Shown: piece by piece, positions 1 to 64,000 of the stretch | How the letters are laid out: each line of letters starts with the position of its first letter | Numbering within the stretch: the stretch's first letter is position 1 | From: an uncultured Algoriphagus sp. | GTDB taxonomy: Bacteria; Bacteroidota; Bacteroidia; Cytophagales; Cyclobacteriaceae | Direction: 5' to 3' | NCBI GenBank assembly: GCA_903952135.1 | Contig: CAJBER010000051.1 | Span: forward strand, 1-64,000 | DNA: 64,000 nucleotides | The notes under the pieces: model-generated | The model's input: the letters and a program-made list of their open reading frames with translations, nothing else | What the model was told of the DNA's origin: nothing | Databases searched by the model: none | Made by a program: the position numbers and the translations under genes

Positions 1-851
1 ATGTCTCGGATGTAACTCATCTGACTTACATTACTTGGAAAGTTGAGATCCTGTCCGAGTACTTGGTAGCCCGTCACTAAGATTTGCGCGTTTCCAAATC
101 GATCGGATAGCGCATTGATATATTCTTGCACATACTCCGAGGAGGGTGAAGTGGTGATGACTGTCAAAAGGTATTCGGGTTGGTGCAACTTGTACACGGC
201 CAGTAAGTCGTCATTGGGAGTGCTTTGTCCCAAATAGATCACTTTATGGCCCTTGGATTTGATCAAGTAGCTTGCAAAAAGGATGGAGATCTCGTGCAGT
301 TCACCTTCAGGAAGATAAAGTAAGAACTTTTTGCCTCCGCGCTGTGGAATCTGCCCATCGATGGCCACAATTAACTTTTGTCGTACCAGATTGGAGATAA
401 AATGCTCCTGTGCTGGATTGATGGCCCCCGTCTGCCAAAGCACGCCGATCTTGGACATGAAGGGATAAATGACGTTGAGCATGGTTTGCTCAAAACCCAG
501 TTTGATGATGTTGGTGCTCAATATTTTATCAAAGCGCTCCTCATCCATTTCGATCATGCAGATCGTCAAGGCATGAATCTGGTCGTCGTGAGTCAAGGAA
601 CGATCGGTGAGCTTCATGACTTCCTCACGCAATTCGTTCGGTGCCATGGAGGCAATTTTGCTGATTTTGACCCCATTGTCATTGAGCAGGGCCACGTTTA
701 AGATCAACTTCAAGTCGTCATCGTCATAGAAGCGGATATTAGTATCCGTTCGTTTTGGCTGCAGCAAATTGTACCGCTGCTCCCATATCCGTAGCGTATG
801 GGCCTTGATGCCTGATAATTGTTCGAGATCTTTGATTGAATACGTGCTCAC
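1..851 (-). CDS. MerR-family transcriptional regulator with C-terminal cobalamin (B12)-binding domain, CarH/LitR-like; truncated at window start
   Basis: Manual minus-strand translation from GTG at 851: VSTYSIKDLEQLSGIKAHTLRIWEQRYNLLQPKRTDTNIRFYDDDDLKLILN... (MerR HTH), then LWQTGAINPAQEHFISNLVRQKL and LPEGELHEISILFASYLIKSKGHKVIYLGQSTPNDDL (B12-binding fold). Not in ORF track because it runs off the edge. GTG overlaps the crtZ stop (TAGTG). Confidence 0.88.
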   Translation of the reverse strand, partial: MSTYSIKDLEQLSGIKAHTLRIWEQRYNLLQPKRTDTNIRFYDDDDLKLILNVALLNDNGVKISKIASMAPNELREEVMKLTDRSLTHDDQIHALTICMIEMDEERFDKILSTNIIKLGFEQTMLNVIYPFMSKIGVLWQTGAINPAQEHFISNLVRQKLIVAIDGQIPQRGGKKFLLYLPEGELHEISILFASYLIKSKGHKVIYLGQSTPNDDLLAVYKLHQPEYLLTVITTSPSSEYVQEYINALSDRFGNAQILVTGYQVLGQDLNFPSNVSQMSYIRD

Positions 852-1294
852 TACTCCTCCTTGTTAAAGAATTGTTTGGGGACTAAAAATAAACCAAAAG
901 AAACTGCATCCTCCTTTTGGTTGGTTTTGTGATGTGCCTGATGTGCCTTGTAGATTCCCTTCAAAACAGGATGCTTGGGTTTGCTAAACCACCGCAAGCG
1001 GCGGTGAACCAGCACGTCATGCAATACAAAATAGAGCATGCCGTACAAGCTTATCCCTACACCCATCCAAAATCGGTAGTCCAATTGCTCCACTCCGAAA
1101 AAGATCAACACCACCGCAATGCTTCCAAATAGCAGGGAAAACAGGTCGTTCCATTCAAAAAAAGAATGGGAAGGCTGGTGATGGGTCTTGTGAATCATCC
1201 AAAGAGGACCATGCATCAAATACTTATGAATAAACCAGCCAGAGAGTTCCATGGCGGCAAATCCAAGAGCGATATAGACGATAGACATCAACAT
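851..1294 (-). CDS. crtZ: beta-carotene hydroxylase CrtZ (fatty acid hydroxylase superfamily)
   Basis: MLMSIVYIALGFAAMELSGWFIHKYLMHGPLWMIHKTHHQPSHSFFEWND...VLHDVLVHRR...KAHQAHHK: His-box pattern of CrtZ. ORF track start (1414) overlaps the upstream gene; ATG at 1294 more likely. Confidence 0.88.
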   Translation of the reverse strand: MLMSIVYIALGFAAMELSGWFIHKYLMHGPLWMIHKTHHQPSHSFFEWNDLFSLLFGSIAVVLIFFGVEQLDYRFWMGVGISLYGMLYFVLHDVLVHRRLRWFSKPKHPVLKGIYKAHQAHHKTNQKEDAVSFGLFLVPKQFFNKEE

Positions 1295-1353
1295 AACTAA
1301 TGAAACACGGGTAGCGACTAAATTGTTATGGATTAGTTTGTTTAACCAACGAG

Positions 1354-2019
1354 TTAAGAAATAACCGTAAAATTTAAAAGTGTGAAAAAGAGAATCCAAG
1401 TGATCAAAAGCCAAGTGGCCAATGGATTGTATTTTTCAAATTTGGCTTTCCGCCAGATGAGCTGAATTAGGAAGGACACTCCAAACCAACCTAGGTAATT
1501 GCTGACCGGAATGATGTCCCACTTCCATGCCCAAAAATTAAGTGATACGGCCACAGGCTCCAAGATGTAATCCAATGCAGTCATGGCGGTGGCACCCAAA
1601 AAGGCCGCATACCAATCGTTGGGAATCTTGTGGAATACCGATCCTGTCAAGTAACTCAGCACAAACCAGTTGACCCCAATCACCAAAGGGACTTCCCACA
1701 GCATCACACCCAAAGTAGGTCCATATACATAGTCCCCATACAAATAGCCGGTGTGGATTCCGATCAATTCGGATCCAAAACCAATCCAAAATGCTGCCGC
1801 TCCAAAAATGGGAAAGGAATCTGTCCACCCTCGGTGATAGACCAAAATAAGTCCCATCGTGGCCAACAAATGAAAGGGAGTCAAGGCTAAAAATAGGTCT
1901 CGGTACTCCGGAAGGCTTAGTCCAATGGCGCCGACTACATGGAAGGCAACCAAGATAAGTTTGCCAATCCCCACGCGTGACCACCTATTGTTTACTTCAG
2001 AAGAATCGATTTTATGCAT
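1354..2019 (-). CDS. carotenoid biosynthesis protein (DUF422/CruF-like membrane protein)
   Basis: MHKIDSSEVNNRWSRVGIGKLILVAF...FGSELIGIHTGYLYGDYVYGPTLGVMLWEVPLVIGVNWF...ALDYILEPVAVSLNFWAWKW; multi-TM. Extension to 2466 in the ORF track is antisense to the next gene, so rejected. Confidence 0.8.
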   Translation of the reverse strand: MHKIDSSEVNNRWSRVGIGKLILVAFHVVGAIGLSLPEYRDLFLALTPFHLLATMGLILVYHRGWTDSFPIFGAAAFWIGFGSELIGIHTGYLYGDYVYGPTLGVMLWEVPLVIGVNWFVLSYLTGSVFHKIPNDWYAAFLGATAMTALDYILEPVAVSLNFWAWKWDIIPVSNYLGWFGVSFLIQLIWRKAKFEKYNPLATWLLITWILFFTLLNFTVIS

Positions 2020-2115
2020 AGTTCGGAGACCGTGAGGGGGATTCCATTTGGGATTCCTAACTTTGTGGGCTAGAAATTGTTCTACGCAAAAGTAATAAAA
2101 CCAAAGACCAGAGCC

Positions 2116-2418
2116 ATGATTCTCTACAATATTACCTTTAACCTGAGCCCAGCAATTGAGGAGGACTTTATCTCCTGGATGAAATCCACCCACATTCCCG
2201 AGGTCTTGGCTACAGGGATCTTCCATCATCATGTCTTCTACCGCTTGGTCCATCATTCCGAGGATGGCTCGGTCAACTATTGCATTCAATATTTTACGGA
2301 GTCCATGGATCGCATGCTTCAGTACGAACGAATGCATGCGCCTGCTTTGCGCACCAAAACCCAAGAGCGGTATCATGATCAAGCCATCGCTTTTCGTACC
2401 TTGTTGGAAACGATCTAA
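2116..2418 (+). CDS. DUF4286 family protein
   Basis: MILYNITFNLSPAIEEDFISWMKSTHIPEVLATGIFHHHVFYRLVHH...; 100 aa, typical Bacteroidota family. Confidence 0.75.
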   Translation: MILYNITFNLSPAIEEDFISWMKSTHIPEVLATGIFHHHVFYRLVHHSEDGSVNYCIQYFTESMDRMLQYERMHAPALRTKTQERYHDQAIAFRTLLETI

Positions 2419-2421
2419 GCC

Positions 2422-2889
2422 ATGTCCAACGCCATCAAACTCTTTGTCAGCCTGCTCCTCCCACAAATCGCGGGAGGATTAGGGGCATTTTTTACCCTGA
2501 GCTCCGTCCAAACCTGGTACCTGACACTCAACAAACCATCTTGGAATCCACCCAGCTGGCTTTTCGGTCCGGTATGGACCACGCTCTATGTGTTGATGGG
2601 GATCGCCTGTTTTCTGATATGGAAAAGCAACCATCCTTTCAAAAAGCAAGCTCTGATCCTGTACTCTGTGCAGCTTTTCCTCAACTTTCTCTGGTCACCT
2701 GCATTTTTTGGAGCCCAAAACCCACTACTAGGCCTTGTTGTAATTATCCCGATGTGGGTTTCAATACTTGCTTGCATCTTGAAGTTTCGCCAAATCAATT
2801 CTTGGTCCGCCGCTTTGTTGATTCCTTACCTCCTTTGGGTAAGTTTCGCGACGGTACTGAATGCGACCATCTGGTCCCTCAACCCATAA
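2422..2889 (+). CDS. tspO: TspO/MBR (tryptophan-rich sensory protein) family
   Basis: GGLGAFFTLSSVQTWYLTLNKPSWNPPSWLFGPVWTTLYVLMGIACFLIW...LNFLWSPAFFG: canonical TspO motifs, 5 TM. Confidence 0.9.
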   Translation: MSNAIKLFVSLLLPQIAGGLGAFFTLSSVQTWYLTLNKPSWNPPSWLFGPVWTTLYVLMGIACFLIWKSNHPFKKQALILYSVQLFLNFLWSPAFFGAQNPLLGLVVIIPMWVSILACILKFRQINSWSAALLIPYLLWVSFATVLNATIWSLNP

Positions 2890-2891
2890 AA

Positions 2892-2918
2892 AAGCCAGTC
2901 AGGATAACTGACTGGCTT
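2892..2918 (-). terminator. Rho-independent terminator-like hairpin
   Basis: AAGCCAGTCAG-GATAA-CTGACTGGCTT perfect 11-bp stem; A-run on left gives a U-tract on the minus strand. Confidence 0.7.
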
Positions 2919-3019
2919 AATTGAATTTGTTTTTTAATCATCAACTTTTCCCACTGGGAAAAATTTTTGAGGTTCGAGATATCGTGCTGTCGACTGTGGT
3001 CCGTCGACCAAACTTCATG

Positions 3020-6000
3020 CTACTCTTTTACCGAAGTAGTCACCTTAGGTGCTGGCTTGGTCCACTGACTGGCATCCAGTTTACGTGGTGTAGGCAGGAT
3101 TTCGTCCAAGGTTCCTCCATCATACACGCGACCGTCTTTCACCACGTGGGTGATGGTGTTTGTATTTCGAATGTTCTCCAATGGATTTTTGTCTAGGATT
3201 ACCAAGTCGGCCAATTTGCCCGTCTCAATACTTCCTAATTCCTTATCCAAACCAAGTGCTTCTGCTCCCAAGATGGTTGCTACCTTCAAGGCATCTAGGT
3301 TTTTCATATCTCCACTTGCGATGGACCAAAGCTCCCAGTGGTAGCCTAGTCCTTGAAGCTGTCCATGCGATCCTACGCCAGCAATACCTCCTTGCGTGAT
3401 GATGGAATTTACTCCTTGGGCATGCTTTTGGAAGACATGGTCTTCTGGAGCAAACCAGCCTCCAAGTCCACCCACTCTTCTACGAGCCTTCTCATTGAGT
3501 TCATTGTAAGGAGTAAAGTGGTTGAGCTTTGGATCGTGAAGCGGGCTTTCCGTGGTGTAGTAGAAGTTTTCTGCCCATGGACCTCCGTAAGCCACTAAGA
3601 GTGTAGGCGTGTAAGCCATCTTGCTTTTGGCCACGGTCTGGGTTACGTCCTTGTACAATGGGAACACAGGAATGGAGTGTTCGTGACCTGGATAGCCATC
3701 AAAAAGCTGGGTCATGTTGAGTTTGTAGTCCAATCCACCTTCGGTTGTAGGCATCAATTTCTGCTCTTTCGAAGCCATGATTACCCACTGACGATGCTGT
3801 CTGTTGCCCACCAAGTACATTTTGATGTATTGGGTATTGTAGTACTTGCTGTATTGCTTGAGCACGCTCTTGGTTTGCTCCAACGACTTCAGGTTGTACA
3901 TCCAGTAGCCCACACCAGGACCCGTTGAATACACACGTGGTCCAGGGATCATGCCTGATTCCACCATGTCGCCATAGGTAAGTACGTCTGTGGTTGCTGT
4001 TTGTGGATCACGAGTGGTGGTCACCCCATACGCCAAGTTGGCGGCATAGATCCACACCGAGTTTTTATGCAATCCCCAAGTAGGCCACATGTGCGCATGG
4101 GTATCGATAAATCCAGGGGTGATGGTTTTGCCAGAGGCATCGATCACTTTCGCGCCTGCAGCATCCAAGGTGCCTGTTTTTCCTACCGCTTTGATTCGGT
4201 TGTTCTCAATGAGGATGTCTCCTTGTTCGATGACCTCATCTCCCTTCATGGTGACAATTCGTGCATTTTGAAGTAAGATGCTTCCTTTAGGGGTATCCTT
4301 GGCAAAGAAAACCTTTACCTGCTGCTCGCTAGGGCTATAGCTTTCTTTCTTTTTGAGATCCGCCTTGTGGAGGCTGTCTGCTTTGAATAGGGAATCGATT
4401 CGCTTCTTGTCTGCCTTGGCCAAAGAGTCCGCCATTTTAACGGCAGCCTCTCCTTTAGCTTTCAAGGTGCTCACGCTATCCGCATCAAAGCGAATCTTAT
4501 CTTTCTTGGCAGTTTTGACGGAGTCTTCCACAAATTCTGCTCTACTGATGTCATACACCCAGTGTCCATTTCCTAGGGACCAGTGTACTTTTTTGCCATT
4601 GGCTTCCCAATAAGGCCATTCTCCACCGATCTCGGTCAATTGTCTGGACGGGAAGTTACTTGCACTCGGCTCGGCTACGTTGATGGTAGGCACTTTGCCT
4701 GCTGTAGGGATGGTGACCACGTAGACGTTGTTGTTGATTTGAGCCAAGGCCTTATTACCTACTGGAGCCATGTAAATCGTGCTCGCACTGGCAGGCATCA
4801 TGTTGGGCTCGCGAGAGTTGGATCCTTCAGGAAGCATGCAGTAGTTGACTGCATCGGCATTCGAAAATGCCTTGCCCATCACGTAGCGCACATCGCTGCC
4901 ATGATCGTGTCCTGCATGCTCTGGGTCAGCGGCCGAACCAAAAGGAGTGATCCCTGTGATGCGCGCATGAATTTTTTCGTCTGTTCCATCCCACTTGACG
5001 CTAAGGAGTGCACCTCCTCCTCCGTTGAGGAAGATGCGGCTGGTGTCTTGGGTAAAGTGCGCATTGCCGTAATTTCCGGCATCCATCACTTTGCGGAAGG
5101 CACCTCCTGCAGCAGGAATCCATACCAACTCTCCTTCAGAACCATCCACAAATGGTCCTTCTGCATCAATCAAAGCTCTTTTTGGACCTTTGAATACAAG
5201 GATTCTGTTTTTAGGACCCCATACTGGGCCTGAATAAAATGCAGACTCTGTGGTGACCTTGGTGACTACACCTTTGTCTCCAAGACTGGCTTTGTATAGG
5301 CTTCCACCATTTTTTTCTTCCCAAGTCACGAAGGTCAATTGGCTGCCATCTGGACTCCAGGCAGGCATGGCTTCGGTAAACTCATGTTTGGTCACACGCT
5401 TGGGCGTACCGTTTGGATAGTCCATTACATACAGACGGTTGAGTGCGGTGAACGCTAGTTTTTTCCCGTCCGGTGAAGGAACTGCATCACGGATCTGGTT
5501 GGCCATCTTGTGTGTGGTGTCTGGAATTTCGTAATTGAAATACAAGCGAGGACCCATGGCGACATTCACATCCGCCTGGAAAGGGATCTCTGTGGCAGCA
5601 CTTCCATCTACTGGAAGTTTCCAGAATTTTCCACCATAAGAAGCAATTACGTGCTTGCTGTCTGGAGTAAAGGCCATGGCAGGAAGGACTCCTTGTGGAG
5701 CGATGGACTCTTGTTCATCCCGCTGTACAGGGTAAGCAAGCCATTTTTCGTCGCCAGTTTTCAGGTTTCGGATGACCAAACCCGTCTTATCCTCCCATCT
5801 GGTACCATAGACCATCCAGTTGCCATCCTTACTCAAGGTTGGAGTAAAGGCGGATCCGTAGCGCGAAGTGATGCTGGTGATTTTTCCCTTGTCAAAATCG
5901 TAGAAGCCGATTTGGTACTGAGGAAGTGTGGCATTGTAATTCCAAGAACCGGTTCTCCAAGAGAAATACACTTTCTTTCCGTCAGGACTTACAAAGGGAT

Positions 6001-6634
6001 CGATAGTCTTCATCGTTGCAGGGGCATCGTTGAGTTGGATTCCTCCACCCCCATCTTTGTGGTACATCCATAGTTTGGATACTCGTCTTCCTTTGGATAC
6101 GATGATGTACTCTCCATCTGGAGCCCAATGGGCTCCGGGCACGTCCCCCGTCTTGTCTTTGGTCACCTGTACGGTGTCCTTTTTCACTAGATCGATGTAC
6201 CAGAGGTTGTCATTTCCTGCACGGTCAGAGGTAAACAAGAGTTTGTTGCCATCTGGGGAATAACGTGGGTGGGTTTCGTAGGCCATACCCGAAGTGAACG
6301 GAGTGGCTTTGCCCCCTTCTAGTGGCATGGTATAAATATCTCCCATCAAGTCAAAGGCGATGGTTTTGCCATCTGGACTTACGTCCAAACTCATCCAAGT
6401 ACCTTCGGCAGTGGTGAAACTTACTTCTCGCTCAGGCTTGAGGGGAAGGTCTTTGAATTTTGGGTAACTCTTGAGTGAGTCTTTTTTGGTGCTATCCGAC
6501 TGAACGGACTCGGTGTCTAAATTGGGAAAAAGAAATTCCGTTGTTTTAGGCATCCAAGCAGCCATGCTTACCGTTGCCCCCAAGGCAAGGAGTAAGGCGG
6601 GATGGGTTATTTTTTTCATGTGGCTAAGATTCAA
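3020..6634 (-). CDS. secreted TolB/PD40 beta-propeller amidohydrolase (1204 aa)
   Basis: N-term signal peptide, repeated SPDGKxxxF motifs, then TPGFIDTHAHMWPTWG... ETGKLADLVILDKNPLENI (amidohydrolase). Confidence 0.88.
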   Translation of the reverse strand: MNLSHMKKITHPALLLALGATVSMAAWMPKTTEFLFPNLDTESVQSDSTKKDSLKSYPKFKDLPLKPEREVSFTTAEGTWMSLDVSPDGKTIAFDLMGDIYTMPLEGGKATPFTSGMAYETHPRYSPDGNKLLFTSDRAGNDNLWYIDLVKKDTVQVTKDKTGDVPGAHWAPDGEYIIVSKGRRVSKLWMYHKDGGGGIQLNDAPATMKTIDPFVSPDGKKVYFSWRTGSWNYNATLPQYQIGFYDFDKGKITSITSRYGSAFTPTLSKDGNWMVYGTRWEDKTGLVIRNLKTGDEKWLAYPVQRDEQESIAPQGVLPAMAFTPDSKHVIASYGGKFWKLPVDGSAATEIPFQADVNVAMGPRLYFNYEIPDTTHKMANQIRDAVPSPDGKKLAFTALNRLYVMDYPNGTPKRVTKHEFTEAMPAWSPDGSQLTFVTWEEKNGGSLYKASLGDKGVVTKVTTESAFYSGPVWGPKNRILVFKGPKRALIDAEGPFVDGSEGELVWIPAAGGAFRKVMDAGNYGNAHFTQDTSRIFLNGGGGALLSVKWDGTDEKIHARITGITPFGSAADPEHAGHDHGSDVRYVMGKAFSNADAVNYCMLPEGSNSREPNMMPASASTIYMAPVGNKALAQINNNVYVVTIPTAGKVPTINVAEPSASNFPSRQLTEIGGEWPYWEANGKKVHWSLGNGHWVYDISRAEFVEDSVKTAKKDKIRFDADSVSTLKAKGEAAVKMADSLAKADKKRIDSLFKADSLHKADLKKKESYSPSEQQVKVFFAKDTPKGSILLQNARIVTMKGDEVIEQGDILIENNRIKAVGKTGTLDAAGAKVIDASGKTITPGFIDTHAHMWPTWGLHKNSVWIYAANLAYGVTTTRDPQTATTDVLTYGDMVESGMIPGPRVYSTGPGVGYWMYNLKSLEQTKSVLKQYSKYYNTQYIKMYLVGNRQHRQWVIMASKEQKLMPTTEGGLDYKLNMTQLFDGYPGHEHSIPVFPLYKDVTQTVAKSKMAYTPTLLVAYGGPWAENFYYTTESPLHDPKLNHFTPYNELNEKARRRVGGLGGWFAPEDHVFQKHAQGVNSIITQGGIAGVGSHGQLQGLGYHWELWSIASGDMKNLDALKVATILGAEALGLDKELGSIETGKLADLVILDKNPLENIRNTNTITHVVKDGRVYDGGTLDEILPTPRKLDASQWTKPAPKVTTSVKE

Positions 6635-6995
6635 GCAAGTAATCTACGGCGAAGATTTGATTTTCGAAAAAAATACAGGTTTTGGTTCCGATATCTAGTG
6701 AGGAGCAAAAGCTTTTCCATTCTTGAAGTGGCGCAATTGTGAGTAAAAACGGCTTTTATTACCACATGAAGATTTTCCCTCAAATTGGGACAAGTTTTTA
6801 GTACTTCGATTCCTATTTAAAAAGCAACTACTTTGGCATTTAGCCAAAATCAACGTTTCTTGCTTGCATTTCCCGTATAGACCGATAGGAAAGGGTTGTT
6901 TTTAAAGGGGATAGATTTTTATTGGGACTTCCCGGGTAACTAAAGGAAAAATTACCTTCTCAATCCCTCACCTTGGAATGACCCTATAAACCCAA

Positions 6996-8219
6996 ATGCG
7001 AATGAAAAAATTTGTATGGCTCCCGGTTTTATTTCTTTTGTGTATAGGTTGTGAAACATCAAGCCAAGAGGAGATCCCGCTTCCGCCCACCGAATTGAAG
7101 GCAACTGTAGTTTCTACGAATCAAGTCGATTTGTCTTGGAAGGACAATGCAACCAATGAAACAGCCTATAAAATTGAACGAAAGACGGACTCAGGCAACT
7201 TTAGTGAGATAGGGGCGACTTCCAAAGACGTGACTATTTTTTCTGATCAAACTGTGACCTTTAATACCACCTACACCTACAGGGTCTACAGTTCCAATCA
7301 AGATGGGAAATCCATCCTGTATTCCAATGAAGTAACTGTGAAGACGGTTAGTGGGCCCAAACTATCCACTACCTCGGTCACCGAAGTATCGGCGATTGGC
7401 GCAAAATCTGGAGGAAACATTACCTCAGATGGAGGGTCTCCGATTACCGCTAGAGGGGTGGTTTGGAGTACCGAAACTGCGCCGACTATTGCTTTAGTAA
7501 CCAAAACAAGTGATGGAACTGGTACTGGAACCTTCCAAAGCACAGTTACAGGCCTCGCTGGAAACACCAAATACTACGTCAGAGCCTATGCTACTACCAG
7601 CTCAGAAACTTCTTATGGAGAAGACAAAGAGTTTACCACCTTACCGGAGAATACCGTAGTTGGTGCAAATGGGAAGGTTTGGATGGACCGTAATTTAGGG
7701 GCGTCCCAAGTTGCTACCTCTAGTACGGATTCTGCAGGATTTGGGGATCTTTACCAGTGGGGAAGAGCTAAAGATGGCCATCAACTAAGAACTTCTGCCA
7801 CAACGGCTACCTTGGCGATTGTTGACAAGCCTGCAACAAGTGATTTTATCACGAGTAAGACAGGAACTCAAGATTGGCGTAATCCCCAGAATTCAACCTT
7901 ATGGCAAGGGCTGAATGGTACCAATAATCCTTGTCCGACAGGATTCCGATTACCTACTGTAGCAGAATGGAACCTAGAAATCGCTGGATGGAACAGCAAC
8001 ACTAACGTTGGCGCCTTTGTCTCTTCGTTGAAATTACCCATGGCAGGTAGCCGATCTGCTAGTACTGGAGACATTTCTTTGGCAGGGTCTGGGGGCTATT
8101 ATTGGACGAGTACGGTGGATGGAACCAGATCACGTGTAGTTGTAATCAATGAAACTCAAGCGTTTGTAAGCACTTCAGTCAGAGGAGATGGAAAATCCGT
8201 TCGCTGTATCCGGAACTAA
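6996..8219 (+). CDS. lipoprotein with fibronectin type III domain and C-terminal FISUMP (major paralogous) domain
   Basis: LLCIGCETSSQEE lipobox; PPTELKATVVSTNQVDLSWKDNATNETAYKIER FN3; NGKVWMDRNLGAS...CPTGFRLPTVAEW...GYYWTST...VRCIRN FISUMP. Confidence 0.85.
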   Translation: MRMKKFVWLPVLFLLCIGCETSSQEEIPLPPTELKATVVSTNQVDLSWKDNATNETAYKIERKTDSGNFSEIGATSKDVTIFSDQTVTFNTTYTYRVYSSNQDGKSILYSNEVTVKTVSGPKLSTTSVTEVSAIGAKSGGNITSDGGSPITARGVVWSTETAPTIALVTKTSDGTGTGTFQSTVTGLAGNTKYYVRAYATTSSETSYGEDKEFTTLPENTVVGANGKVWMDRNLGASQVATSSTDSAGFGDLYQWGRAKDGHQLRTSATTATLAIVDKPATSDFITSKTGTQDWRNPQNSTLWQGLNGTNNPCPTGFRLPTVAEWNLEIAGWNSNTNVGAFVSSLKLPMAGSRSASTGDISLAGSGGYYWTSTVDGTRSRVVVINETQAFVSTSVRGDGKSVRCIRN

Positions 8220-8309
8220 CCAATGGAAATTCTTCCTTGCTTGACTTACCCTTTTTAGCGGGGCTTTCTAGCATGAGCGAAGTACGCTACCTATACTCGA
8301 AAAAATCAA

Positions 8310-8343
8310 AAGGGCCCTGAACTAGTACAAGTTCAGGGCCCTT
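8310..8343. terminator. bidirectional terminator-like hairpin
   Basis: AAGGGCCCTGAACT-AGTACA-AGTTCAGGGCCCTT, perfect 14-bp stem between convergent genes. Confidence 0.8.
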
Positions 8344-8362
8344 CTGCTGTCAAGTAGTGTGC

Positions 8363-10897
8363 TTACTGCCCTACCAAGAAGATGGCGTTGCTTAGCACAA
8401 GCTTTCCACTTTCCCAGAAGCCTCTGAAGATCGGGTTGTCCACAAAATAGACCACTTGTCCTCTTCCCTGTGACTCCGCGCCAATCACGAGGGATTGACC
8501 CATCTGGGATTTGATTTTGTAACCAATATACCCTGTTCTATAGGCATCATTGGAAGCAATAATGCCGGCATTAGCACCTCCGCTCAGGAAGGCAAAGCGG
8601 CTGGAGTTATTCTTGAGGGTATAGTATTTTCCACCTGTTCCATAGCCAAGGGGATGCGTTTCGTCCATCTTGATTTCATAGATGGCTCCCGCTGTACCTC
8701 CTGCAATTTCCAAGCGCTCGCCCTCGGTGTAAGGCTCCAAGCGCTCCTTCTTGGCGAGTTCCTGTCCAGCTTTTTCAGCTGCCTTTTTCTCATCCTCCGT
8801 GTCAAAAGTCTTCAACTTGAAGCCTTCCTTGTTGGCAAAAAGGTTGACCGAGCCATCGATGGCAATCACCTTTCCTCCTGCCTTCACCCAGTCATTCAAC
8901 TTGGTTTGGGCGGAAGTAGACAAGGCAGAACCAAATACGGATGGAAGAATGATCACATCGTATTTGCTCAAATCAGCATTGCCCATCGAAGCAGCATCTA
9001 AACTGCTGAGCGGGTACTTCAAGTCTTTTTCGAAGAAGTGCCATACCTCTCCAAAATTAAGGGAGGAAGTGCCTGTTCCGCCTACAAGGGCCACCTTAGG
9101 GGCTTGGATCACGCGAACAGTTGGCGAGCCAAAGTCTTTGCCCTGCTCTACATAGCCTGTTTGGGTAGTGCTCAAAGTAATACCCAAGGCTGCGGCAGTT
9201 TCCTGTACTGTCTGATCAAAATTAGCCACCCATTCGTTGCCTCCTTTGGTGATCATCATCGTTCCGGCAGGGTAGGATTTTCCTTCCACGGTGAAAGGGT
9301 ATTCGGCGTAGCGCACGCGGATTTTTTTGTTGAGAAGCGCAGCAAGGAAGGCCGCGTCTCGCGTACCCTGCCAAGGGGCTAGGTAGGCTACTGGTGTACT
9401 AGTTACTTTCGCTGAAGCAGCTGCAGGCTTCTCGTAGGTTCCGCTTGGATCCAATCGGGTATCCAGGGCAAAGGCTTTTAACCCATATGCATAAGGCATG
9501 GCCCAACTCGTGATGTCGTAAGTAATCGAATCGTGTAGCGCTGGGTTGGGCTCAAAGAGTACTTGGGCCAGTACAGATTTCGGCTGGTAGGCAGAGATGA
9601 CGATGTCCTTGTCGCTCGTTGCAAAAGGAACGCCCGTTTTGCCACTTTGGTACTCGTAGCCTTTCAAGCCTGTTTTGGCAGTGCCTTTCCCGTACTGTAT
9701 TCCGTTTTTGTCCAGCAATTCCAACAATTTGGCTACCTGGGCAGGGTTGCTTTCGCCCTTGATCACAAAGCTTTTGTAGGTGCCTTTGGGAGCGGTAGCG
9801 TTAGTTTTGAAGTAGCGCTCAAACTCGCTTACCAAGCGGGCCGAATGCTGGCTGGTCATCTCTACTGCAGAAAGTGCAGCCGTGTAATGACCGGCAATTC
9901 GGCTACTCAAGGTAACGGTGTCACCGATGGCATTGTAGCCACCGATGCCTGCACGTCCTCCTCCACCTTGTTCGATGGTCATGCCGATAGCCCCATTGTA
10001 CATGGGATAGGTATCGCCGTAGGAAGGATACAAGAGGTCAAAGCGCTCTTTGGTGAAGTAGAAGCGACCCATTTGGTCGAAATACTTTGCGGTATTTTTT
10101 CCAAAAATGTCTTGAAACTCGTGCTGGAAAGGTGTCAACTGCTCGTGCAATGGTTCTGCAGCAGGAGCCATGTAAAATGGATTGTCGATGCCTTGCTCGT
10201 GGAAGTCTAGGTGAAGTTGAGGCATCCACTGCTGGTACACCTTGAGTCGTTGCTGAGACTCCACTTGTACTTGCCAAGCCCAGTCGCGGTTAAGGTCAAA
10301 TAAGTAGTGGTTTGCACGCCCACCTGGCCAAGGTTCGTTGTGTTCCATGGACTGGATGTCAGGCTGCAATTGGGTGTGCATCTTCTGGTTGTACCAGTTG
10401 GAATAGCGATCTCTTCCGTCTGGATTGATGGCAGGATCGAGGATGACCACTTGATTTTTCAACCAGGCTTGTACCTTGGCATTGTTGGGATCTGCCAAAG
10501 TGTGGAAGGTAGAAATAGCCGCTTCCATCCCTACAGATTCGTTGCCATGTACGTTGAAAGACATCCAGTTGATCGGAACCTGAGTGCTAGGTGTTCCTGG
10601 CAGAATGCCTGTTCGCTTCAAGTTGTCCGTACGGATCTGCTCGAGTCGAGCCATGTTTTCTGGACTCGCTAGAATGGCGAGAATGAGGGGTCTTTTCTCG
10701 TTGGTTTCCCCATACTGGATGAGTTTGATATTTGGATTTTGAGCAGCGACGTACTCAAAATAGTCCACCATGCGGTGGTGAGGAGTGAAGCGGTCGCCAG
10801 GTTTGTAACCGAGAAACTGCTCTGGAGTCTTGAGTTGGGCCAGTACGCTTCCCACAGAAAGCACGGCCACTAGGAGCGAAAAGAATAATTTTTTCAT
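8363..10897 (-). CDS. M14 family zinc carboxypeptidase, secreted
   Basis: Signal peptide; FNVHGNESVGMEAA and HLDFHEQG zinc/catalytic motifs; C-term GATase-like region. Confidence 0.87.
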   Translation of the reverse strand: MKKLFFSLLVAVLSVGSVLAQLKTPEQFLGYKPGDRFTPHHRMVDYFEYVAAQNPNIKLIQYGETNEKRPLILAILASPENMARLEQIRTDNLKRTGILPGTPSTQVPINWMSFNVHGNESVGMEAAISTFHTLADPNNAKVQAWLKNQVVILDPAINPDGRDRYSNWYNQKMHTQLQPDIQSMEHNEPWPGGRANHYLFDLNRDWAWQVQVESQQRLKVYQQWMPQLHLDFHEQGIDNPFYMAPAAEPLHEQLTPFQHEFQDIFGKNTAKYFDQMGRFYFTKERFDLLYPSYGDTYPMYNGAIGMTIEQGGGGRAGIGGYNAIGDTVTLSSRIAGHYTAALSAVEMTSQHSARLVSEFERYFKTNATAPKGTYKSFVIKGESNPAQVAKLLELLDKNGIQYGKGTAKTGLKGYEYQSGKTGVPFATSDKDIVISAYQPKSVLAQVLFEPNPALHDSITYDITSWAMPYAYGLKAFALDTRLDPSGTYEKPAAASAKVTSTPVAYLAPWQGTRDAAFLAALLNKKIRVRYAEYPFTVEGKSYPAGTMMITKGGNEWVANFDQTVQETAAALGITLSTTQTGYVEQGKDFGSPTVRVIQAPKVALVGGTGTSSLNFGEVWHFFEKDLKYPLSSLDAASMGNADLSKYDVIILPSVFGSALSTSAQTKLNDWVKAGGKVIAIDGSVNLFANKEGFKLKTFDTEDEKKAAEKAGQELAKKERLEPYTEGERLEIAGGTAGAIYEIKMDETHPLGYGTGGKYYTLKNNSSRFAFLSGGANAGIIASNDAYRTGYIGYKIKSQMGQSLVIGAESQGRGQVVYFVDNPIFRGFWESGKLVLSNAIFLVGQ

Positions 10898-11018
10898 TTG
10901 GAAAATGGGTTTCGACGAGAAAGTTAACCGCTTTTGTCCATTGTAGTGTCACGGGATGCTGGAAAAGTGACGAATGGAAAGGAGCGGTTTTTAATTCACA
11001 GTAAAGGAAAGGCACAAA

Positions 11019-11046
11019 AAAAGGCAGACCTTTTTAGGCCTGCCTT
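11019..11046 (-). terminator. Rho-independent terminator-like hairpin downstream of ohr
   Basis: AAGGCAGACCT-TTTT-AGGCCTGCCTT (one mismatch), preceded by A7 (U-tract on minus). Confidence 0.65.
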
Positions 11047-11067
11047 GGGAGTAATTTAAGAAAATGC

Positions 11068-11490
11068 TTAGGCTACTGCTGTGGCAGTAACCTCAATATT
11101 GCCTCGGGTAGCCTTGGAATAAGGACATACTTGATGCGCTGCATCAACAAGCTTCTGGGCTTCTTCTAGTGAGGCTGCCATTGGGATTTTTACCTCAATG
11201 TCTACGCCCAATCCGAAGCTTCCAGGTCCGTAATGGCCGAGGTGTGCTTTTACTTTGATTTCAGAATCTTTCAAGCTGGTGGTACCGGCTACTGCTGCCA
11301 AGGCACCGCCAAAGCAAGCCGCATAGCCCGCAGCAAAGAGTTGCTCTGGGTTGGTTTTTCCGCCCTCTCCACCGATTTCTTTAGGCATGGCCACATCAAA
11401 GTCAAGCATGCCGTCTTCGGTGCGCACGTGTCCTTTTCGGCCTCCGGTGTTTACCGCTACTGCGGTGTAGTCTACAATTAGTTTTTCCAT
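11068..11490 (-). CDS. Ohr/OsmC family organic hydroperoxide resistance protein
   Basis: MEKLIVDYTAVAVNTGGRKGHVRTEDGMLDFDVAMP...AAGYAACFGGALAAVA...HQVCPYSKATRGNI: both Ohr cysteines. ORF start 11547 is likely over-extended. Confidence 0.9.
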   Translation of the reverse strand: MEKLIVDYTAVAVNTGGRKGHVRTEDGMLDFDVAMPKEIGGEGGKTNPEQLFAAGYAACFGGALAAVAGTTSLKDSEIKVKAHLGHYGPGSFGLGVDIEVKIPMAASLEEAQKLVDAAHQVCPYSKATRGNIEVTATAVA

Positions 11491-11625
11491 GGTTTCGTAT
11501 GATTTATTGTTTGATTTTTTAGAGTCGTTGTTGGGGCTGGGCCCCAAAATTAGGAACTACTCTTCAAACTTAAGAATGGACTTCAAGGTTTTTGGAGGAA
11601 GAAAATTTCTTCACCGCTGAGTGAT

Positions 11626-12933
11626 TTAGGTCAGTTTATAGCCTCGTTCATAGGCATAGTGAAGCTTGGCATTGACCGCAGCGTCTGTGGACAATTGAGT
11701 CTGTGGATTCCAGGTGACGGTACGGCCGAGTTCGTGGGCAATGTTGCCTAGGGTACAGGCCGTGCAGGTGCTGTGACCGATTTCCACGGGTACGATTGGA
11801 TCTTTTCGCTTGCGGATGCAGTCGATAAAGTCAATGTGGTGGGCGTTAAAGTTAAAATTCTCAGGTTCTTTGCCGAGCTGTAGCTCAGGGATTGAGCTGT
11901 CGTAATTGCCACGGGAAACCTTGATCCAGCCTTTTTCTCCGATAAACTTCACGCCTTGTCGACCTTCGTCAAACTTGGTGATCATCATCTCTACTCCATC
12001 GGCATAGCGGTAAGTTAGTGGTTGAGCTGCGGATCCAGGGATGATGGTAGTTGGACCATTTCTATCCTTGCTTAGGCCCCACTGGGCAATGTCGATCATG
12101 TGAGCGCCCCAGTCGGTCATCAAGCCTCCACCGGTTTCCTTGTACCAGCGCCAAGCTCCCCAGGCAGTTTCGTTTTTATCAGGATTCAGGCTAATGCCTG
12201 GATTGAGCAGGTCATTGAATGCTAGGCTCGGAATAGGGCCAAGCCATTTTTCCCAGTTGAGGCCTGCAGGAATGGGCTGGGCAGCAAGATCGTAGGGCTT
12301 GGGATGGGGATTATCTCCTACGTGAACAAGCACCTGGGATATTTTTCCCAGTTGACCCCGTTGAACGTGCATCGCTGCCGTTTGGAAATTGACCGCTGCG
12401 CGCTGCATGGAGCCCACGGCTAAGACTACGCCGTTTTCACGCACAGCTTGTATGAGGAGTTGCCCCTCTTTGATGGTAAAGGTGAGTGGTTTTTCTAAGT
12501 AAATGTCCTTTTTGGCCTTGCAGGCATCAATCGCCATGAGCGCATGCCAATGGTCAGGAGAAGCAATCACCACCGCATCCACATTGGGATCTTGGAGTAG
12601 TTCTCGGTAGTCCTCGTAGAGCTTTGGTGCGGTAGCAGTCTTGCCTGCGTCAGTGAGACCTTTTTGAACGCGAAGTGCAAATCGCTCCCGCTTGATCGCA
12701 TACACATCGGCCCCGGCTACTACTTCTACGCCTGGGATGCGCATAAAATTGTTGAGTAAGCCCATGGCTTGACGCCCTACCCCGATAAATCCAAGGCGAA
12801 CGCGCTCATGGGCTGTTTGGAATAAGGGGGTAGCAGATGGAGAAGCAACAGTTAAGCCAGGAAGAATGCTTAGGCCGGCAGTGGTCAGCAAGCTGGTTCC
12901 TAGAAATTTACGACGGGAAAAAGAAGCGCACAT
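11626..12933 (-). CDS. Gfo/Idh/MocA family oxidoreductase with Tat signal
   Basis: SRRKFLGTSLLTTAGLSILPG Tat motif; VRLGFIGVGRQAMGLLNNF, EKPLTFTIKEGQLL. Confidence 0.88.
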   Translation of the reverse strand: MCASFSRRKFLGTSLLTTAGLSILPGLTVASPSATPLFQTAHERVRLGFIGVGRQAMGLLNNFMRIPGVEVVAGADVYAIKRERFALRVQKGLTDAGKTATAPKLYEDYRELLQDPNVDAVVIASPDHWHALMAIDACKAKKDIYLEKPLTFTIKEGQLLIQAVRENGVVLAVGSMQRAAVNFQTAAMHVQRGQLGKISQVLVHVGDNPHPKPYDLAAQPIPAGLNWEKWLGPIPSLAFNDLLNPGISLNPDKNETAWGAWRWYKETGGGLMTDWGAHMIDIAQWGLSKDRNGPTTIIPGSAAQPLTYRYADGVEMMITKFDEGRQGVKFIGEKGWIKVSRGNYDSSIPELQLGKEPENFNFNAHHIDFIDCIRKRKDPIVPVEIGHSTCTACTLGNIAHELGRTVTWNPQTQLSTDAAVNAKLHYAYERGYKLT

Positions 12934-13095
12934 GAAGGTTCTGGGTTTAGTGTAGGAATTCAATTTTAAATTACCGGAAAATTCTGGTCTTTCTAAATTT
13001 TTGAATTTTAAGTTGATAAGGGGTCTAGGAAAATGCCAAAAGGGACATTTTTTGGTTTGAAAAGGGGAGGATTTGCTCCTTTTTTCGAAATTGCC

Positions 13096-13110
13096 ATAGA
13101 TAAAACCTAT
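13096..13110. promoter_or_regulatory. candidate OxyR-type binding site
   Basis: ATAG-ATAAAAC-CTAT matches ATAGntnnnanCTAT; lies 4 nt before the regulator's ATG. Confidence 0.5.
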
Positions 13111-13114
13111 CGAA

Positions 13115-14047
13115 ATGACTATTCAACAGTTGGAATACCTGATCGCCGTAGACAAGCACCGACATTTTGGTCAGGCTGCAGCCGCTTGCTTTGTCACGCA
13201 GCCCACGCTCAGTGCCCAACTGAGTAAGTTGGAGAAGGATCTTGGGGTGATTCTTTTTGACCGAAGCAAAATGCCCGTTATCCCTACCGAGTCGGGGGTA
13301 CAGGTGATCGCTCAGGCCAAAAAAGTACTGTCAGAAAGCAGGGGGATTTTTGAGTTGGTTTCCCAGTTGAAAGGGGATGTCTCCGGATTGCTGAAATTGG
13401 GAATCCTACCTACCCTGGCTCCTTATCTCTTGCACTTATTTATCCGAAAGTTTTTGGAGAAGTATCCGCTGGTCAAGCTGGAGGTGCAGGAGATGGTCAC
13501 TGAGGAGATTGTGCGCAAACTCAAGAACGACGAGTTGGATTTGGGAATTGTCGTGACCCCTTTGGGGGAGGCAGGTATTGTAGAAAAACCCATGTTTTAC
13601 GAAAAATTCTATGCCTATTTTTCGAGTGAACATGAGTTACTAAATGAGCAGGAGATTCGTCCCGAGCAGATCAAAACGGAGGAACTCTGGGTCTTGCAAC
13701 AGGGACATTGCTTCCGAGACCAAGTGCTCAACTTCTGTGATCAAGGCCTGTCGGGGCACAAAAATTTCCACTACGAGAGCGGATCCTTGGAGGGCCTTCG
13801 CAACATGGTCAACCGATACAAGGGACTTACTCTCCTGCCTGAGCTGGCCACTTGGGAACTCTCCAAGGAGGAAAAATCTAGACTCCGACCCTTTGTTGGG
13901 GCATCGCCTACTCGGGAAGTCAGCATCATCCTGAACCGGAGTTTTCTAAAACAAAAATTGGTCGCCCTGCTCTATCAAGAAATCACGGAGTCCCTACCTT
14001 TCCCCATGACGAGCAAGTCACAGGGAGTAGTGGTGAAGTTTTCATGA
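13115..14047 (+). CDS. oxyR: LysR-family hydrogen peroxide-sensing regulator OxyR
   Basis: MTIQQLEYLIAVDKHRHFGQAAAACFVTQPTLSAQLSKLE HTH; GHCFRDQVLNFC matches the OxyR C-x8-C redox pair. Confidence 0.88.
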   Translation: MTIQQLEYLIAVDKHRHFGQAAAACFVTQPTLSAQLSKLEKDLGVILFDRSKMPVIPTESGVQVIAQAKKVLSESRGIFELVSQLKGDVSGLLKLGILPTLAPYLLHLFIRKFLEKYPLVKLEVQEMVTEEIVRKLKNDELDLGIVVTPLGEAGIVEKPMFYEKFYAYFSSEHELLNEQEIRPEQIKTEELWVLQQGHCFRDQVLNFCDQGLSGHKNFHYESGSLEGLRNMVNRYKGLTLLPELATWELSKEEKSRLRPFVGASPTREVSIILNRSFLKQKLVALLYQEITESLPFPMTSKSQGVVVKFS

Positions 14048-14133
14048 GCCGCATATAGGATCTCTCCTACCAGCAGTTTTTCATTAGAAGCAAAGGGAGG
14101 AACACCCGTTGGGTAGAATTCTTGGCTGCCACG

Positions 14134-14586
14134 TTACACCCCAAATTGGGTGAGGTGGTGATCCAGGTGCTTGTAGAGCAGGTTGTTCCACTCCTTGGCA
14201 GTCATGGGGCCAAAGGAAGGGGATGCCTTTCCTTCGAATCCAGATTCTCCGGCTGCAAGTGTCTGCTCTACAAAAGCGATGAGTCGCGCCTTCTCTTCCC
14301 CAAAGTTCTTTTCGTTTTTGATTCGGAAAGCAGGTGCTGTGGGCAGGTTCCTTTTGTAAGGAACTTCATTCACCACCCCTGGCTTGACGAAGGCCTTCAA
14401 TAGAAAACGCATCAGTGGATTTGCCTTGGGGTGCTTGTTGGTAAAGGCCATTTCGTAGGCTACACAGCAGTGGGCTAGCATCTGGTCAACGGACATTTTG
14501 CCCCAGAGTGCAGGACTTTCAGGGCTTAGTTTTTCGATTCGATGGATCAATTCAGCGGTAACCGCTGGGTCAAATACATTTTTCAT
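14134..14586 (-). CDS. DUF1569 domain-containing protein
   Basis: LSPESPALWGKMSVDQMLAHCCVAYEMAFTNK...; DinB-like DUF1569 pattern. Confidence 0.7.
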   Translation of the reverse strand: MKNVFDPAVTAELIHRIEKLSPESPALWGKMSVDQMLAHCCVAYEMAFTNKHPKANPLMRFLLKAFVKPGVVNEVPYKRNLPTAPAFRIKNEKNFGEEKARLIAFVEQTLAAGESGFEGKASPSFGPMTAKEWNNLLYKHLDHHLTQFGV

Positions 14587-14596
14587 AGGGTTCTTA

Positions 14597-16462
14597 TTAA
14601 TCTAAAATTACTCGTTCTGACTTGGGGTACTTTACCTCGTAACGCAGAGAAAGTTTTTGTTGTCCACCTGGGGCAAGGGTGATCTCCCAAGTGACGATGC
14701 CTGTTACTGGGTCCAAAACGCCCCCACTGAGTTCACCTGTAGTGACCTCAATACTCGAATTGACTGATACCGGGATTTGATCCTTGACTTGCAGGGTTAC
14801 GGCCTGGGATTTATTGTTTTTAAGGGTGATTTCATAGCCACGGCTTTCGGTGATGTTGGATCCGATGCTACGTTTTTTGGAAAACTGGTCTACTTTCTCG
14901 CGCTGCATCACGATGGATCGGTCCCGACCCATGGAGATCTGAAGGGTATCTTGAAGCGCTGCTGGGTTGAGGATGGATCTTCCCACGAAGCCATCTTCGA
15001 AATAGAGGTTGCTCTCTCCCTCTAGGAGGCTGTACTGGCTCCAGTCGACCATTTCAGCCAAGAGGAAGGCATCTTTATCCAACTTAGGAATGGCGGAGTA
15101 GCGGTAGGTAGCCGGTATCTCATAGGTTTTCAAATCCACAAGAGTTCGCTCTCCGTTGGTTTTGATGGAATAGGGTTCGGCAACTTGAATTTCCACGGTC
15201 GTTTGATTTTCGACGAAGTTGGTCATCAGGGGAGCTGCATCCATGGAGCTGTTAACCGGCTCTACTCCTAATGCCCTCTTTTCCAATTGACTGGAGCTGC
15301 CTCTGACAGTTAACTCATAAAGCGGTTGGGTATCTGCCAGGAGTGTCACATTCAAGTTGGATCTGCCTTGAATTGGCAGTTCTTCCGTACGCATGCCTAT
15401 GAAATAGAAAACCAAGGTTTTGGCTGTTGTAGGTAAGGTTAAAGAATACCGACCTTCCATATCCGTAGTGGTTCCGATTGTAGTCCCTTTTACCAAGACA
15501 GTAGCACCTGGAAGAGGTTGTCCTTGCTCATCCAGCACCAATCCGCTAATGGCGCCTGGTGTTTGTGGGAGTGCAAACTTATTGACTGTGGTGTATCGGG
15601 CATAGTTGAGTTCCCACTTGTCGATAATTGGAGCCTGCCCTCCTTGGTTGGGGTTGGCATTGGAAAAGCGGAGTTTGACATTTTTCCAATCTGCTCCTGT
15701 ATTTTGGAATACCTCTGCCTTGTACTGCAACTGAAGGGGATCGGTAATGGATTTGACGCGCACATCGTATTTGGGGTACCAACCGGCATTGGATACGAGA
15801 TAATTGATTTGGAAGGTGGCTGGACCGGAGCCGGTTGCTTTTACACGGATTCTGATTTCAGCTTTCGCTTTATCGTCGCTTTGTTGGAGCGCATACAGCT
15901 GGTTCCGAAGGGCCTCAATTTCCTGTTCATTTGCCGCAAGTTGCGTATTGATTTGTAATTCCTCATTGGCAATTTTGGTGTGTTCGGCGTCAAAAAAATC
16001 CAAGGTGGCTTTGAGCGCAGTCATGCTCGTGCCCGCCTGGCTGCTGCCAATGCTTTTGTTGGCCGAAAGCACAGACATTTTAGTGGCAAGTACCTGAATC
16101 CGATTGCGCAAACTGCTTTGGCGTTTTTCGATTTCAGCGATTTCTTTTTCCAGGGCATTCGCTTTTTCTCCTTCTTCTTTTTCGTGGAGAAAATCTAGGC
16201 GCTTGTTGACCGCCTGTATGATAAAGTTGCCCTGCCCCTTTACCTGAATGCTTTTTTCATCTAGAAATGGAGAGAGACCCTTGACCAGTAGCACGGATTC
16301 TCCGGCGGGAAGGGAGCCTGTTGCTGTTTCAAATACTTGTGCCCCTGACAAGAATAGGGTGACCTCTTTGATCTGGTTGGTAAGCGTCACTTCCTTGAGG
16401 TCCTGAGCGAATCCTTGGAGAGCGAGACTGACTAGGAGGAGGGAAAAAAGTAGTCTTTTCAT
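14597..16462 (-). CDS. DUF4139 (MuiA-like) protein with internal carboxypeptidase-regulatory-like domain
   Basis: QIKEVTLFLSGAQVFETATGSLPAGESVLLVKGLS (N-term), GAISGLVLDEQGQPLPGATVLVKGTTIGTTTDMEGRYSLTLP insert, C-term QYSLLEGESNLYFEDGFVGRS... DUF4139. Confidence 0.82.
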   Translation of the reverse strand: MKRLLFSLLLVSLALQGFAQDLKEVTLTNQIKEVTLFLSGAQVFETATGSLPAGESVLLVKGLSPFLDEKSIQVKGQGNFIIQAVNKRLDFLHEKEEGEKANALEKEIAEIEKRQSSLRNRIQVLATKMSVLSANKSIGSSQAGTSMTALKATLDFFDAEHTKIANEELQINTQLAANEQEIEALRNQLYALQQSDDKAKAEIRIRVKATGSGPATFQINYLVSNAGWYPKYDVRVKSITDPLQLQYKAEVFQNTGADWKNVKLRFSNANPNQGGQAPIIDKWELNYARYTTVNKFALPQTPGAISGLVLDEQGQPLPGATVLVKGTTIGTTTDMEGRYSLTLPTTAKTLVFYFIGMRTEELPIQGRSNLNVTLLADTQPLYELTVRGSSSQLEKRALGVEPVNSSMDAAPLMTNFVENQTTVEIQVAEPYSIKTNGERTLVDLKTYEIPATYRYSAIPKLDKDAFLLAEMVDWSQYSLLEGESNLYFEDGFVGRSILNPAALQDTLQISMGRDRSIVMQREKVDQFSKKRSIGSNITESRGYEITLKNNKSQAVTLQVKDQIPVSVNSSIEVTTGELSGGVLDPVTGIVTWEITLAPGGQQKLSLRYEVKYPKSERVILD

Positions 16463-16598
16463 GAGGAGTAAATTTGGAGTTAAATCAAACAAATTAGTAT
16501 ACGAAACCCAAGGCTTGGCCTTTAATTCTTTGAAGACGTAGAAAATTCACTTGAGGTTTGCCCATGATGATTAGTTTTGTGCTGGAAACTCGCACTGC

Positions 16599-17378
16599 AT
16601 GACTCTTTTTCAAAGTATCCTGATCGCCTTGGTGGAAGGGCTTACTGAATTTCTCCCCATTTCCTCTACGGGACACATGATTTTGGCATCCACTGCCATG
16701 GGTATTCACGAGGATGAATTTGTAAAGACCTTCGAAGTATTCATTCAATTGGGCGCCATCTTGGCCATTGCCTTGATGTACATCAAGCGGTTCTTCCGAA
16801 ACTTGACCATTTATTTCAAGTTGATTACGGCATTTCTTCCCACTGCGGTAGTTGGGTTTTTGGCCTATGACTACATAAAAGCCTACCTATTCAATCCCAT
16901 CGTGGTGTCGGTTTCCCTGATTTTGGGCGGGATCATTCTAATTTTTATCGATAAAAAAGTAGCTGCTCAAGGCAGCACTGTGGTGGAGGTGGAAGATATT
17001 TCCTACAAAAATGCCTTCTTCATCGGGCTCTGTCAGTGTCTCTCCATGGTGCCCGGCACTTCTCGCGCCGCAGCCACTATTATTGGTGGGGTATTTAATG
17101 GCTTGGACAAACGGCAGGCTACCGAATTTTCCTTCTTGCTTGCCGTGCCTACCATGCTCGCCGCAGGGGGATATGATCTCTTGAAAGCGGATTTAGCCTT
17201 TACGAACGAGCAATTGATGCTGCTGGGAATTGGCTTTGTCGTGGCTTTTGCATCTGCTTGGGGAGCGGTGAAACTATTTTTGACCTACGTCTCAACCCAT
17301 GGCTTTACCTCCTTCGGCTGGTACCGAATTGGTCTCGGAATAGTGTTCTTAATTTTGATGTGGGGAGCGGACTTGTAA
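16599..17378 (+). CDS. uppP: undecaprenyl-diphosphate phosphatase
   Basis: IALVEGLTEFLPISSTGHMILAS and MVPGTSRAAATIIGG motifs. Confidence 0.95.
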   Translation: MTLFQSILIALVEGLTEFLPISSTGHMILASTAMGIHEDEFVKTFEVFIQLGAILAIALMYIKRFFRNLTIYFKLITAFLPTAVVGFLAYDYIKAYLFNPIVVSVSLILGGIILIFIDKKVAAQGSTVVEVEDISYKNAFFIGLCQCLSMVPGTSRAAATIIGGVFNGLDKRQATEFSFLLAVPTMLAAGGYDLLKADLAFTNEQLMLLGIGFVVAFASAWGAVKLFLTYVSTHGFTSFGWYRIGLGIVFLILMWGADL

Positions 17379-17460
17379 GGATCATTTTTCTATAACCTAA
17401 GATTTGTCTGTTTTTGAAAAATAGGGTTTTACAAAATTTCAAGGCCCGCTAATAAAAAAA

Positions 17461-17480
17461 GGCTCAACATCCGTTGAGCC
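17461..17480. terminator. bidirectional terminator hairpin
   Basis: AAAAAAA-GGCTCAAC-ATCC-GTTGAGCC-TTTT between convergent uppP and gldJ. Confidence 0.8.
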
Positions 17481-17502
17481 TTTTGAATCAGACCGTTAGT
17501 CT

Positions 17503-18786
17503 TTATTTTCCTTTACCACCGATGGAAATCATTGCACAACGGAAACCGATGTGATTGGTTGAGGAATCTTGGTGCATAAATCGACGGGAGCCTGGAGTAA
17601 GCCAATAGGTCACGTCTCTCCAAGAACCCCCCTTGTATACCCGGATAGAGTCCGTCAATAATGAATTTTTATAATTTGATGCGTCATCGTACACTCCATC
17701 TCTTCTCACCGGATTGAGATCGTCCACATCCTGGAAAGAAAGTGGGCGATACACATCATCTACCCATTCGTTCATGTTTCCAGCCATATTGTATAGTCCG
17801 TAATCATTGGGCGCCATATCGTACACATTGGTGGGTAATATTTCACCGTCATTTTGAAATTTGCCAGAATTGGAGGCAATACCTGCATAATCTCCTCTTC
17901 CACGCTTGAAGTTGGCCAAGAATTCTCCCTGCTTACCTCCCTTTTTACCCCTTCCATCGTAAGGGTTTCTCACTCCTCGGCCATCCCAAGGGTAGATTCG
18001 TCCATATTCTTGATTTTCTTCTAAGTATTGTGTTCCAATCAATGCTTTGGCAGCGTATTCCCACTCTGCCTCCGTAGGAAGTCTAAACTCAGCAATGACT
18101 ACTCCTCGTTCAATTAGCTGCGCAGTTGTAAGTGGTGGGGTTATCTCACTTAAATCTTTCCTTTTTGCTACTTCTATTTTTTGAACAAATTCTGTTCTCC
18201 ACTTCGTGTAGGCATTAGCCTGATTCCAAGAAACGCCTGCTACAGGGTAAAAATTAAATCCAGGAAATCTAAAATAATAGGATTCATATACATCGTTAAA
18301 GGTCATTGCTCCACGCCATACTGTTTCATCGGGCTCAAGTTTTTTAATAGAGTCAGCAGACACACCTGAAGTTCCAGTAGTTCCACCACTGCCTGGCTTA
18401 CTCAAATAAAACAAAAACTCCTTGTAATCATTATTGGTCATTTCTGTTTCATCTAACCAAAAGGTGGAAATAGACGTGGTTCGCTGTGGGTTGTCATTAA
18501 AGCGCATAATATCGTCCTCTCCCGCTCCTAATACAGTCCTGCCTCCTTGGATTAGTTTTAAATTTGGACCAGGGATCTGCTCGGCATCTTTAGCTACAAA
18601 GAATTCTTGGCTCTCAGCATCGTTTGGGTCAAAATTAAAACCAGCTCCGGTGGTGGCACTCTTTTTTCCAGGATTACCCGCAGTTCTTCTGCCATAGGTG
18701 TTATTTTTTTGGCAAGAGGACAAAACAGTAACTGCTACAAGTACTAGGACAATTGCCCAGCTCCTCAAATTATTCGGTAGACGCAT
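17503..18786 (-). CDS. gldJ: gliding motility lipoprotein GldJ (SUMF1/FGE domain)
   Basis: VLSSCQKNN lipobox; NPQRTTSISTFWLDETEMTNNDYKEFLFYLS, ETVWRGAMTFNDVYESYYFRFPGFNFYPVAGVSWNQANAYTKWRTE, DVYRPLSFQDVDDLNP: GldJ-like rather than GldK. Confidence 0.78.
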   Translation of the reverse strand: MRLPNNLRSWAIVLVLVAVTVLSSCQKNNTYGRRTAGNPGKKSATTGAGFNFDPNDAESQEFFVAKDAEQIPGPNLKLIQGGRTVLGAGEDDIMRFNDNPQRTTSISTFWLDETEMTNNDYKEFLFYLSKPGSGGTTGTSGVSADSIKKLEPDETVWRGAMTFNDVYESYYFRFPGFNFYPVAGVSWNQANAYTKWRTEFVQKIEVAKRKDLSEITPPLTTAQLIERGVVIAEFRLPTEAEWEYAAKALIGTQYLEENQEYGRIYPWDGRGVRNPYDGRGKKGGKQGEFLANFKRGRGDYAGIASNSGKFQNDGEILPTNVYDMAPNDYGLYNMAGNMNEWVDDVYRPLSFQDVDDLNPVRRDGVYDDASNYKNSLLTDSIRVYKGGSWRDVTYWLTPGSRRFMHQDSSTNHIGFRCAMISIGGKGK

Positions 18787-18880
18787 AGGTGAAATGTGTT
18801 TGGTCTATTTCTGTTGCTAATATACAAGGGCTTAGGGTATCGCACCAAAGCCGGTTTAAAATTGTTATCTATTGTTAGAC

Positions 18881-19028
18881 TCTAGTAAAGATGGAGAAAA
18901 CTCCAAATTTTACTAGAAGCGCCTACAAAAGTAGGATAATTTACTAAATGGAAAGCCATTTACTCAACAGCACTTCCAAATCCTCCTCTACTTCAGTGGA
19001 GCGCTTGAGGTTTAGTTAGGTCTAAACC
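18881..19028. repeat. tandem run of five short hairpins between mfd and gldJ
   Basis: Inverted repeats read directly: 18881-18917, 18922-18935, 18946-18961, 18986-19001, 19009-19028. Confidence 0.6.
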
Positions 19029-19054
19029 CATTTTTATGCTCCAAAAGCCACATT

Positions 19055-22000
19055 TTAGGAAGTTTTCATTTCCTTAAGCAAATGCTGTGCCTTTTGTATG
19101 CTGAGGACCTGGTCGACACTGAGTATCAAACGATTTTTATGTTCTTTTATTTTACAAGACTTGGGATGGAGTTGAACAAATTTCATCATGTTGCCAAAAA
19201 CAGCTGAGCTGTAGTAAGATTCTTTGCTCGCAGGAAGCAGGTAACATTTCATTTGAGAGGCCTTCAAAACCAATTTTTCGATTCCCAATTCTTCGGCCTG
19301 CCAGCGTAGTCGCACGGTTTCCATTAGGTCTTGGACTGCCTTTGGTAGTGGACCAAAGCGATCTTGGAGCATTTGCCCAAATTTGTCCAGGTCCTCTTCT
19401 TTTTCGAGACCGTCCAACTTGGAATACAGCCCCAAACGTTCGCTGATGTTGCTGACATAGCTCTCCGGAATGAGCAGTTCTAGATCGGTTTCTATGGTGC
19501 AATCCTGCACGAGCACCGCTACCTTTTCTTTGAGGTCCTCTTCAAACAAGGCCGCAAACTCATTTTCCTTCAGTTCCTGTACCGCCTCGTCCAAGATCTT
19601 GTGGTACATCTCAAATCCCAGGTCGGTGATGAATCCACTTTGCTCCGCACCCAACAAGTTGCCTGCCCCCCGGATATCCAGATCCTTCATGGCCACCTTG
19701 AAGCCATCTCCCAAGTCGGAAAATTCCTCCAGAGTCTGGAGGCGCTTTCGCGCCTCAGCCGTAAGTCCAGATAGGGGACTGGTGAGCAGGTAGCAAAAGG
19801 CTTTTTTGTTGCTCCGCCCTACTCGTCCCCGCATTTGGTGGAGATCGGAAAGGCCAAACATGTGGGCTCGGTTGATCAAAATGGTGTTTGCATTCGGAAT
19901 GTCCAAGCCCGATTCAATGATGTTGGTGGAGACCAAAACATCGTATTGGTGGTTGATAAAGTCCACCATGATTTTTTCCAATTTGTCTCCATCCATCTGC
20001 CCATGCGCCCCGATAACGCGGGCATCTGGAACCAATTTCAAGATGAGGTTGGCAATGCTGTCGATTTCTCCAACGCGGTTGTGCACAAAAAACACCTGAC
20101 CTCCTCGCCGGAGCTCGTAGGATACGGCATCTCGGATCACTTCTTCTTCGAATGTTTGCACCTCCGTAGTCACCGGCTGCCTGTTGGGCGGAGGAGTGGC
20201 TATGACCGAAAGGTCGCGTGCTCCCATCAAGGAAAAATGGAGGGTTCGTGGAATCGGAGTGGCTGTCAGTGTGAGCACATCCACATTGACCCGCAGGTTT
20301 TTGAGTTGATCCTTCACCTTGACGCCAAACTTTTGTTCCTCGTCGATGATGAGCAATCCCAGGTCCTTGAACTCGATGTCTTTGCCGACGATTTTATGGG
20401 TACCAATCAGGATGTCAATTTCTCCTGTGGCGACCTGTTCCTTGATGGCTTTGATGTCCTTTGCCGATCGGAATCGGTTCAGGTAGTCCACCTTGACGGG
20501 AAAATTTTCAAGACGTTCAGACAAAGTTTGGTAATGCTGCATCGCCAAGATGGTGGTAGGCACCAGAATGGCGACCTGCTTTCGGTCGTTAACTGCTTTG
20601 AAGGCTGCACGGATGGCTACTTCTGTTTTTCCAAAGCCCACATCCCCACACACGAGTCGGTCCATGGGGTACGTTTTTTCCATATCGGCCTTCACATCCG
20701 CAGTGGCAGCCGCTTGGTCAGGGGTGTCCTCGTACAAGAAGGAGGATTCCAGTTCTACCTGAAGTACGGAATCCCGTGAAAAGGCAAATCCAGGTGCAGA
20801 CCTGCGCTTGGCATAGAGTGCAATGAGGTCCTTGGCAATGTCTTTGACCTGCTTTTTGACCCGTGCTTTTTTGTTATCCCAGTCTGGGGAGCCCAGTTTG
20901 GACATGGAGGGAGCCTGTCCTTCCTGCCCCGAATACTTGGATATCTTGTGTAGGGAGTGGATGTTGACGTAGAGGAGGTCGTCGTCCCGAAAAATCAGGC
21001 GAACGGCTTCCTGCATTTTGCCGCTCACATCTACCTTTTCAAGCCCTGCAAATCGGCCCACCCCATAGTCCACATGGACCACATAGTCTCCGGGATGGAG
21101 GGCTTTGATTTCTTTGAGGGTAAGCGCCTTGGAGGCGGTAGACTTGCTCTTGGATTTGTAGCGGTGAAAGCGCTCAAATAGCTGGTGATCGGTGTAGCAG
21201 ACGAGTTTGGCCTGCTTATCCACAAAGCCCTCCCGAAGGCTGAGCAACATGCTTTGAACCTGCAAGGTGGGATCCAACTCCTGGAAAATTCCCTGCAATC
21301 GGTCGATCTGCTTCTCGTTTTCGGCGGTGATCAGATTGAGGTAGCCCGCCTTTTCGTTGTCCCCCAAGTTGGCCACGAGCAGGTCAAAATTCTTGTTGAA
21401 GGAAGGCTGTGGCTGACTTTCCCAGCTGACCTTGATGGCATTTTTCAAGTAAAATTGCCTGCCAAACTCCACGATGGAAAACTTTTTTGCGGCCTCGTTA
21501 AACTGAGCTCCTTGTTCAAAAACTTGTTCGGGCTGCAGGACAAGTGCTCCCGATTTACTTCCTCCCGACAGCTGCGCAAAAGCCTGCACAGCCTTTTGGT
21601 AACACTCGTCCATCACATCGAGTGTGAGCTGGAAGTCTTTTATCCAGAGGAGGGCATTTTCGGGCAAAAAAGTCAAAAAGGACTGCCGCACCTCTTGAAG
21701 GAGGCGAGTTTGCACATTGGGGATCAGGGAGATAAAGTCTACCGGCTGTAGGGAAAGCTGGGTTTCGGGGTCGAAGGTGCGGATGCTTTCAATTTCTTTC
21801 CCAAACAATTCCAGTCGATAAGGGAACTCATTGCTAAAGGAAAAGACATCCAAAATTCCACCTCGAATGGCAAACTGCCCTGGTTCGTAGACGAAGTCCG
21901 TTCGCTCAAAGTCATAGGAGGTCAGAATTTCAGTAACAAACTCAAGGTCTACTGCCTCGCCTACTCGAGCAATGAAGGTGTTTTCGACAAGTGAGCGCTT

Positions 22001-22408
22001 GTTGACTACCTTTTCGTACAGTGCTTCGGGATAGGTGATGACGATGCGGGGGCTGCCCTTGGTTTCTATGAGCTGATTGAGGAGCTCTGCCCGTTGCAGG
22101 ACATTCGCATTGTCAATTTCTTCGTATTGGTAGGGACGCTTGTAGCTGCTCGGAAAAATTCCATGTTCCTGAGTGCCCAATAAATTTTGAAGGTCAGAGT
22201 TGAGGTAGGCGGCCTCCTCTTTGTCTTGGGCGATGATGAGGTGAACTCCACCTTGCTTTTCAAAATAGGCTGCGAGGAGAACCATGTCCAAACTACCCGA
22301 AAGGCCTTTTACCTGGAGCCGGAAAGGAGACCCCTCACTTAACTGGTGGGCGAGGGTTTGAAAAATGGGGTCCGACTGGTAAATGGAGAGAAAAGAAGGT
22401 CTATCCAC
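19055..22408 (-). CDS. mfd: transcription-repair coupling factor
   Basis: CarD-like region HPGDYVVHVDYGVGRFAGL; RLVCGDVGFGKTEVAIRAAF; TLTATPIPRTLHFSLMGARDLSVI; QMRGRVGRS. Confidence 0.97.
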   Translation of the reverse strand: MDRPSFLSIYQSDPIFQTLAHQLSEGSPFRLQVKGLSGSLDMVLLAAYFEKQGGVHLIIAQDKEEAAYLNSDLQNLLGTQEHGIFPSSYKRPYQYEEIDNANVLQRAELLNQLIETKGSPRIVITYPEALYEKVVNKRSLVENTFIARVGEAVDLEFVTEILTSYDFERTDFVYEPGQFAIRGGILDVFSFSNEFPYRLELFGKEIESIRTFDPETQLSLQPVDFISLIPNVQTRLLQEVRQSFLTFLPENALLWIKDFQLTLDVMDECYQKAVQAFAQLSGGSKSGALVLQPEQVFEQGAQFNEAAKKFSIVEFGRQFYLKNAIKVSWESQPQPSFNKNFDLLVANLGDNEKAGYLNLITAENEKQIDRLQGIFQELDPTLQVQSMLLSLREGFVDKQAKLVCYTDHQLFERFHRYKSKSKSTASKALTLKEIKALHPGDYVVHVDYGVGRFAGLEKVDVSGKMQEAVRLIFRDDDLLYVNIHSLHKISKYSGQEGQAPSMSKLGSPDWDNKKARVKKQVKDIAKDLIALYAKRRSAPGFAFSRDSVLQVELESSFLYEDTPDQAAATADVKADMEKTYPMDRLVCGDVGFGKTEVAIRAAFKAVNDRKQVAILVPTTILAMQHYQTLSERLENFPVKVDYLNRFRSAKDIKAIKEQVATGEIDILIGTHKIVGKDIEFKDLGLLIIDEEQKFGVKVKDQLKNLRVNVDVLTLTATPIPRTLHFSLMGARDLSVIATPPPNRQPVTTEVQTFEEEVIRDAVSYELRRGGQVFFVHNRVGEIDSIANLILKLVPDARVIGAHGQMDGDKLEKIMVDFINHQYDVLVSTNIIESGLDIPNANTILINRAHMFGLSDLHQMRGRVGRSNKKAFCYLLTSPLSGLTAEARKRLQTLEEFSDLGDGFKVAMKDLDIRGAGNLLGAEQSGFITDLGFEMYHKILDEAVQELKENEFAALFEEDLKEKVAVLVQDCTIETDLELLIPESYVSNISERLGLYSKLDGLEKEEDLDKFGQMLQDRFGPLPKAVQDLMETVRLRWQAEELGIEKLVLKASQMKCYLLPASKESYYSSAVFGNMMKFVQLHPKSCKIKEHKNRLILSVDQVLSIQKAQHLLKEMKTS

Positions 22409-22528
22409 AAAGGGCTTGGTTTAAGGGATGGGAGGCTGCAAATCTAGGTTTTTTTGCCCTATTCTGAGGATTTGAAACCAAAATTGACATTTTTTGAACT
22501 AAGAGCCCTTCAAAATGTTTTTGAATCG

Positions 22529-23143
22529 ATGAGACAAGCACCCCCTCCAAAAACCTGGTTCCAAAAGATAGAGAAACTCCATCCCTACGAGACGCTGCTG
22601 TATCTCGGGATGCTCGGGAGTGGGATTATCTTTTTGTTTCTGTCTCTGGCATTTCTATCTTCTGGAAGGGAATACCTTCAAGGGCTCAACGAGCAGATGC
22701 CGCTGGCCTTCTTGGTATCTACCTTTCTCTTGGTACTTTCTGGCTATACTTCCGTGAAAATGCGGATCCATTACCAGGAAGAAAATAGCGCCAAGCTGCA
22801 TCGTTCCTTGAAGGCTACCTTTGTGTTGGGGATCCTTTTTACCGTGTTTCAAGTCTTGGGTTGGATGGAGCTTGCCAACAAGGGCATCAATTTTACAGGT
22901 GTTCCAAGTGGTTCATTTCTTTACGTACTTTCAGGAATCCACGTGGCGCACTTGCTAGGGGCCATGACTTTTGCGGTGATTTTGCTCCTGCAACTTCGAA
23001 AAATAGAGCAGGATATGGTCCGCAAACTAGTATGGATGACTAATCCTTACGAAAAACTACGCATTCGCCTGTTTACCGTGTACTGGCAATTTATGGATGC
23101 GGTATGGCTTATTTTATTTCTCCTCTTTGTTCTCAGCTTCTGA
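22529..23143 (+). CDS. cytochrome c oxidase subunit III-like membrane protein
   Basis: Multi-TM; FLYVLSGIHVAHLLGAMTFAVI...YWQFMDAVWLILFLLF matches heme-copper oxidase subunit III C-terminus. ATG at 22529 preferred over upstream TTG. Confidence 0.75.
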   Translation: MRQAPPPKTWFQKIEKLHPYETLLYLGMLGSGIIFLFLSLAFLSSGREYLQGLNEQMPLAFLVSTFLLVLSGYTSVKMRIHYQEENSAKLHRSLKATFVLGILFTVFQVLGWMELANKGINFTGVPSGSFLYVLSGIHVAHLLGAMTFAVILLLQLRKIEQDMVRKLVWMTNPYEKLRIRLFTVYWQFMDAVWLILFLLFVLSF

Positions 23144-23583
23144 TGCGCCTCCATCTTCAAACTGCCGTTGCTAGTTCTCACTTGGAAGTGAAAGAAGGCT
23201 TTACCGAATCCTTATTTGCCAAGTTGGCCCCTCCTTTTCCTCCCGTGAAGGTGCTTCGCTTTGATGGCTGCAAGGCCGGTGATACTGTGGACTTGGAGCT
23301 GAATTTTATTTTTTTCAAGCAAAAGTGGACCAGCAAAATCACCGAGGATCACTGTGATGCACAGGAGTTTTTCTTTGTGGACGAGGGCATCGTACTTCCC
23401 TTTTTTCTAGGGAAGTGGAGGCATTGCCACCGCATTTTGGCGCAGCCAAGCGGAAGTATCATTTCCGATGAAATTGAGTTTGAAGGAGCCTTTTCTTGGA
23501 TGACCCCGCTGCTATACCCGGTCCTCTGGCTTCAATTTTGGTATCGAAAGCCGATCTACCGCCGAATTTTTAAAAAGAAGTAG
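23143..23583 (+). CDS. SRPBCC-like ligand-binding protein
   Basis: MRLHLQTAVASSHLEVKEGFTESLFAKLAPPFPPVKVLRFDGCKAGDTVDLEL...; overlaps previous stop as TGATG. Confidence 0.6.
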   Translation: MRLHLQTAVASSHLEVKEGFTESLFAKLAPPFPPVKVLRFDGCKAGDTVDLELNFIFFKQKWTSKITEDHCDAQEFFFVDEGIVLPFFLGKWRHCHRILAQPSGSIISDEIEFEGAFSWMTPLLYPVLWLQFWYRKPIYRRIFKKK

Positions 23584-24049
23584 CCGTCAATAAGTGCTCG
23601 CAATTTTTGATTTGGCAATCTCCATAAAGGACCAAGGAGTGGCTGGTCATAGTGGAGTTAAATTCCTTGCTCATGCTTTCCTTGATTTCCGTAAGGCGGG
23701 GATCTGAAAACTCGCGAATCTTTCGACACTGGTTGCAGACGTGGTGATCGTGATGGGTATAGGTCAGCGCTTGCTCGTAGAGCGCCACCTTATCTTTAAA
23801 TTGGTGCTTGACGGCTAGCCCACTTTCGACAAGCAGATCCAGGGTATTGTAAATGGTGGCTCGGCTGATGGTGTAGCCCTTGTTTCGCATTTTCAGAAAA
23901 AGCCCCTCCACATCGATGTGTTCGTCCTCGGGAAGAAGGTAGAGTTCATCCAGCACAGAATACCGTTCGGGAGTTTTTCTACTTCCTTGCCGAAGGAGAA
24001 AGTTTTCAAAAATCTTCTTCGCTTTTTCAATTAAGGCGGTATCGGCCAT
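23570..24049 (-). CDS. Fur family transcriptional repressor
   Basis: RKTPERYSVLDELYLLPEDEHIDVEGLFLKMRNKGYTISRATIYNTLDLLVESGL; THHDHHVCNQCRKI. Confidence 0.9.
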   Translation of the reverse strand: MADTALIEKAKKIFENFLLRQGSRKTPERYSVLDELYLLPEDEHIDVEGLFLKMRNKGYTISRATIYNTLDLLVESGLAVKHQFKDKVALYEQALTYTHHDHHVCNQCRKIREFSDPRLTEIKESMSKEFNSTMTSHSLVLYGDCQIKNCEHLLTATSF

Positions 24050-24187
24050 CTTTTTGAGGGGTTGAATGCTAAAGGTCTACTTTTCTTCAGGCTTTGACAA
24101 GGAAATAAGGGAGTTCTTCCAAGCAGAATTCTTGAGAATTTGTTTGAACCTCGGGCTAAAAACTCCGTAACTTAAAGGAATTGAAAT

Positions 24188-25447
24188 GTGAAGTGGATGA
24201 TGTTAAGAGCCCTCTTAGTTGGTGTATTTTTTTTGTTGGGGCTGACCCTTCGGGCGCAGGTTCCTGGATTTTTTGTGGTGGGCGATCAGAAAAAGGTGAA
24301 GCTGCCTTTTTTGGCTTCCAATAGCCTGATTTTGCTACCGGTCTCTATTAATGGAAGTCCTCCGCTTTATTTCTTGTTGGACACCGGGGTGCGGGCCAAC
24401 CTCCTTTTTAGTAAATCCATGGGTGATTCTTTGGGCATGTCCTACACCCGCCGGGTAGGGATGGTCGGCGCAGATGGCAGTACTACCGTTTGGGCGCAGG
24501 TGTCTCCGATGAACACCTTGGATCTGGGGGAGGTGGAGGGAAGACTTCAAAGTTTGTTGGTGTTGGAGGAAGATTTTTTGGAACTGGAATCGGTGATAGG
24601 GATCCCCGTGTATGGGATCTTGGGCCATGAGTTTTTCAAACACAATGCAGTTAAAATTGACTACGATCAGGAAGTAGTGACCTTTTATCTTCCCGAGGGA
24701 TTGGCCATTAAGTCTCCATTTTATCGAAAGGGATCCCTAACACTCGAGGAAGGGAAGGCTTATATCGATGTGAAAGTTCGGCAGAAGGAAGGGCCCACGC
24801 TTAGGGGAAAGGTGCTCGTGGACACCGGTGCCAACCATGGCTTGCTCTTGAATCGAGAAACATTACCTGAAATTCAGCTTCCAGAAAAGTACATAGAAAC
24901 GCAATTGGGGCAGTCCTTGGGCGGCGTGCTGTATGGATCTATTGGACGGATGGCGGGCCTATCCATTCGAGGATTGCAGTTTGCCCAGGTCCTCACCTCC
25001 TTTCCTGAAGAAAGTTTTGCCAGTACCCGAATCAAGGAAAGTGGGCGGATGGGCAGCTTGGGAGCAGAGGTTTTGGGGCGAATGACGGTGATTTTGGACT
25101 ATCCGAGAAATGAAATTTTTGTAAGGAGAAACCCGGCCTTTTACCATCCCTTCGAATTTGACATGAGTGGATTGGTGGTCAAAAAATTATTGACCCCCCG
25201 AAAGCGCTGGTATGTAGGGGATGTGCGCAATGGCTCCCCAGCGCAGCTAGCAGGCATTTTGCCATTTGATGAAATCTTGACCATTAATTCAGTTCCAATC
25301 GTACTTTGGGAGATGGACCAGTTGGTGAAATTGCTTCGCTCCGAGGAGGGAAAAGAGATTCAAATGGAGGTACGGCGCTACTCCCAGCCTGGTTCCCCTG
25401 CTTTTGAGGACCTAAGCTTCCGCTTTCTTCTGAAAAAGCAGATTTGA
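24188..25447 (+). CDS. retropepsin-like aspartic protease with PDZ domain, secreted
   Basis: Two aspartyl motifs LLDTGVRANLLF and LVDTGANHGLLL; C-term GSPAQLAGILPFDEILTINSVPI PDZ. Confidence 0.83.
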   Translation: MKWMMLRALLVGVFFLLGLTLRAQVPGFFVVGDQKKVKLPFLASNSLILLPVSINGSPPLYFLLDTGVRANLLFSKSMGDSLGMSYTRRVGMVGADGSTTVWAQVSPMNTLDLGEVEGRLQSLLVLEEDFLELESVIGIPVYGILGHEFFKHNAVKIDYDQEVVTFYLPEGLAIKSPFYRKGSLTLEEGKAYIDVKVRQKEGPTLRGKVLVDTGANHGLLLNRETLPEIQLPEKYIETQLGQSLGGVLYGSIGRMAGLSIRGLQFAQVLTSFPEESFASTRIKESGRMGSLGAEVLGRMTVILDYPRNEIFVRRNPAFYHPFEFDMSGLVVKKLLTPRKRWYVGDVRNGSPAQLAGILPFDEILTINSVPIVLWEMDQLVKLLRSEEGKEIQMEVRRYSQPGSPAFEDLSFRFLLKKQI

Positions 25448-25545
25448 TTTTTCCAGCGGAAAAGAAAATTTGGGTAACTTTGAGGCAGAAGACAACATCT
25501 GAGAGATGAATTCCGTGTAACTCTTCGATTTAACCCACATCAACA

Positions 25546-26136
25546 ATGAAAAAAATCTTAATTCCAGTAGGCATCCTTCTCGTCCTAGGTATTTTTATCT
25601 ACATGAAGGCGGTAGGCACCTACAACCAATTTGTGCAATTAGAAGAAGGCATCAATGGCGAATGGGCTGAGGTAGAGACCCAATACCAAAGACGTATCGA
25701 CTTGATTCCGAACCTAGTCAATACCGTAAAAGGCTATGCTGACTTTGAGCAGGAAACCCTGACTGGCGTAGTAGAAGCTCGCTCGAAAGCTACTTCCGTG
25801 CAAATCGACCCAACTAACTTGACTCCAGAAAAGCTTGCCGAATTTCAGCAGGCACAGGATCAGCTTTCAGGCGCTTTGAGCCGATTGCTCGTGACTGTTG
25901 AAAAATATCCAGATCTGAAGGCAAACCAAAACTTCTTGGAGCTACAGGCTCAATTGGAAGGAACAGAAAACAGAATTGCTGTAGCTCGAAGAAATTTCAA
26001 TGAGTCCATCAAAGGGTACAATTCTACCTTGCGCGTGTTCCCGAACAATCTCTTTGCGGGTTGGTATGGATTTGCAGCCAAGGGCTATTTTGAAGCAGCT
26101 GCAGGTGCAGAAAATGCTCCTAAAGTAGAATTCTAA
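25546..26136 (+). CDS. LemA family protein
   Basis: NQFVQLEEGINGEWAEVETQYQRRIDLIPNLVNTVKGYADFEQETL...YNSTLRVFPNNLFAGWYGF. Confidence 0.95.
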   Translation: MKKILIPVGILLVLGIFIYMKAVGTYNQFVQLEEGINGEWAEVETQYQRRIDLIPNLVNTVKGYADFEQETLTGVVEARSKATSVQIDPTNLTPEKLAEFQQAQDQLSGALSRLLVTVEKYPDLKANQNFLELQAQLEGTENRIAVARRNFNESIKGYNSTLRVFPNNLFAGWYGFAAKGYFEAAAGAENAPKVEF

Positions 26137-26140
26137 GCAT

Positions 26141-26578
26141 ATGGCATCCAACCTATTTTCTCCAGAGCAGAAGGCACAAATCGTGGCCGCAATAAAAGAG
26201 GCAGAAACCCAAACCTCTGGAGAGATTCAAGTGCACATTGAAAGTACCTGCAAGGGTTCTGTATTGGATCGTGCCGCTAAGGTTTTTGAAACGCTGAAGA
26301 TGTACCAAACCAAAGACAGAAATGGTGTTTTGGTGTACTTAGCAGCTGAAGACCATAAATTTGCTATTATCGGAGATGCAGGCATCAATGCCGTGGTGCC
26401 TGCAAACTTCTGGGAAAGCACCAAAGACCTGATGGCGAATCTCTTTCGCCAAGGCAAATTCACCGAAGGCCTTATTGAAGGCATCCACCATGCCGGGGAT
26501 CAGTTGAAAACGCATTTTCCATACGATTACCGTGCCGACCAAAATGAACTATCTGATGAGGTATCCTTCGGCAATTAA
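26141..26578 (+). CDS. TPM domain-containing protein
   Basis: IVAAIKEAETQTSGEIQVHIESTCKG...NGVLVYLAAEDHKFAIIGDAGIN. Confidence 0.87.
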   Translation: MASNLFSPEQKAQIVAAIKEAETQTSGEIQVHIESTCKGSVLDRAAKVFETLKMYQTKDRNGVLVYLAAEDHKFAIIGDAGINAVVPANFWESTKDLMANLFRQGKFTEGLIEGIHHAGDQLKTHFPYDYRADQNELSDEVSFGN

Positions 26579-27353
26579 GCCTTTATTACTCCTAATTTTC
26601 TTGTTTCAAGCAGTTTGCGGAATGGCTCAGGACTTTCCTCCTGCTCCCAATCCACCACGATTGGTTAATGATTTTACGGGAACACTAAGCGCAGAGGAAG
26701 TAGCGCAACTTGAAAAAAAGCTACTGGACTACTCGGACAGCACCTCTACCCAAGTATCCATTGTGCTCCTTGGGTCAGTAGGACCTTATGACATTTCGGA
26801 CTATGCCTTTCAATTAGGCGAACAATGGGGTATCGGAGGAAAAGGAAAAGACAATGGCATTCTTATCCTGGCGGCGATGGAAGATCGCAAAATCTTCATT
26901 GCTACGGGGAGAGGAATGGAAGGGGCTATTCCGGATGCGCTTGCCAAGCGGATCGTGACCGACATGATCCTACCCAACTTCAAAATGGAAGCCTATTACC
27001 AGGGACTGGATCAGGCCACAGACATGATCTTCAAGTTGGCCTCTGGCGAATACAAAGCCGATGAGGTCCTATCGGAAGGAAATTCTGGAGGGTCCATCTT
27101 AATCATCCTCTTGTTGGTGTTTCTATTTGTAATCCTCCCCTTGATCAAAAACAGGAGGGACAACAATAACCACATGGGTGGACGCGGGGGTGGAGTTGAT
27201 TTCTGGACTACCCTTATGCTTGCCAATATGCTGGGTGGTGGTAGAGGTAGCAGTGGAGGGGGTTCCTTTGGTGATTTCTCCTCTGGAGGAGGCTCCTTTG
27301 GGGGCTTCGGAGGAGGTTCCTTCGGTGGCGGCGGAGCAGGAGGAAGCTGGTAA
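26556..27353 (+). CDS. TPM domain-containing membrane protein with Gly-rich C-terminus
   Basis: RLVNDFTGTLSAEEVAQLEKKLLDYSDSTSTQVSIVLL...GKGKDNGILILAAMEDRKIFIATG...GGGSFGGGGAGGSW. Confidence 0.88.
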   Translation: MRYPSAIKPLLLLIFLFQAVCGMAQDFPPAPNPPRLVNDFTGTLSAEEVAQLEKKLLDYSDSTSTQVSIVLLGSVGPYDISDYAFQLGEQWGIGGKGKDNGILILAAMEDRKIFIATGRGMEGAIPDALAKRIVTDMILPNFKMEAYYQGLDQATDMIFKLASGEYKADEVLSEGNSGGSILIILLLVFLFVILPLIKNRRDNNNHMGGRGGGVDFWTTLMLANMLGGGRGSSGGGSFGDFSSGGGSFGGFGGGSFGGGGAGGSW

Positions 27354-27355
27354 TT

Positions 27356-27871
27356 TTACCTATTCTCTTTAGAAATTAAGGCAGACAAGGCCTCTTGAAT
27401 GAGGTCTTGTTCAAAGCCCTTACTCATCAGGTACTTCGTCACGAGGTACCTTTTTTTGTAGGCATCTGTTTCCTTGGTCTTCTCCCACTTTTTTTCCGCC
27501 TCTCGCTCGAGGGTAGCAAAATACTCCTCCCCATCAATCTCGGAAAGCCCCAATTGAATTGTCGATCCACTGATTTCTCGGAGTTTAAGTTCCTGGCGGA
27601 TTCGGGCCCTCCCCCATTTCTTAATCCGGAATTTTCCCCGGGCATAGGAGCGTGCAAAGCGTACTTCATCCACAAATCCACTGGCCTCCAATTCGGCAAG
27701 GATTGTGTCAACAGCCGTTCCTGTGATCCCTTTTTCAAAAAGTTTGCGTCGCAGCTCCCAGGCACAGCGTTCTTGGTAGGAACAGAAAGTTTCCAATTTA
27801 CCCCGCGCTTCTTCCTGGCTCCAATTCTTTTTTGGCGACTGCTCTTCGTTATTTCTTCCCCAAGTGGACAT
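27356..27871 (-). CDS. recX: recombination regulator RecX
   Basis: YQERCAWELRRKLFEKGITGTAVDTILAELEASGFVDEVRFARSYARGKFRIKKWGRARIRQELKLREIS. Confidence 0.88.
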   Translation of the reverse strand: MSTWGRNNEEQSPKKNWSQEEARGKLETFCSYQERCAWELRRKLFEKGITGTAVDTILAELEASGFVDEVRFARSYARGKFRIKKWGRARIRQELKLREISGSTIQLGLSEIDGEEYFATLEREAEKKWEKTKETDAYKKRYLVTKYLMSKGFEQDLIQEALSALISKENR

Positions 27872-27875
27872 TTTT

Positions 27876-27897
27876 GGTAATTTTGAAGCAAATTACC
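27876..27897. promoter_or_regulatory. dyad overlapping a TAnnTTTG-type -7 box in the recX/tpiA intergenic region
   Basis: GGTAATTT-TGAAGC-AAATTACC, perfect 8-bp arms; contains TAATTTTG (27878-27885). Confidence 0.5.
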
Positions 27898-27939
27898 TTT
27901 CGCTCAAGTTTTTTCAAACCTTATTTCCCTATTCCACCC

Positions 27940-28701
27940 ATGAGAAAGAAAATCGTAGCCGGCAACTGGAAGATGAACCTCACCTTCGAAGAAGGGCAGC
28001 AGCTCACCAGTGAGATCGTGCAAATGTATAAAGACGAGGCCATCCAGGAGGTAATCGTCGTTCTGAACCCTCCATTCCCGCACCTGTATCCAGTCAAGAA
28101 ATTGGTGGGCGACACCCCAGGAGTGGCTGTCGGGGCGCAAAACTGTTCGGAAAAAGAAAGTGGAGCCTTTACAGGTGAGGTTTCAACCAAAATCCTCGCT
28201 TCCTTCGGCGTATCTTATGTCATCTTGGGCCATTCAGAGCGCAGAGAATATTTCAAGGAAGACAATACCCTCCTTGCCACCAAGGTCAACCAGGCCTTGG
28301 CCCATGGACTGACCCCAATCTTTTGTTGCGGAGAATCCTTGGAAATCCGTGAGGCAGGCACCCATGAAGAAACTGTCAAAGCACAGTTGACCGCTAGCCT
28401 CTTTCACCTTTCTCCGGAAGAATTTTCCAAGGTGGTGATTGCCTACGAACCCATCTGGGCTATCGGTACGGGCAAGACTGCCTCAGCTGATCAAGCACAA
28501 GAAATGCATGCCGCACTTCGCGGACATTTGGCCAGCAAGTATGGTCATGAGATCGCTGCGCAAACTTCCATTTTGTACGGAGGATCCGCCAATCCAGGGA
28601 ATGCGAAAGAGCTTTTTGGCAAGCCCGATGTGGACGGGGGATTGATTGGAGGAGCTTCCCTCAAATCCCGTGACTTCATTGAAATTGTAAAATCATTTTA
28701 A
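27940..28701 (+). CDS. tpiA: triose-phosphate isomerase
   Basis: MRKKIVAGNWKMN; VILGHSERR; VIAYEPIWAIGTGKTA; GGLIGGASL. Upstream extension in ORF track rejected. Confidence 0.97.
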   Translation: MRKKIVAGNWKMNLTFEEGQQLTSEIVQMYKDEAIQEVIVVLNPPFPHLYPVKKLVGDTPGVAVGAQNCSEKESGAFTGEVSTKILASFGVSYVILGHSERREYFKEDNTLLATKVNQALAHGLTPIFCCGESLEIREAGTHEETVKAQLTASLFHLSPEEFSKVVIAYEPIWAIGTGKTASADQAQEMHAALRGHLASKYGHEIAAQTSILYGGSANPGNAKELFGKPDVDGGLIGGASLKSRDFIEIVKSF

Positions 28702-28732
28702 AAAAGGCTCCGCCAACGCGGGGCTTTTTTCA
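28699..28732 (+). terminator. Rho-independent terminator of tpiA
   Basis: AAAAAAGGCTCCGC-CAAC-GCGGGGCTTTTTT. Confidence 0.75.
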
Positions 28733-28780
28733 GCCTTTTCCTTCCTAGAAGGAGAGCGCTTACCCCAGTATTAATCACCC

Positions 28781-29608
28781 ATGGACTACATACAAGTAAG
28801 CATCACCTGCCTGGAGGAATACCGGGAAATCTTGATTGCAGAACTGGCAGCGGTAGGCTTTGATTCCTTTTTGGAAACAGACAGCGGACTGGAAGCCTAT
28901 GTCCCGCAAGACCTGTTTGCTAGAGCTTCTTTTGACGAAGTCATCGCCACCTACCGTGAACCTGCCGCACTTACCGTAGTGGAGGGAATTGTACCCAAAG
29001 TCAATTGGAACGAGGAATGGGAAAAAAACTACGACCCAATCGAAGTAGATCAGCTGGTGTATGTGCGGGCTTCCTTCCATGCACCGAAACCGGGCTTCCA
29101 ATACGAGATAGTAATCAATCCAAAAATGTCCTTCGGCACCGGACACCATGCCACCACTTTTCAGCTGCTTTCCATGCAAGGCAAAATCGATCACCAAGGG
29201 AAGCGGGTGTTGGATGTAGGGTCAGGCACGGGCATCCTAGCGATCATGGCGCATTTGCTCGGAGCAAAGCAGGTAGAAGCCTTTGATATTGATTCCTGGT
29301 GCGTGGACAATGGCAACGAAAACTTTGATTTGAATGGAGTGACCACCCGTATGGGCTTGGGCACCATTCGTGAGGTGCAGCCACAGGGTCCGTACGAACT
29401 TATTTTGGCCAACATCAACAAGAACGTGCTGCTGGATGAGTTGGCCATTTATTCAAGTTTGCTTACTCCTCAAGGGCTTTTGCTTCTGAGTGGATTTTAT
29501 TCGGAAGATATTCAAGACCTGGTGCAGGCTGCTTCCGCACAGGGGCTGACTTTAACGATGCAAACCACCAAGGATAACTGGGCCGCTTTGTGCCTTCAAA
29601 AAAAGTAA
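28781..29608 (+). CDS. prmA: ribosomal protein L11 methyltransferase
   Basis: NWNEEWEKNYDPIEV...INPKMSFGTGHHATTFQLL...VLDVGSGTGILAIMAHLLGA. Confidence 0.93.
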   Translation: MDYIQVSITCLEEYREILIAELAAVGFDSFLETDSGLEAYVPQDLFARASFDEVIATYREPAALTVVEGIVPKVNWNEEWEKNYDPIEVDQLVYVRASFHAPKPGFQYEIVINPKMSFGTGHHATTFQLLSMQGKIDHQGKRVLDVGSGTGILAIMAHLLGAKQVEAFDIDSWCVDNGNENFDLNGVTTRMGLGTIREVQPQGPYELILANINKNVLLDELAIYSSLLTPQGLLLLSGFYSEDIQDLVQAASAQGLTLTMQTTKDNWAALCLQKK

Positions 29609-29609
29609 G

Positions 29610-29801
29610 ATGGTAGAACTAATCGTCTATTCCGTTTTATTGCTTGCAGTCCTTGGACATGGTTGGGCAGCGGCGCACTGGTACAAAAAAATTCACCAGC
29701 ACCCTCAGCTTACCTTTGGCCAAAAAAATGCCTTGAAGATAAGAGCCCTGGTTTTCCCCTTAGGACTCTGGTGGTCGGCTCGCAAGAGTCGGGAGAATTG
29801 A
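29610..29801 (+). CDS. small hypothetical protein (63 aa, one N-terminal TM)
   Basis: Starts 1 nt after prmA stop; MVELIVYSVLLLAVLGHGWAAAHWYKK. Confidence 0.5.
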   Translation: MVELIVYSVLLLAVLGHGWAAAHWYKKIHQHPQLTFGQKNALKIRALVFPLGLWWSARKSREN

Positions 29802-29897
29802 TTTTTGTTCGAACCTTTTTGTTCGACGCACGCTTAAAAGATAGGTTCAAATCCAAGCTCTTGGATTTAACTTTTGAATAACCCCTACTTTTACCCT

Positions 29898-31622
29898 ATG
29901 GAGTACGTCTGGAAACAAAAACCGAAAACGGCCCAAGCTGCAATTGACAAGTTGAGCAAGGACATCAATGTCAATGCCACCTTGGCCAATATGCTTTTTA
30001 ATCGCGGGGTGGAGAATTTTGACCAGGCCAAAGATTACTTCCGTCCAAGTTTGAATCTCCTGCATGATCCTTTTTTAATGAAGGACATGGAAGCTGCCGT
30101 ATTGCGAATCACCCAAGCGGTCAAAAACCAAGAGCATATCCTGGTTTATGGGGATTACGATGTGGATGGTACTACTGCAGTCGCCTTAGTCTATGAATTT
30201 TTGAAAGGCTTTTACCCCCATGTGGACTTTTACATTCCGGACCGATACAAGGAAGGCTATGGCATATCCGAACGGGGAGTTCGCTTTGCTGCCGAGAATG
30301 GCTTTTCCCTAGTAATCGCCCTAGACTGTGGAATCAAGGCCATGGATAAGGTGGAACTAGCAACTCAGCTAGGGGTAGATTTTATCATTTGTGACCACCA
30401 TACGCCAGGAGATGAACTTCCTCAGGCGGTAGCAGTTTTGGACCCGAAGCGGCAGGACTGCCACTATCCGTACAAGGAACTGAGTGGTTGTGGGGTGGGC
30501 TTTAAGCTCATTCAAGCCTATGCCAAAGCACACCAGCTGGAGGAGTCCAGTTTGTATGCCTACTTGGATTTGGTGGTAGTGAGTATCGCTGCCGACATCG
30601 TGCCGATTTCGGGGGAAAATCGAATTTTGGCTTACTATGGATTAGATCGGATCAACAATACCCCGAGGCCAGGGCTGAAAGCCTTGATGTTGCTTTCCAA
30701 GGTTGAAAAAGACATTCAAATTTCTGAAATCGTATTCAAAATCGGTCCACGAATCAATGCCTCTGGCCGATTGGAACATGCAAAAGCATCTGTAGAATTG
30801 TTAATTGCTCCCAACCTAGACGAGGCGATCGATCGTGCCAAACTCGTCGATGAGGTAAATGCTACGCGCCGCAACTTTGACGAGCACATCACCAAAGAAG
30901 CCTTTGAAATGCTGGCGCTGCAAGAAGGCGAAGCCAGGTTGAATTCTACGGTACTGTTTAAGCAGGATTGGCACAAGGGAGTGATTGGCATTGTTGCCAG
31001 CCGCTGCATTGAAAAATACTACCGCCCCACGATTATTTTGACGGAGTCCAACAACAAGGCTACGGGAAGTGCTCGCTCGGTGGTGGACTTTGATATTTAC
31101 GAAGCCATCGCCGAATGCGCGGATTTGTTGGACCAGTTTGGTGGACATAAATACGCTGCTGGCCTTACCTTGGACGTGAAAAACGTGCCTGCCTTTCAGA
31201 AAAAGTTTGAGGAGGTGGTTAGTTCTCGAATCGAAGCAGTTCATCTTAAGCCGGTCATCGAAGTCGACGATGTCTTGCTTTTGGATCAGATCAACTACAA
31301 GTTTTACAATATTCTCAAGCAAATGGCTCCCTTTGGGCCAGGCAATACCGAGCCTGTTTTTCGTATTCAAAACGTATACGCAGAGGAGGTCACTGTACTC
31401 AAAGACAAGCACTTGCGCTTCAAAATCATGCAAGATGGGCAAGTGACCACGCCAGTATGCTTGGGCTTTGGCATGGCCGACCGAACCAAAGATCCTGACC
31501 TTACTACCGTCAATATGCTTCGCGGAAAAATGCGCTTCGATATTGTGGCTGAGATGCGGGAAAATTTCTTCCGTGACAAAAGTAGTTTGCAACTCTACGT
31601 GAAAGACATCAAATTTGACTGA
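29898..31622 (+). CDS. recJ: single-stranded-DNA-specific exonuclease RecJ
   Basis: [44 protein letters not shown]...[13 protein letters not shown]. Confidence 0.95.
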
Positions 31623-31623
31623 T

Positions 31624-32361
31624 ATGATTCTTCGAGCCGAACACCTTCTCAAAATATACAAGGGCCGATCTGTGGTCAATGACATTTCGGTACAGGTTTC
31701 CCAGGGGGAAATTGTAGGCCTTTTGGGCCCCAATGGAGCTGGAAAAACCACTTCTTTTTACATGATTGTCGGGTTGATCCAGCCCAATTCAGGAAAAATA
31801 TTCTTGGATGAGCAAGAAATCACGGGGCTACCCATGTACAAACGAGCCAAGCTGGGCATTGGCTACCTGGCTCAGGAGGCTTCGGTCTTTCGCAAACTTT
31901 CTGTGGAGGAAAATATCTTGGCCGTGCTGGAAATGACCACGCTCACCAAGGCCCAGCAAAAGGAAAAAATGGAGAGTTTGCTCGAAGAGTTTAGTTTGAC
32001 CCATGTACGGAAAAACCTAGGCATGGTGCTTTCTGGCGGTGAGCGCCGACGTACTGAAATCGCCAGAGCCCTGGCTGTGGATCCTAAATTTGTACTCTTG
32101 GACGAACCTTTTGCGGGTGTAGATCCCATTGCTGTAGAGGAGATCCAAACGATAGTAGCGAAGTTGAAGACGAAGAATATTGGAATTCTAATCACCGACC
32201 ACAACGTAAACGAAACCCTTTCGATCACCGATCGAGCCTACCTGATGTTTGAAGGGCGCCTACTTAAAGCAGGAACTGCTGAGGAGCTAGCAGCCGACGA
32301 ACAGGTGCGTAAGGTGTATTTGGGTACGCAGTTTGAACTCAAGCGTAAAACTTTCTTTTAA
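31624..32361 (+). CDS. lptB: LPS export ABC transporter ATP-binding protein LptB
   Basis: [86 protein letters not shown]. Confidence 0.95.
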
Positions 32362-33894
32362 ATGGAAGTGCTCAATAGCTTCATGACCTGGATCTTCAAA
32401 AGCCGACTGGGTCAGATTGATAAGTTTAAACAGGACCCGCATTCGGTGCAGGAATCTACACTTTTTGACTTAGTGGAAGCAGCAAAGCACACCGAATTTG
32501 GCAAGTCGTATCATTTTGAAAAAATTAAATCCTACGAAGACTTTGCCGCGCGAGTACCCCTTTTTGATTACGAATCTTTCTCTCCCTTTTTGGAGAAAAA
32601 CATCAAAGGGCGGCAGCAGGTGTTTTGGCCTTCCAACATTCAATGGTTTGCCAAATCTTCGGGCACCACAGCTGGCCGAAGCAAATACATTCCTGTCTCT
32701 GAAGAAAGTTTGGAGGAATGCCATTACAAAGGAGGCAAGGACATGGTGTCCCTTTACGTCAATAATAATCCGGACACCAAGTTGTTTACTGGCAAAAGCC
32801 TGTCCGTAGGAGGGGCTCTTGACAAGGAACCACTTCATCCCAAAGGCATTGCCCGTGCGGGGGATGTGTCAGCACTGATCATGCACAACTTGCCGATTTG
32901 GGTACAGTTTGTGCGTACCCCTTCCCTGGAGACGGCCTTGATGTCGGATTGGGAGGCGAAGATCGAGCGCATGGCTCGGGAGACCATGGACGAAAATGTG
33001 ACCTCCATCGCAGGCGTCCCTACTTGGACGATTGTATTGCTTCAGCGGATTTTAGAACTTAAAAAAGCTTCCCATATCCTAGAGGTGTGGCCCAACCTGG
33101 AAGTGTTTTTCCATGGGGCGGTCGCGTTTGGACCTTATCGCAATTTATTCAAGCAGCTCATTCCATCCGATAAGATGCGGTACATGGAAACCTACAATGC
33201 CTCTGAAGGATTTTTTGGGATGCAGGACCAGCCGGATTCGGATGAACTCTTGTTGCTCTTGGATTATGGCATTTTTTACGAGTTTATTCCAATGGAAGAA
33301 CTTGGAAAGGAAAATCCGACCGTAGTTTCTCTGGAAGGAGTGGAACTAGGAAAAAATTACGCTCTGGTCATTTCGACCAATGGGGGATTGTGGCGCTACC
33401 TGATTGGGGACACCATCAAATTTTCCTCGCTACGACCCTATCGTTTCCGCATCTCTGGTCGAACCAAGCATTTCATCAATGCCTTTGGTGAGGAAGTGAT
33501 TGTGGAAAATGCGGAGGCAGCGATCACGCATGCCTGTACGCAAACGGGGGCGACCATTGCCAATTTCACCGCTGCACCAATCTATTTTGAAGATAGCCAA
33601 TCCAAAGGAGCCCACGAATGGGTGGTGGAATTTAAAAATCCACCTGCGGACTTGGAAGACTTTGCACAAAAGCTGGACAATCATCTGCGGGAGGTCAATT
33701 CCGACTACGATGCCAAAAGGCACAAGGACCTAGCCCTCCAGCGACTTCAGCTCCATGCTGCACCAACAGGTCTATTCGAAGCCTGGTTGGCCAAAAAGGG
33801 TAAGCTCGGAGGTCAGCACAAGGTGCCTCGCCTCTCGAATTCCAGAGAGTTTATGGAAGAAATCCTGGCAATGATCCCTACCCAAATGAGCTAA
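32362..33894 (+). CDS. GH3 (auxin-responsive promoter) family protein
   Basis: WFAKSSGTTAGRSKYIPVS; YMETYNASEGFFGMQ; GLWRYLIGDTIKF; RISGRTKHFINAFGEEV. Confidence 0.92.
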   Translation: MEVLNSFMTWIFKSRLGQIDKFKQDPHSVQESTLFDLVEAAKHTEFGKSYHFEKIKSYEDFAARVPLFDYESFSPFLEKNIKGRQQVFWPSNIQWFAKSSGTTAGRSKYIPVSEESLEECHYKGGKDMVSLYVNNNPDTKLFTGKSLSVGGALDKEPLHPKGIARAGDVSALIMHNLPIWVQFVRTPSLETALMSDWEAKIERMARETMDENVTSIAGVPTWTIVLLQRILELKKASHILEVWPNLEVFFHGAVAFGPYRNLFKQLIPSDKMRYMETYNASEGFFGMQDQPDSDELLLLLDYGIFYEFIPMEELGKENPTVVSLEGVELGKNYALVISTNGGLWRYLIGDTIKFSSLRPYRFRISGRTKHFINAFGEEVIVENAEAAITHACTQTGATIANFTAAPIYFEDSQSKGAHEWVVEFKNPPADLEDFAQKLDNHLREVNSDYDAKRHKDLALQRLQLHAAPTGLFEAWLAKKGKLGGQHKVPRLSNSREFMEEILAMIPTQMS

Positions 33895-33930
33895 TTAGTT
33901 TAAGGTTTCAATTCTCCTTTTTAAAAAGTC

Positions 33931-34857
33931 ATGTCAAAAGTTCATCTCTCCTTAATCTACGTCTTACTTGCCCTATGCTTGGGCTTGGCAGCTTTTGCCG
34001 TATTTAGATCGAATGGGCAAATTTTTGGCGAAAACCAGGATTTAATTTCCTCCCCCCGTGGGGCAAAGGACACGGTAGCTTTGTTTGATTTGCCGGTGGA
34101 ACTTTCCTTTGCTGGAGAACCGGTTCCCTTGGCTAAAGGGGATATCGTGGAGCGACTCGAACGTGAAATCTATGTCAATGCCTATTGGGAGGCTAATCTC
34201 ATTTTGCTATTCAAACGAAGCAAAAAATACCTACCAGAAATTGAGCGCTTGCTCAAAGAGCAGGGCGTGCCCGACGATTTTAAGTACCTCGCCATAGCTG
34301 AAAGTGGGTTGCTAAATGCAACCTCAGCCGCTGGCGCAAAAGGGTACTGGCAGATCTTAGATGGCACAGGGAAGGAATATGGGCTAGAGATTACGGAATC
34401 TGTGGACGAGCGATACCATTTGGAGAAGTCTACCCTAGCGGCAGCAGCCTATCTAAAAAAGGCACACCAACGGTTTGGGGATTGGACAGCCGTAGCGGCA
34501 AGCTACAATATGGGACAGGCTGGATTTTCAAAGAGGCAAGAGGAACAGTTCCATCGCAATTACTATGACTTGTACCTTAATGAGGAAACGAGCCGGTACC
34601 TATTTCGAATTTTGGCGTTCAAGCTTCTGTTTGAAAATCCAGAAGCGTTTGGCTACCATCTTCAAGAGAAAGATTTTTATACCCAGCCTCAGTTTACCAA
34701 AATTGAAGTGAACCAAGACCTTCCCGACCTGGCCCAATGGGCAAAGGAACAAGGCAGTAGTTACAAATACCTCAAGCAATACAACCCTTGGCTAAGAGAC
34801 CAAGGCTTAAAGGTAAAAAACGGAAAAAGTTATACGCTTCGGCTCCCGAAACCGTAA
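33931..34857 (+). CDS. lytic transglycosylase (SLT domain; MltD-like)
   Basis: IERLLKEQGVPDDFKYLAIAESGLLNATSAAGAKGYWQILDGTGKEYGL; AAAYLKKAHQRFGDWTAVAASYNMG. Confidence 0.9.
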   Translation: MSKVHLSLIYVLLALCLGLAAFAVFRSNGQIFGENQDLISSPRGAKDTVALFDLPVELSFAGEPVPLAKGDIVERLEREIYVNAYWEANLILLFKRSKKYLPEIERLLKEQGVPDDFKYLAIAESGLLNATSAAGAKGYWQILDGTGKEYGLEITESVDERYHLEKSTLAAAAYLKKAHQRFGDWTAVAASYNMGQAGFSKRQEEQFHRNYYDLYLNEETSRYLFRILAFKLLFENPEAFGYHLQEKDFYTQPQFTKIEVNQDLPDLAQWAKEQGSSYKYLKQYNPWLRDQGLKVKNGKSYTLRLPKP

Positions 34858-35028
34858 ACGGGCTCTGAAAAATTTGAAAATAGTGAGTTAAAATTAAACT
34901 ACTTCTTTCTCTTTGGAGTTTGGGTTTTAGGCTTCCTAAGAATTAAGTGGGAGTGTCTCGAAATAATTACCCAAAATTGAGTCCTAAGCCATTTATTGTA
35001 GCTTTTCTGTAGATTCTTACAATTCAGT

Positions 35029-36174
35029 ATGCGTACTCCTTCCCTGTTTGAACAAGCCCATGAATTTCTTCAGCAGTACTATTCCGAATCCAACCTTTCG
35101 GGACTAGAAAAAAGGCTGGATCAGGTTCAAGTTGAAATTTTGCGCACGGGCAGCTATCGCTTGACCGAGAAGGAGCTGAGCTTCGGAGCGAAGCTAGCCT
35201 GGAGAAATAGCAATCGCTGCATGGGGAGACTTTTTTGGAAAACCCTTAAAGTTAGAGATCGGAGGACCCTAAGCAGCGCTGAGGAGGTGTTTGCTGATGT
35301 CCTGGCCCATCTCAAATTGGCTACTCAGGGCGGAAAAATTCGCTCCACCCTTTCCGTCTATGCTACTGCAGATGAGGGGGTTCTAGGATTTCGGATTTTA
35401 AACAAGCAGCTGATTCGATTTGCAGGCTATACCCTCCCCAATGGCGAGATTCTAGGAGATCCTGATTCTGTTTCCTTTACGAACTACTGCATTTCTTTGG
35501 GTTGGGAGGGAAAAAAAACGCCCTTTGATCTTCTTCCATTAGTCATTCAACAAGAAGGAGAGCTTGCCCAATGGTTTGCCATTCCTGAAGAGCAGGTGCT
35601 TCGGGTGAATTTAGTCCACCCGGACTATTCCTGGTTTCAAGAATTAAATCTACAGTGGTATGCCGTCCCCGTGATCTCCGATATGCGGTTGGAAATTGGT
35701 GGAATATCCTTTCCCTGTGCCCCCTTCAACGGTTGGTACATGCTCACTGAGATCGCGGCCAGAAATCTTGGCGATGAGCAGCGTTACAATTTGCTCCCCG
35801 TCCTTGCCAAAAAATTGAATATAGACACGCGCCAGGTGAAAACCCTCTGGAAGGACAAAGCGATGCTGGTACTCCAAGAGGCCGTGCTCCATTCCTTTCA
35901 AGCTCAAGGCGTGACCTTGGTGGATCACCACACTTCCTCCGAGCAGTTTTTGGAATTTTGCAAGCAGGAGGAGGCCAAAGGCAGATCCGTGCAAGCAGAC
36001 TGGGCCTGGATTGTGCCACCAGCGGCAGGCTCCACGCTTGGGGTATTTCATCAGGAATGGGACAATCAAATCCTGTCTCCTAATTTTTATTACCAGCCGG
36101 TTGCTTGGCAGCAAGAAGCAGCAGAGAAAGCCCCCAATTTTGCTGCGGGGAAGTGCCCTTTTTCGGGCAACTAA
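35029..36174 (+). CDS. nos: bacterial nitric oxide synthase oxygenase
   Basis: LAWRNSNRCMGRLFWKTL (heme Cys), LNLQWYAVPVISDMRLEIGGISFPCAPFNGWYMLTEIAARNLGDEQRYN, TLVDHHTSSEQFLEF..., DWAWIVPPAAGSTLGVFHQEW: full NOS oxygenase signature, no reductase domain. Confidence 0.95.
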   Translation: MRTPSLFEQAHEFLQQYYSESNLSGLEKRLDQVQVEILRTGSYRLTEKELSFGAKLAWRNSNRCMGRLFWKTLKVRDRRTLSSAEEVFADVLAHLKLATQGGKIRSTLSVYATADEGVLGFRILNKQLIRFAGYTLPNGEILGDPDSVSFTNYCISLGWEGKKTPFDLLPLVIQQEGELAQWFAIPEEQVLRVNLVHPDYSWFQELNLQWYAVPVISDMRLEIGGISFPCAPFNGWYMLTEIAARNLGDEQRYNLLPVLAKKLNIDTRQVKTLWKDKAMLVLQEAVLHSFQAQGVTLVDHHTSSEQFLEFCKQEEAKGRSVQADWAWIVPPAAGSTLGVFHQEWDNQILSPNFYYQPVAWQQEAAEKAPNFAAGKCPFSGN

Positions 36175-36256
36175 CTTCCCGTTGAAGTCTTCTGCCTGAC
36201 CTTTTTCCTTCGCCAAAAAAAGTGTACTTTCACCGATTCCTAATTTTCGCAAAACC

Positions 36257-39088
36257 ATGACCCAATCCCCTGCGGTACAGGAAGAATTCCTAGAAATATT
36301 TGGAGCCAGAGAGCACAATCTAAAGAACATTGACCTGAAGATTCCCCGCAACAAGGTGGTGGTTGTCACCGGGTTGAGCGGAAGTGGAAAAAGCTCCTTG
36401 GCATTTGACACCATCTATGCAGAGGGTCAGCGCAGGTACATGGAGAGTTTCTCGGCCTATGCCCGATCTTTTTTGGGGGGGATGGAGCGTCCCGATGTGG
36501 ACAAGATCAATGGTCTTTCACCAGTGATTGCCATTGAGCAAAAGACCACTTCCAAAAACCCAAGATCTACGGTCGGTACGGTCACCGAAATTTACGATTT
36601 CATGCGTCTCCTCTATGCCCGAGCAGCAGACGCTTTTTCCTACCATAGCGGCAAGCCCATGATCCGACAGACGGAGGATCAAATATTGGAACAGCTTTTC
36701 ACCAAGTTTGCTGGAAAAAAACTCTACCTCCTAGCCCCCGTGGTCAAAGGCCGAAAGGGACACTACCGAGAACTTTTTGAACAGGTGCGCAAGTTGGGAT
36801 TCTCCAAAGTGCGGGTGGATGGAGTCGTGCTAGAAGTAGCTCCCAAAATGCAGTTGGACCGCTACAAAATCCACGACATTGAGATCGTCATCGACCGCAT
36901 CGTAGCGGAAGAAAGCGATCGATTCCGAATTACTCAATCCCTAAAGTCTGCCTTGCAACATGGTAAGGGGGTGTTGATGATCCGGGAAGAAAGTGGGGAG
37001 ATTCACTATTTTTCCAAGTACCTGATGGACCCCGAAACGGGCCTTTCCTACGAGGAGCCTGCACCGAATAGCTTTTCGTTCAACTCCCCCTACGGCGCCT
37101 GCCCTAGCTGCAATGGCCTAGGGATTATGGAAGAAATTACCCGGGAAAGTATATTTCCAGACCCCAGCCTGAGCATTACCCGAGGAGGAATTGCCCCACT
37201 TGGGGAATACCGGGATATCTGGATTTTCAAAAAAATTGAAGCGCTACTCAAGCATTACAAATGTAGCCTGAGCACCCCGATCAAGGACCTGCCCGAAATG
37301 GTGATTGAGGTTCTTTTGTATGGAGACAAGATTGAGGTGGCCGTGGATTCGGTGAAGTATCCGGGGACCCAGTGGAATACGACCTTTGAGGGAATCATCA
37401 ATTTTCTCCAGAAATACCAAGAAGGAAGCTCCGACAAAATCCAGGAATGGGTGGCGGAGTTTACCATTTCTAAAACCTGTCCGGAATGCCAGGGCTACCG
37501 CCTCAAAAAAGAGGCACTTCATTTTAAGTTGGACGGCACCCATATTGGGGAGTTGGCTATGCTCGATATTCAAGGGCTAGCGAGCTGGTTTGAAGGGCTA
37601 GAATCACGCCTATCCGAAAAGCAGCAGCGCATCGGCGCGGAAGTGCTCAAGGAAATCCGAAAGCGGATCGGCTTTCTCCTCGACATCGGTTTGGACTACC
37701 TTTCGTTGAATAGACCCCTGCGCACCCTCTCTGGGGGTGAGGCCCAACGCATTCGTTTGGCTACGCAGATTGGCACACAGCTGGTCGGGGTGCTCTATAT
37801 TTTGGATGAACCCAGTATTGGTCTCCATCAGCGAGACAATGTAAAATTGATTCAGGCGCTGAAGCGACTTCGGGATCTGGGCAACTCCGTCCTGGTGGTC
37901 GAGCACGACAAGGACATGATGCTCGAGTCGGACTACATTGTGGACATGGGACCAGGAGCAGGAAGACACGGTGGCCATGTGGTCGCAGCAGGTCCTCCTG
38001 CCGAAATCCTCCAATCTGACTCGGTTACGGCACGTTACCTCCAAGGAAAGTTGGGTTTGGATATTCCAAGCACCCGAAGAGCAGGAACTGGAGAGCAGTT
38101 GGTCTTGAAAGGCGCGCATGGCAATAACCTGAAAAATGTAACGGTATCCTTTCCCCTAGGTACCTTGATCGTGGTCACTGGGGTGTCGGGGAGTGGAAAA
38201 AGTACGCTGATCCATGAAACCTTGTTTCCCCTGTTGAATCGGGAGTTTTACAACTCCAAAAAGGAGCCCATGCCTTTTGACCGAATTGATGGGTTGAAGC
38301 AGTTGGATAAGGTGATTGAAGTGGATCAAAGTCCGATTGGCCGGACCCCTAGATCCAATCCTGCAACCTACACAGGCATGTTTTCGGACATTCGCACGCT
38401 ATTTACCGAACTTCCAGAGTCCAAGATTCGGGGCTACAAGCCGGGCAGATTCTCTTTCAATGTCAAAGGGGGGCGCTGTGAAGATTGTGAGGGAGCAGGG
38501 ATGAAGTTGGTGGAGATGGATTTTCTTCCCGATGTCCACATTCCTTGCGAGACCTGCAAGGGCAAGCGCTACAATCGGGAAACCCTCGAGGTACGCTTCA
38601 AAGGAAAGTCCATTTCCGATGTGCTTGACATGACCGTCGAACAGGCGGTAGAATTCTTTGAATTTCAACCCAAAATCCTTCGAAAGGTCATTACCCTCAG
38701 TGAGGTGGGCTTGGGTTACATTACCTTGGGACAGCATGCCACCACACTTTCTGGAGGCGAGGCGCAGCGGGTGAAGTTGGCCACGGAACTGTCCAAAAAG
38801 GATACGGGCAAAACCTTCTACATTCTAGATGAGCCGACCACGGGCTTGCACTTTCAGGACATTGACTTGTTGATGAATGTACTACAGAAACTGGTGGATA
38901 AGGGCAATACCGTCTTGGTGATTGAGCACAACTTGGATGTAATCAAGGTGGCAGACTACTTGATTGATATGGGGCCCGAAGGAGGCAATAAAGGCGGTAC
39001 GGTGGTGGTGCAGGGAAGCCCAGAAAAAGTGGCTGCTCATCCAGACAGTCATACAGGAAGATTCTTGAAGCAGGAATTACATCGCTGA
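36257..39088 (+). CDS. uvrA: excinuclease ABC subunit A
   Basis: IFGAREHNLKNIDLKIPRNKVVVVTGLSGSGKSSLAFDTIYAEGQRRYMESFSAYARSFL; GGRCEDCEGAGMKLVEMDFLPDV. Confidence 0.97.
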   Translation: MTQSPAVQEEFLEIFGAREHNLKNIDLKIPRNKVVVVTGLSGSGKSSLAFDTIYAEGQRRYMESFSAYARSFLGGMERPDVDKINGLSPVIAIEQKTTSKNPRSTVGTVTEIYDFMRLLYARAADAFSYHSGKPMIRQTEDQILEQLFTKFAGKKLYLLAPVVKGRKGHYRELFEQVRKLGFSKVRVDGVVLEVAPKMQLDRYKIHDIEIVIDRIVAEESDRFRITQSLKSALQHGKGVLMIREESGEIHYFSKYLMDPETGLSYEEPAPNSFSFNSPYGACPSCNGLGIMEEITRESIFPDPSLSITRGGIAPLGEYRDIWIFKKIEALLKHYKCSLSTPIKDLPEMVIEVLLYGDKIEVAVDSVKYPGTQWNTTFEGIINFLQKYQEGSSDKIQEWVAEFTISKTCPECQGYRLKKEALHFKLDGTHIGELAMLDIQGLASWFEGLESRLSEKQQRIGAEVLKEIRKRIGFLLDIGLDYLSLNRPLRTLSGGEAQRIRLATQIGTQLVGVLYILDEPSIGLHQRDNVKLIQALKRLRDLGNSVLVVEHDKDMMLESDYIVDMGPGAGRHGGHVVAAGPPAEILQSDSVTARYLQGKLGLDIPSTRRAGTGEQLVLKGAHGNNLKNVTVSFPLGTLIVVTGVSGSGKSTLIHETLFPLLNREFYNSKKEPMPFDRIDGLKQLDKVIEVDQSPIGRTPRSNPATYTGMFSDIRTLFTELPESKIRGYKPGRFSFNVKGGRCEDCEGAGMKLVEMDFLPDVHIPCETCKGKRYNRETLEVRFKGKSISDVLDMTVEQAVEFFEFQPKILRKVITLSEVGLGYITLGQHATTLSGGEAQRVKLATELSKKDTGKTFYILDEPTTGLHFQDIDLLMNVLQKLVDKGNTVLVIEHNLDVIKVADYLIDMGPEGGNKGGTVVVQGSPEKVAAHPDSHTGRFLKQELHR

Positions 39089-39167
39089 AAATAGGCTTAA
39101 AATCAAGCCAATCACCCTCTTATCAAAATAGGAGGTCAACCTAGACTTCCTTCCTTAACTTTCACAC

Positions 39168-40220
39168 ATGAACAGAAGCACACTCTATTGGCTATTGCAG
39201 GTCTTGGGCTGGGGAAGCTTTGCTTTTGTCAATGTGTTTTTTGCTTCCTTATCGGAGGGGATTACGCCCCTTCAAACCTGGGCTTTCGTGGCTTTGTCTG
39301 CGTTTTATTTAGCCTCTACCCATGCTTTCAGGCTCTTAGTCAAGGCTTTCGGCTGGTTTAATCTGGGGGTTTTTCGATTGCTTGCTCAGGTAATCTTGGC
39401 AGTGATCGTCTTGGCGGTAAGCAACGTGTTTGCGCAGGTGCTGATCAATTTGGCTTTTGGAACGCTCAATCCTAATGCAGATTTCCGTGCCCTGGTGATC
39501 TCAGTCAACCTTTTTGTGAGCTCGCTCTACTACGGGTTTTGGGTCTTGCTCTATTTTGTGTTTCACTTTTTGGACAACTACAATACCACCCTTCGGTACG
39601 AAGCAAAAATCAATGAGATTCGGCTCAACCATTTGAAAAGCCAGCTCAACCCCCATTTTATTTTCAATGCCCTGAATTCCGTTCGTGCGCTTGTCGATGA
39701 GGATCCGGTCAAGGCGAAATCCGCCATCACGCAAATATCCAATATGCTCCGGTTCTCGCTGATGCTGGACAAAAAGCAGGTGATTGACCTGGCCGATGAG
39801 TTGGCCACTGTCAAAGATTATTTGGCGCTGGAATCCATCCGATTTGAGGAGCGCTTGCAAGTGGAATACCATATTGAGGAAGCGGCGTATTCCTACAAGA
39901 TCCCGCCGATGATGCTGCAGACCATCGTGGAAAATGCCATCAAGCATGGCATCTCCAACTTGGTGAAAGGGGGCTTGATCGAAATAAAATGCCGAGAAGG
40001 ACTAGAAGATGAATTGTACATCCAAGTCAAAAATAGTGGACATTACGAAGCCCAGTCTGCTAGCAAGCGCAAAGAAGAGGAAGGCCATGGGATAGACAAT
40101 ACCCAACAACGTTTAGCCCTTCTTTATGGCGATAAGGCAAGCTTCCGAATCTTCAATTCTGGAAGTCAATTTGTGATTACTGAAATTAAAATTCCGAAAC
40201 AAAGACTTACTTTAGACTAA
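39168..40220 (+). CDS. LytS-type sensor histidine kinase (His_kinase family)
   Basis: N-term TMs; LKSQLNPHFIFNALNSVRAL; PPMMLQTIVENAIKHGI. Confidence 0.92.
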   Translation: MNRSTLYWLLQVLGWGSFAFVNVFFASLSEGITPLQTWAFVALSAFYLASTHAFRLLVKAFGWFNLGVFRLLAQVILAVIVLAVSNVFAQVLINLAFGTLNPNADFRALVISVNLFVSSLYYGFWVLLYFVFHFLDNYNTTLRYEAKINEIRLNHLKSQLNPHFIFNALNSVRALVDEDPVKAKSAITQISNMLRFSLMLDKKQVIDLADELATVKDYLALESIRFEERLQVEYHIEEAAYSYKIPPMMLQTIVENAIKHGISNLVKGGLIEIKCREGLEDELYIQVKNSGHYEAQSASKRKEEEGHGIDNTQQRLALLYGDKASFRIFNSGSQFVITEIKIPKQRLTLD

Positions 40221-40234
40221 TTAATCCAATTGAT

Positions 40235-40969
40235 ATGAGAGCCCTGGTAATTGATGATGAACGCCTAGCCCGCAAGGAGCTAATCAATTTGTTGAATCAG
40301 CTGGAAACAGTGGAAGTGGTAGGGGAGGCCGTGAATGTGGAGGACGCCAAAGAAAAGATTGATCAACTCCAACCGGACGTCATATTTCTAGACATTCAGA
40401 TGCCTGAGAAAACAGGCTTTGATCTCTTGGAGGAGTTGGACAACTTGCCCCATGTCATTTTCACCACTGCCTACGACGAGTATGCGCTGAAGGCTTTTCA
40501 GGTCAATGCGCTAGACTACTTACTCAAGCCGATTGAGCCGAAGCGGTTGGAAGATGCTGTACTGAAACTTCAGGGAAAAATGGAGGGCATCGCCAAACGT
40601 GAAGAGCAGGAAGGAATTGGTAATTCTAAGAAACTTACCCTAGAGGATCAGGTATTTGTCAAGGATGGTGACCGCTGCTGGTTTGTGCGATTATCCAATG
40701 TGCGCCTTTTTGAGTCAGATGGCAATTACATCAAAGTCTATTTTGACAACTTCAAGCCGATGATTCACAAATCCTTGAATGCCTTGGATGAGCGCTTGGA
40801 CGAGAAATCATTCTTTAGAGCCAGTCGCAAGCACATCATCAACCTGGGCTGGGTGGAGGCCATTGAACCTTGGTTTAACGGGGGTCTAGTAGTCACCCTC
40901 AAGGGAGGAGATCGTATCGAAGTCAGCCGACGACAGGCAGCACGCTTCAAAGAAATGATGAGTTTGTAA
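40235..40969 (+). CDS. LytTR-family response regulator
   Basis: MRALVIDDERLARKEL...VIFLDIQMPEKTGFDLL receiver; C-term FFRASRKHIINLGWVEAIEPWFNGGLVVTLKGGDRIEVSRRQAARFKEMM LytTR. Confidence 0.94.
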   Translation: MRALVIDDERLARKELINLLNQLETVEVVGEAVNVEDAKEKIDQLQPDVIFLDIQMPEKTGFDLLEELDNLPHVIFTTAYDEYALKAFQVNALDYLLKPIEPKRLEDAVLKLQGKMEGIAKREEQEGIGNSKKLTLEDQVFVKDGDRCWFVRLSNVRLFESDGNYIKVYFDNFKPMIHKSLNALDERLDEKSFFRASRKHIINLGWVEAIEPWFNGGLVVTLKGGDRIEVSRRQAARFKEMMSL

Positions 40970-41038
40970 GAAAGCAGGCTTCAGTTTCAAGCCAGAGTTT
41001 TCTCAACCTTCACTTTATTTTATCTCAAAAAAGAGGAC

Positions 41039-41455
41039 ATGCCTTTTACCAAAATTACAATTCAGGCTGCCGTATTAGCCGACCGAACTAAAGCCTGGTC
41101 ACATTATACCGAGCCCGCCCACATTACCCAGTGGAATTTTGCTTCTGAAGACTGGTGCTGCCCTACAGCTAGTACTGATTTAGTACCGGGAGGAAAATTT
41201 TCTTGGCGAATGGAAGCAAAGGATGGAAGTTTTGGCTTTGACTTCGAAGGAGAATTTACCGAGATCGTTCCACTTGAAAAACTAAAGTATGTTTTCATGG
41301 ATCAACGAGAGGCTGAAATCACGTTTACTGACCTGCCTGAAGGAACCCTGGTCCAAATTGTCTTTGATGCTGAAAACGAGAATAGTTTGGAACTTCAGCA
41401 ATCTGGATGGCAATCCATTTTGAATAACTTCAAGTCCCATACGGAGAAAAGTTAA
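41039..41455 (+). CDS. SRPBCC (AHSA1-like) domain protein
   Basis: KAWSHYTEPAHITQWNFASEDWCCPTASTDLVPGGKFSWRMEAKDGSFGFDFEGEFTEI. Confidence 0.85.
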   Translation: MPFTKITIQAAVLADRTKAWSHYTEPAHITQWNFASEDWCCPTASTDLVPGGKFSWRMEAKDGSFGFDFEGEFTEIVPLEKLKYVFMDQREAEITFTDLPEGTLVQIVFDAENENSLELQQSGWQSILNNFKSHTEKS

Positions 41456-41493
41456 TTTTTTCCTCCAGAGGCACCTCTCCTCATTTCACCAAA

Positions 41494-42840
41494 TTACAGC
41501 AGGTCATTCGCCAAGTTGGCCAACTCAGAGCGTTCCCCTTTTTCCAGTTTCACGTGTGCATAGAGCGGATGATCCTTTACCCGATCGATGAGGTAGGATA
41601 GTCCATTGGATTGTGCATCGAGGTAAGGCGTGTCGATTTGAAATACATCTCCCGTAAAGATGATTTTGGTATTTTCTCCAGCCCGAGAAATGATGGTTTT
41701 GATTTCGTGGGGGGTGAGGTTTTGAGCCTCGTCGACGATAAAGAAAATATTGGAGAGCGACCTGCCACGAATGTAGGCAAGTGGCTGGATGACCAACTTT
41801 TCTTGGTTGACCAGCTCGGTGATTTTTTGGTATTCCTTGTCGGTTTCCTTGTATTGATTTTGGATAAATTTCAAGTTATCCCAAAGCGGCTCCATGTAAG
41901 GGTTGAGCTTGGACTTGATGTCCCCAGGAAGGTATCCAATGTCTTTGTTGGACAGGGGTACGATGGGTCGAGCCAGGAATATTTGTTTGTATTCACGTCG
42001 TTGCTCCAGTGCTCCTGCGAGGGCAAGGAGGGTCTTTCCCGTTCCGGCCACTCCTTGGATGGATACGAGTTTGATGCGTGGATTTAGAATGGCATGCAAA
42101 GCAAAGGTCTGCTCGGCATTGCGTGGCTTGATGTTGTAGGCCAACTGCTTGTCGACCCGGGTCAACACGTTTTCATCGGAGTTGTAATAGGCGAGTACCG
42201 AATGCTTTTGGCTCTTTAAAATGTAGAAGGCATTCGCCTTTCGTTTCCGATTGCCAAGAATCACCTTTGCCTCAATGGAGCCACGTTCGTAAAGCGAGTT
42301 GATCGCGAGGGGATCCAAGTCTTCCAAGAGGTACTTGCCTGTATTCTCTAGTTCGACGATGTTTTTGATTTTCCCTGTTTCGTAATCCTCTGCGAGGATA
42401 TCTAGGGATTTTGCCTTCAGGCGGAGGTTGATGTCCTTGGAAACGAGGATGACCTTTCTGTCTTTTTCATGCTGCTTGAGGTAGAGGGCGGCATTCAGGA
42501 TTTTGTGGTCGTTCTTTTCCTCTCCGAAAATCACGTTGGCATTCAGGTTGTTGTCGGGATTCATCAACACCTTGAAATTACCCTTCGTTTTACCATTCAG
42601 AGGAGTCCATTCGTGGATCATGTGATCTTGAGATAGTTTATCCAGCAGTCGGATAAATTCCCGGGCCTCAAAATTTTTGGTGTCGTTGCCTTTTTTGAAT
42701 TGGTCCAGCTCCTCTAGGACGGTGATCGGGATGACCACGTCGTGCTCGGCAAAATTCATGATGGAGCTGTGGGTGTAGAGGATTACAGAGGTATCCAGTA
42801 CAAAGATTTTCCGGTCTTTATCGGATTTGGCTTTAGGCAT
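41494..42840 (-). CDS. PIN-PhoH family ATPase
   Basis: KIFVLDTSVILYTHSS PIN; GVAGTGKTLLALAGALEQ; IIVDEAQNLTPHEIKTIISRAGENTKIIFTGD PhoH. Confidence 0.94.
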   Translation of the reverse strand: MPKAKSDKDRKIFVLDTSVILYTHSSIMNFAEHDVVIPITVLEELDQFKKGNDTKNFEAREFIRLLDKLSQDHMIHEWTPLNGKTKGNFKVLMNPDNNLNANVIFGEEKNDHKILNAALYLKQHEKDRKVILVSKDINLRLKAKSLDILAEDYETGKIKNIVELENTGKYLLEDLDPLAINSLYERGSIEAKVILGNRKRKANAFYILKSQKHSVLAYYNSDENVLTRVDKQLAYNIKPRNAEQTFALHAILNPRIKLVSIQGVAGTGKTLLALAGALEQRREYKQIFLARPIVPLSNKDIGYLPGDIKSKLNPYMEPLWDNLKFIQNQYKETDKEYQKITELVNQEKLVIQPLAYIRGRSLSNIFFIVDEAQNLTPHEIKTIISRAGENTKIIFTGDVFQIDTPYLDAQSNGLSYLIDRVKDHPLYAHVKLEKGERSELANLANDLL

Positions 42841-43057
42841 CAGCAGGAAAAGGATTGGAATGAACGTTTCTAAAATTTAGAAAAATATCTCCATCTCGTT
42901 GCCAATTTCTACAATAAATTATAGTTAAGAAATTTAAAAGAAAGAGTACTTGACTGACAATCAAAGGAATAAAAACGTAGGCCAGAAAAAAATGGCAGCC
43001 ACCAAGGTGGAAATCCCAGTTTGGGGTAGGCAAATGCCGGAGTCTAGGCGAATTTAT

Positions 43058-45997
43058 TTAGTCAAGTAATGCGCGGATATCGTCATTATCCAAGCTCTTC
43101 ATGAAGCTTTCCTCATTACTAATCAGCTCCCCTGCAAGGGCAAGTTTGCGGTCTTGAAGTGCCATGATTTTCTCTTCTACTGATCCACGGCTGATAAACT
43201 TGTAGATGATCACCTTATTCTCCTGTCCAATACGGTGCGCCCGGTCGATCGCCTGCGCTTCAACGGCAGGATTCCACCAGGGATCGAGGAGAAATACATA
43301 TTCTGCCTTGGTCAAGTTCAATCCCACTCCCCCAGCCTTGAGGGAAATCAAAAATACCTTGCAGTCCTCCTGGGTTTGGAATTTCTCCACCTGAGCCTGT
43401 CGGTCTCTGGTAGCACCATCTAAATACGCATAGGGGATTTTTTCGGCATCCAAAAACTCCCGAACGATGGACAAGTGACGTACAAATTGGCTAAACACCA
43501 ACACCTTGTGGTTCTCGGAGATGGTCTCTTGAAGCATGTAGGTGATGTCCTCCAACTTACCTGACTCTCCCGTGTAGTCTTCTCGAACGAGCTTGGGGTG
43601 GTTGGCAATCTGCCGGAGCTGGGTAAGTCCACGAAGGAGAGTAAACTGCTGACTTCCTCGACCAGTACCTGCCAATTCCCCAATGATTTTTTCTCGGTAA
43701 TAGCTCTTTACCTCTTCATACACCTTTTCTTGGGCAGCAGTCATGTCCGAGTATTTCACGTTGGTGATTTTCTCTGGGAGATCCTTCGCTACTTGAGATT
43801 TTAGTCGGCGAAGGATAAAAGGCTTGATCATGGCATGCAAGCGAGCCGCTTTTTCTCGGTCGTGCTGCTTTTCGATGGGCTGTAGAAATTGCTTTTTGAA
43901 GATCAGCTGGTTGCCCAGCAGTCCTGGATTCACAAAGTTCATCTGTGACCAGAGGTCCATGGTGCCATTTTCTACCGGCGTACCTGTCAGGATAAGACGC
44001 CGCTTGCTTTTCAGTTTATTGACAGCGGTAGCGATATTGGAATTCGGGTTTTTGATGGCCTGAGACTCATCCAAGATCACGTAATTGAAGTAAAACTGGC
44101 TGAGCTGCTCGATGTCCATGCGGACAATGCCGTAGGAGGTCAAGACCACATCGTATCCTCGAAATTTCCAAGGATCCTTATTCCGCTGCGTACCTGAATA
44201 CACTAAGATTTTGAGGCCTGGAGCAAACTTTTTGGCTTCCAACTCCCAGTTGTAAATCAGGGAAGTAGGCATCACGAGTAAGGAAGCAAAACCATCGTTT
44301 TCCTCCTTTTCATAGGCCAAAAGGGCCAAAGTTTGTACGGTTTTACCAAGACCCATGTCGTCAGCGAGGCATCCGCCAAACTGGTATTCGTTCAAAAAGC
44401 GGAGCCAGTTGTAACCTGCATTCTGATAAGGACGAAGGGCCCCTTTGAAGGTAGCGGGCAGCGCATAGTCATCAATAGCGTCAAAGTTGCGGAGACGCTC
44501 CAGCTTCAAGCTCAGGTTGAGGCGAATCAACTCCCCGTTCTGTAGTTCTCTGGCAAAGGCCAAGTGGTGCTTTCGGAGAACGAGCTCTTCAGCACTCCGT
44601 TCTTCGATGAAGTTGAATAGCTCGGAATAGTTGACAAACCAAGAGGCAGGGATAACGGCAATTTCTCCATTTGGGAGTTCAAACTCATGCTTGCCCTGGA
44701 TTAGTAGCTTGCGAAGTTTGGCAAAAGGCACCAGGTAAATGCCGAACTTGATCAGTGCCTTGACATCAAACCAGTCGATATTTTCATTGACTTCAATCGT
44801 AATTTGGGCTCTACCGATATGGTAGGTTTTTCCATTGAGCCCCCCTTTCTGAACCACCTTGATCTTATTTTCTAGCAGGTAATCCTCGTTGTTCCCGAGC
44901 CATTCAAAAGCCTGAGTTTTGGGAAGGGCGGTTTTGCCATGCATGAATTCCAGCCCTTTTTTCTTGAGAATAGTCAGGTAGCGCTCCTCCAGTTTGGTGG
45001 TACGGACGGTTTTGAAAAAAGTAAAATTGCCATCCTTTTCTTCGTAGCGGCAGGAATTGCCACTTCCTTCTCCAGCATTGAGGAGGGTGCCAAAATCAAA
45101 TTCTCCGTACTTGAATCGAGGCTCAAGAACAATGATATCTTCGGCTGGGGTGGTGATTTCCTCTCCAAAGAGAGTTTCTGTGGATACCCCACCTGGCAGG
45201 CCACTTACGGCCAAGAGGGCCTCTGGGGTGCCTTGTTCAGTGTGAATATCAAATCCTTTGGCCACTACCTCAAATTGTGTAATCAAGGAGGTGACAAACT
45301 TGCGGTAATATTCAGGTTCAAACTTTCGTTCGATCAGAATCGCATTTTTATTCAGGAAGGGTTGCAATTTTTTGCCATCGATTCCTTTTTCAAAGTGAAA
45401 AAGTTGCTGGTTGACGACTAGCCAGGCGGGTTCCTTGCAGACCAAATAGCCCCCCTTGTGCTGCCAGTTTAGTTTTTGTCCTTGAAACTTGATTAAGGGG
45501 TAGTACTGGGTATTGAATTCTCCTTTGTCGAAGTGAAACAGTACTGTAGCGGGCTCCGCCTGAACACTAATTTCTTTGCCGGTTGGATTTCCATCCGAAG
45601 CGGTTTCAAACAAGCGCTTCCCGATCAGTAAGGGCAAAATTTTGGCCCGTTTAATCTCCAAGTTTTTAAACAACAATTCTTGGATGGTTGGGTCAGCAGT
45701 CTTTGGATCAAAAATTTTGCGGAGGAATTCTTTCGGTTTTAGATTCCCTTTTTTCATGTAAGGTTTGACCACCACGTCTTGCTGCATGCTGTCCATCAGG
45801 CGGATCAACTCGTAATCTTGTTCCTCTAGTCCCGTATCAAATTCTTTCGCATTCGCAGAACTTATATTTTGATAGGCATAAGTAAGCCTTCCTTTATCAT
45901 CTAAAGGAACTACATAGGATTCAAAAAGTAAGCCCAAATATTCGTGGCTGTAAATTGAATAAACAAGCTGAAATGGCTGATCTGGATCAACAATCAT
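43058..45997 (-). CDS. SNF2-family DEAD/DEAH box helicase
   Basis: GCLADDMGLGKTVQTLALLAY; VILDESQAIKNPNS; LLDPWWNPAVEAQAIDRAHRIGQ. Confidence 0.95.
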   Translation of the reverse strand: MIVDPDQPFQLVYSIYSHEYLGLLFESYVVPLDDKGRLTYAYQNISSANAKEFDTGLEEQDYELIRLMDSMQQDVVVKPYMKKGNLKPKEFLRKIFDPKTADPTIQELLFKNLEIKRAKILPLLIGKRLFETASDGNPTGKEISVQAEPATVLFHFDKGEFNTQYYPLIKFQGQKLNWQHKGGYLVCKEPAWLVVNQQLFHFEKGIDGKKLQPFLNKNAILIERKFEPEYYRKFVTSLITQFEVVAKGFDIHTEQGTPEALLAVSGLPGGVSTETLFGEEITTPAEDIIVLEPRFKYGEFDFGTLLNAGEGSGNSCRYEEKDGNFTFFKTVRTTKLEERYLTILKKKGLEFMHGKTALPKTQAFEWLGNNEDYLLENKIKVVQKGGLNGKTYHIGRAQITIEVNENIDWFDVKALIKFGIYLVPFAKLRKLLIQGKHEFELPNGEIAVIPASWFVNYSELFNFIEERSAEELVLRKHHLAFARELQNGELIRLNLSLKLERLRNFDAIDDYALPATFKGALRPYQNAGYNWLRFLNEYQFGGCLADDMGLGKTVQTLALLAYEKEENDGFASLLVMPTSLIYNWELEAKKFAPGLKILVYSGTQRNKDPWKFRGYDVVLTSYGIVRMDIEQLSQFYFNYVILDESQAIKNPNSNIATAVNKLKSKRRLILTGTPVENGTMDLWSQMNFVNPGLLGNQLIFKKQFLQPIEKQHDREKAARLHAMIKPFILRRLKSQVAKDLPEKITNVKYSDMTAAQEKVYEEVKSYYREKIIGELAGTGRGSQQFTLLRGLTQLRQIANHPKLVREDYTGESGKLEDITYMLQETISENHKVLVFSQFVRHLSIVREFLDAEKIPYAYLDGATRDRQAQVEKFQTQEDCKVFLISLKAGGVGLNLTKAEYVFLLDPWWNPAVEAQAIDRAHRIGQENKVIIYKFISRGSVEEKIMALQDRKLALAGELISNEESFMKSLDNDDIRALLD

Positions 45998-46145
45998 GAC
46001 AATTAAAAAAAGTAGTATATATATTATTCACTTTTATAATCTTCTTTTCCAAACAGGTGGACCTACTTGATAGCTACACGAAAAGGAAAATTACGGATTA
46101 AATCAGTATTTTTTGCGATTTACCCTGATTTTTTTGGAGAAAAAA

Positions 46146-46173
46146 AAGAGAGGCCTAACTAATGACCTCTCTT
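46146..46173 (-). terminator. terminator-like hairpin downstream of lspA
   Basis: A-run then AAGAGAGG-CCTAACTAATGA-CCTCTCTT; U-tract on minus strand. Confidence 0.65.
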
Positions 46174-46199
46174 CTCAACTTCTGTAAGTAGCGTTTGAT

Positions 46200-46826
46200 T
46201 TACTGTTCTTCCTCTACCTCTTGAGGAGGAGTTATTTTCTCAGATTTATTATCCGGAAAAAAGCGATTTTGAAAAATTAAGATGATGGCAACTCCAATAA
46301 ATATGGAGGCATCTGCCACATTGAAAATTGGCCAAAGTGCGGTATATCCACCACCCCAAAGCGGTACCCATTCAGGGATGTACCCTTCCCATATGTCGAA
46401 ATAAAACATATCAACCACCTGCCCATGAAACCAAGGTGTTGGTGCATTGTAGGGGGCATTATCAAGCCATACGCCATAAAATACCGAATCCACCAAGTTG
46501 CCAATAGCTCCTCCTAAAATCAGGGCAATGCAAAAAGTATATCCTACATGTGTTTTTTGCTTTATTAGGTAATGAAGGTAATACCCAATCCCCACCATGG
46601 CCACCAAACGGAAGGAAGTAAGGATCATTTTCCCATATTCGGAGCCTAGCTCCATTCCAAAGGCCATTCCAGGATTGGTGGTGTAGTGTAATTTAAACCA
46701 GTCTCCAAAAATTTGGATTTGCCCAGGGCTGCCAAAGTCCATTTGAAAGTGCACCCACATTTTAGTGGCCTGATCTAGGGCGATCACCAAAAATGCAATT
46801 CCGAAATACTTGAGGTAGTTGTTCAT
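46200..46826 (-). CDS. lspA: lipoprotein signal peptidase (signal peptidase II)
   Basis: IALDQATKMWVH; TNPGMAFGM; LGGAIGNLVDSVFYGVWLD; FNVADASIFIGV. Confidence 0.95.
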   Translation of the reverse strand: MNNYLKYFGIAFLVIALDQATKMWVHFQMDFGSPGQIQIFGDWFKLHYTTNPGMAFGMELGSEYGKMILTSFRLVAMVGIGYYLHYLIKQKTHVGYTFCIALILGGAIGNLVDSVFYGVWLDNAPYNAPTPWFHGQVVDMFYFDIWEGYIPEWVPLWGGGYTALWPIFNVADASIFIGVAIILIFQNRFFPDNKSEKITPPQEVEEEQ

Positions 46827-46836
46827 GTGCGAAAAG

Positions 46837-49800
46837 TTAAGCCTTAATTAGGCGTACTGCCAATTCAAATTCATCCATATCTAAAACGGTTGCTTCTCCT
46901 TCCAATTTGCCTACGGCAAGAGAGATGGCCTGCGTTTCTTCTTGGATATATCCTCCAAACAATGCGATGGAAGCATTGACTAAAGGATTGCTGTCGGATA
47001 CGAGGAGCGTGATTTTATCCTGTACCTCCAGACCAAGGTCCTTGCGTAGGTTTTGGATGCGATTGACCAAATCACGGGCAACCCCTTCTTGCTTCAATTC
47101 TTCGGTCAGGGTTACATCCAGCGCTACAGTCACCCCTTGATCCGAAGCAACTGACCAGCCTGGTATATCTTGGGAGCTGATCAATACTTCTTCGAGTAGC
47201 AGGTCGATTTCTTCCCCTTCTACCGAAAGCAGGTAATGTCCCTCACGCTCGATTTGGTTGATTTCTGTGGCTCCCCAGCTTTGTAAGGCGGCCACCACAA
47301 AACGCATTTTTGGACCCAATTTCTTGCCCAATACGGGTAAGTTGGGCTTGATATTCTTTACCAAGATTCCGGATGCATCATCTAGGTATTCGATCTCCTT
47401 GATGTTGACTTCCGTTTGGATTAGCTCCGCCATCTTAGCTACTTGTGACTTGAATTTTTCGGAAAGTACAGGCACCAGGATGCGCTGCAAAGGCTGACGC
47501 ACCTTGATTTTTTCCTTCTTTCTCAAGGAGTGTACCAAGGAAGAGATCGTCTGTGCCAGGTCCATGCTTGTTTCCAAGTCAGGATTGATCAGCGAATGAT
47601 TGGCAGTGTTCCAGTCAGTCAAGTGCACGGAGGCCTTTCCGGATTCTCCTGCCTCGGTCAAGTTTTTGTACAACCAGTCCGCATAGAAAGGCGCAAAGGA
47701 AGACATCAGTTGGCTGAGCGTAAAGAGGCACTCGTACAAGGTCTCGTAGGCGGCCTGCTTGTCGGCCTGCATGTCACCTCTCCAGAATCGCTTCCGAGCA
47801 AGACGTACGTACCAGTTGGACAGTTGATCTACCGTAAAATTTTGGATCGCACGGGTAGCCTTGGTGGCGTCGTAGCCATCCATGGCTACTTCTACTTCCA
47901 GGATAAGAGATTGCAACTTAGATAGGATCCATTGATCGAGCTCTGCTCGCTCTTGCACTGGAACGGCCTTTTCTGCCCGGTAGATGAAAGCATCGAGGTT
48001 GGCATACAAAGCAAAGAAATTATAGGTATTCTGCAGGGTACCAAAGAAGCGTCGCTGCACTTCGGTCACTCCGTCCAAGTTGAATTTAAGGTTGTCCCAA
48101 GGGTTGGCATTGCTGAGCAAGTACCAGCGCAAGGCGTCGGGTCCGTACTCCTTCAAGGTTTTGAAGGGGTCAACGGCATTGCCGAGGCGCTTGGACATCT
48201 TGTTTCCATTTTTGTCCAGCACCAAACCGTTGGCGATGACATTTTTGAAGGAAACGCTGTCAAATAGCATCACCGACAAAGCGTGAAGTGTAAAGAACCA
48301 GCCTCGAGTCTGATCTACCCCTTCCGCGATGTAATCCGCAGGGAAGTTGGCGGCAAAAACGTCCTTGTTTTCAAATGGATAGTGCCACTGGGCATAAGGC
48401 ATGGCGCCTGAATCAAACCAAACGTCAATCAAGTCGGTCTCACGGAACATTTTTTGTCCTTTGGGAGAAAGCAAGATTACGTCATCCACATAAGGACGGT
48501 GTAGGTCGAGCTCCTTGCCTGCATAAGGTGAAGCAGTCATGAAGCCTGCGGCCACTGACTTGTCGATTTCTGCTTGCAGCTCTGCGATGGAGCCGATGCA
48601 TTTCTCCTCAGTGCCATCGGCAGTTCTCCAGATGGGTAGCGGGGTGCCCCAGAAACGGGAGCGGCTCAAGTTCCAGTCCACCAAGTTCTCCAGCCAGTTG
48701 CCAAATCTACCAGTGCCTGTGGCCTCTGGTTTCCATTGGATGGTTTTGTTGAGTTCCACCATGCGGTCTTTGTAGGCGGTGGTTTTGATAAACCAACTTT
48801 CCAGCGGGTAGTACAAAATCGGCTTGTCCGTTCTCCAGCAATGTGGATAACTGTGCTCGTATTTTTCGACCTTGAAGGCCTTGTTTTCATTTTTGAGGAG
48901 GATCGACAAGATCACGTCCGTGTTTTTGTAATCCTGTGCCGCCTCGTCATCCTGGGTGTAATTTTTGACATAGAAATCATTCGGCCCAAAGGTCTTGTGG
49001 GCGCTGATTCCATGTTCCTGCATCTTGGCCACCAGGTATTCGCCGACGATGGGTAGGAATTTACCTTGACGGTCTACCACGGGCACTTCGTTTCCGAGCT
49101 CGTCCTGGACAAAGATTCCAGGCACCTTTTGCTGAACTAAGGTTCTAAAGTCATCCGCACCAAAGGCCTTGGCCAAGTGCACAATGCCCGTACCGTCTTC
49201 GGTGGTCACGTAATCCCCGGCCACTACCGTAAAGGCAGGATGTGGAAGGGACAAGCCTGGGATTGGGAGCAGCTGTTCGTATTCCCAGCCGATCATGCTT
49301 TTTCCTTTAAACTCTTCCAGTACTTGGTAAGGAATCAGTTTGTCTCCAGGACGGTAGTCTTCTAGCGGGAGTTCTGCGGCTTTTGGAGAAAAGTAGGATG
49401 CTACCCTTGCTTTCGCCAAAATCACATCTACAGGCAAGTGGGTGTAGGGATTGAAGGTGCGCACCTTCACATAGTCTAGGTTTTCACCGATGGCCAAAGC
49501 CGAGTTGGAAGGCAGGGTCCAAGGCGTAGTAGTCCAGGCTAGGATGTAGGTATTAGTTTGCCCTTTGAGTTTAAACTGCCCCGTGATGGAGGTGTCTTTT
49601 ACCTCGCGGTAGCAGCCTGGCTGATTGAGTTCGTGTGAACTGAGTCCCGTCCCTGCTGCAGGGGAGTAGGGCTGTATGGTGTAGCCTTTGTAGAGCAGTC
49701 CTTTTTCGTAAAGCTGCTTGAGGAGGTACCAAAGGGACTCGATGTAATTGGAATCAAAGGTGATGTAAGGATCTTCCAAGTCCACCCAATAGCCGATTTT

Positions 49801-50211
49801 CTCGGTGAGCTCGTCCCACTCATTCTTGAAGCGCATCACCGTTTCCCGGCACTTTTTGTTGTACTCGGCTACGGTGATCTTTTTTCCAATATCTTCTTTA
49901 GTGATGCCTAACTCCTTTTCTACTTGAAGTTCCACAGGGAGGCCGTGTGTATCCCATCCTCCTTTGCGTTTGACTTGAAATCCGCGCAGGGTTTTGTAGC
50001 GGCAAAAGATATCCTTGAGGGTACGGGCCATGACGTGGTGGATACCGGGCGTACCGTTGGCAGAAGGAGGTCCTTCATAAAAAGTAAAGGTCTTGGCCCC
50101 TTCTCGGTTGGAGATGGATTTCTCGAAAATCTGATTTTCTTTCCAATACTGAAGGACCGACTCACCGATGTGGGGGTAGTCAACCTGCTTAAATTCCTGG
50201 TACGTTTTCAC
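46837..50211 (-). CDS. ileS: isoleucine--tRNA ligase
   Basis: YEGPPSANGTPGIHHVMARTLKD (HIGH), KMSKRLGNAVDP (KMSKS); class I IleRS. Confidence 0.97.
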   Translation of the reverse strand: MKTYQEFKQVDYPHIGESVLQYWKENQIFEKSISNREGAKTFTFYEGPPSANGTPGIHHVMARTLKDIFCRYKTLRGFQVKRKGGWDTHGLPVELQVEKELGITKEDIGKKITVAEYNKKCRETVMRFKNEWDELTEKIGYWVDLEDPYITFDSNYIESLWYLLKQLYEKGLLYKGYTIQPYSPAAGTGLSSHELNQPGCYREVKDTSITGQFKLKGQTNTYILAWTTTPWTLPSNSALAIGENLDYVKVRTFNPYTHLPVDVILAKARVASYFSPKAAELPLEDYRPGDKLIPYQVLEEFKGKSMIGWEYEQLLPIPGLSLPHPAFTVVAGDYVTTEDGTGIVHLAKAFGADDFRTLVQQKVPGIFVQDELGNEVPVVDRQGKFLPIVGEYLVAKMQEHGISAHKTFGPNDFYVKNYTQDDEAAQDYKNTDVILSILLKNENKAFKVEKYEHSYPHCWRTDKPILYYPLESWFIKTTAYKDRMVELNKTIQWKPEATGTGRFGNWLENLVDWNLSRSRFWGTPLPIWRTADGTEEKCIGSIAELQAEIDKSVAAGFMTASPYAGKELDLHRPYVDDVILLSPKGQKMFRETDLIDVWFDSGAMPYAQWHYPFENKDVFAANFPADYIAEGVDQTRGWFFTLHALSVMLFDSVSFKNVIANGLVLDKNGNKMSKRLGNAVDPFKTLKEYGPDALRWYLLSNANPWDNLKFNLDGVTEVQRRFFGTLQNTYNFFALYANLDAFIYRAEKAVPVQERAELDQWILSKLQSLILEVEVAMDGYDATKATRAIQNFTVDQLSNWYVRLARKRFWRGDMQADKQAAYETLYECLFTLSQLMSSFAPFYADWLYKNLTEAGESGKASVHLTDWNTANHSLINPDLETSMDLAQTISSLVHSLRKKEKIKVRQPLQRILVPVLSEKFKSQVAKMAELIQTEVNIKEIEYLDDASGILVKNIKPNLPVLGKKLGPKMRFVVAALQSWGATEINQIEREGHYLLSVEGEEIDLLLEEVLISSQDIPGWSVASDQGVTVALDVTLTEELKQEGVARDLVNRIQNLRKDLGLEVQDKITLLVSDSNPLVNASIALFGGYIQEETQAISLAVGKLEGEATVLDMDEFELAVRLIKA

Positions 50212-50578
50212 TGCGTCTATTCTGGTGTACTTGAAGAAATGTTTGTATTGAACTCCTCCCGACGAACATAAGTTGGGTCGAGCTTAGCACGCATGGCTAG
50301 GCATCTTGCTCAAAACAAGCCACAAAGATAGAAGAATTGGCCGTTCGTGGAAAGAAAATGACAGGAGGATTCTAGTGTTAAGGCCCTGTTGACATTCACT
50401 TCTTTTTGGAGTGCAGAAGACTTCGAAGATGGTTTTAGAATGTCACCTGGAACCTGAAAAATTTTATTCGCTAGTTTCATTGCAAATCTGGCCCAATTGG
50501 CCTCATTTTTGAGCTGAACCTATAACTGAAAGAATTTTAGTTCTGAACCTCTTTTTTCACCCCAAAAAAACCACTGCG

Positions 50579-50755
50579 ATGACCGAACAACAACTACTTG
50601 CCTTGGAAGAAGCCATTACGGCTTTGAGAGCAAAACTAACCGGGGACATGTTTGCCGACATGGAAGTCCGTGACGAGATCCACAACTTAGAAATGCAGCT
50701 CAAGGGAGTAAAGCCCCTCGACTCCCATTTTGATTGTGTAGGCTGCGGCAGCTAA
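50579..50755 (+). CDS. small conserved-looking protein, 58 aa, C-terminal CxxC
   Basis: Manual translation MTEQQLLALEEAITALRAKLTGDMFADMEVRDEIHNLEMQLKGVKPLDSHFDCVGCGS*; absent from the ORF track (below its size cutoff); 10 nt before the next CDS. Confidence 0.7.
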   Translation: MTEQQLLALEEAITALRAKLTGDMFADMEVRDEIHNLEMQLKGVKPLDSHFDCVGCGS

Positions 50756-50765
50756 GCCTACCGCT

Positions 50766-51392
50766 TTGGCCAGTTATTTTATTACCTACAAGCCCTTTGG
50801 GGTGCTCACCCAGTTTAGTGGAGAAGGACCCACCCTGGCTACCTTAGGAGAATTTCCAAAGGAGGTGTATCCAGTGGGTCGCTTGGATAAGGATAGCGAG
50901 GGTTTGCTCCTCCTTACCGACGACAAGAGCTTGAACCACCAGTTGCTCAACCCCCGATTTGCGCACCAGCGTACCTATTATGTGCAGGTGGAGGGAATTC
51001 CTACTCCCGAAGCTTTGGCCCAATTGCAAGCCGGTGTGACCATTCAAGTGGATGGAAAGCCGTATCGCACCAAGCCTGCGTTGGTCAAATTATTAGCCGA
51101 AGCCCCAACACTTCCCGATCGAGATCCTCCCATTCGCTTCCGTGCAGCTATCCCAGATCGCTGGCTGGCCCTTACCTTGATTGAAGGCAAAAACCGCCAA
51201 GTGCGAAAAATGACCGCTGCGGTAGGTTTTCCTACCCTCAGGCTGGTTCGCTCTTCCATGGAAAAAATCACGCTAGATGGGATGGAAGTTGGGGAAGTTC
51301 GGGAACTCAGCCAGGAGGTAGTGTACCGCGCACTGGGGCTGACAGGATTTGCCAAGCCTAGGGCTGGAGGAAGTATAAATCGGAGGTCTTAA
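50766..51392 (+). CDS. 23S rRNA pseudouridine synthase, RluE/RsuA family
   Basis: YFITYKPFGVLTQFSGE; VYPVGRLDKDSEGLLLLTDD; LIEGKNRQVRKMTAAVGFPTLRLVR. TTG start. Confidence 0.9.
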   Translation: MASYFITYKPFGVLTQFSGEGPTLATLGEFPKEVYPVGRLDKDSEGLLLLTDDKSLNHQLLNPRFAHQRTYYVQVEGIPTPEALAQLQAGVTIQVDGKPYRTKPALVKLLAEAPTLPDRDPPIRFRAAIPDRWLALTLIEGKNRQVRKMTAAVGFPTLRLVRSSMEKITLDGMEVGEVRELSQEVVYRALGLTGFAKPRAGGSINRRS

Positions 51393-51510
51393 AAATTCCT
51401 AAAAATCAGCCTGGCGTTCGGGAATGCGCTCCGGAAACTGTAAGATTGGGGATTGGTACAATTTCTCCTAATTTAGCCAACCCAAACAAGTACATATAAA
51501 GACGAGTCAT

Positions 51511-52482
51511 ATGCATCAGGAAAAAATTGCTGAAGTCATTCAGGAAGTGAAGAAAGTAGTGGTAGGCCAAGACAAGATGATCAATCGCTTGTTGATTGGC
51601 TTGTTTACCAATGGACACATTCTATTGGAAGGTGTGCCAGGACTTGCCAAAACCTTGACCGTAAACACGCTTGCCAAGGTGCTTCATTTAAATTTCAACC
51701 GCATTCAGTTTACCCCCGATTTATTGCCTTCAGACTTGATTGGTACGATGATTTACAATCAGCAAAAATCCAATTTTGAGGTAAAGAAAGGGCCTATTTT
51801 TTCGAACGTTATTCTAGCGGATGAGGTCAACCGTTCTCCTGCAAAGGTGCAGTCGGCCCTCCTGGAAGCCATGCAAGAAAAGCAGGTGACCATTGGGGAG
51901 ACTACCTACCCCTTGGATCGTCCTTTCTTGGTATTGGCAACCCAAAACCCTGTAGATCAGGAAGGAACTTATCCGCTACCCGAAGCCCAGGTGGACCGAT
52001 TCATGATGAAGGTGCACATTGATTACCCGAGCAAATCCGACGAGATGGAAGTAATGCGCAGGATGTCCAACATGCAGTATTCAGCTGATGTGAAGCCCAT
52101 CCTGTCCAAGCAAGATATTTTTGACATCCGCGACCAGATCAATGCAGTTACTTTGGCGGAGCCATTGGAGCATTACATCATTGAACTGGTGTTTGCCACC
52201 CGTTTCCCTGCGGACTATGGCTTGAAGGACGAAGCGAAATACATTCTATTTGGAGTATCGCCTCGTGCGAGTATCAATTTGAATTTGGCAGCCAAGGCGG
52301 TAGCCTTCATGGATGGCCGCGATTATGTGTTGCCTGAGGACATCAAAGAAATTGCCGAAGACGTGTTGAATCACCGAATTTTGCTCAATTACGAGGCAGA
52401 AGCAGATCAAATAAGTACGCGTGATCTCGTAAAAACTTTACTTGAAAAAGTGCCGATTAATAAGTCCGTAACATTAAAGTAA
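51511..52482 (+). CDS. MoxR family AAA ATPase
   Basis: VVVGQDKMINRLLIGLFTNGHILLEGVPGLAKTLTVNTLA; ILADEVNRSPAKVQSALLEAMQEKQVT; ATQNPVDQEGTYPLPEAQVDRF. Confidence 0.95.
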   Translation: MHQEKIAEVIQEVKKVVVGQDKMINRLLIGLFTNGHILLEGVPGLAKTLTVNTLAKVLHLNFNRIQFTPDLLPSDLIGTMIYNQQKSNFEVKKGPIFSNVILADEVNRSPAKVQSALLEAMQEKQVTIGETTYPLDRPFLVLATQNPVDQEGTYPLPEAQVDRFMMKVHIDYPSKSDEMEVMRRMSNMQYSADVKPILSKQDIFDIRDQINAVTLAEPLEHYIIELVFATRFPADYGLKDEAKYILFGVSPRASINLNLAAKAVAFMDGRDYVLPEDIKEIAEDVLNHRILLNYEAEADQISTRDLVKTLLEKVPINKSVTLK

Positions 52483-52502
52483 CACGAATCCGCTGTTAGA
52501 AA

Positions 52503-52532
52503 GGGCTTCTCGAATGAGAAGCCCTTTTTTTT
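52503..52532 (+). terminator. Rho-independent terminator of moxR-like gene
   Basis: GGGCTTCTC-GAAT-GAGAAGCCC-TTTTTTTT. Confidence 0.88.
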
Positions 52533-52541
52533 GTGCCTGCT

Positions 52542-52559
52542 GTTAATTCAAGGTTAATT
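52542..52559. promoter_or_regulatory. tandem 7-bp direct repeat, 11-bp period
   Basis: GTTAATT-CAAG-GTTAATT upstream of the beta-helix lipoprotein gene. Confidence 0.4.
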
Positions 52560-52599
52560 ACCCCCTGTTTTTTTAAAAAAAGGATAACTCGTTTTTTTC

Positions 52600-52628
52600 T
52601 TGGAGGCATAAAATCCGCTGCACATTTG
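52600..52628 (+). promoter_or_regulatory. candidate Bacteroidota-type promoter
   Basis: TTG (52600-52602), 18-bp spacer, CACATTTG (52621-52628), 7/8-like match to TAnnTTTG; 40 bp upstream of ATG 52669. Confidence 0.4.
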
Positions 52629-52668
52629 TATCATAATCGCTTCGCAAATTCTTAATCACACATAACCA

Positions 52669-54192
52669 ATGAAAAAGTTCACGTACGCACTTACTTTGTT
52701 AACTGCATTTACACTTGTGTTTACAAGTTGTACTGAAGAAGAAAAGCCGGACAATGGTGTAACCATTTCAGGTATCCCTGCTACTGCAAAAATTGATGCA
52801 GGCGCAAAACTAGGTCCCGTTACTGGCACCGCTGAAGGTCTTGACGGTTTGGTTTCTTTGGCTATCACTAAAGACGGAGCAGCACTTTCTACTGCACCTT
52901 TGAGCGGAACTTCTGCTACTTTTCCTTTTGAATACACTGCTGTTGCAGCAGATGCTGGCAAAAACTTGGTATTCGAATTTACTGTAACTGACACAGACGG
53001 TGATGTAGCCAAGACTACACACGTATTGACTGTAGGCGCTGAGCCAACTACCATCCGCGTTACAAGCAATATCACTGCAAATACCACTTGGGTAACAGGT
53101 AAAACTTACATCTTGGGAAGCAGAATTGTAGTTACTTCTCCTGCTAAATTGACTATCCAAAAAGGAGTAATCATCAAAGGTGAAGCTGGAACTGGTGCCA
53201 ACGCTACTGCACTACTTATCGCTAGAGGCGCGCAAATCGACGCACAAGGAACCGCTACTGAGCCAATCATTTTTACTTCCGTAGCTGACGAAATTGCCCC
53301 TGGTCAAATTTCTTCTCCAAACTTAGAACCAACTCAGGAAGGTCTTTGGGGAGGCTTAATCATTCTAGGAAAAGCGAAGTGCTCGCTTGCAGGTGACGTA
53401 GCCGAACTTCAAATTGAAGGTATCCCAGCATCTGACACCAACGGATTGTACGGAGGAACAAATGATGCAGACAACTCTGGTATCCTTAAATTTATCTCTA
53501 TCCGTCACGGTGGTGCCTTGATCGGTGCTAGTAACGAGATCAACGGATTGACTCTTGGTGGTGTAGGTTCCGGAACCGTAATCGAAAACGTAGAAGTAGT
53601 AGCTAACCAGGACGATGGTATCGAATGGTTTGGTGGAACAGTTTCTGTAAAGAATGCTTTGATATGGAACTCAGGTGATGATGCAGTAGATACTGACCAG
53701 TCTTGGGCAGGTACTTTGGACAACTTTATCGTAATCGCTGGCGTGAATACAGACCACGGTCTTGAAATTGACGGACCTGAAGGCGCATACAATGCTGCTC
53801 ATACCGTGAAAAACGGTTCTGTTAAAGGTCACCCAGCTTCTGAATTCGGTGACTTCAGATCTAAGGCTAGAGGTACTTTTGAAAACTTGTACTTCTTCAA
53901 CTTTCCTGCTCCAGCAGATACGTACAATGGTGTAGCGAACGCCGGTAGAGGTGATCTTTCTCTAGATGCCGCTACTGTTCCAAACTTCACAGGAACTACT
54001 GGCCCACTTGTTTTCAACAAACTTGAGGCTACACTAAAATCAGGTGTCACTTTGGCAACTGCTTTCCGCAACGGTACAGATGCTTATGCTACTGAAGTTG
54101 CCTTGAAGGCAAACACAGTTGGCGCTACCAAGTCTGCCTTCACAGGTTGGACCTGGGCTGACAAAGCTGGTGCACTAGCCGATTTCAAATAA
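52669..54192 (+). CDS. surface lipoprotein with beta-helix-like C-terminal region
   Basis: LVFTSCTEEEKPDNG lipobox; ANTTWVTGKTYILGSRIVVTSPAKLTIQKGVIIKGEAGTGANATALLIARGAQIDAQGTATEPIIFTS; GTVIENVEVVANQDDGIEWFGGTVSVKNALIWNSGDDAVDTDQ repeats. Confidence 0.8.
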   Translation: MKKFTYALTLLTAFTLVFTSCTEEEKPDNGVTISGIPATAKIDAGAKLGPVTGTAEGLDGLVSLAITKDGAALSTAPLSGTSATFPFEYTAVAADAGKNLVFEFTVTDTDGDVAKTTHVLTVGAEPTTIRVTSNITANTTWVTGKTYILGSRIVVTSPAKLTIQKGVIIKGEAGTGANATALLIARGAQIDAQGTATEPIIFTSVADEIAPGQISSPNLEPTQEGLWGGLIILGKAKCSLAGDVAELQIEGIPASDTNGLYGGTNDADNSGILKFISIRHGGALIGASNEINGLTLGGVGSGTVIENVEVVANQDDGIEWFGGTVSVKNALIWNSGDDAVDTDQSWAGTLDNFIVIAGVNTDHGLEIDGPEGAYNAAHTVKNGSVKGHPASEFGDFRSKARGTFENLYFFNFPAPADTYNGVANAGRGDLSLDAATVPNFTGTTGPLVFNKLEATLKSGVTLATAFRNGTDAYATEVALKANTVGATKSAFTGWTWADKAGALADFK

Positions 54193-54208
54193 TTCAACAT
54201 TCCCAAGA

Positions 54209-54247
54209 GGAAAGGAAGGTCTTGCAAGGATCCTTCCTTTCCTTTTT
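54209..54247 (+). terminator. Rho-independent terminator/attenuator between lipoprotein and TonB receptor genes
   Basis: GGAAAGGAAGG-TCTTGCAAGGAT-CCTTCCTTTCC-TTTTT. Confidence 0.75.
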
Positions 54248-54279
54248 CCCTTTACTAATAGATTTTCTCTTAACGCTGT

Positions 54280-57183
54280 ATGAACAAGAAAAAACAAGAA
54301 CTGCCCATTAAACCACTGGTCGTTCTACTCCTTATCATTGCATTTCAATTGGTTACGGGCTTTGTATTTGCCCAGAATGGCACCATCCGTGGCGCCATTT
54401 TTGATGAATCCACCGGAGAGCCACTTTACGGGGTTTCGGTGTTGGTCAAAGAAACATCAACCGGTGCTGTCACCGATTTTGATGGAAAGTTTGAAATTCA
54501 ACTTGCTCCTGGAGCGTACACCCTTCAAATTTCGTACATCTCCTTTGCTACGGTCAACTTGACCGAGGTAGTAGTGGAGTCTGGAAAAGTGAATGTACTT
54601 TCCGATGTCCTCCTGAAGTCAGAGGAGTCAGAACTGGAGACCGTCACTGTCTCTGCTGCCGCTATTCGTACCACGGAATCCGCCTTGTTGTCGGTGAAGC
54701 GAAATGCACCCAATTTGCTAGATGGAATCTCCTCAGCGACCTTTCGTCAGATTGGCGATGGAGATGCTGCTTCTGCCGTGAAGCGTGTTACGGGGGTATC
54801 TATCGAAGGGGGTAAATACGTGTATGTACGTGGTTTGGGTGATCGTTACACCAAGACCGTATTGAATGGAGTGGATATTCCTGGTTTGGATCCAGACCGC
54901 AATACCATCCAAATGGATATTTTTCCGACGAATGTGATTGACAATATCGTGGTATCCAAGTCCTTTACTGCGGAGCTTCCAGCTGATTTTACAGGTGGGG
55001 TAGTAGATATTGAAACCAAAGATTTTCCTGAAGAGAAAACCTTCCGAGTAAGTATTTCTGGAGGGGTAAATCCTTCCATGCACTTCAACAAAAATTACTT
55101 GACTTACCAAGGAGGTAAGACTGACTGGTTGGGTTATGATGACGGTACTCGTGCCAATCCTACAGGCGGAAGAACCAATATTCCACAGTTTGCTGAAGTA
55201 ATCGGTAATCCAAACGGAGCCAAAGGACAAGAGTTTCAGCAGTTGCTGAGAGGCTTCAACAAAACCTTAGGCGCATCTACCCAAACTTCCATGATGGATT
55301 TTGGTTTGAGCCTTTCCTTCGGAAATCAAATTGCAAGACCAAAAGCAACTTGGGGTTACAATGCTGCCTTGACTTATAAAAATGATACGGAGTTTTATCA
55401 GGATGCGCAATTCAACTTGTTTGCCAAGCCAATCGATTCCAACCAAAATGAATTGGAGGCACTTCAAATCCAGTCAGGTAACTACGGAGTAAATAGTGTG
55501 CTTCTTGGAGGTATAGCAGGTATTGCCTTGAAAACAAAGGCTTCCAAATTCAAGCTCAACTTCCTTCATCTACAAAACGGAGAGACCAAATCGGGTATTT
55601 TCGATTACGAAAACTCCAACCTAGGTGCCAACTATGAAGCAAAGCAGTACAACTTAGAATATAGCCAGCGTGGACTTTCTAGCATCTTGCTATCTGGTAA
55701 TCACTTTTTGAACGGGAATGCATGGGAAATTAACTGGAAGTTAGCTCCCACACGTTCCACCATCGAAGATCCAGATATCCGCTTTACTCGATTCAGATTG
55801 CCAACCAATACCATCTCTCCAGAAGTAGGTTTGCCTGCACGTATCTGGAGAAACTTGGAAGAAAACAACTTGGTAGGTAAGTTGGACCTAACCAAAAACC
55901 TGAGCCTTTGGAATCAAGATGCCAAGTTTAAATTTGGAGGATCCTACACCTATAAAGAACGTGATTTTGAAATCCAGTCCTTCCAATTTCCAACGGGAAC
56001 AACTCCGCTAGATGGTAATCCTAATTCCGTATTGAAGGAAAGCAACTTGTTTTCTGCTACCAATAGAAATGGGGTTCGTTATAACCCAGATTTTATTCCA
56101 AACAACCCGAATAAATTCCAGTCTAACCTAACCAACATGGGTGGGTATGCAAGCGTAGAAGCTAATCCACTGCCTAAATTGAAATCTATCGTAGGCCTTC
56201 GTGTAGAGAAGTATACGCAATACTATTCTGGTACCAACCAAAATGCATCTATTGTATTTGATCAAGAGCAGGTATTGGATGATTTGGATTTCTTCCCAAC
56301 CTTGAATTTGGTGTTGGCATTGAAAGAAACTCAAAACCTTCGTTTTTCTGCTGCAAGAACCATCGCGCGTCCTTCTTTTAAGGAACTCTCTTTTGCAGAA
56401 ATCATTGATCCCATCACAGGTAGAACTTTTGTAGGAGGTTTGTTCCAAGAAACAACCAATGGGGGTACAGAAATCCTTTGGGATGGTAATTTGCAATCTA
56501 CCCGCATCAACAACTTTGACGTACGTTGGGAAATGTTCCAGCCTAAAGGTGAAACCTGGTCTGTAGGTGCATTCTACAAGACTTTTGAGAACCCGATTGA
56601 AATCGTACAATTCCTTTCTGACCCTGGATCCTTCCAGCCAAGAAACGTTGGAAATGGTACCGTGCTTGGTTTGGAATTGGAATTCAGAAAGTCTTTGAAA
56701 TTCATCAGCCCTAGCCTAGAAAAATTCCTTTGGACCAGCAACATCACCTTGACTGAGTCTCAAATCTCCATGTCTGCTACCGAGAAAAGATCTCGCCAAT
56801 TGACTGCTAGAGAGGGTCAAAAAATCGGTGACACGCGTGATATGGCGGGTCAGGCTCCGTACATTGTGAATACCGGAATTGCCTATTCTGATTATAGCAC
56901 AGGATGGGAAGCAGGGATCTACTACAACGTGCAGGGACCTACTTTGAATATGGTTGGTTTCGGTAACCGTACCGACACCTATGCAGTTCCTTTCAATTCC
57001 CTGAACTTGAATGTCAACAAGACCTTCGGTGCAGACGAGCGCATCCGTACCAGCTTGGGTGTACAAAACCTACTCAACGACAAGCGTGAATTTATCTTCA
57101 GTTCCTACGGTGCTCAAGACCAATTCTTCACTCAGCTTGCTCCAGGTATGCGTGTCAACTTTAGCGTAGGATTTTCTTTCTAA
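54280..57183 (+). CDS. TonB-dependent outer membrane receptor with N-terminal carboxypeptidase-regulatory-like domain
   Basis: GTIRGAIFDESTGEPLYGVSVLVKETSTGAVTDFDGKFEIQL; plug VKRVTGVSIEGGKYVYVRGLGDRYTKTVLNGVDIPGLDPDRNTIQMDIFPTNVIDNIVVSKSFTAELPADFTGGVVDIETKDF; C-term GMRVNFSVGFSF. Confidence 0.93.
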   Translation: MNKKKQELPIKPLVVLLLIIAFQLVTGFVFAQNGTIRGAIFDESTGEPLYGVSVLVKETSTGAVTDFDGKFEIQLAPGAYTLQISYISFATVNLTEVVVESGKVNVLSDVLLKSEESELETVTVSAAAIRTTESALLSVKRNAPNLLDGISSATFRQIGDGDAASAVKRVTGVSIEGGKYVYVRGLGDRYTKTVLNGVDIPGLDPDRNTIQMDIFPTNVIDNIVVSKSFTAELPADFTGGVVDIETKDFPEEKTFRVSISGGVNPSMHFNKNYLTYQGGKTDWLGYDDGTRANPTGGRTNIPQFAEVIGNPNGAKGQEFQQLLRGFNKTLGASTQTSMMDFGLSLSFGNQIARPKATWGYNAALTYKNDTEFYQDAQFNLFAKPIDSNQNELEALQIQSGNYGVNSVLLGGIAGIALKTKASKFKLNFLHLQNGETKSGIFDYENSNLGANYEAKQYNLEYSQRGLSSILLSGNHFLNGNAWEINWKLAPTRSTIEDPDIRFTRFRLPTNTISPEVGLPARIWRNLEENNLVGKLDLTKNLSLWNQDAKFKFGGSYTYKERDFEIQSFQFPTGTTPLDGNPNSVLKESNLFSATNRNGVRYNPDFIPNNPNKFQSNLTNMGGYASVEANPLPKLKSIVGLRVEKYTQYYSGTNQNASIVFDQEQVLDDLDFFPTLNLVLALKETQNLRFSAARTIARPSFKELSFAEIIDPITGRTFVGGLFQETTNGGTEILWDGNLQSTRINNFDVRWEMFQPKGETWSVGAFYKTFENPIEIVQFLSDPGSFQPRNVGNGTVLGLELEFRKSLKFISPSLEKFLWTSNITLTESQISMSATEKRSRQLTAREGQKIGDTRDMAGQAPYIVNTGIAYSDYSTGWEAGIYYNVQGPTLNMVGFGNRTDTYAVPFNSLNLNVNKTFGADERIRTSLGVQNLLNDKREFIFSSYGAQDQFFTQLAPGMRVNFSVGFSF

Positions 57184-57202
57184 GCTCGATAGACCAAATT
57201 TG

Positions 57203-57231
57203 AAAGCCACCTTCGGGTGGCTTTTTTTATG
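57203..57231 (+). terminator. Rho-independent terminator with TTCG tetraloop
   Basis: AAAGCCACC-TTCG-GGTGGCTTT-TTTT after the TonB receptor. Confidence 0.9.
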
Positions 57232-57284
57232 TCTAATCCGATGGAAGGAATGACTTTCCCCTTAAATTCGGTAATTTCCCAGCT

Positions 57285-57863
57285 ATGAAAAATACCAGCC
57301 TATTCCTTTTTGTTGCGATCCTATTTTTAGGGTGCCTTCCTCAAGTTTTTGCTCAAGATAAAGCTCCTTCCCAGCAGTTTTGGGAGACATTGTCTAGCCA
57401 TTGCGGAAAAAGCTATGCCGGCAAATTGGTATCCCCCGAGTCTGATCCCCGTTTTGCTGGTAAGTTGGTCATGCATGTGCGCAGTTGTGAGGATGGGCGC
57501 CTTCGGATTCCCTTTTTTGTGGGGGAGGATCTTTCCCGCACTTGGGTGCTGACGATGGATGAGCAGCAGTTGATCCAACTCAAGCACGACCACCGGCATG
57601 CCGATGGGTCTGAGGATGCGGTGACGCAGTATGGGGGTAAGGCTACGAATACGGGTTCCGCCAGCACGCAATTTTTCCCAGCAGACGCTTTTACTGCGGG
57701 CTTGCTTCCTGCTGCTGTAGGGAATGTCTGGTGGATTAGTATGGATGAAACCTCCTTTACCTACAACCTGAGAAGGCTTGGATCGGCTACGCTATTCTCG
57801 GTTCGATTTGACCTGACCAAGCCTATCGATACTCCCCCTGCTCCCTGGGGCTGGGTAGATTGA
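57285..57863 (+). CDS. secreted hypothetical protein
   Basis: MKNTSLFLFVAILFLGCLPQVFAQ signal peptide; 192 aa; no family recognised. Confidence 0.7.
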   Translation: MKNTSLFLFVAILFLGCLPQVFAQDKAPSQQFWETLSSHCGKSYAGKLVSPESDPRFAGKLVMHVRSCEDGRLRIPFFVGEDLSRTWVLTMDEQQLIQLKHDHRHADGSEDAVTQYGGKATNTGSASTQFFPADAFTAGLLPAAVGNVWWISMDETSFTYNLRRLGSATLFSVRFDLTKPIDTPPAPWGWVD

Positions 57864-57916
57864 TCCACTCGCTCTAGGCAGTCAAAAAAATAATTCACTC
57901 AAAGCCGCAAATAAGG

Positions 57917-58198
57917 GAAGGCGCAAAGAACTTAAGTAAGCTCTTTGCGCCTTCTCTTCTTTGCGAGAAATAAAAATACTCACGCGAAGCCTTCCTGCCT
58001 GCGGTAGGCAGGCCTTGACGAAAACAAAAAGAAGTTATCGCGCAAAGGCGCCAAGACCTACCTGCGGAAGGCAGGCGCAAAGGGTTATTTCTTCGTGGCT
58101 TCCTTTCTTTGCGAGAGAAAAGGATAATTTCTCGCTAAGACACAAAGCCGCCAAGGATAGTATTTCTTTGAGCCTTCGCGGTTTGCGCGCAAATTTTT
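57917..58198. repeat. intergenic palindromic repeat cluster (CTTTGCG / CCTGCCT-GCGGT-AGGCAGG types)
   Basis: GAAGGCGCAAAGA...TCTTTGCGCCTTC (57917-57929/57942-57954); CCTGCCT-GCGGT-AGGCAGG (57994-58012); CCTACCT-GCGGA-AGGCAGG (58057-58075); several TTTGCG/CGCAAA copies. Confidence 0.75.
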
Positions 58199-59293
58199 CT
58201 AACAGTATTGCTCGAGGAGCACATCCACGATGCGCTCGGCGGTCTTGCCATCCCAAAGCGGGATCCCCTGGTACTGTTTCCACTCTCCTCGGAGGATTTG
58301 ATCCAAGTAAGGCTTTAGGTTTTTGGGATCCGTGCCCACCAGCACATTCGTACCGAGGTGGATGGTCTCTGCGCGCTCCGTACTATCCCGTAGCGTAAGA
58401 CAAGGCACATTCATCACGGAGGCTTCTTCTGTCACTCCGCCTGAATCTGTAATGATTCCCTTGGCGTGCTGCACGAGATAGTTAAATTCCAAGTAGCCCA
58501 GTGGGCTGATCAAGTGGAGGTTTGGCGCTGCGATTCCCAAGCGCTCCAAGTTTTTGGCGGTTCGGGGGTGCACCGGGAAAATCAAAGGCAGCCCCGCGGT
58601 TCCATTCAAAATGGCCTCCATCAACTCCCGTAAGGAGTCTTCATTGTCCACATTGGCAGGTCGATGCAGGGTTACTACAAAGTATTCCTTGGGAACCAAT
58701 TCGTCAAAAGGGCTTTCTTGAGGCTTGGTGAAGCGAGGTTGCTGCGCGAGCAGCGTATCGATCATCGTATTGCCCACAAAGTGAATTTTTTCTTCCGGCA
58801 CGCCTGCAGCTCGCAAGTTGGTGTTGGCGATTTCGGAGGTGGTAAAAAAGTGATCCGTGATCGAGTCCGTCACCATGCGGTTGATTTCTTCGGGCATGCT
58901 CAGGTCACCGGAGCGGATGCCCGCTTCCACGTGTGCGACCTCGATTTGTAATTTTTTGGCCGCGATGGAGCAGGCAAGGGTGCTGGTCACATCTCCCACA
59001 ACCAATACCAAGTGTGGGCGATGGGCCATCAATTCCTGTTCAAAGGCCACTAGGATCGCAGCAGTTTGCTCGGCCTGTGTGCCTCCTCCTCCTCCCAAGT
59101 TGGCATCGGGCGCTGGGATATTCAACTGCTCAAAAAAGGCTCCAGACATGTTTTTGTCGTAATGCTGTCCCGTGTGCACGAGGCGAAATTCCACAGCAAC
59201 TCCTTCGCGCTGCTTCTTTTGCAAAGCATGAATCAGAGGAGCGATTTTCATGAAATTGGGCCGGGCACCGGCCACTAGCGTAAAAAGAGGCAT
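58199..59293 (-). CDS. wecB: UDP-N-acetylglucosamine 2-epimerase (non-hydrolysing)
   Basis: VAGARPNFMKIAPLIHAL; VVGDVTSTLACSIAAKKLQIEVAHVEAGIRSGDLSMPEEINRM; ITDSGGVTEEASVMNVPCLTLRDSTERAET. Confidence 0.95.
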   Translation of the reverse strand: MPLFTLVAGARPNFMKIAPLIHALQKKQREGVAVEFRLVHTGQHYDKNMSGAFFEQLNIPAPDANLGGGGGTQAEQTAAILVAFEQELMAHRPHLVLVVGDVTSTLACSIAAKKLQIEVAHVEAGIRSGDLSMPEEINRMVTDSITDHFFTTSEIANTNLRAAGVPEEKIHFVGNTMIDTLLAQQPRFTKPQESPFDELVPKEYFVVTLHRPANVDNEDSLRELMEAILNGTAGLPLIFPVHPRTAKNLERLGIAAPNLHLISPLGYLEFNYLVQHAKGIITDSGGVTEEASVMNVPCLTLRDSTERAETIHLGTNVLVGTDPKNLKPYLDQILRGEWKQYQGIPLWDGKTAERIVDVLLEQYC

Positions 59294-59499
59294 AGCGGAA
59301 TGGGTTGGAACAGTAAAAGTAACCGATAATCCCTTATTTTTTGAAAAAGCCAGGTGGAGACTGGTTTGATATATGAACAGCGGCCTACTTCTAGTTTGGA
59401 AAGGAGCAATTGAAACGGGAGAATGTCCTTCGTAAATTGGAAGAAATGCTTCGTTTTTTGTTTCTTTGTTTGATCAAATTTTTAATCAACCCCTACCCC

Positions 59500-60156
59500 A
59501 TGGGAAAGTTGCTGCGTAGCCTTCATCTTTTTGCTTTATTGCTGTTTCTCGGATTGACCTCCTGTGTAGAATCTGTTGAAAACCAAGTTCAAATCTACAA
59601 CAACAACTTTTCAAAATTGGATCTGGCCAACTTTGAAAATGGGCGTCTATTAATCTGGAGAAACGATACCATTGCAGGATGGTACCACAATGAGGAAGTA
59701 GCCGTTACGCTTTACGACTTGCCTGCGCACAACTATTTAAAGTTGACTGCAGAGATTTTTATTCACGACAGCTGGGACGGCAACTGGGACGATGGTTATT
59801 CTGGACCAGATTACTGGTTTATGGGAATCGATAGCACGGATGTCGTTCGCACTACCTTTTCGAACAGCCCTTGTGAATCTTCTTATTGCTTGTACCAGTC
59901 TTACCCTAATGAATTTTTCCGGCAGAATACCCCCAAAACTGGGGCGATAGAAACCAACCTGCCAAGCTTGTGCCTTGGAGGACAAACCACCACCAGCCGC
60001 TACCGAGTAGAGAAGCTCATTGAACATTCAAAGGTAGACTCCGTACGGTTTTTTATGCGGGATGAATTGAAGCAAACCAATAGCTATTCGCCCAAGTGTG
60101 ATGAGTCCTGGTCGATTGGGAAAATTTCCATTTTAGCCATTCAAACTAACTCCTGA
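59500..60156 (+). CDS. hypothetical lipoprotein
   Basis: MGKLLRSLHLFALLLFLGLTSCVESVENQ lipobox; D/W/Y-rich body (DSWDGNWDDGYSGPDYWFMG). ORF track start 59410 likely over-extended. Confidence 0.72.
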   Translation: MGKLLRSLHLFALLLFLGLTSCVESVENQVQIYNNNFSKLDLANFENGRLLIWRNDTIAGWYHNEEVAVTLYDLPAHNYLKLTAEIFIHDSWDGNWDDGYSGPDYWFMGIDSTDVVRTTFSNSPCESSYCLYQSYPNEFFRQNTPKTGAIETNLPSLCLGGQTTTSRYRVEKLIEHSKVDSVRFFMRDELKQTNSYSPKCDESWSIGKISILAIQTNS

Positions 60157-61847
60157 TGCAACTACGACTACTACTAGCGGCGATTGGACTGTTTGGGATG
60201 CTATCATTCAGTCAGAGCACAAAGGCTCAAAGTATTGCTGTGGGCGCCCCTTCTTTGGAAGACTACCTGCGAAGATTGCAGTTGACCGGCAAGGTGGATT
60301 CGGCATCCTCATTTATGATTCGCCCGTTGATTCCTACGGCCGCTTTTGGTCTTGCTCATGGCTTTGACTTGGATGGAGGCTTGGTTAATCTGGACTCTTC
60401 CAGCTACCACCAACGTATCGGGAAGCGAGGCAAATTTTTGCTCCTTCCCGCACTTTACAAAAGTCAATTTACGTCCAACTACCCCTTTGCTACCAACGAT
60501 GGCGCCATGATTCCAAATCGTGGGTTGCAACAGGTATTTAGCTTGGGAGCTTTTGTAGAATGGTGGAAATTCAGTTTGCAGGTGCAGCCCGAACTGGTAA
60601 TGGCCCAAAACAAGGAGTTTATCGGTTTTCCCATTGAGCAGCAGTCCACCATCCTTTTCTATTACGAATACCTCAACCGAATTGACCTGCCTGAGCGCTT
60701 TGGGGATCGCGCATATCAAAAATTAGTTCCAGGACAATCCAGTTTCCGTCTGAACTTGGATGCGATTTCCTTGGGAATATCCACTGAAAATCTTTGGTGG
60801 GGACCTGGAAGACGAAATTCCTTGCTGATGGGAAATTCTGCCCCAGGCTTCCTGCACTACACGATGAATACGCGTCGACCAATTAAGTCTGCTATTGGTT
60901 CATTTGAAGGGCAAGTCATGACTGGAAGGCTGGAAGCATCCAATTTTCTACCTCCACATTCTGATTATAACTTTCAGCAGATGGATGTTTACTATCCAAA
61001 AAAGGAGGATGGTCAGCGTCAGCTTTCAGGGGTAATTTTCACCTACCAACCCAAGTGGGTACCTGGTTTATTTTTTGGCTATGGCTCCACCAATAATGTG
61101 TACCGCTCCGAAGTATCCGATTTAGAGGATGTGCTTCCGGTATTTAATGGAAGAAAAAAGAACCAACAGGTACTGGATACCATCCAATCCAAGCGGCAGC
61201 AGTTTAGTGCAGGCTTTTTCCGATGGATAGATCCCAAGGGGCGTTTTGAGTTTTATGGGGAATTCGGTACCCGTGACAACGACCGCCCTTTCATCGACTT
61301 CATCACTACCCCCGAATCAGGTAGGGCCTTTACCTTTGGATTTTCCCACTTGATGGACTTGAAAAAGGAAAATCGATTTTTGGAGCTGAGCTCCGAGATG
61401 ACCTTTTCTGGGCAGACGATCCGAGAAGATATCCGACAACTCCGAACCTGGTACATCCATGACCATGTGCGTCATGGCTACACCCATCGAGGGCAGATGC
61501 TTGGATTAGGGAATGGGCCTGCCAGCAACCAAATTTTTGCAGGCGTAGCCTGGATTGAGGGGATGAAAAAAATTGGGATAGAGCTGGAGCGTATCGAGTA
61601 CAACAATGATTTTTACTACTACCGTTACGAGGAAGTGAAGGATTTCCAAAACAAATACGTGGACCTGGTCTTCTCGCTTGCCCCGGAATGGAAATTTGGG
61701 AATGTGCTCCTTGCTGGCAAATTTCAATACGTGAATACCTTGAACTACAAATGGTACCTGGAAAACAAACCGGAAAAATGGTTTATTCCAGGCTATGACC
61801 GTACTAATTTTGTAGGGCAACTCTCAGTTACCTACCTATTTCGCTAA
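60156..61847 (+). CDS. capsule assembly Wzi family outer membrane protein
   Basis: LNLDAISLGISTENLWWGPGRRNSLLMGNSAPGFLHYTMNTRRPIKSAIGSFEGQVMTGRLE; overlaps previous stop (TGATG). Confidence 0.87.
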   Translation: MQLRLLLAAIGLFGMLSFSQSTKAQSIAVGAPSLEDYLRRLQLTGKVDSASSFMIRPLIPTAAFGLAHGFDLDGGLVNLDSSSYHQRIGKRGKFLLLPALYKSQFTSNYPFATNDGAMIPNRGLQQVFSLGAFVEWWKFSLQVQPELVMAQNKEFIGFPIEQQSTILFYYEYLNRIDLPERFGDRAYQKLVPGQSSFRLNLDAISLGISTENLWWGPGRRNSLLMGNSAPGFLHYTMNTRRPIKSAIGSFEGQVMTGRLEASNFLPPHSDYNFQQMDVYYPKKEDGQRQLSGVIFTYQPKWVPGLFFGYGSTNNVYRSEVSDLEDVLPVFNGRKKNQQVLDTIQSKRQQFSAGFFRWIDPKGRFEFYGEFGTRDNDRPFIDFITTPESGRAFTFGFSHLMDLKKENRFLELSSEMTFSGQTIREDIRQLRTWYIHDHVRHGYTHRGQMLGLGNGPASNQIFAGVAWIEGMKKIGIELERIEYNNDFYYYRYEEVKDFQNKYVDLVFSLAPEWKFGNVLLAGKFQYVNTLNYKWYLENKPEKWFIPGYDRTNFVGQLSVTYLFR

Positions 61848-61865
61848 TTCTAATTCGCTCTACCT

Positions 61866-62381
61866 ATGATTGCTACAACTAATATGGTCATCGCAGTTTC
61901 CTATACCCTGATGGTAGACGACGGGGAGACAGGGTTCCGTTGGTACGAAACGGTGACGGATGCCGATCCTTTTTACTTCCTTTTTGGGCACCACAACCTA
62001 CTTCCTGCTTTGGAAAAGGTCTTGGAGGGCAAATCGGTAGGGGATTCTTTTTCGGTACTTATTGGCTTTGAAGAGGGCTATGGCGATTACGATGATTCAA
62101 AAAGGGTCATCATCCCCAAAGCCAATTTTAAAGAAGATGGCAAAAAAAATAGAGACCTACTTCGCGTCGGAAACGTCATCCCCATGCAGGATGACAAGGG
62201 CAACCATCTCCGAGGAGAGGTGCTCAAGGTAGATTACATGGGCGTGCACTTAGATTTCAACTCCCCTTTGGCAGGCCTAGATCTTCAGTTTGAAGGAAAA
62301 ATCGTGAGCATCCGCGAAGCAGTCCCTGTGGAAATTGAGCATGGACATGTGCATGGTCCGGATGGACACCACCACCATTAA
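61866..62381 (+). CDS. SlyD-like FKBP-type peptidyl-prolyl isomerase
   Basis: VIAVSYTLMVDDGETG...PFYFLFGHHNLLPALEKVLEGKSVGDSFSVLIGFEEGYGDYD; His-rich tail HGHVHGPDGHHHH. Confidence 0.88.
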   Translation: MIATTNMVIAVSYTLMVDDGETGFRWYETVTDADPFYFLFGHHNLLPALEKVLEGKSVGDSFSVLIGFEEGYGDYDDSKRVIIPKANFKEDGKKNRDLLRVGNVIPMQDDKGNHLRGEVLKVDYMGVHLDFNSPLAGLDLQFEGKIVSIREAVPVEIEHGHVHGPDGHHHH

Positions 62382-62408
62382 ATCTGCTTCTCCAATTTTT
62401 TTGAAAGA

Positions 62409-63221
62409 CTACTTTCGGATATCTACGCCGTAAGTATGGTAGGCAAGATCTATGCTTAGGTCTTTCAATCCTTCGATCCGTTCGGAAGGATAAAGCACCA
62501 AGGCTTTAGAAAGCAAGTCGATGGCTTGGCGGTATTCTTGCTGGTTGAAATGCACAATGGCCTCGTTGTAATGCTGCAAGCCTGCCAATTCGGACAAATT
62601 CACTTTTCGGAAGATGGTGTTATCGGAGGTATCTACTTTGGTGCCAGCAAGTCCTTCGTTGATGTTTCGTGCCACAGGCTTTCCCTCGTTGAGGTAAGCG
62701 CCCAGGTAGTCACTAACAGCCGAAGACGTAGTGATCATCCCACCCACAGGGAGGGTGCTTTCAAGAATAATCGTTTTCCCATCTAGGTATACCTGAATAA
62801 ACACATGGTAATCGGTTTCCACCACTTCGTAGGAATACCCATAGCGATCCAATAGGAGGCCGAGCGCTGCAGAGCCACTCACGCAGTCATAAGAACCGGT
62901 TTCTAATAGGTCAGCGAAGGAGGAATGTTGGGTGTAGTCTTTCAATAAGCGCTGGTGTGTTTTTTGAAAAATTACGCGGAGCAGGGAAAGTGAATCCAGT
63001 TTTTTGGAAGCTTTGGCATCCAATTCCAGTTGAAGGGCTTCCCAATTTGTGGGAGCAGGGGTCTTTTCAGTTTCATCTAAAAAGAGAAAAAATGACGCCG
63101 GTTGAACCGGTTGAATTTGTTCAGAAATGCCAGAAATAGCAGTCTGAGAGGCGTTTTCTTGGCTAAAGCCAAGGGATGCGACTCCTAGAGAGAAGAGCAA
63201 GAAAGGGAGTATTTTTTTCAT
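62409..63221 (-). CDS. secreted protein with transglutaminase-like and TPR-like regions
   Basis: Signal peptide; GSYDCVSGSAALGLLLDRYGYSYEVVETDYHVFIQVYLDGKTIILEST (Cys...His...), then YNEAIVHFNQQEYRQAIDLLSKALVLYP. Confidence 0.7.
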   Translation of the reverse strand: MKKILPFLLFSLGVASLGFSQENASQTAISGISEQIQPVQPASFFLFLDETEKTPAPTNWEALQLELDAKASKKLDSLSLLRVIFQKTHQRLLKDYTQHSSFADLLETGSYDCVSGSAALGLLLDRYGYSYEVVETDYHVFIQVYLDGKTIILESTLPVGGMITTSSAVSDYLGAYLNEGKPVARNINEGLAGTKVDTSDNTIFRKVNLSELAGLQHYNEAIVHFNQQEYRQAIDLLSKALVLYPSERIEGLKDLSIDLAYHTYGVDIRK

Positions 63222-63233
63222 AGTCCATCAAGC

Positions 63234-63307
63234 CAATGTTAACTGAATGGATGAAAGTTAACAATTTGTTAACATTGAACAATAAAAAGACTAAAAAATT
63301 AACATTG
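63234..63307. promoter_or_regulatory. cluster of TTAACATTG/GTTAACA elements upstream of the 62409-63221 gene
   Basis: CAATGTTAA (63234-63242, + strand) and TTAACATTG at 63269-63277 and 63299-63307; GTTAACA-ATTT-GTTAACA at 63257-63274. Confidence 0.5.
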
Positions 63308-63321
63308 GGGTAATTTCAGTT

Positions 63322-63795
63322 TTACTCGTGGTGGTAGGGCTCGTTGCGCAGGATGGTCATAGCCCGGTAGACCTGCTCGATGAGAAAGGGGCGAATCATC
63401 TGATGCGAAAGGGTCATTTTGGAAAGGGAGATCTTTCCATGGGCACGTGCATACACTGCCTCGGAAAAGCCATAGGGCCCTCCCACGACGAAGACCAGTT
63501 GCTTCAGACCGCTATTCATCTTCTTCTGTAAAAAATCTGCAAATTCCAGAGAAGAATAGGACTTGCCTCGCTCGTCCAATAAAATCAATTCATCGGAGGA
63601 AAGCAGTTTCTTGAGGATGAGTTCGCCTTCCTTTTCTTTTTGAAGCGCTTCGGAGAGGGACTTGCTTTGCTTCAGGTCTGGGATGACCTCCAATTCAAAG
63701 CGGATGTAGTGCCCAAGCCGCGCACTGTAGTCCTGGATCAATTCTTGGATGGCTTTACTATCTGTTTTGCCTAAGACGATGAGTTTGATTTGCAT
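63322..63795 (-). CDS. rlmH: 23S rRNA (pseudouridine(1915)-N(3))-methyltransferase RlmH
   Basis: LIVLGKTDSKAIQELIQDYSARLGHYIRFELEVIPDLK; LLDERGKSYSSLEFADFLQ; LVFVVGGPYGFSEAVY; SLSKMTLSHQMIRPFLIEQVYRAMTILRNEPYHHE. Confidence 0.97.
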   Translation of the reverse strand: MQIKLIVLGKTDSKAIQELIQDYSARLGHYIRFELEVIPDLKQSKSLSEALQKEKEGELILKKLLSSDELILLDERGKSYSSLEFADFLQKKMNSGLKQLVFVVGGPYGFSEAVYARAHGKISLSKMTLSHQMIRPFLIEQVYRAMTILRNEPYHHE

Positions 63796-63817
63796 GAGCA
63801 GGCTTGAAAAAAGGGTG

Positions 63818-63848
63818 AAAAAAAGGCCGGCTCAAATGGGCCAGCCTT
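63818..63848 (-). terminator. terminator-like hairpin (imperfect)
   Basis: A7 then AAGGCCGGC...GGCCAGCCTT; U-tract on minus strand, downstream of the partial CDS. Confidence 0.5.
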
Positions 63849-63854
63849 GGTGCT

Positions 63855-64000
63855 TTAGATCAACTCTTTTCTTTTTAGAATTGCTTCCAAGAATTTTTTA
63901 TCGTTATCGGAATTGAAAATTCGGAATGGGAGGTGGATAAACTGTGCCTTGGAAAGGTAAAGGACAAAGGCGTCCTTGGTGATTGCTACCCGCTTGATCA
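63855..64000 (-). CDS. C-terminal fragment of a YcxB-like protein (truncated at window end)
   Basis: Manual translation ...IKRVAITKDAFVLYLSKAQFIHLPFRIFNSDNDKKFLEAILKRKELI*. Confidence 0.5.
   Translation of the reverse strand, partial: IKRVAITKDAFVLYLSKAQFIHLPFRIFNSDNDKKFLEAILKRKELI

Follow-up and report, generated by a model that had tools for sequence, protein, structure and literature searches.

Does the regulatory gene truncated at this contig end, beside carotenoid genes, encode a light switch for pigment synthesis and, if so, through which DNA site would it act? The window, that is, the whole analysed stretch of 64,000 nucleotides from an uncultured Algoriphagus sp., begins where contig G000:C51 itself begins, and there a sequence-only reading had suggested a truncated gene with a MerR helix-turn-helix and a B12 domain. 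The gene is there: its frame occupies 851..3 on the minus strand, has a GTG start and runs off the start of the window. Contig G000:C63 overlaps C51 by 119 identical bases and completes this carH-like gene, with a stop at C63:165. The joined product has 298 residues; the window (3..851, minus strand) holds the first 283 of the 298 codons, and the remainder lies on G000:C63:120-165. This join was based on the 119-base overlap. Close relatives carry an uninterrupted gene, for example L058 (Cyclobacteriaceae RE-16jun15-172), which is 95% identical.

Pfam searches with the product identified MerR_1 (E 1.9e-15; residues 4-70, encoded at 642..842 on the minus strand and including the recognition helix RIWEQRY) and B12-binding_2 (E 1.9e-11). 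A third match, to B12-binding (PF02310), had an E value of 2.8e-4 and fell under its curated cut-off, although the structure model predicts a Rossmann fold for this part. Taken together, Pfam, PDB and fold comparisons yielded a MerR domain followed by B12-binding_2 and B12-binding, the architecture of CarH and class I LitR proteins, and not that of class II LitR, which has the four-helix B12 domain only and no Rossmann domain. The top PDB match by sequence was Thermus CarH/LitR (E 2e-20), and a fold search with the predicted model (mean pLDDT 91.5) likewise ranked Thermus CarH first, at E 1.8e-15. The NCBIfam equivalog for CarH, NF052513, was the top-scoring named family, yet its 96 bits fall short of the 400-bit cut-off.

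Aligning the full-length protein with Thermus CarH, the check that the first reading had proposed, showed that the Trp, Glu and His residues of both motifs are all retained: W139/E149/H150/E184/H186 are equivalent to CarH W131/E141/H142/E175/H177. The predicted upper-ligand capping motif Wx9EH is intact and reads W139-QTGAINPAQ-E149H150 (402..437, minus strand), exactly as claimed. The same holds for the ExH proposed at the lower-axial-ligand position, E184-L-H186-E-I-S189, in which E184-L-H186 (294..302, minus strand) aligns with CarH E175-R-H177 and H186 is the predicted lower axial ligand of cobalamin. All elements of the light-response signature GxxW, EH, GxxH and GxxxP (PMC11796333) are present (G136, W139, E149H150, G183, H186, G208 and P212). 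By contrast, the strict classic B12 motif, D/ExHx2G/P-x41-SxT/V-x22-27-GG, is degenerate, with ExHxxS, T230 for S and T260-G261 for GG, although its E and H are present. Two further CarH features are replaced: the Arg176-Asp201 dimer contact by Leu185/Ser210, and His132, the residue after the capping Trp, by Gln140. The Thermus H132A variant mostly stays tetrameric in the light (PMC10442372), whereas domains bearing Arg, Gln or Tyr where CarH has His132 are reported to respond to light (PMC11796333). The light state of the carH-like product, if there is one, would thus probably be reached by a route other than bis-His ligation, and the protein is well suited to asking whether His132 is indispensable to a CarH-type switch.

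Among 126 non-redundant homologues, W139 and E184 are invariant, H186 is present in 117, and the RxWExRY motif of the recognition helix is nearly invariant. Residue 189 is S in 77, G in 27 and A in 11, so the Ser that had been remarked on in place of the usual Gly of ExHxxG is the commonest residue of the clade and a feature of it rather than damage. Only 9 of the 126 have lost part of the W/EH/ExH set, and all of these lie outside crt clusters. Homologues linked to crtI or crtB comprised 39 intact and no broken copies, compared with 48 intact and 9 broken among the others (p 0.01, kinship ignored); with any of ECF, crtB, crtI, crtZ or DUF422 on the locus, the figures were 73 intact and 1 broken, against 14 and 8 without (p 2e-5, kinship again ignored). 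Seven relatives, mostly from Saprospiraceae MAGs (L100, L104, L113, L115, L120, L121 and L129), have Gln for the lower-axial His and have often lost the EH pair, and their sequences point to a probable loss of B12 sensing.

These residues bear on whether the protein could be a repressor that does not sense light directly, and instead responds to cobalamin status or has its repression lifted by another protein, with or without bound B12. The degenerate classic motif and the Gln for His132 speak for such a repressor, as do the precedents of CarA, relieved by CarS (PMC9304148), and class II LitR, relieved by a LOV protein (PMC9758184). However, the Trp of Wx9EH that the B12-independent paralogue CarA lacks is found here and in 126 of 126 homologues, every crt-linked copy has the full signature, both B12 domains are present, unlike in class II LitR, and the apparent targets described below are light-related genes. 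We therefore regard a repressor of this kind as unlikely, and favour a CarH-type photoreceptor.

The carotenoid neighbours named in the sequence-only reading, crtZ and DUF422, were both recovered by Pfam, and the remaining crt operon lies on C63. The joined gene order is DUF422–crtZ–carH, a 168-base gap, and then ECF sigma factor–crtI–crtB–lycopene cyclase–ispH–crtW-like ketolase; crtI scored 750 bits with NCBIfam CrtID (cut-off 640). The crtZ-like carotene hydroxylase gene (FA_hydroxylase; 851..1291, minus strand), whose stop overlaps the carH start, is kept upstream of carH in relatives, and DUF422 (Caroten_synth; 1354..2019, minus strand) is the first gene of the carH transcript. Relatives of carH were present in 129 of 149 family genomes, and the carH–ECF–crtI–crtB arrangement is common among the genomes that carry them.

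Upstream of DUF422, a divergent intergenic region (2020..2115) is the probable site of the DUF422–crtZ–carH promoter and contains the block AACAA-N11-CAAAGTTAG at 2057-2081 on the minus strand. This block is conserved in close relatives and is the sole exact copy in the genome. On its opposite strand stands TAACTTTG, which could serve as a −7 box for DUF4286 and TspO, the two genes that run divergently from here (2116-2889); DUF4286 is a neighbour in many relatives and TspO in the closest ones. We rejected the block as a shared ECF-dependent promoter: any other copy in the genome has at least two mismatches, and the control pattern gave more hits than the block did. Consequently, no ECF regulon could be drawn.

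The gap between carH and the ECF gene contains a perfect inverted repeat, TTGTTTAATCGTACTTAGATTTGATTAAACAA, at positions 314-345 of locus L003 (G000:C63), outside the window. The core of this candidate operator is TGTTTA-N18-TAAACA, and within its spacer lies a −7 box, TAGATTTG, 19 bases after a TTG; the resulting TTG-N19-TAGATTTG matches the flavobacterial promoter consensus (PMC3587595). A second, imperfect copy of the operator occupies L003:270-301, 44 bp upstream, a spacing retained in many relatives. The ECF gene itself likely starts at the ATG at L003:358 and not at the TTG at 334, which falls inside the operator. Additional TTAAACAA/TTGTTTAA half-sites are found right after the carH stop (L003:163-194), in L058 too.

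Across Bacteroidota loci in which carH is followed by an ECF gene, the exact core occurred in 48 of 54 gaps, and in 50 when one mismatch was allowed. The signal was specific to this spacing, as gap lengths of 16, 17 and 20 yielded no exact site in the same 54 gaps, and base-shuffled gaps contained a mean of 0.01 exact sites. The 16-base palindrome has one exact copy in the window's genome. In seven family genomes, carH lies apart from the ECF gene, and in each of them (7/7) the exact core remained at the ECF–crtI promoter; the site therefore belongs to the ECF–crt promoter rather than to the end of carH, which ruled out a carH terminator or mere synteny with carH. Its half-site TAAACA conforms to the TnnACA core of CarH operators, which are 11-bp repeats, nnnnTnnACAn, in a tandem direct array (PMC9304148). 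The core is the same, but the two cores face each other here instead of forming direct repeats.

An inverted repeat at a promoter is also what a classical MerR activator would bind, given that the sites of those proteins are (pseudo)palindromic (PMC8156234), and the carH-like protein might in principle activate the ECF–crt promoter in this manner. Yet the repeat spans the −7 box within its spacer, TTG-N19-TAGATTTG resembles an ordinary promoter of the phylum, and characterised CarH/LitR proteins of the same architecture are repressors (PMC8156234). Activation is, in our judgement, the least probable of the readings we weighed, and we favour repression.

The exact site was not confined to carotenoid operons. 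It also precedes genes of the bacteriorhodopsin family; in L189 and L198, the next gene encodes a lycopene cyclase. Considering family rhodopsins with a full 350 bases upstream, we found it before 35 of 45 of the DTE (proton pump) type and 2 of 14 of the NDQ (sodium pump) type (p 3e-5), and a reversed control pattern had no occurrence upstream of the same genes even with one mismatch allowed. At rhodopsins L294 and L298, a second copy of the site holds TAnnTTTG in the register of the ECF promoter. In a phylum-wide draw, 9 of 12 DTE rhodopsins from the window's class had the site (at most one mismatch), as against 0 of 19 outside it. A search of 32 of the rhodopsin genomes in this draw with the family profile found a carH relative in 13 of 13 from the window's class; of the 19 outside the class, 18 had no match and 1 matched only in part, its DNA-binding portion being of another kind. 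Within the family draw, carH was present in 52 of 52 genomes whose rhodopsin match exceeded the cut-off, and none of the 20 carH-negative genomes had such a rhodopsin. The co-occurrences of rhodopsin, site and carH are correlations across related genomes, with kinship ignored. The window's own genome had no rhodopsin match, so the rhodopsin branch of the regulon concerns only its relatives.

Exact sites at genes far from carH would equally be expected if the palindrome served another Bacteroidia regulator of light-related genes and the carH neighbour acted elsewhere. This seems quite improbable to us: the half-site fits the CarH core TnnACA, the site is found in 48 of 54 carH–ECF gaps and near carH in several other loci, and the rhodopsins that bear it reside in carH-bearing genomes, whereas rhodopsin genomes outside the class have neither. 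MliR, a MerR-like regulator of Bacteroidota, was set aside as a rival because it lacks an effector domain.

We thus think it likely that the gene encodes a CarH-type adenosylcobalamin (AdoCbl) photoreceptor-repressor of the ECF–crt operon and, in relatives, of rhodopsin. The link between protein and candidate operator is a correlation; AdoCbl binding, the light response, repression rather than activation, and CarH as the ligand of the operator are what we infer, the biochemical steps coming from CarH/LitR (PMC8156234, PMC9304148). With H186 below it and W139/E149/H150 above, AdoCbl would in darkness keep the protein in a DNA-binding oligomer seated on the two inverted-repeat operators, the second imperfect and 44 bp apart, before the ECF sigma gene. 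The proximal operator, by covering the −7 box TAGATTTG, would keep RNA polymerase off the ECF–crtI–crtB–cyclase–ispH–crtW operon. Light would break the Co–C bond and release the repressor, allowing the sigma factor and crt enzymes to be made, and the ECF factor may in turn boost expression or target DUF422–crtZ–carH. In relatives, proton-pumping rhodopsin genes would answer to the same switch through this operator, as would a pterin-synthesis gene in two genomes. The genome encodes a PduO-type adenosyltransferase and two subunits of the AdoCbl-dependent methylmalonyl-CoA mutase, and should therefore hold AdoCbl; a search of the genome for a cobalamin riboswitch found none. The hypothesis of light-controlled carotenogenesis first put forward for this locus is accordingly strengthened by the parts that sequence can test, namely the CarH-like architecture and signature, the crt operon immediately downstream, the AdoCbl-making enzyme and a candidate operator that is widely conserved in Bacteroidia and found again at other light-related genes. 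For the broader proposition, that across Bacteroidia a CarH-type photoreceptor with a TGTTTA-N18-TAAACA operator controls ECF sigma–crt carotenoids and proton-pumping rhodopsins without a bis-His light state, we see a slightly better than even chance.

A regulatory pair of comparable layout is that of Streptomyces coelicolor, in which we take LitR and the ECF sigma factor LitS to be adjacent to the crt cluster. By description, our locus resembles LitR–LitS in combining a LitR-type regulator with an ECF sigma factor at a crt cluster, a tie given in the title of Takano 2005 (cited in PMC6739363). With Thermus thermophilus CarH (class I LitR; PDB 5c8d, 5c8e, 5c8f), the protein shares the MerR, four-helix and Rossmann B12 architecture, Wx9EH, the lower-axial His, the half-site core TnnACA and adjoining carotenoid genes. 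The two are 22% identical when aligned by fold, and the protein differs in its Gln for His132, its S in ExHxxG and the lack of the Arg176-Asp201 pair. Its candidate operator, before an ECF sigma gene, consists of inverted half-sites separated by 18 bp, and not of three tandem 11-bp direct repeats. The class II LitR proteins of Pseudomonas (PplR1, PmlR2) similarly have two TnnACA-type half-sites at a fixed gap over a promoter, with N12 in TRTACA-N12-TGTAYA (PMC9758184) as against N18 here, but they lack one of the two B12 domains that the carH-like product has, and are relieved by a LOV protein. CtMerR and the photocobilin SasPcob (PMC11796333) have cobalamin domains that respond to light and carry the same signature, with Arg or Gln at the His132 position, but have other DNA-binding or output domains. 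Because the product agrees with CarH in architecture, Wx9EH and light signature, and departs from it in the strict B12 motif, the equivalog cut-off and the direct-repeat operator, we assign it to a Bacteroidota variant, not CarH itself, that judging from its sequence probably works like CarH.

Four things add to what the first reading had noticed: the ECF sigma gene that separates carH from crtI, the Gln for His132, the inverted-repeat operator and the rhodopsin link. To a specialist, the news would lie in the conserved operator and in its connection with rhodopsin genes. Judged by titles and the opening of abstracts, no paper on CarH/LitR of Bacteroidota or on a proteorhodopsin–LitR link came up in a search that mostly left out subscription papers, so earlier work may exist. 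The accessible part of a paper on light-induced carotenoids in Chryseobacterium lacus speculates on a CarA/LitR-like role for a gene beside crtB, and shows no B12-type regulator there. A 2013 study of proteorhodopsin-bearing Dokdonia stated that regulation of the gene in these flavobacteria needs further work (PMC3587595). With the operator come a candidate for the regulator, a site of 30 bp and a set of target genes, which makes rhodopsin regulation testable in cultured strains. If the proposal is true, two light systems, carotenoids and rhodopsins, are tied to vitamin B12 supply; with the same candidate switch preceding light-driven proton pumps in relatives, vitamin B12 may signal usable light.

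Several other loci carry variations on this arrangement. In two genomes of the window's genus, the exact site precedes a pyruvoyl-tetrahydropterin synthase gene (L149, by Pfam match; L154, recognised from the start of the protein only), followed in L149 by a GTP cyclohydrolase I gene; in Pseudomonas, the genes that light induces through class II LitR include folE (PMC9758184). Two carH relatives, L327 and L328 (G515 and G218), have EQ in place of EH in Wx9EH, and neither of their genomes has the exact N18 site at its rhodopsin gene; in one, an N19 version stands there. No crt gene was found at L127, where the gene after ECF encodes a DNA photolyase; this locus apart, the genes beside some of the crt-less carH–ECF pairs showed no common theme. 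These crt-less pairs (L107-L132) come from Bacteroidales and other MAGs, and most have the palindrome in the gap.
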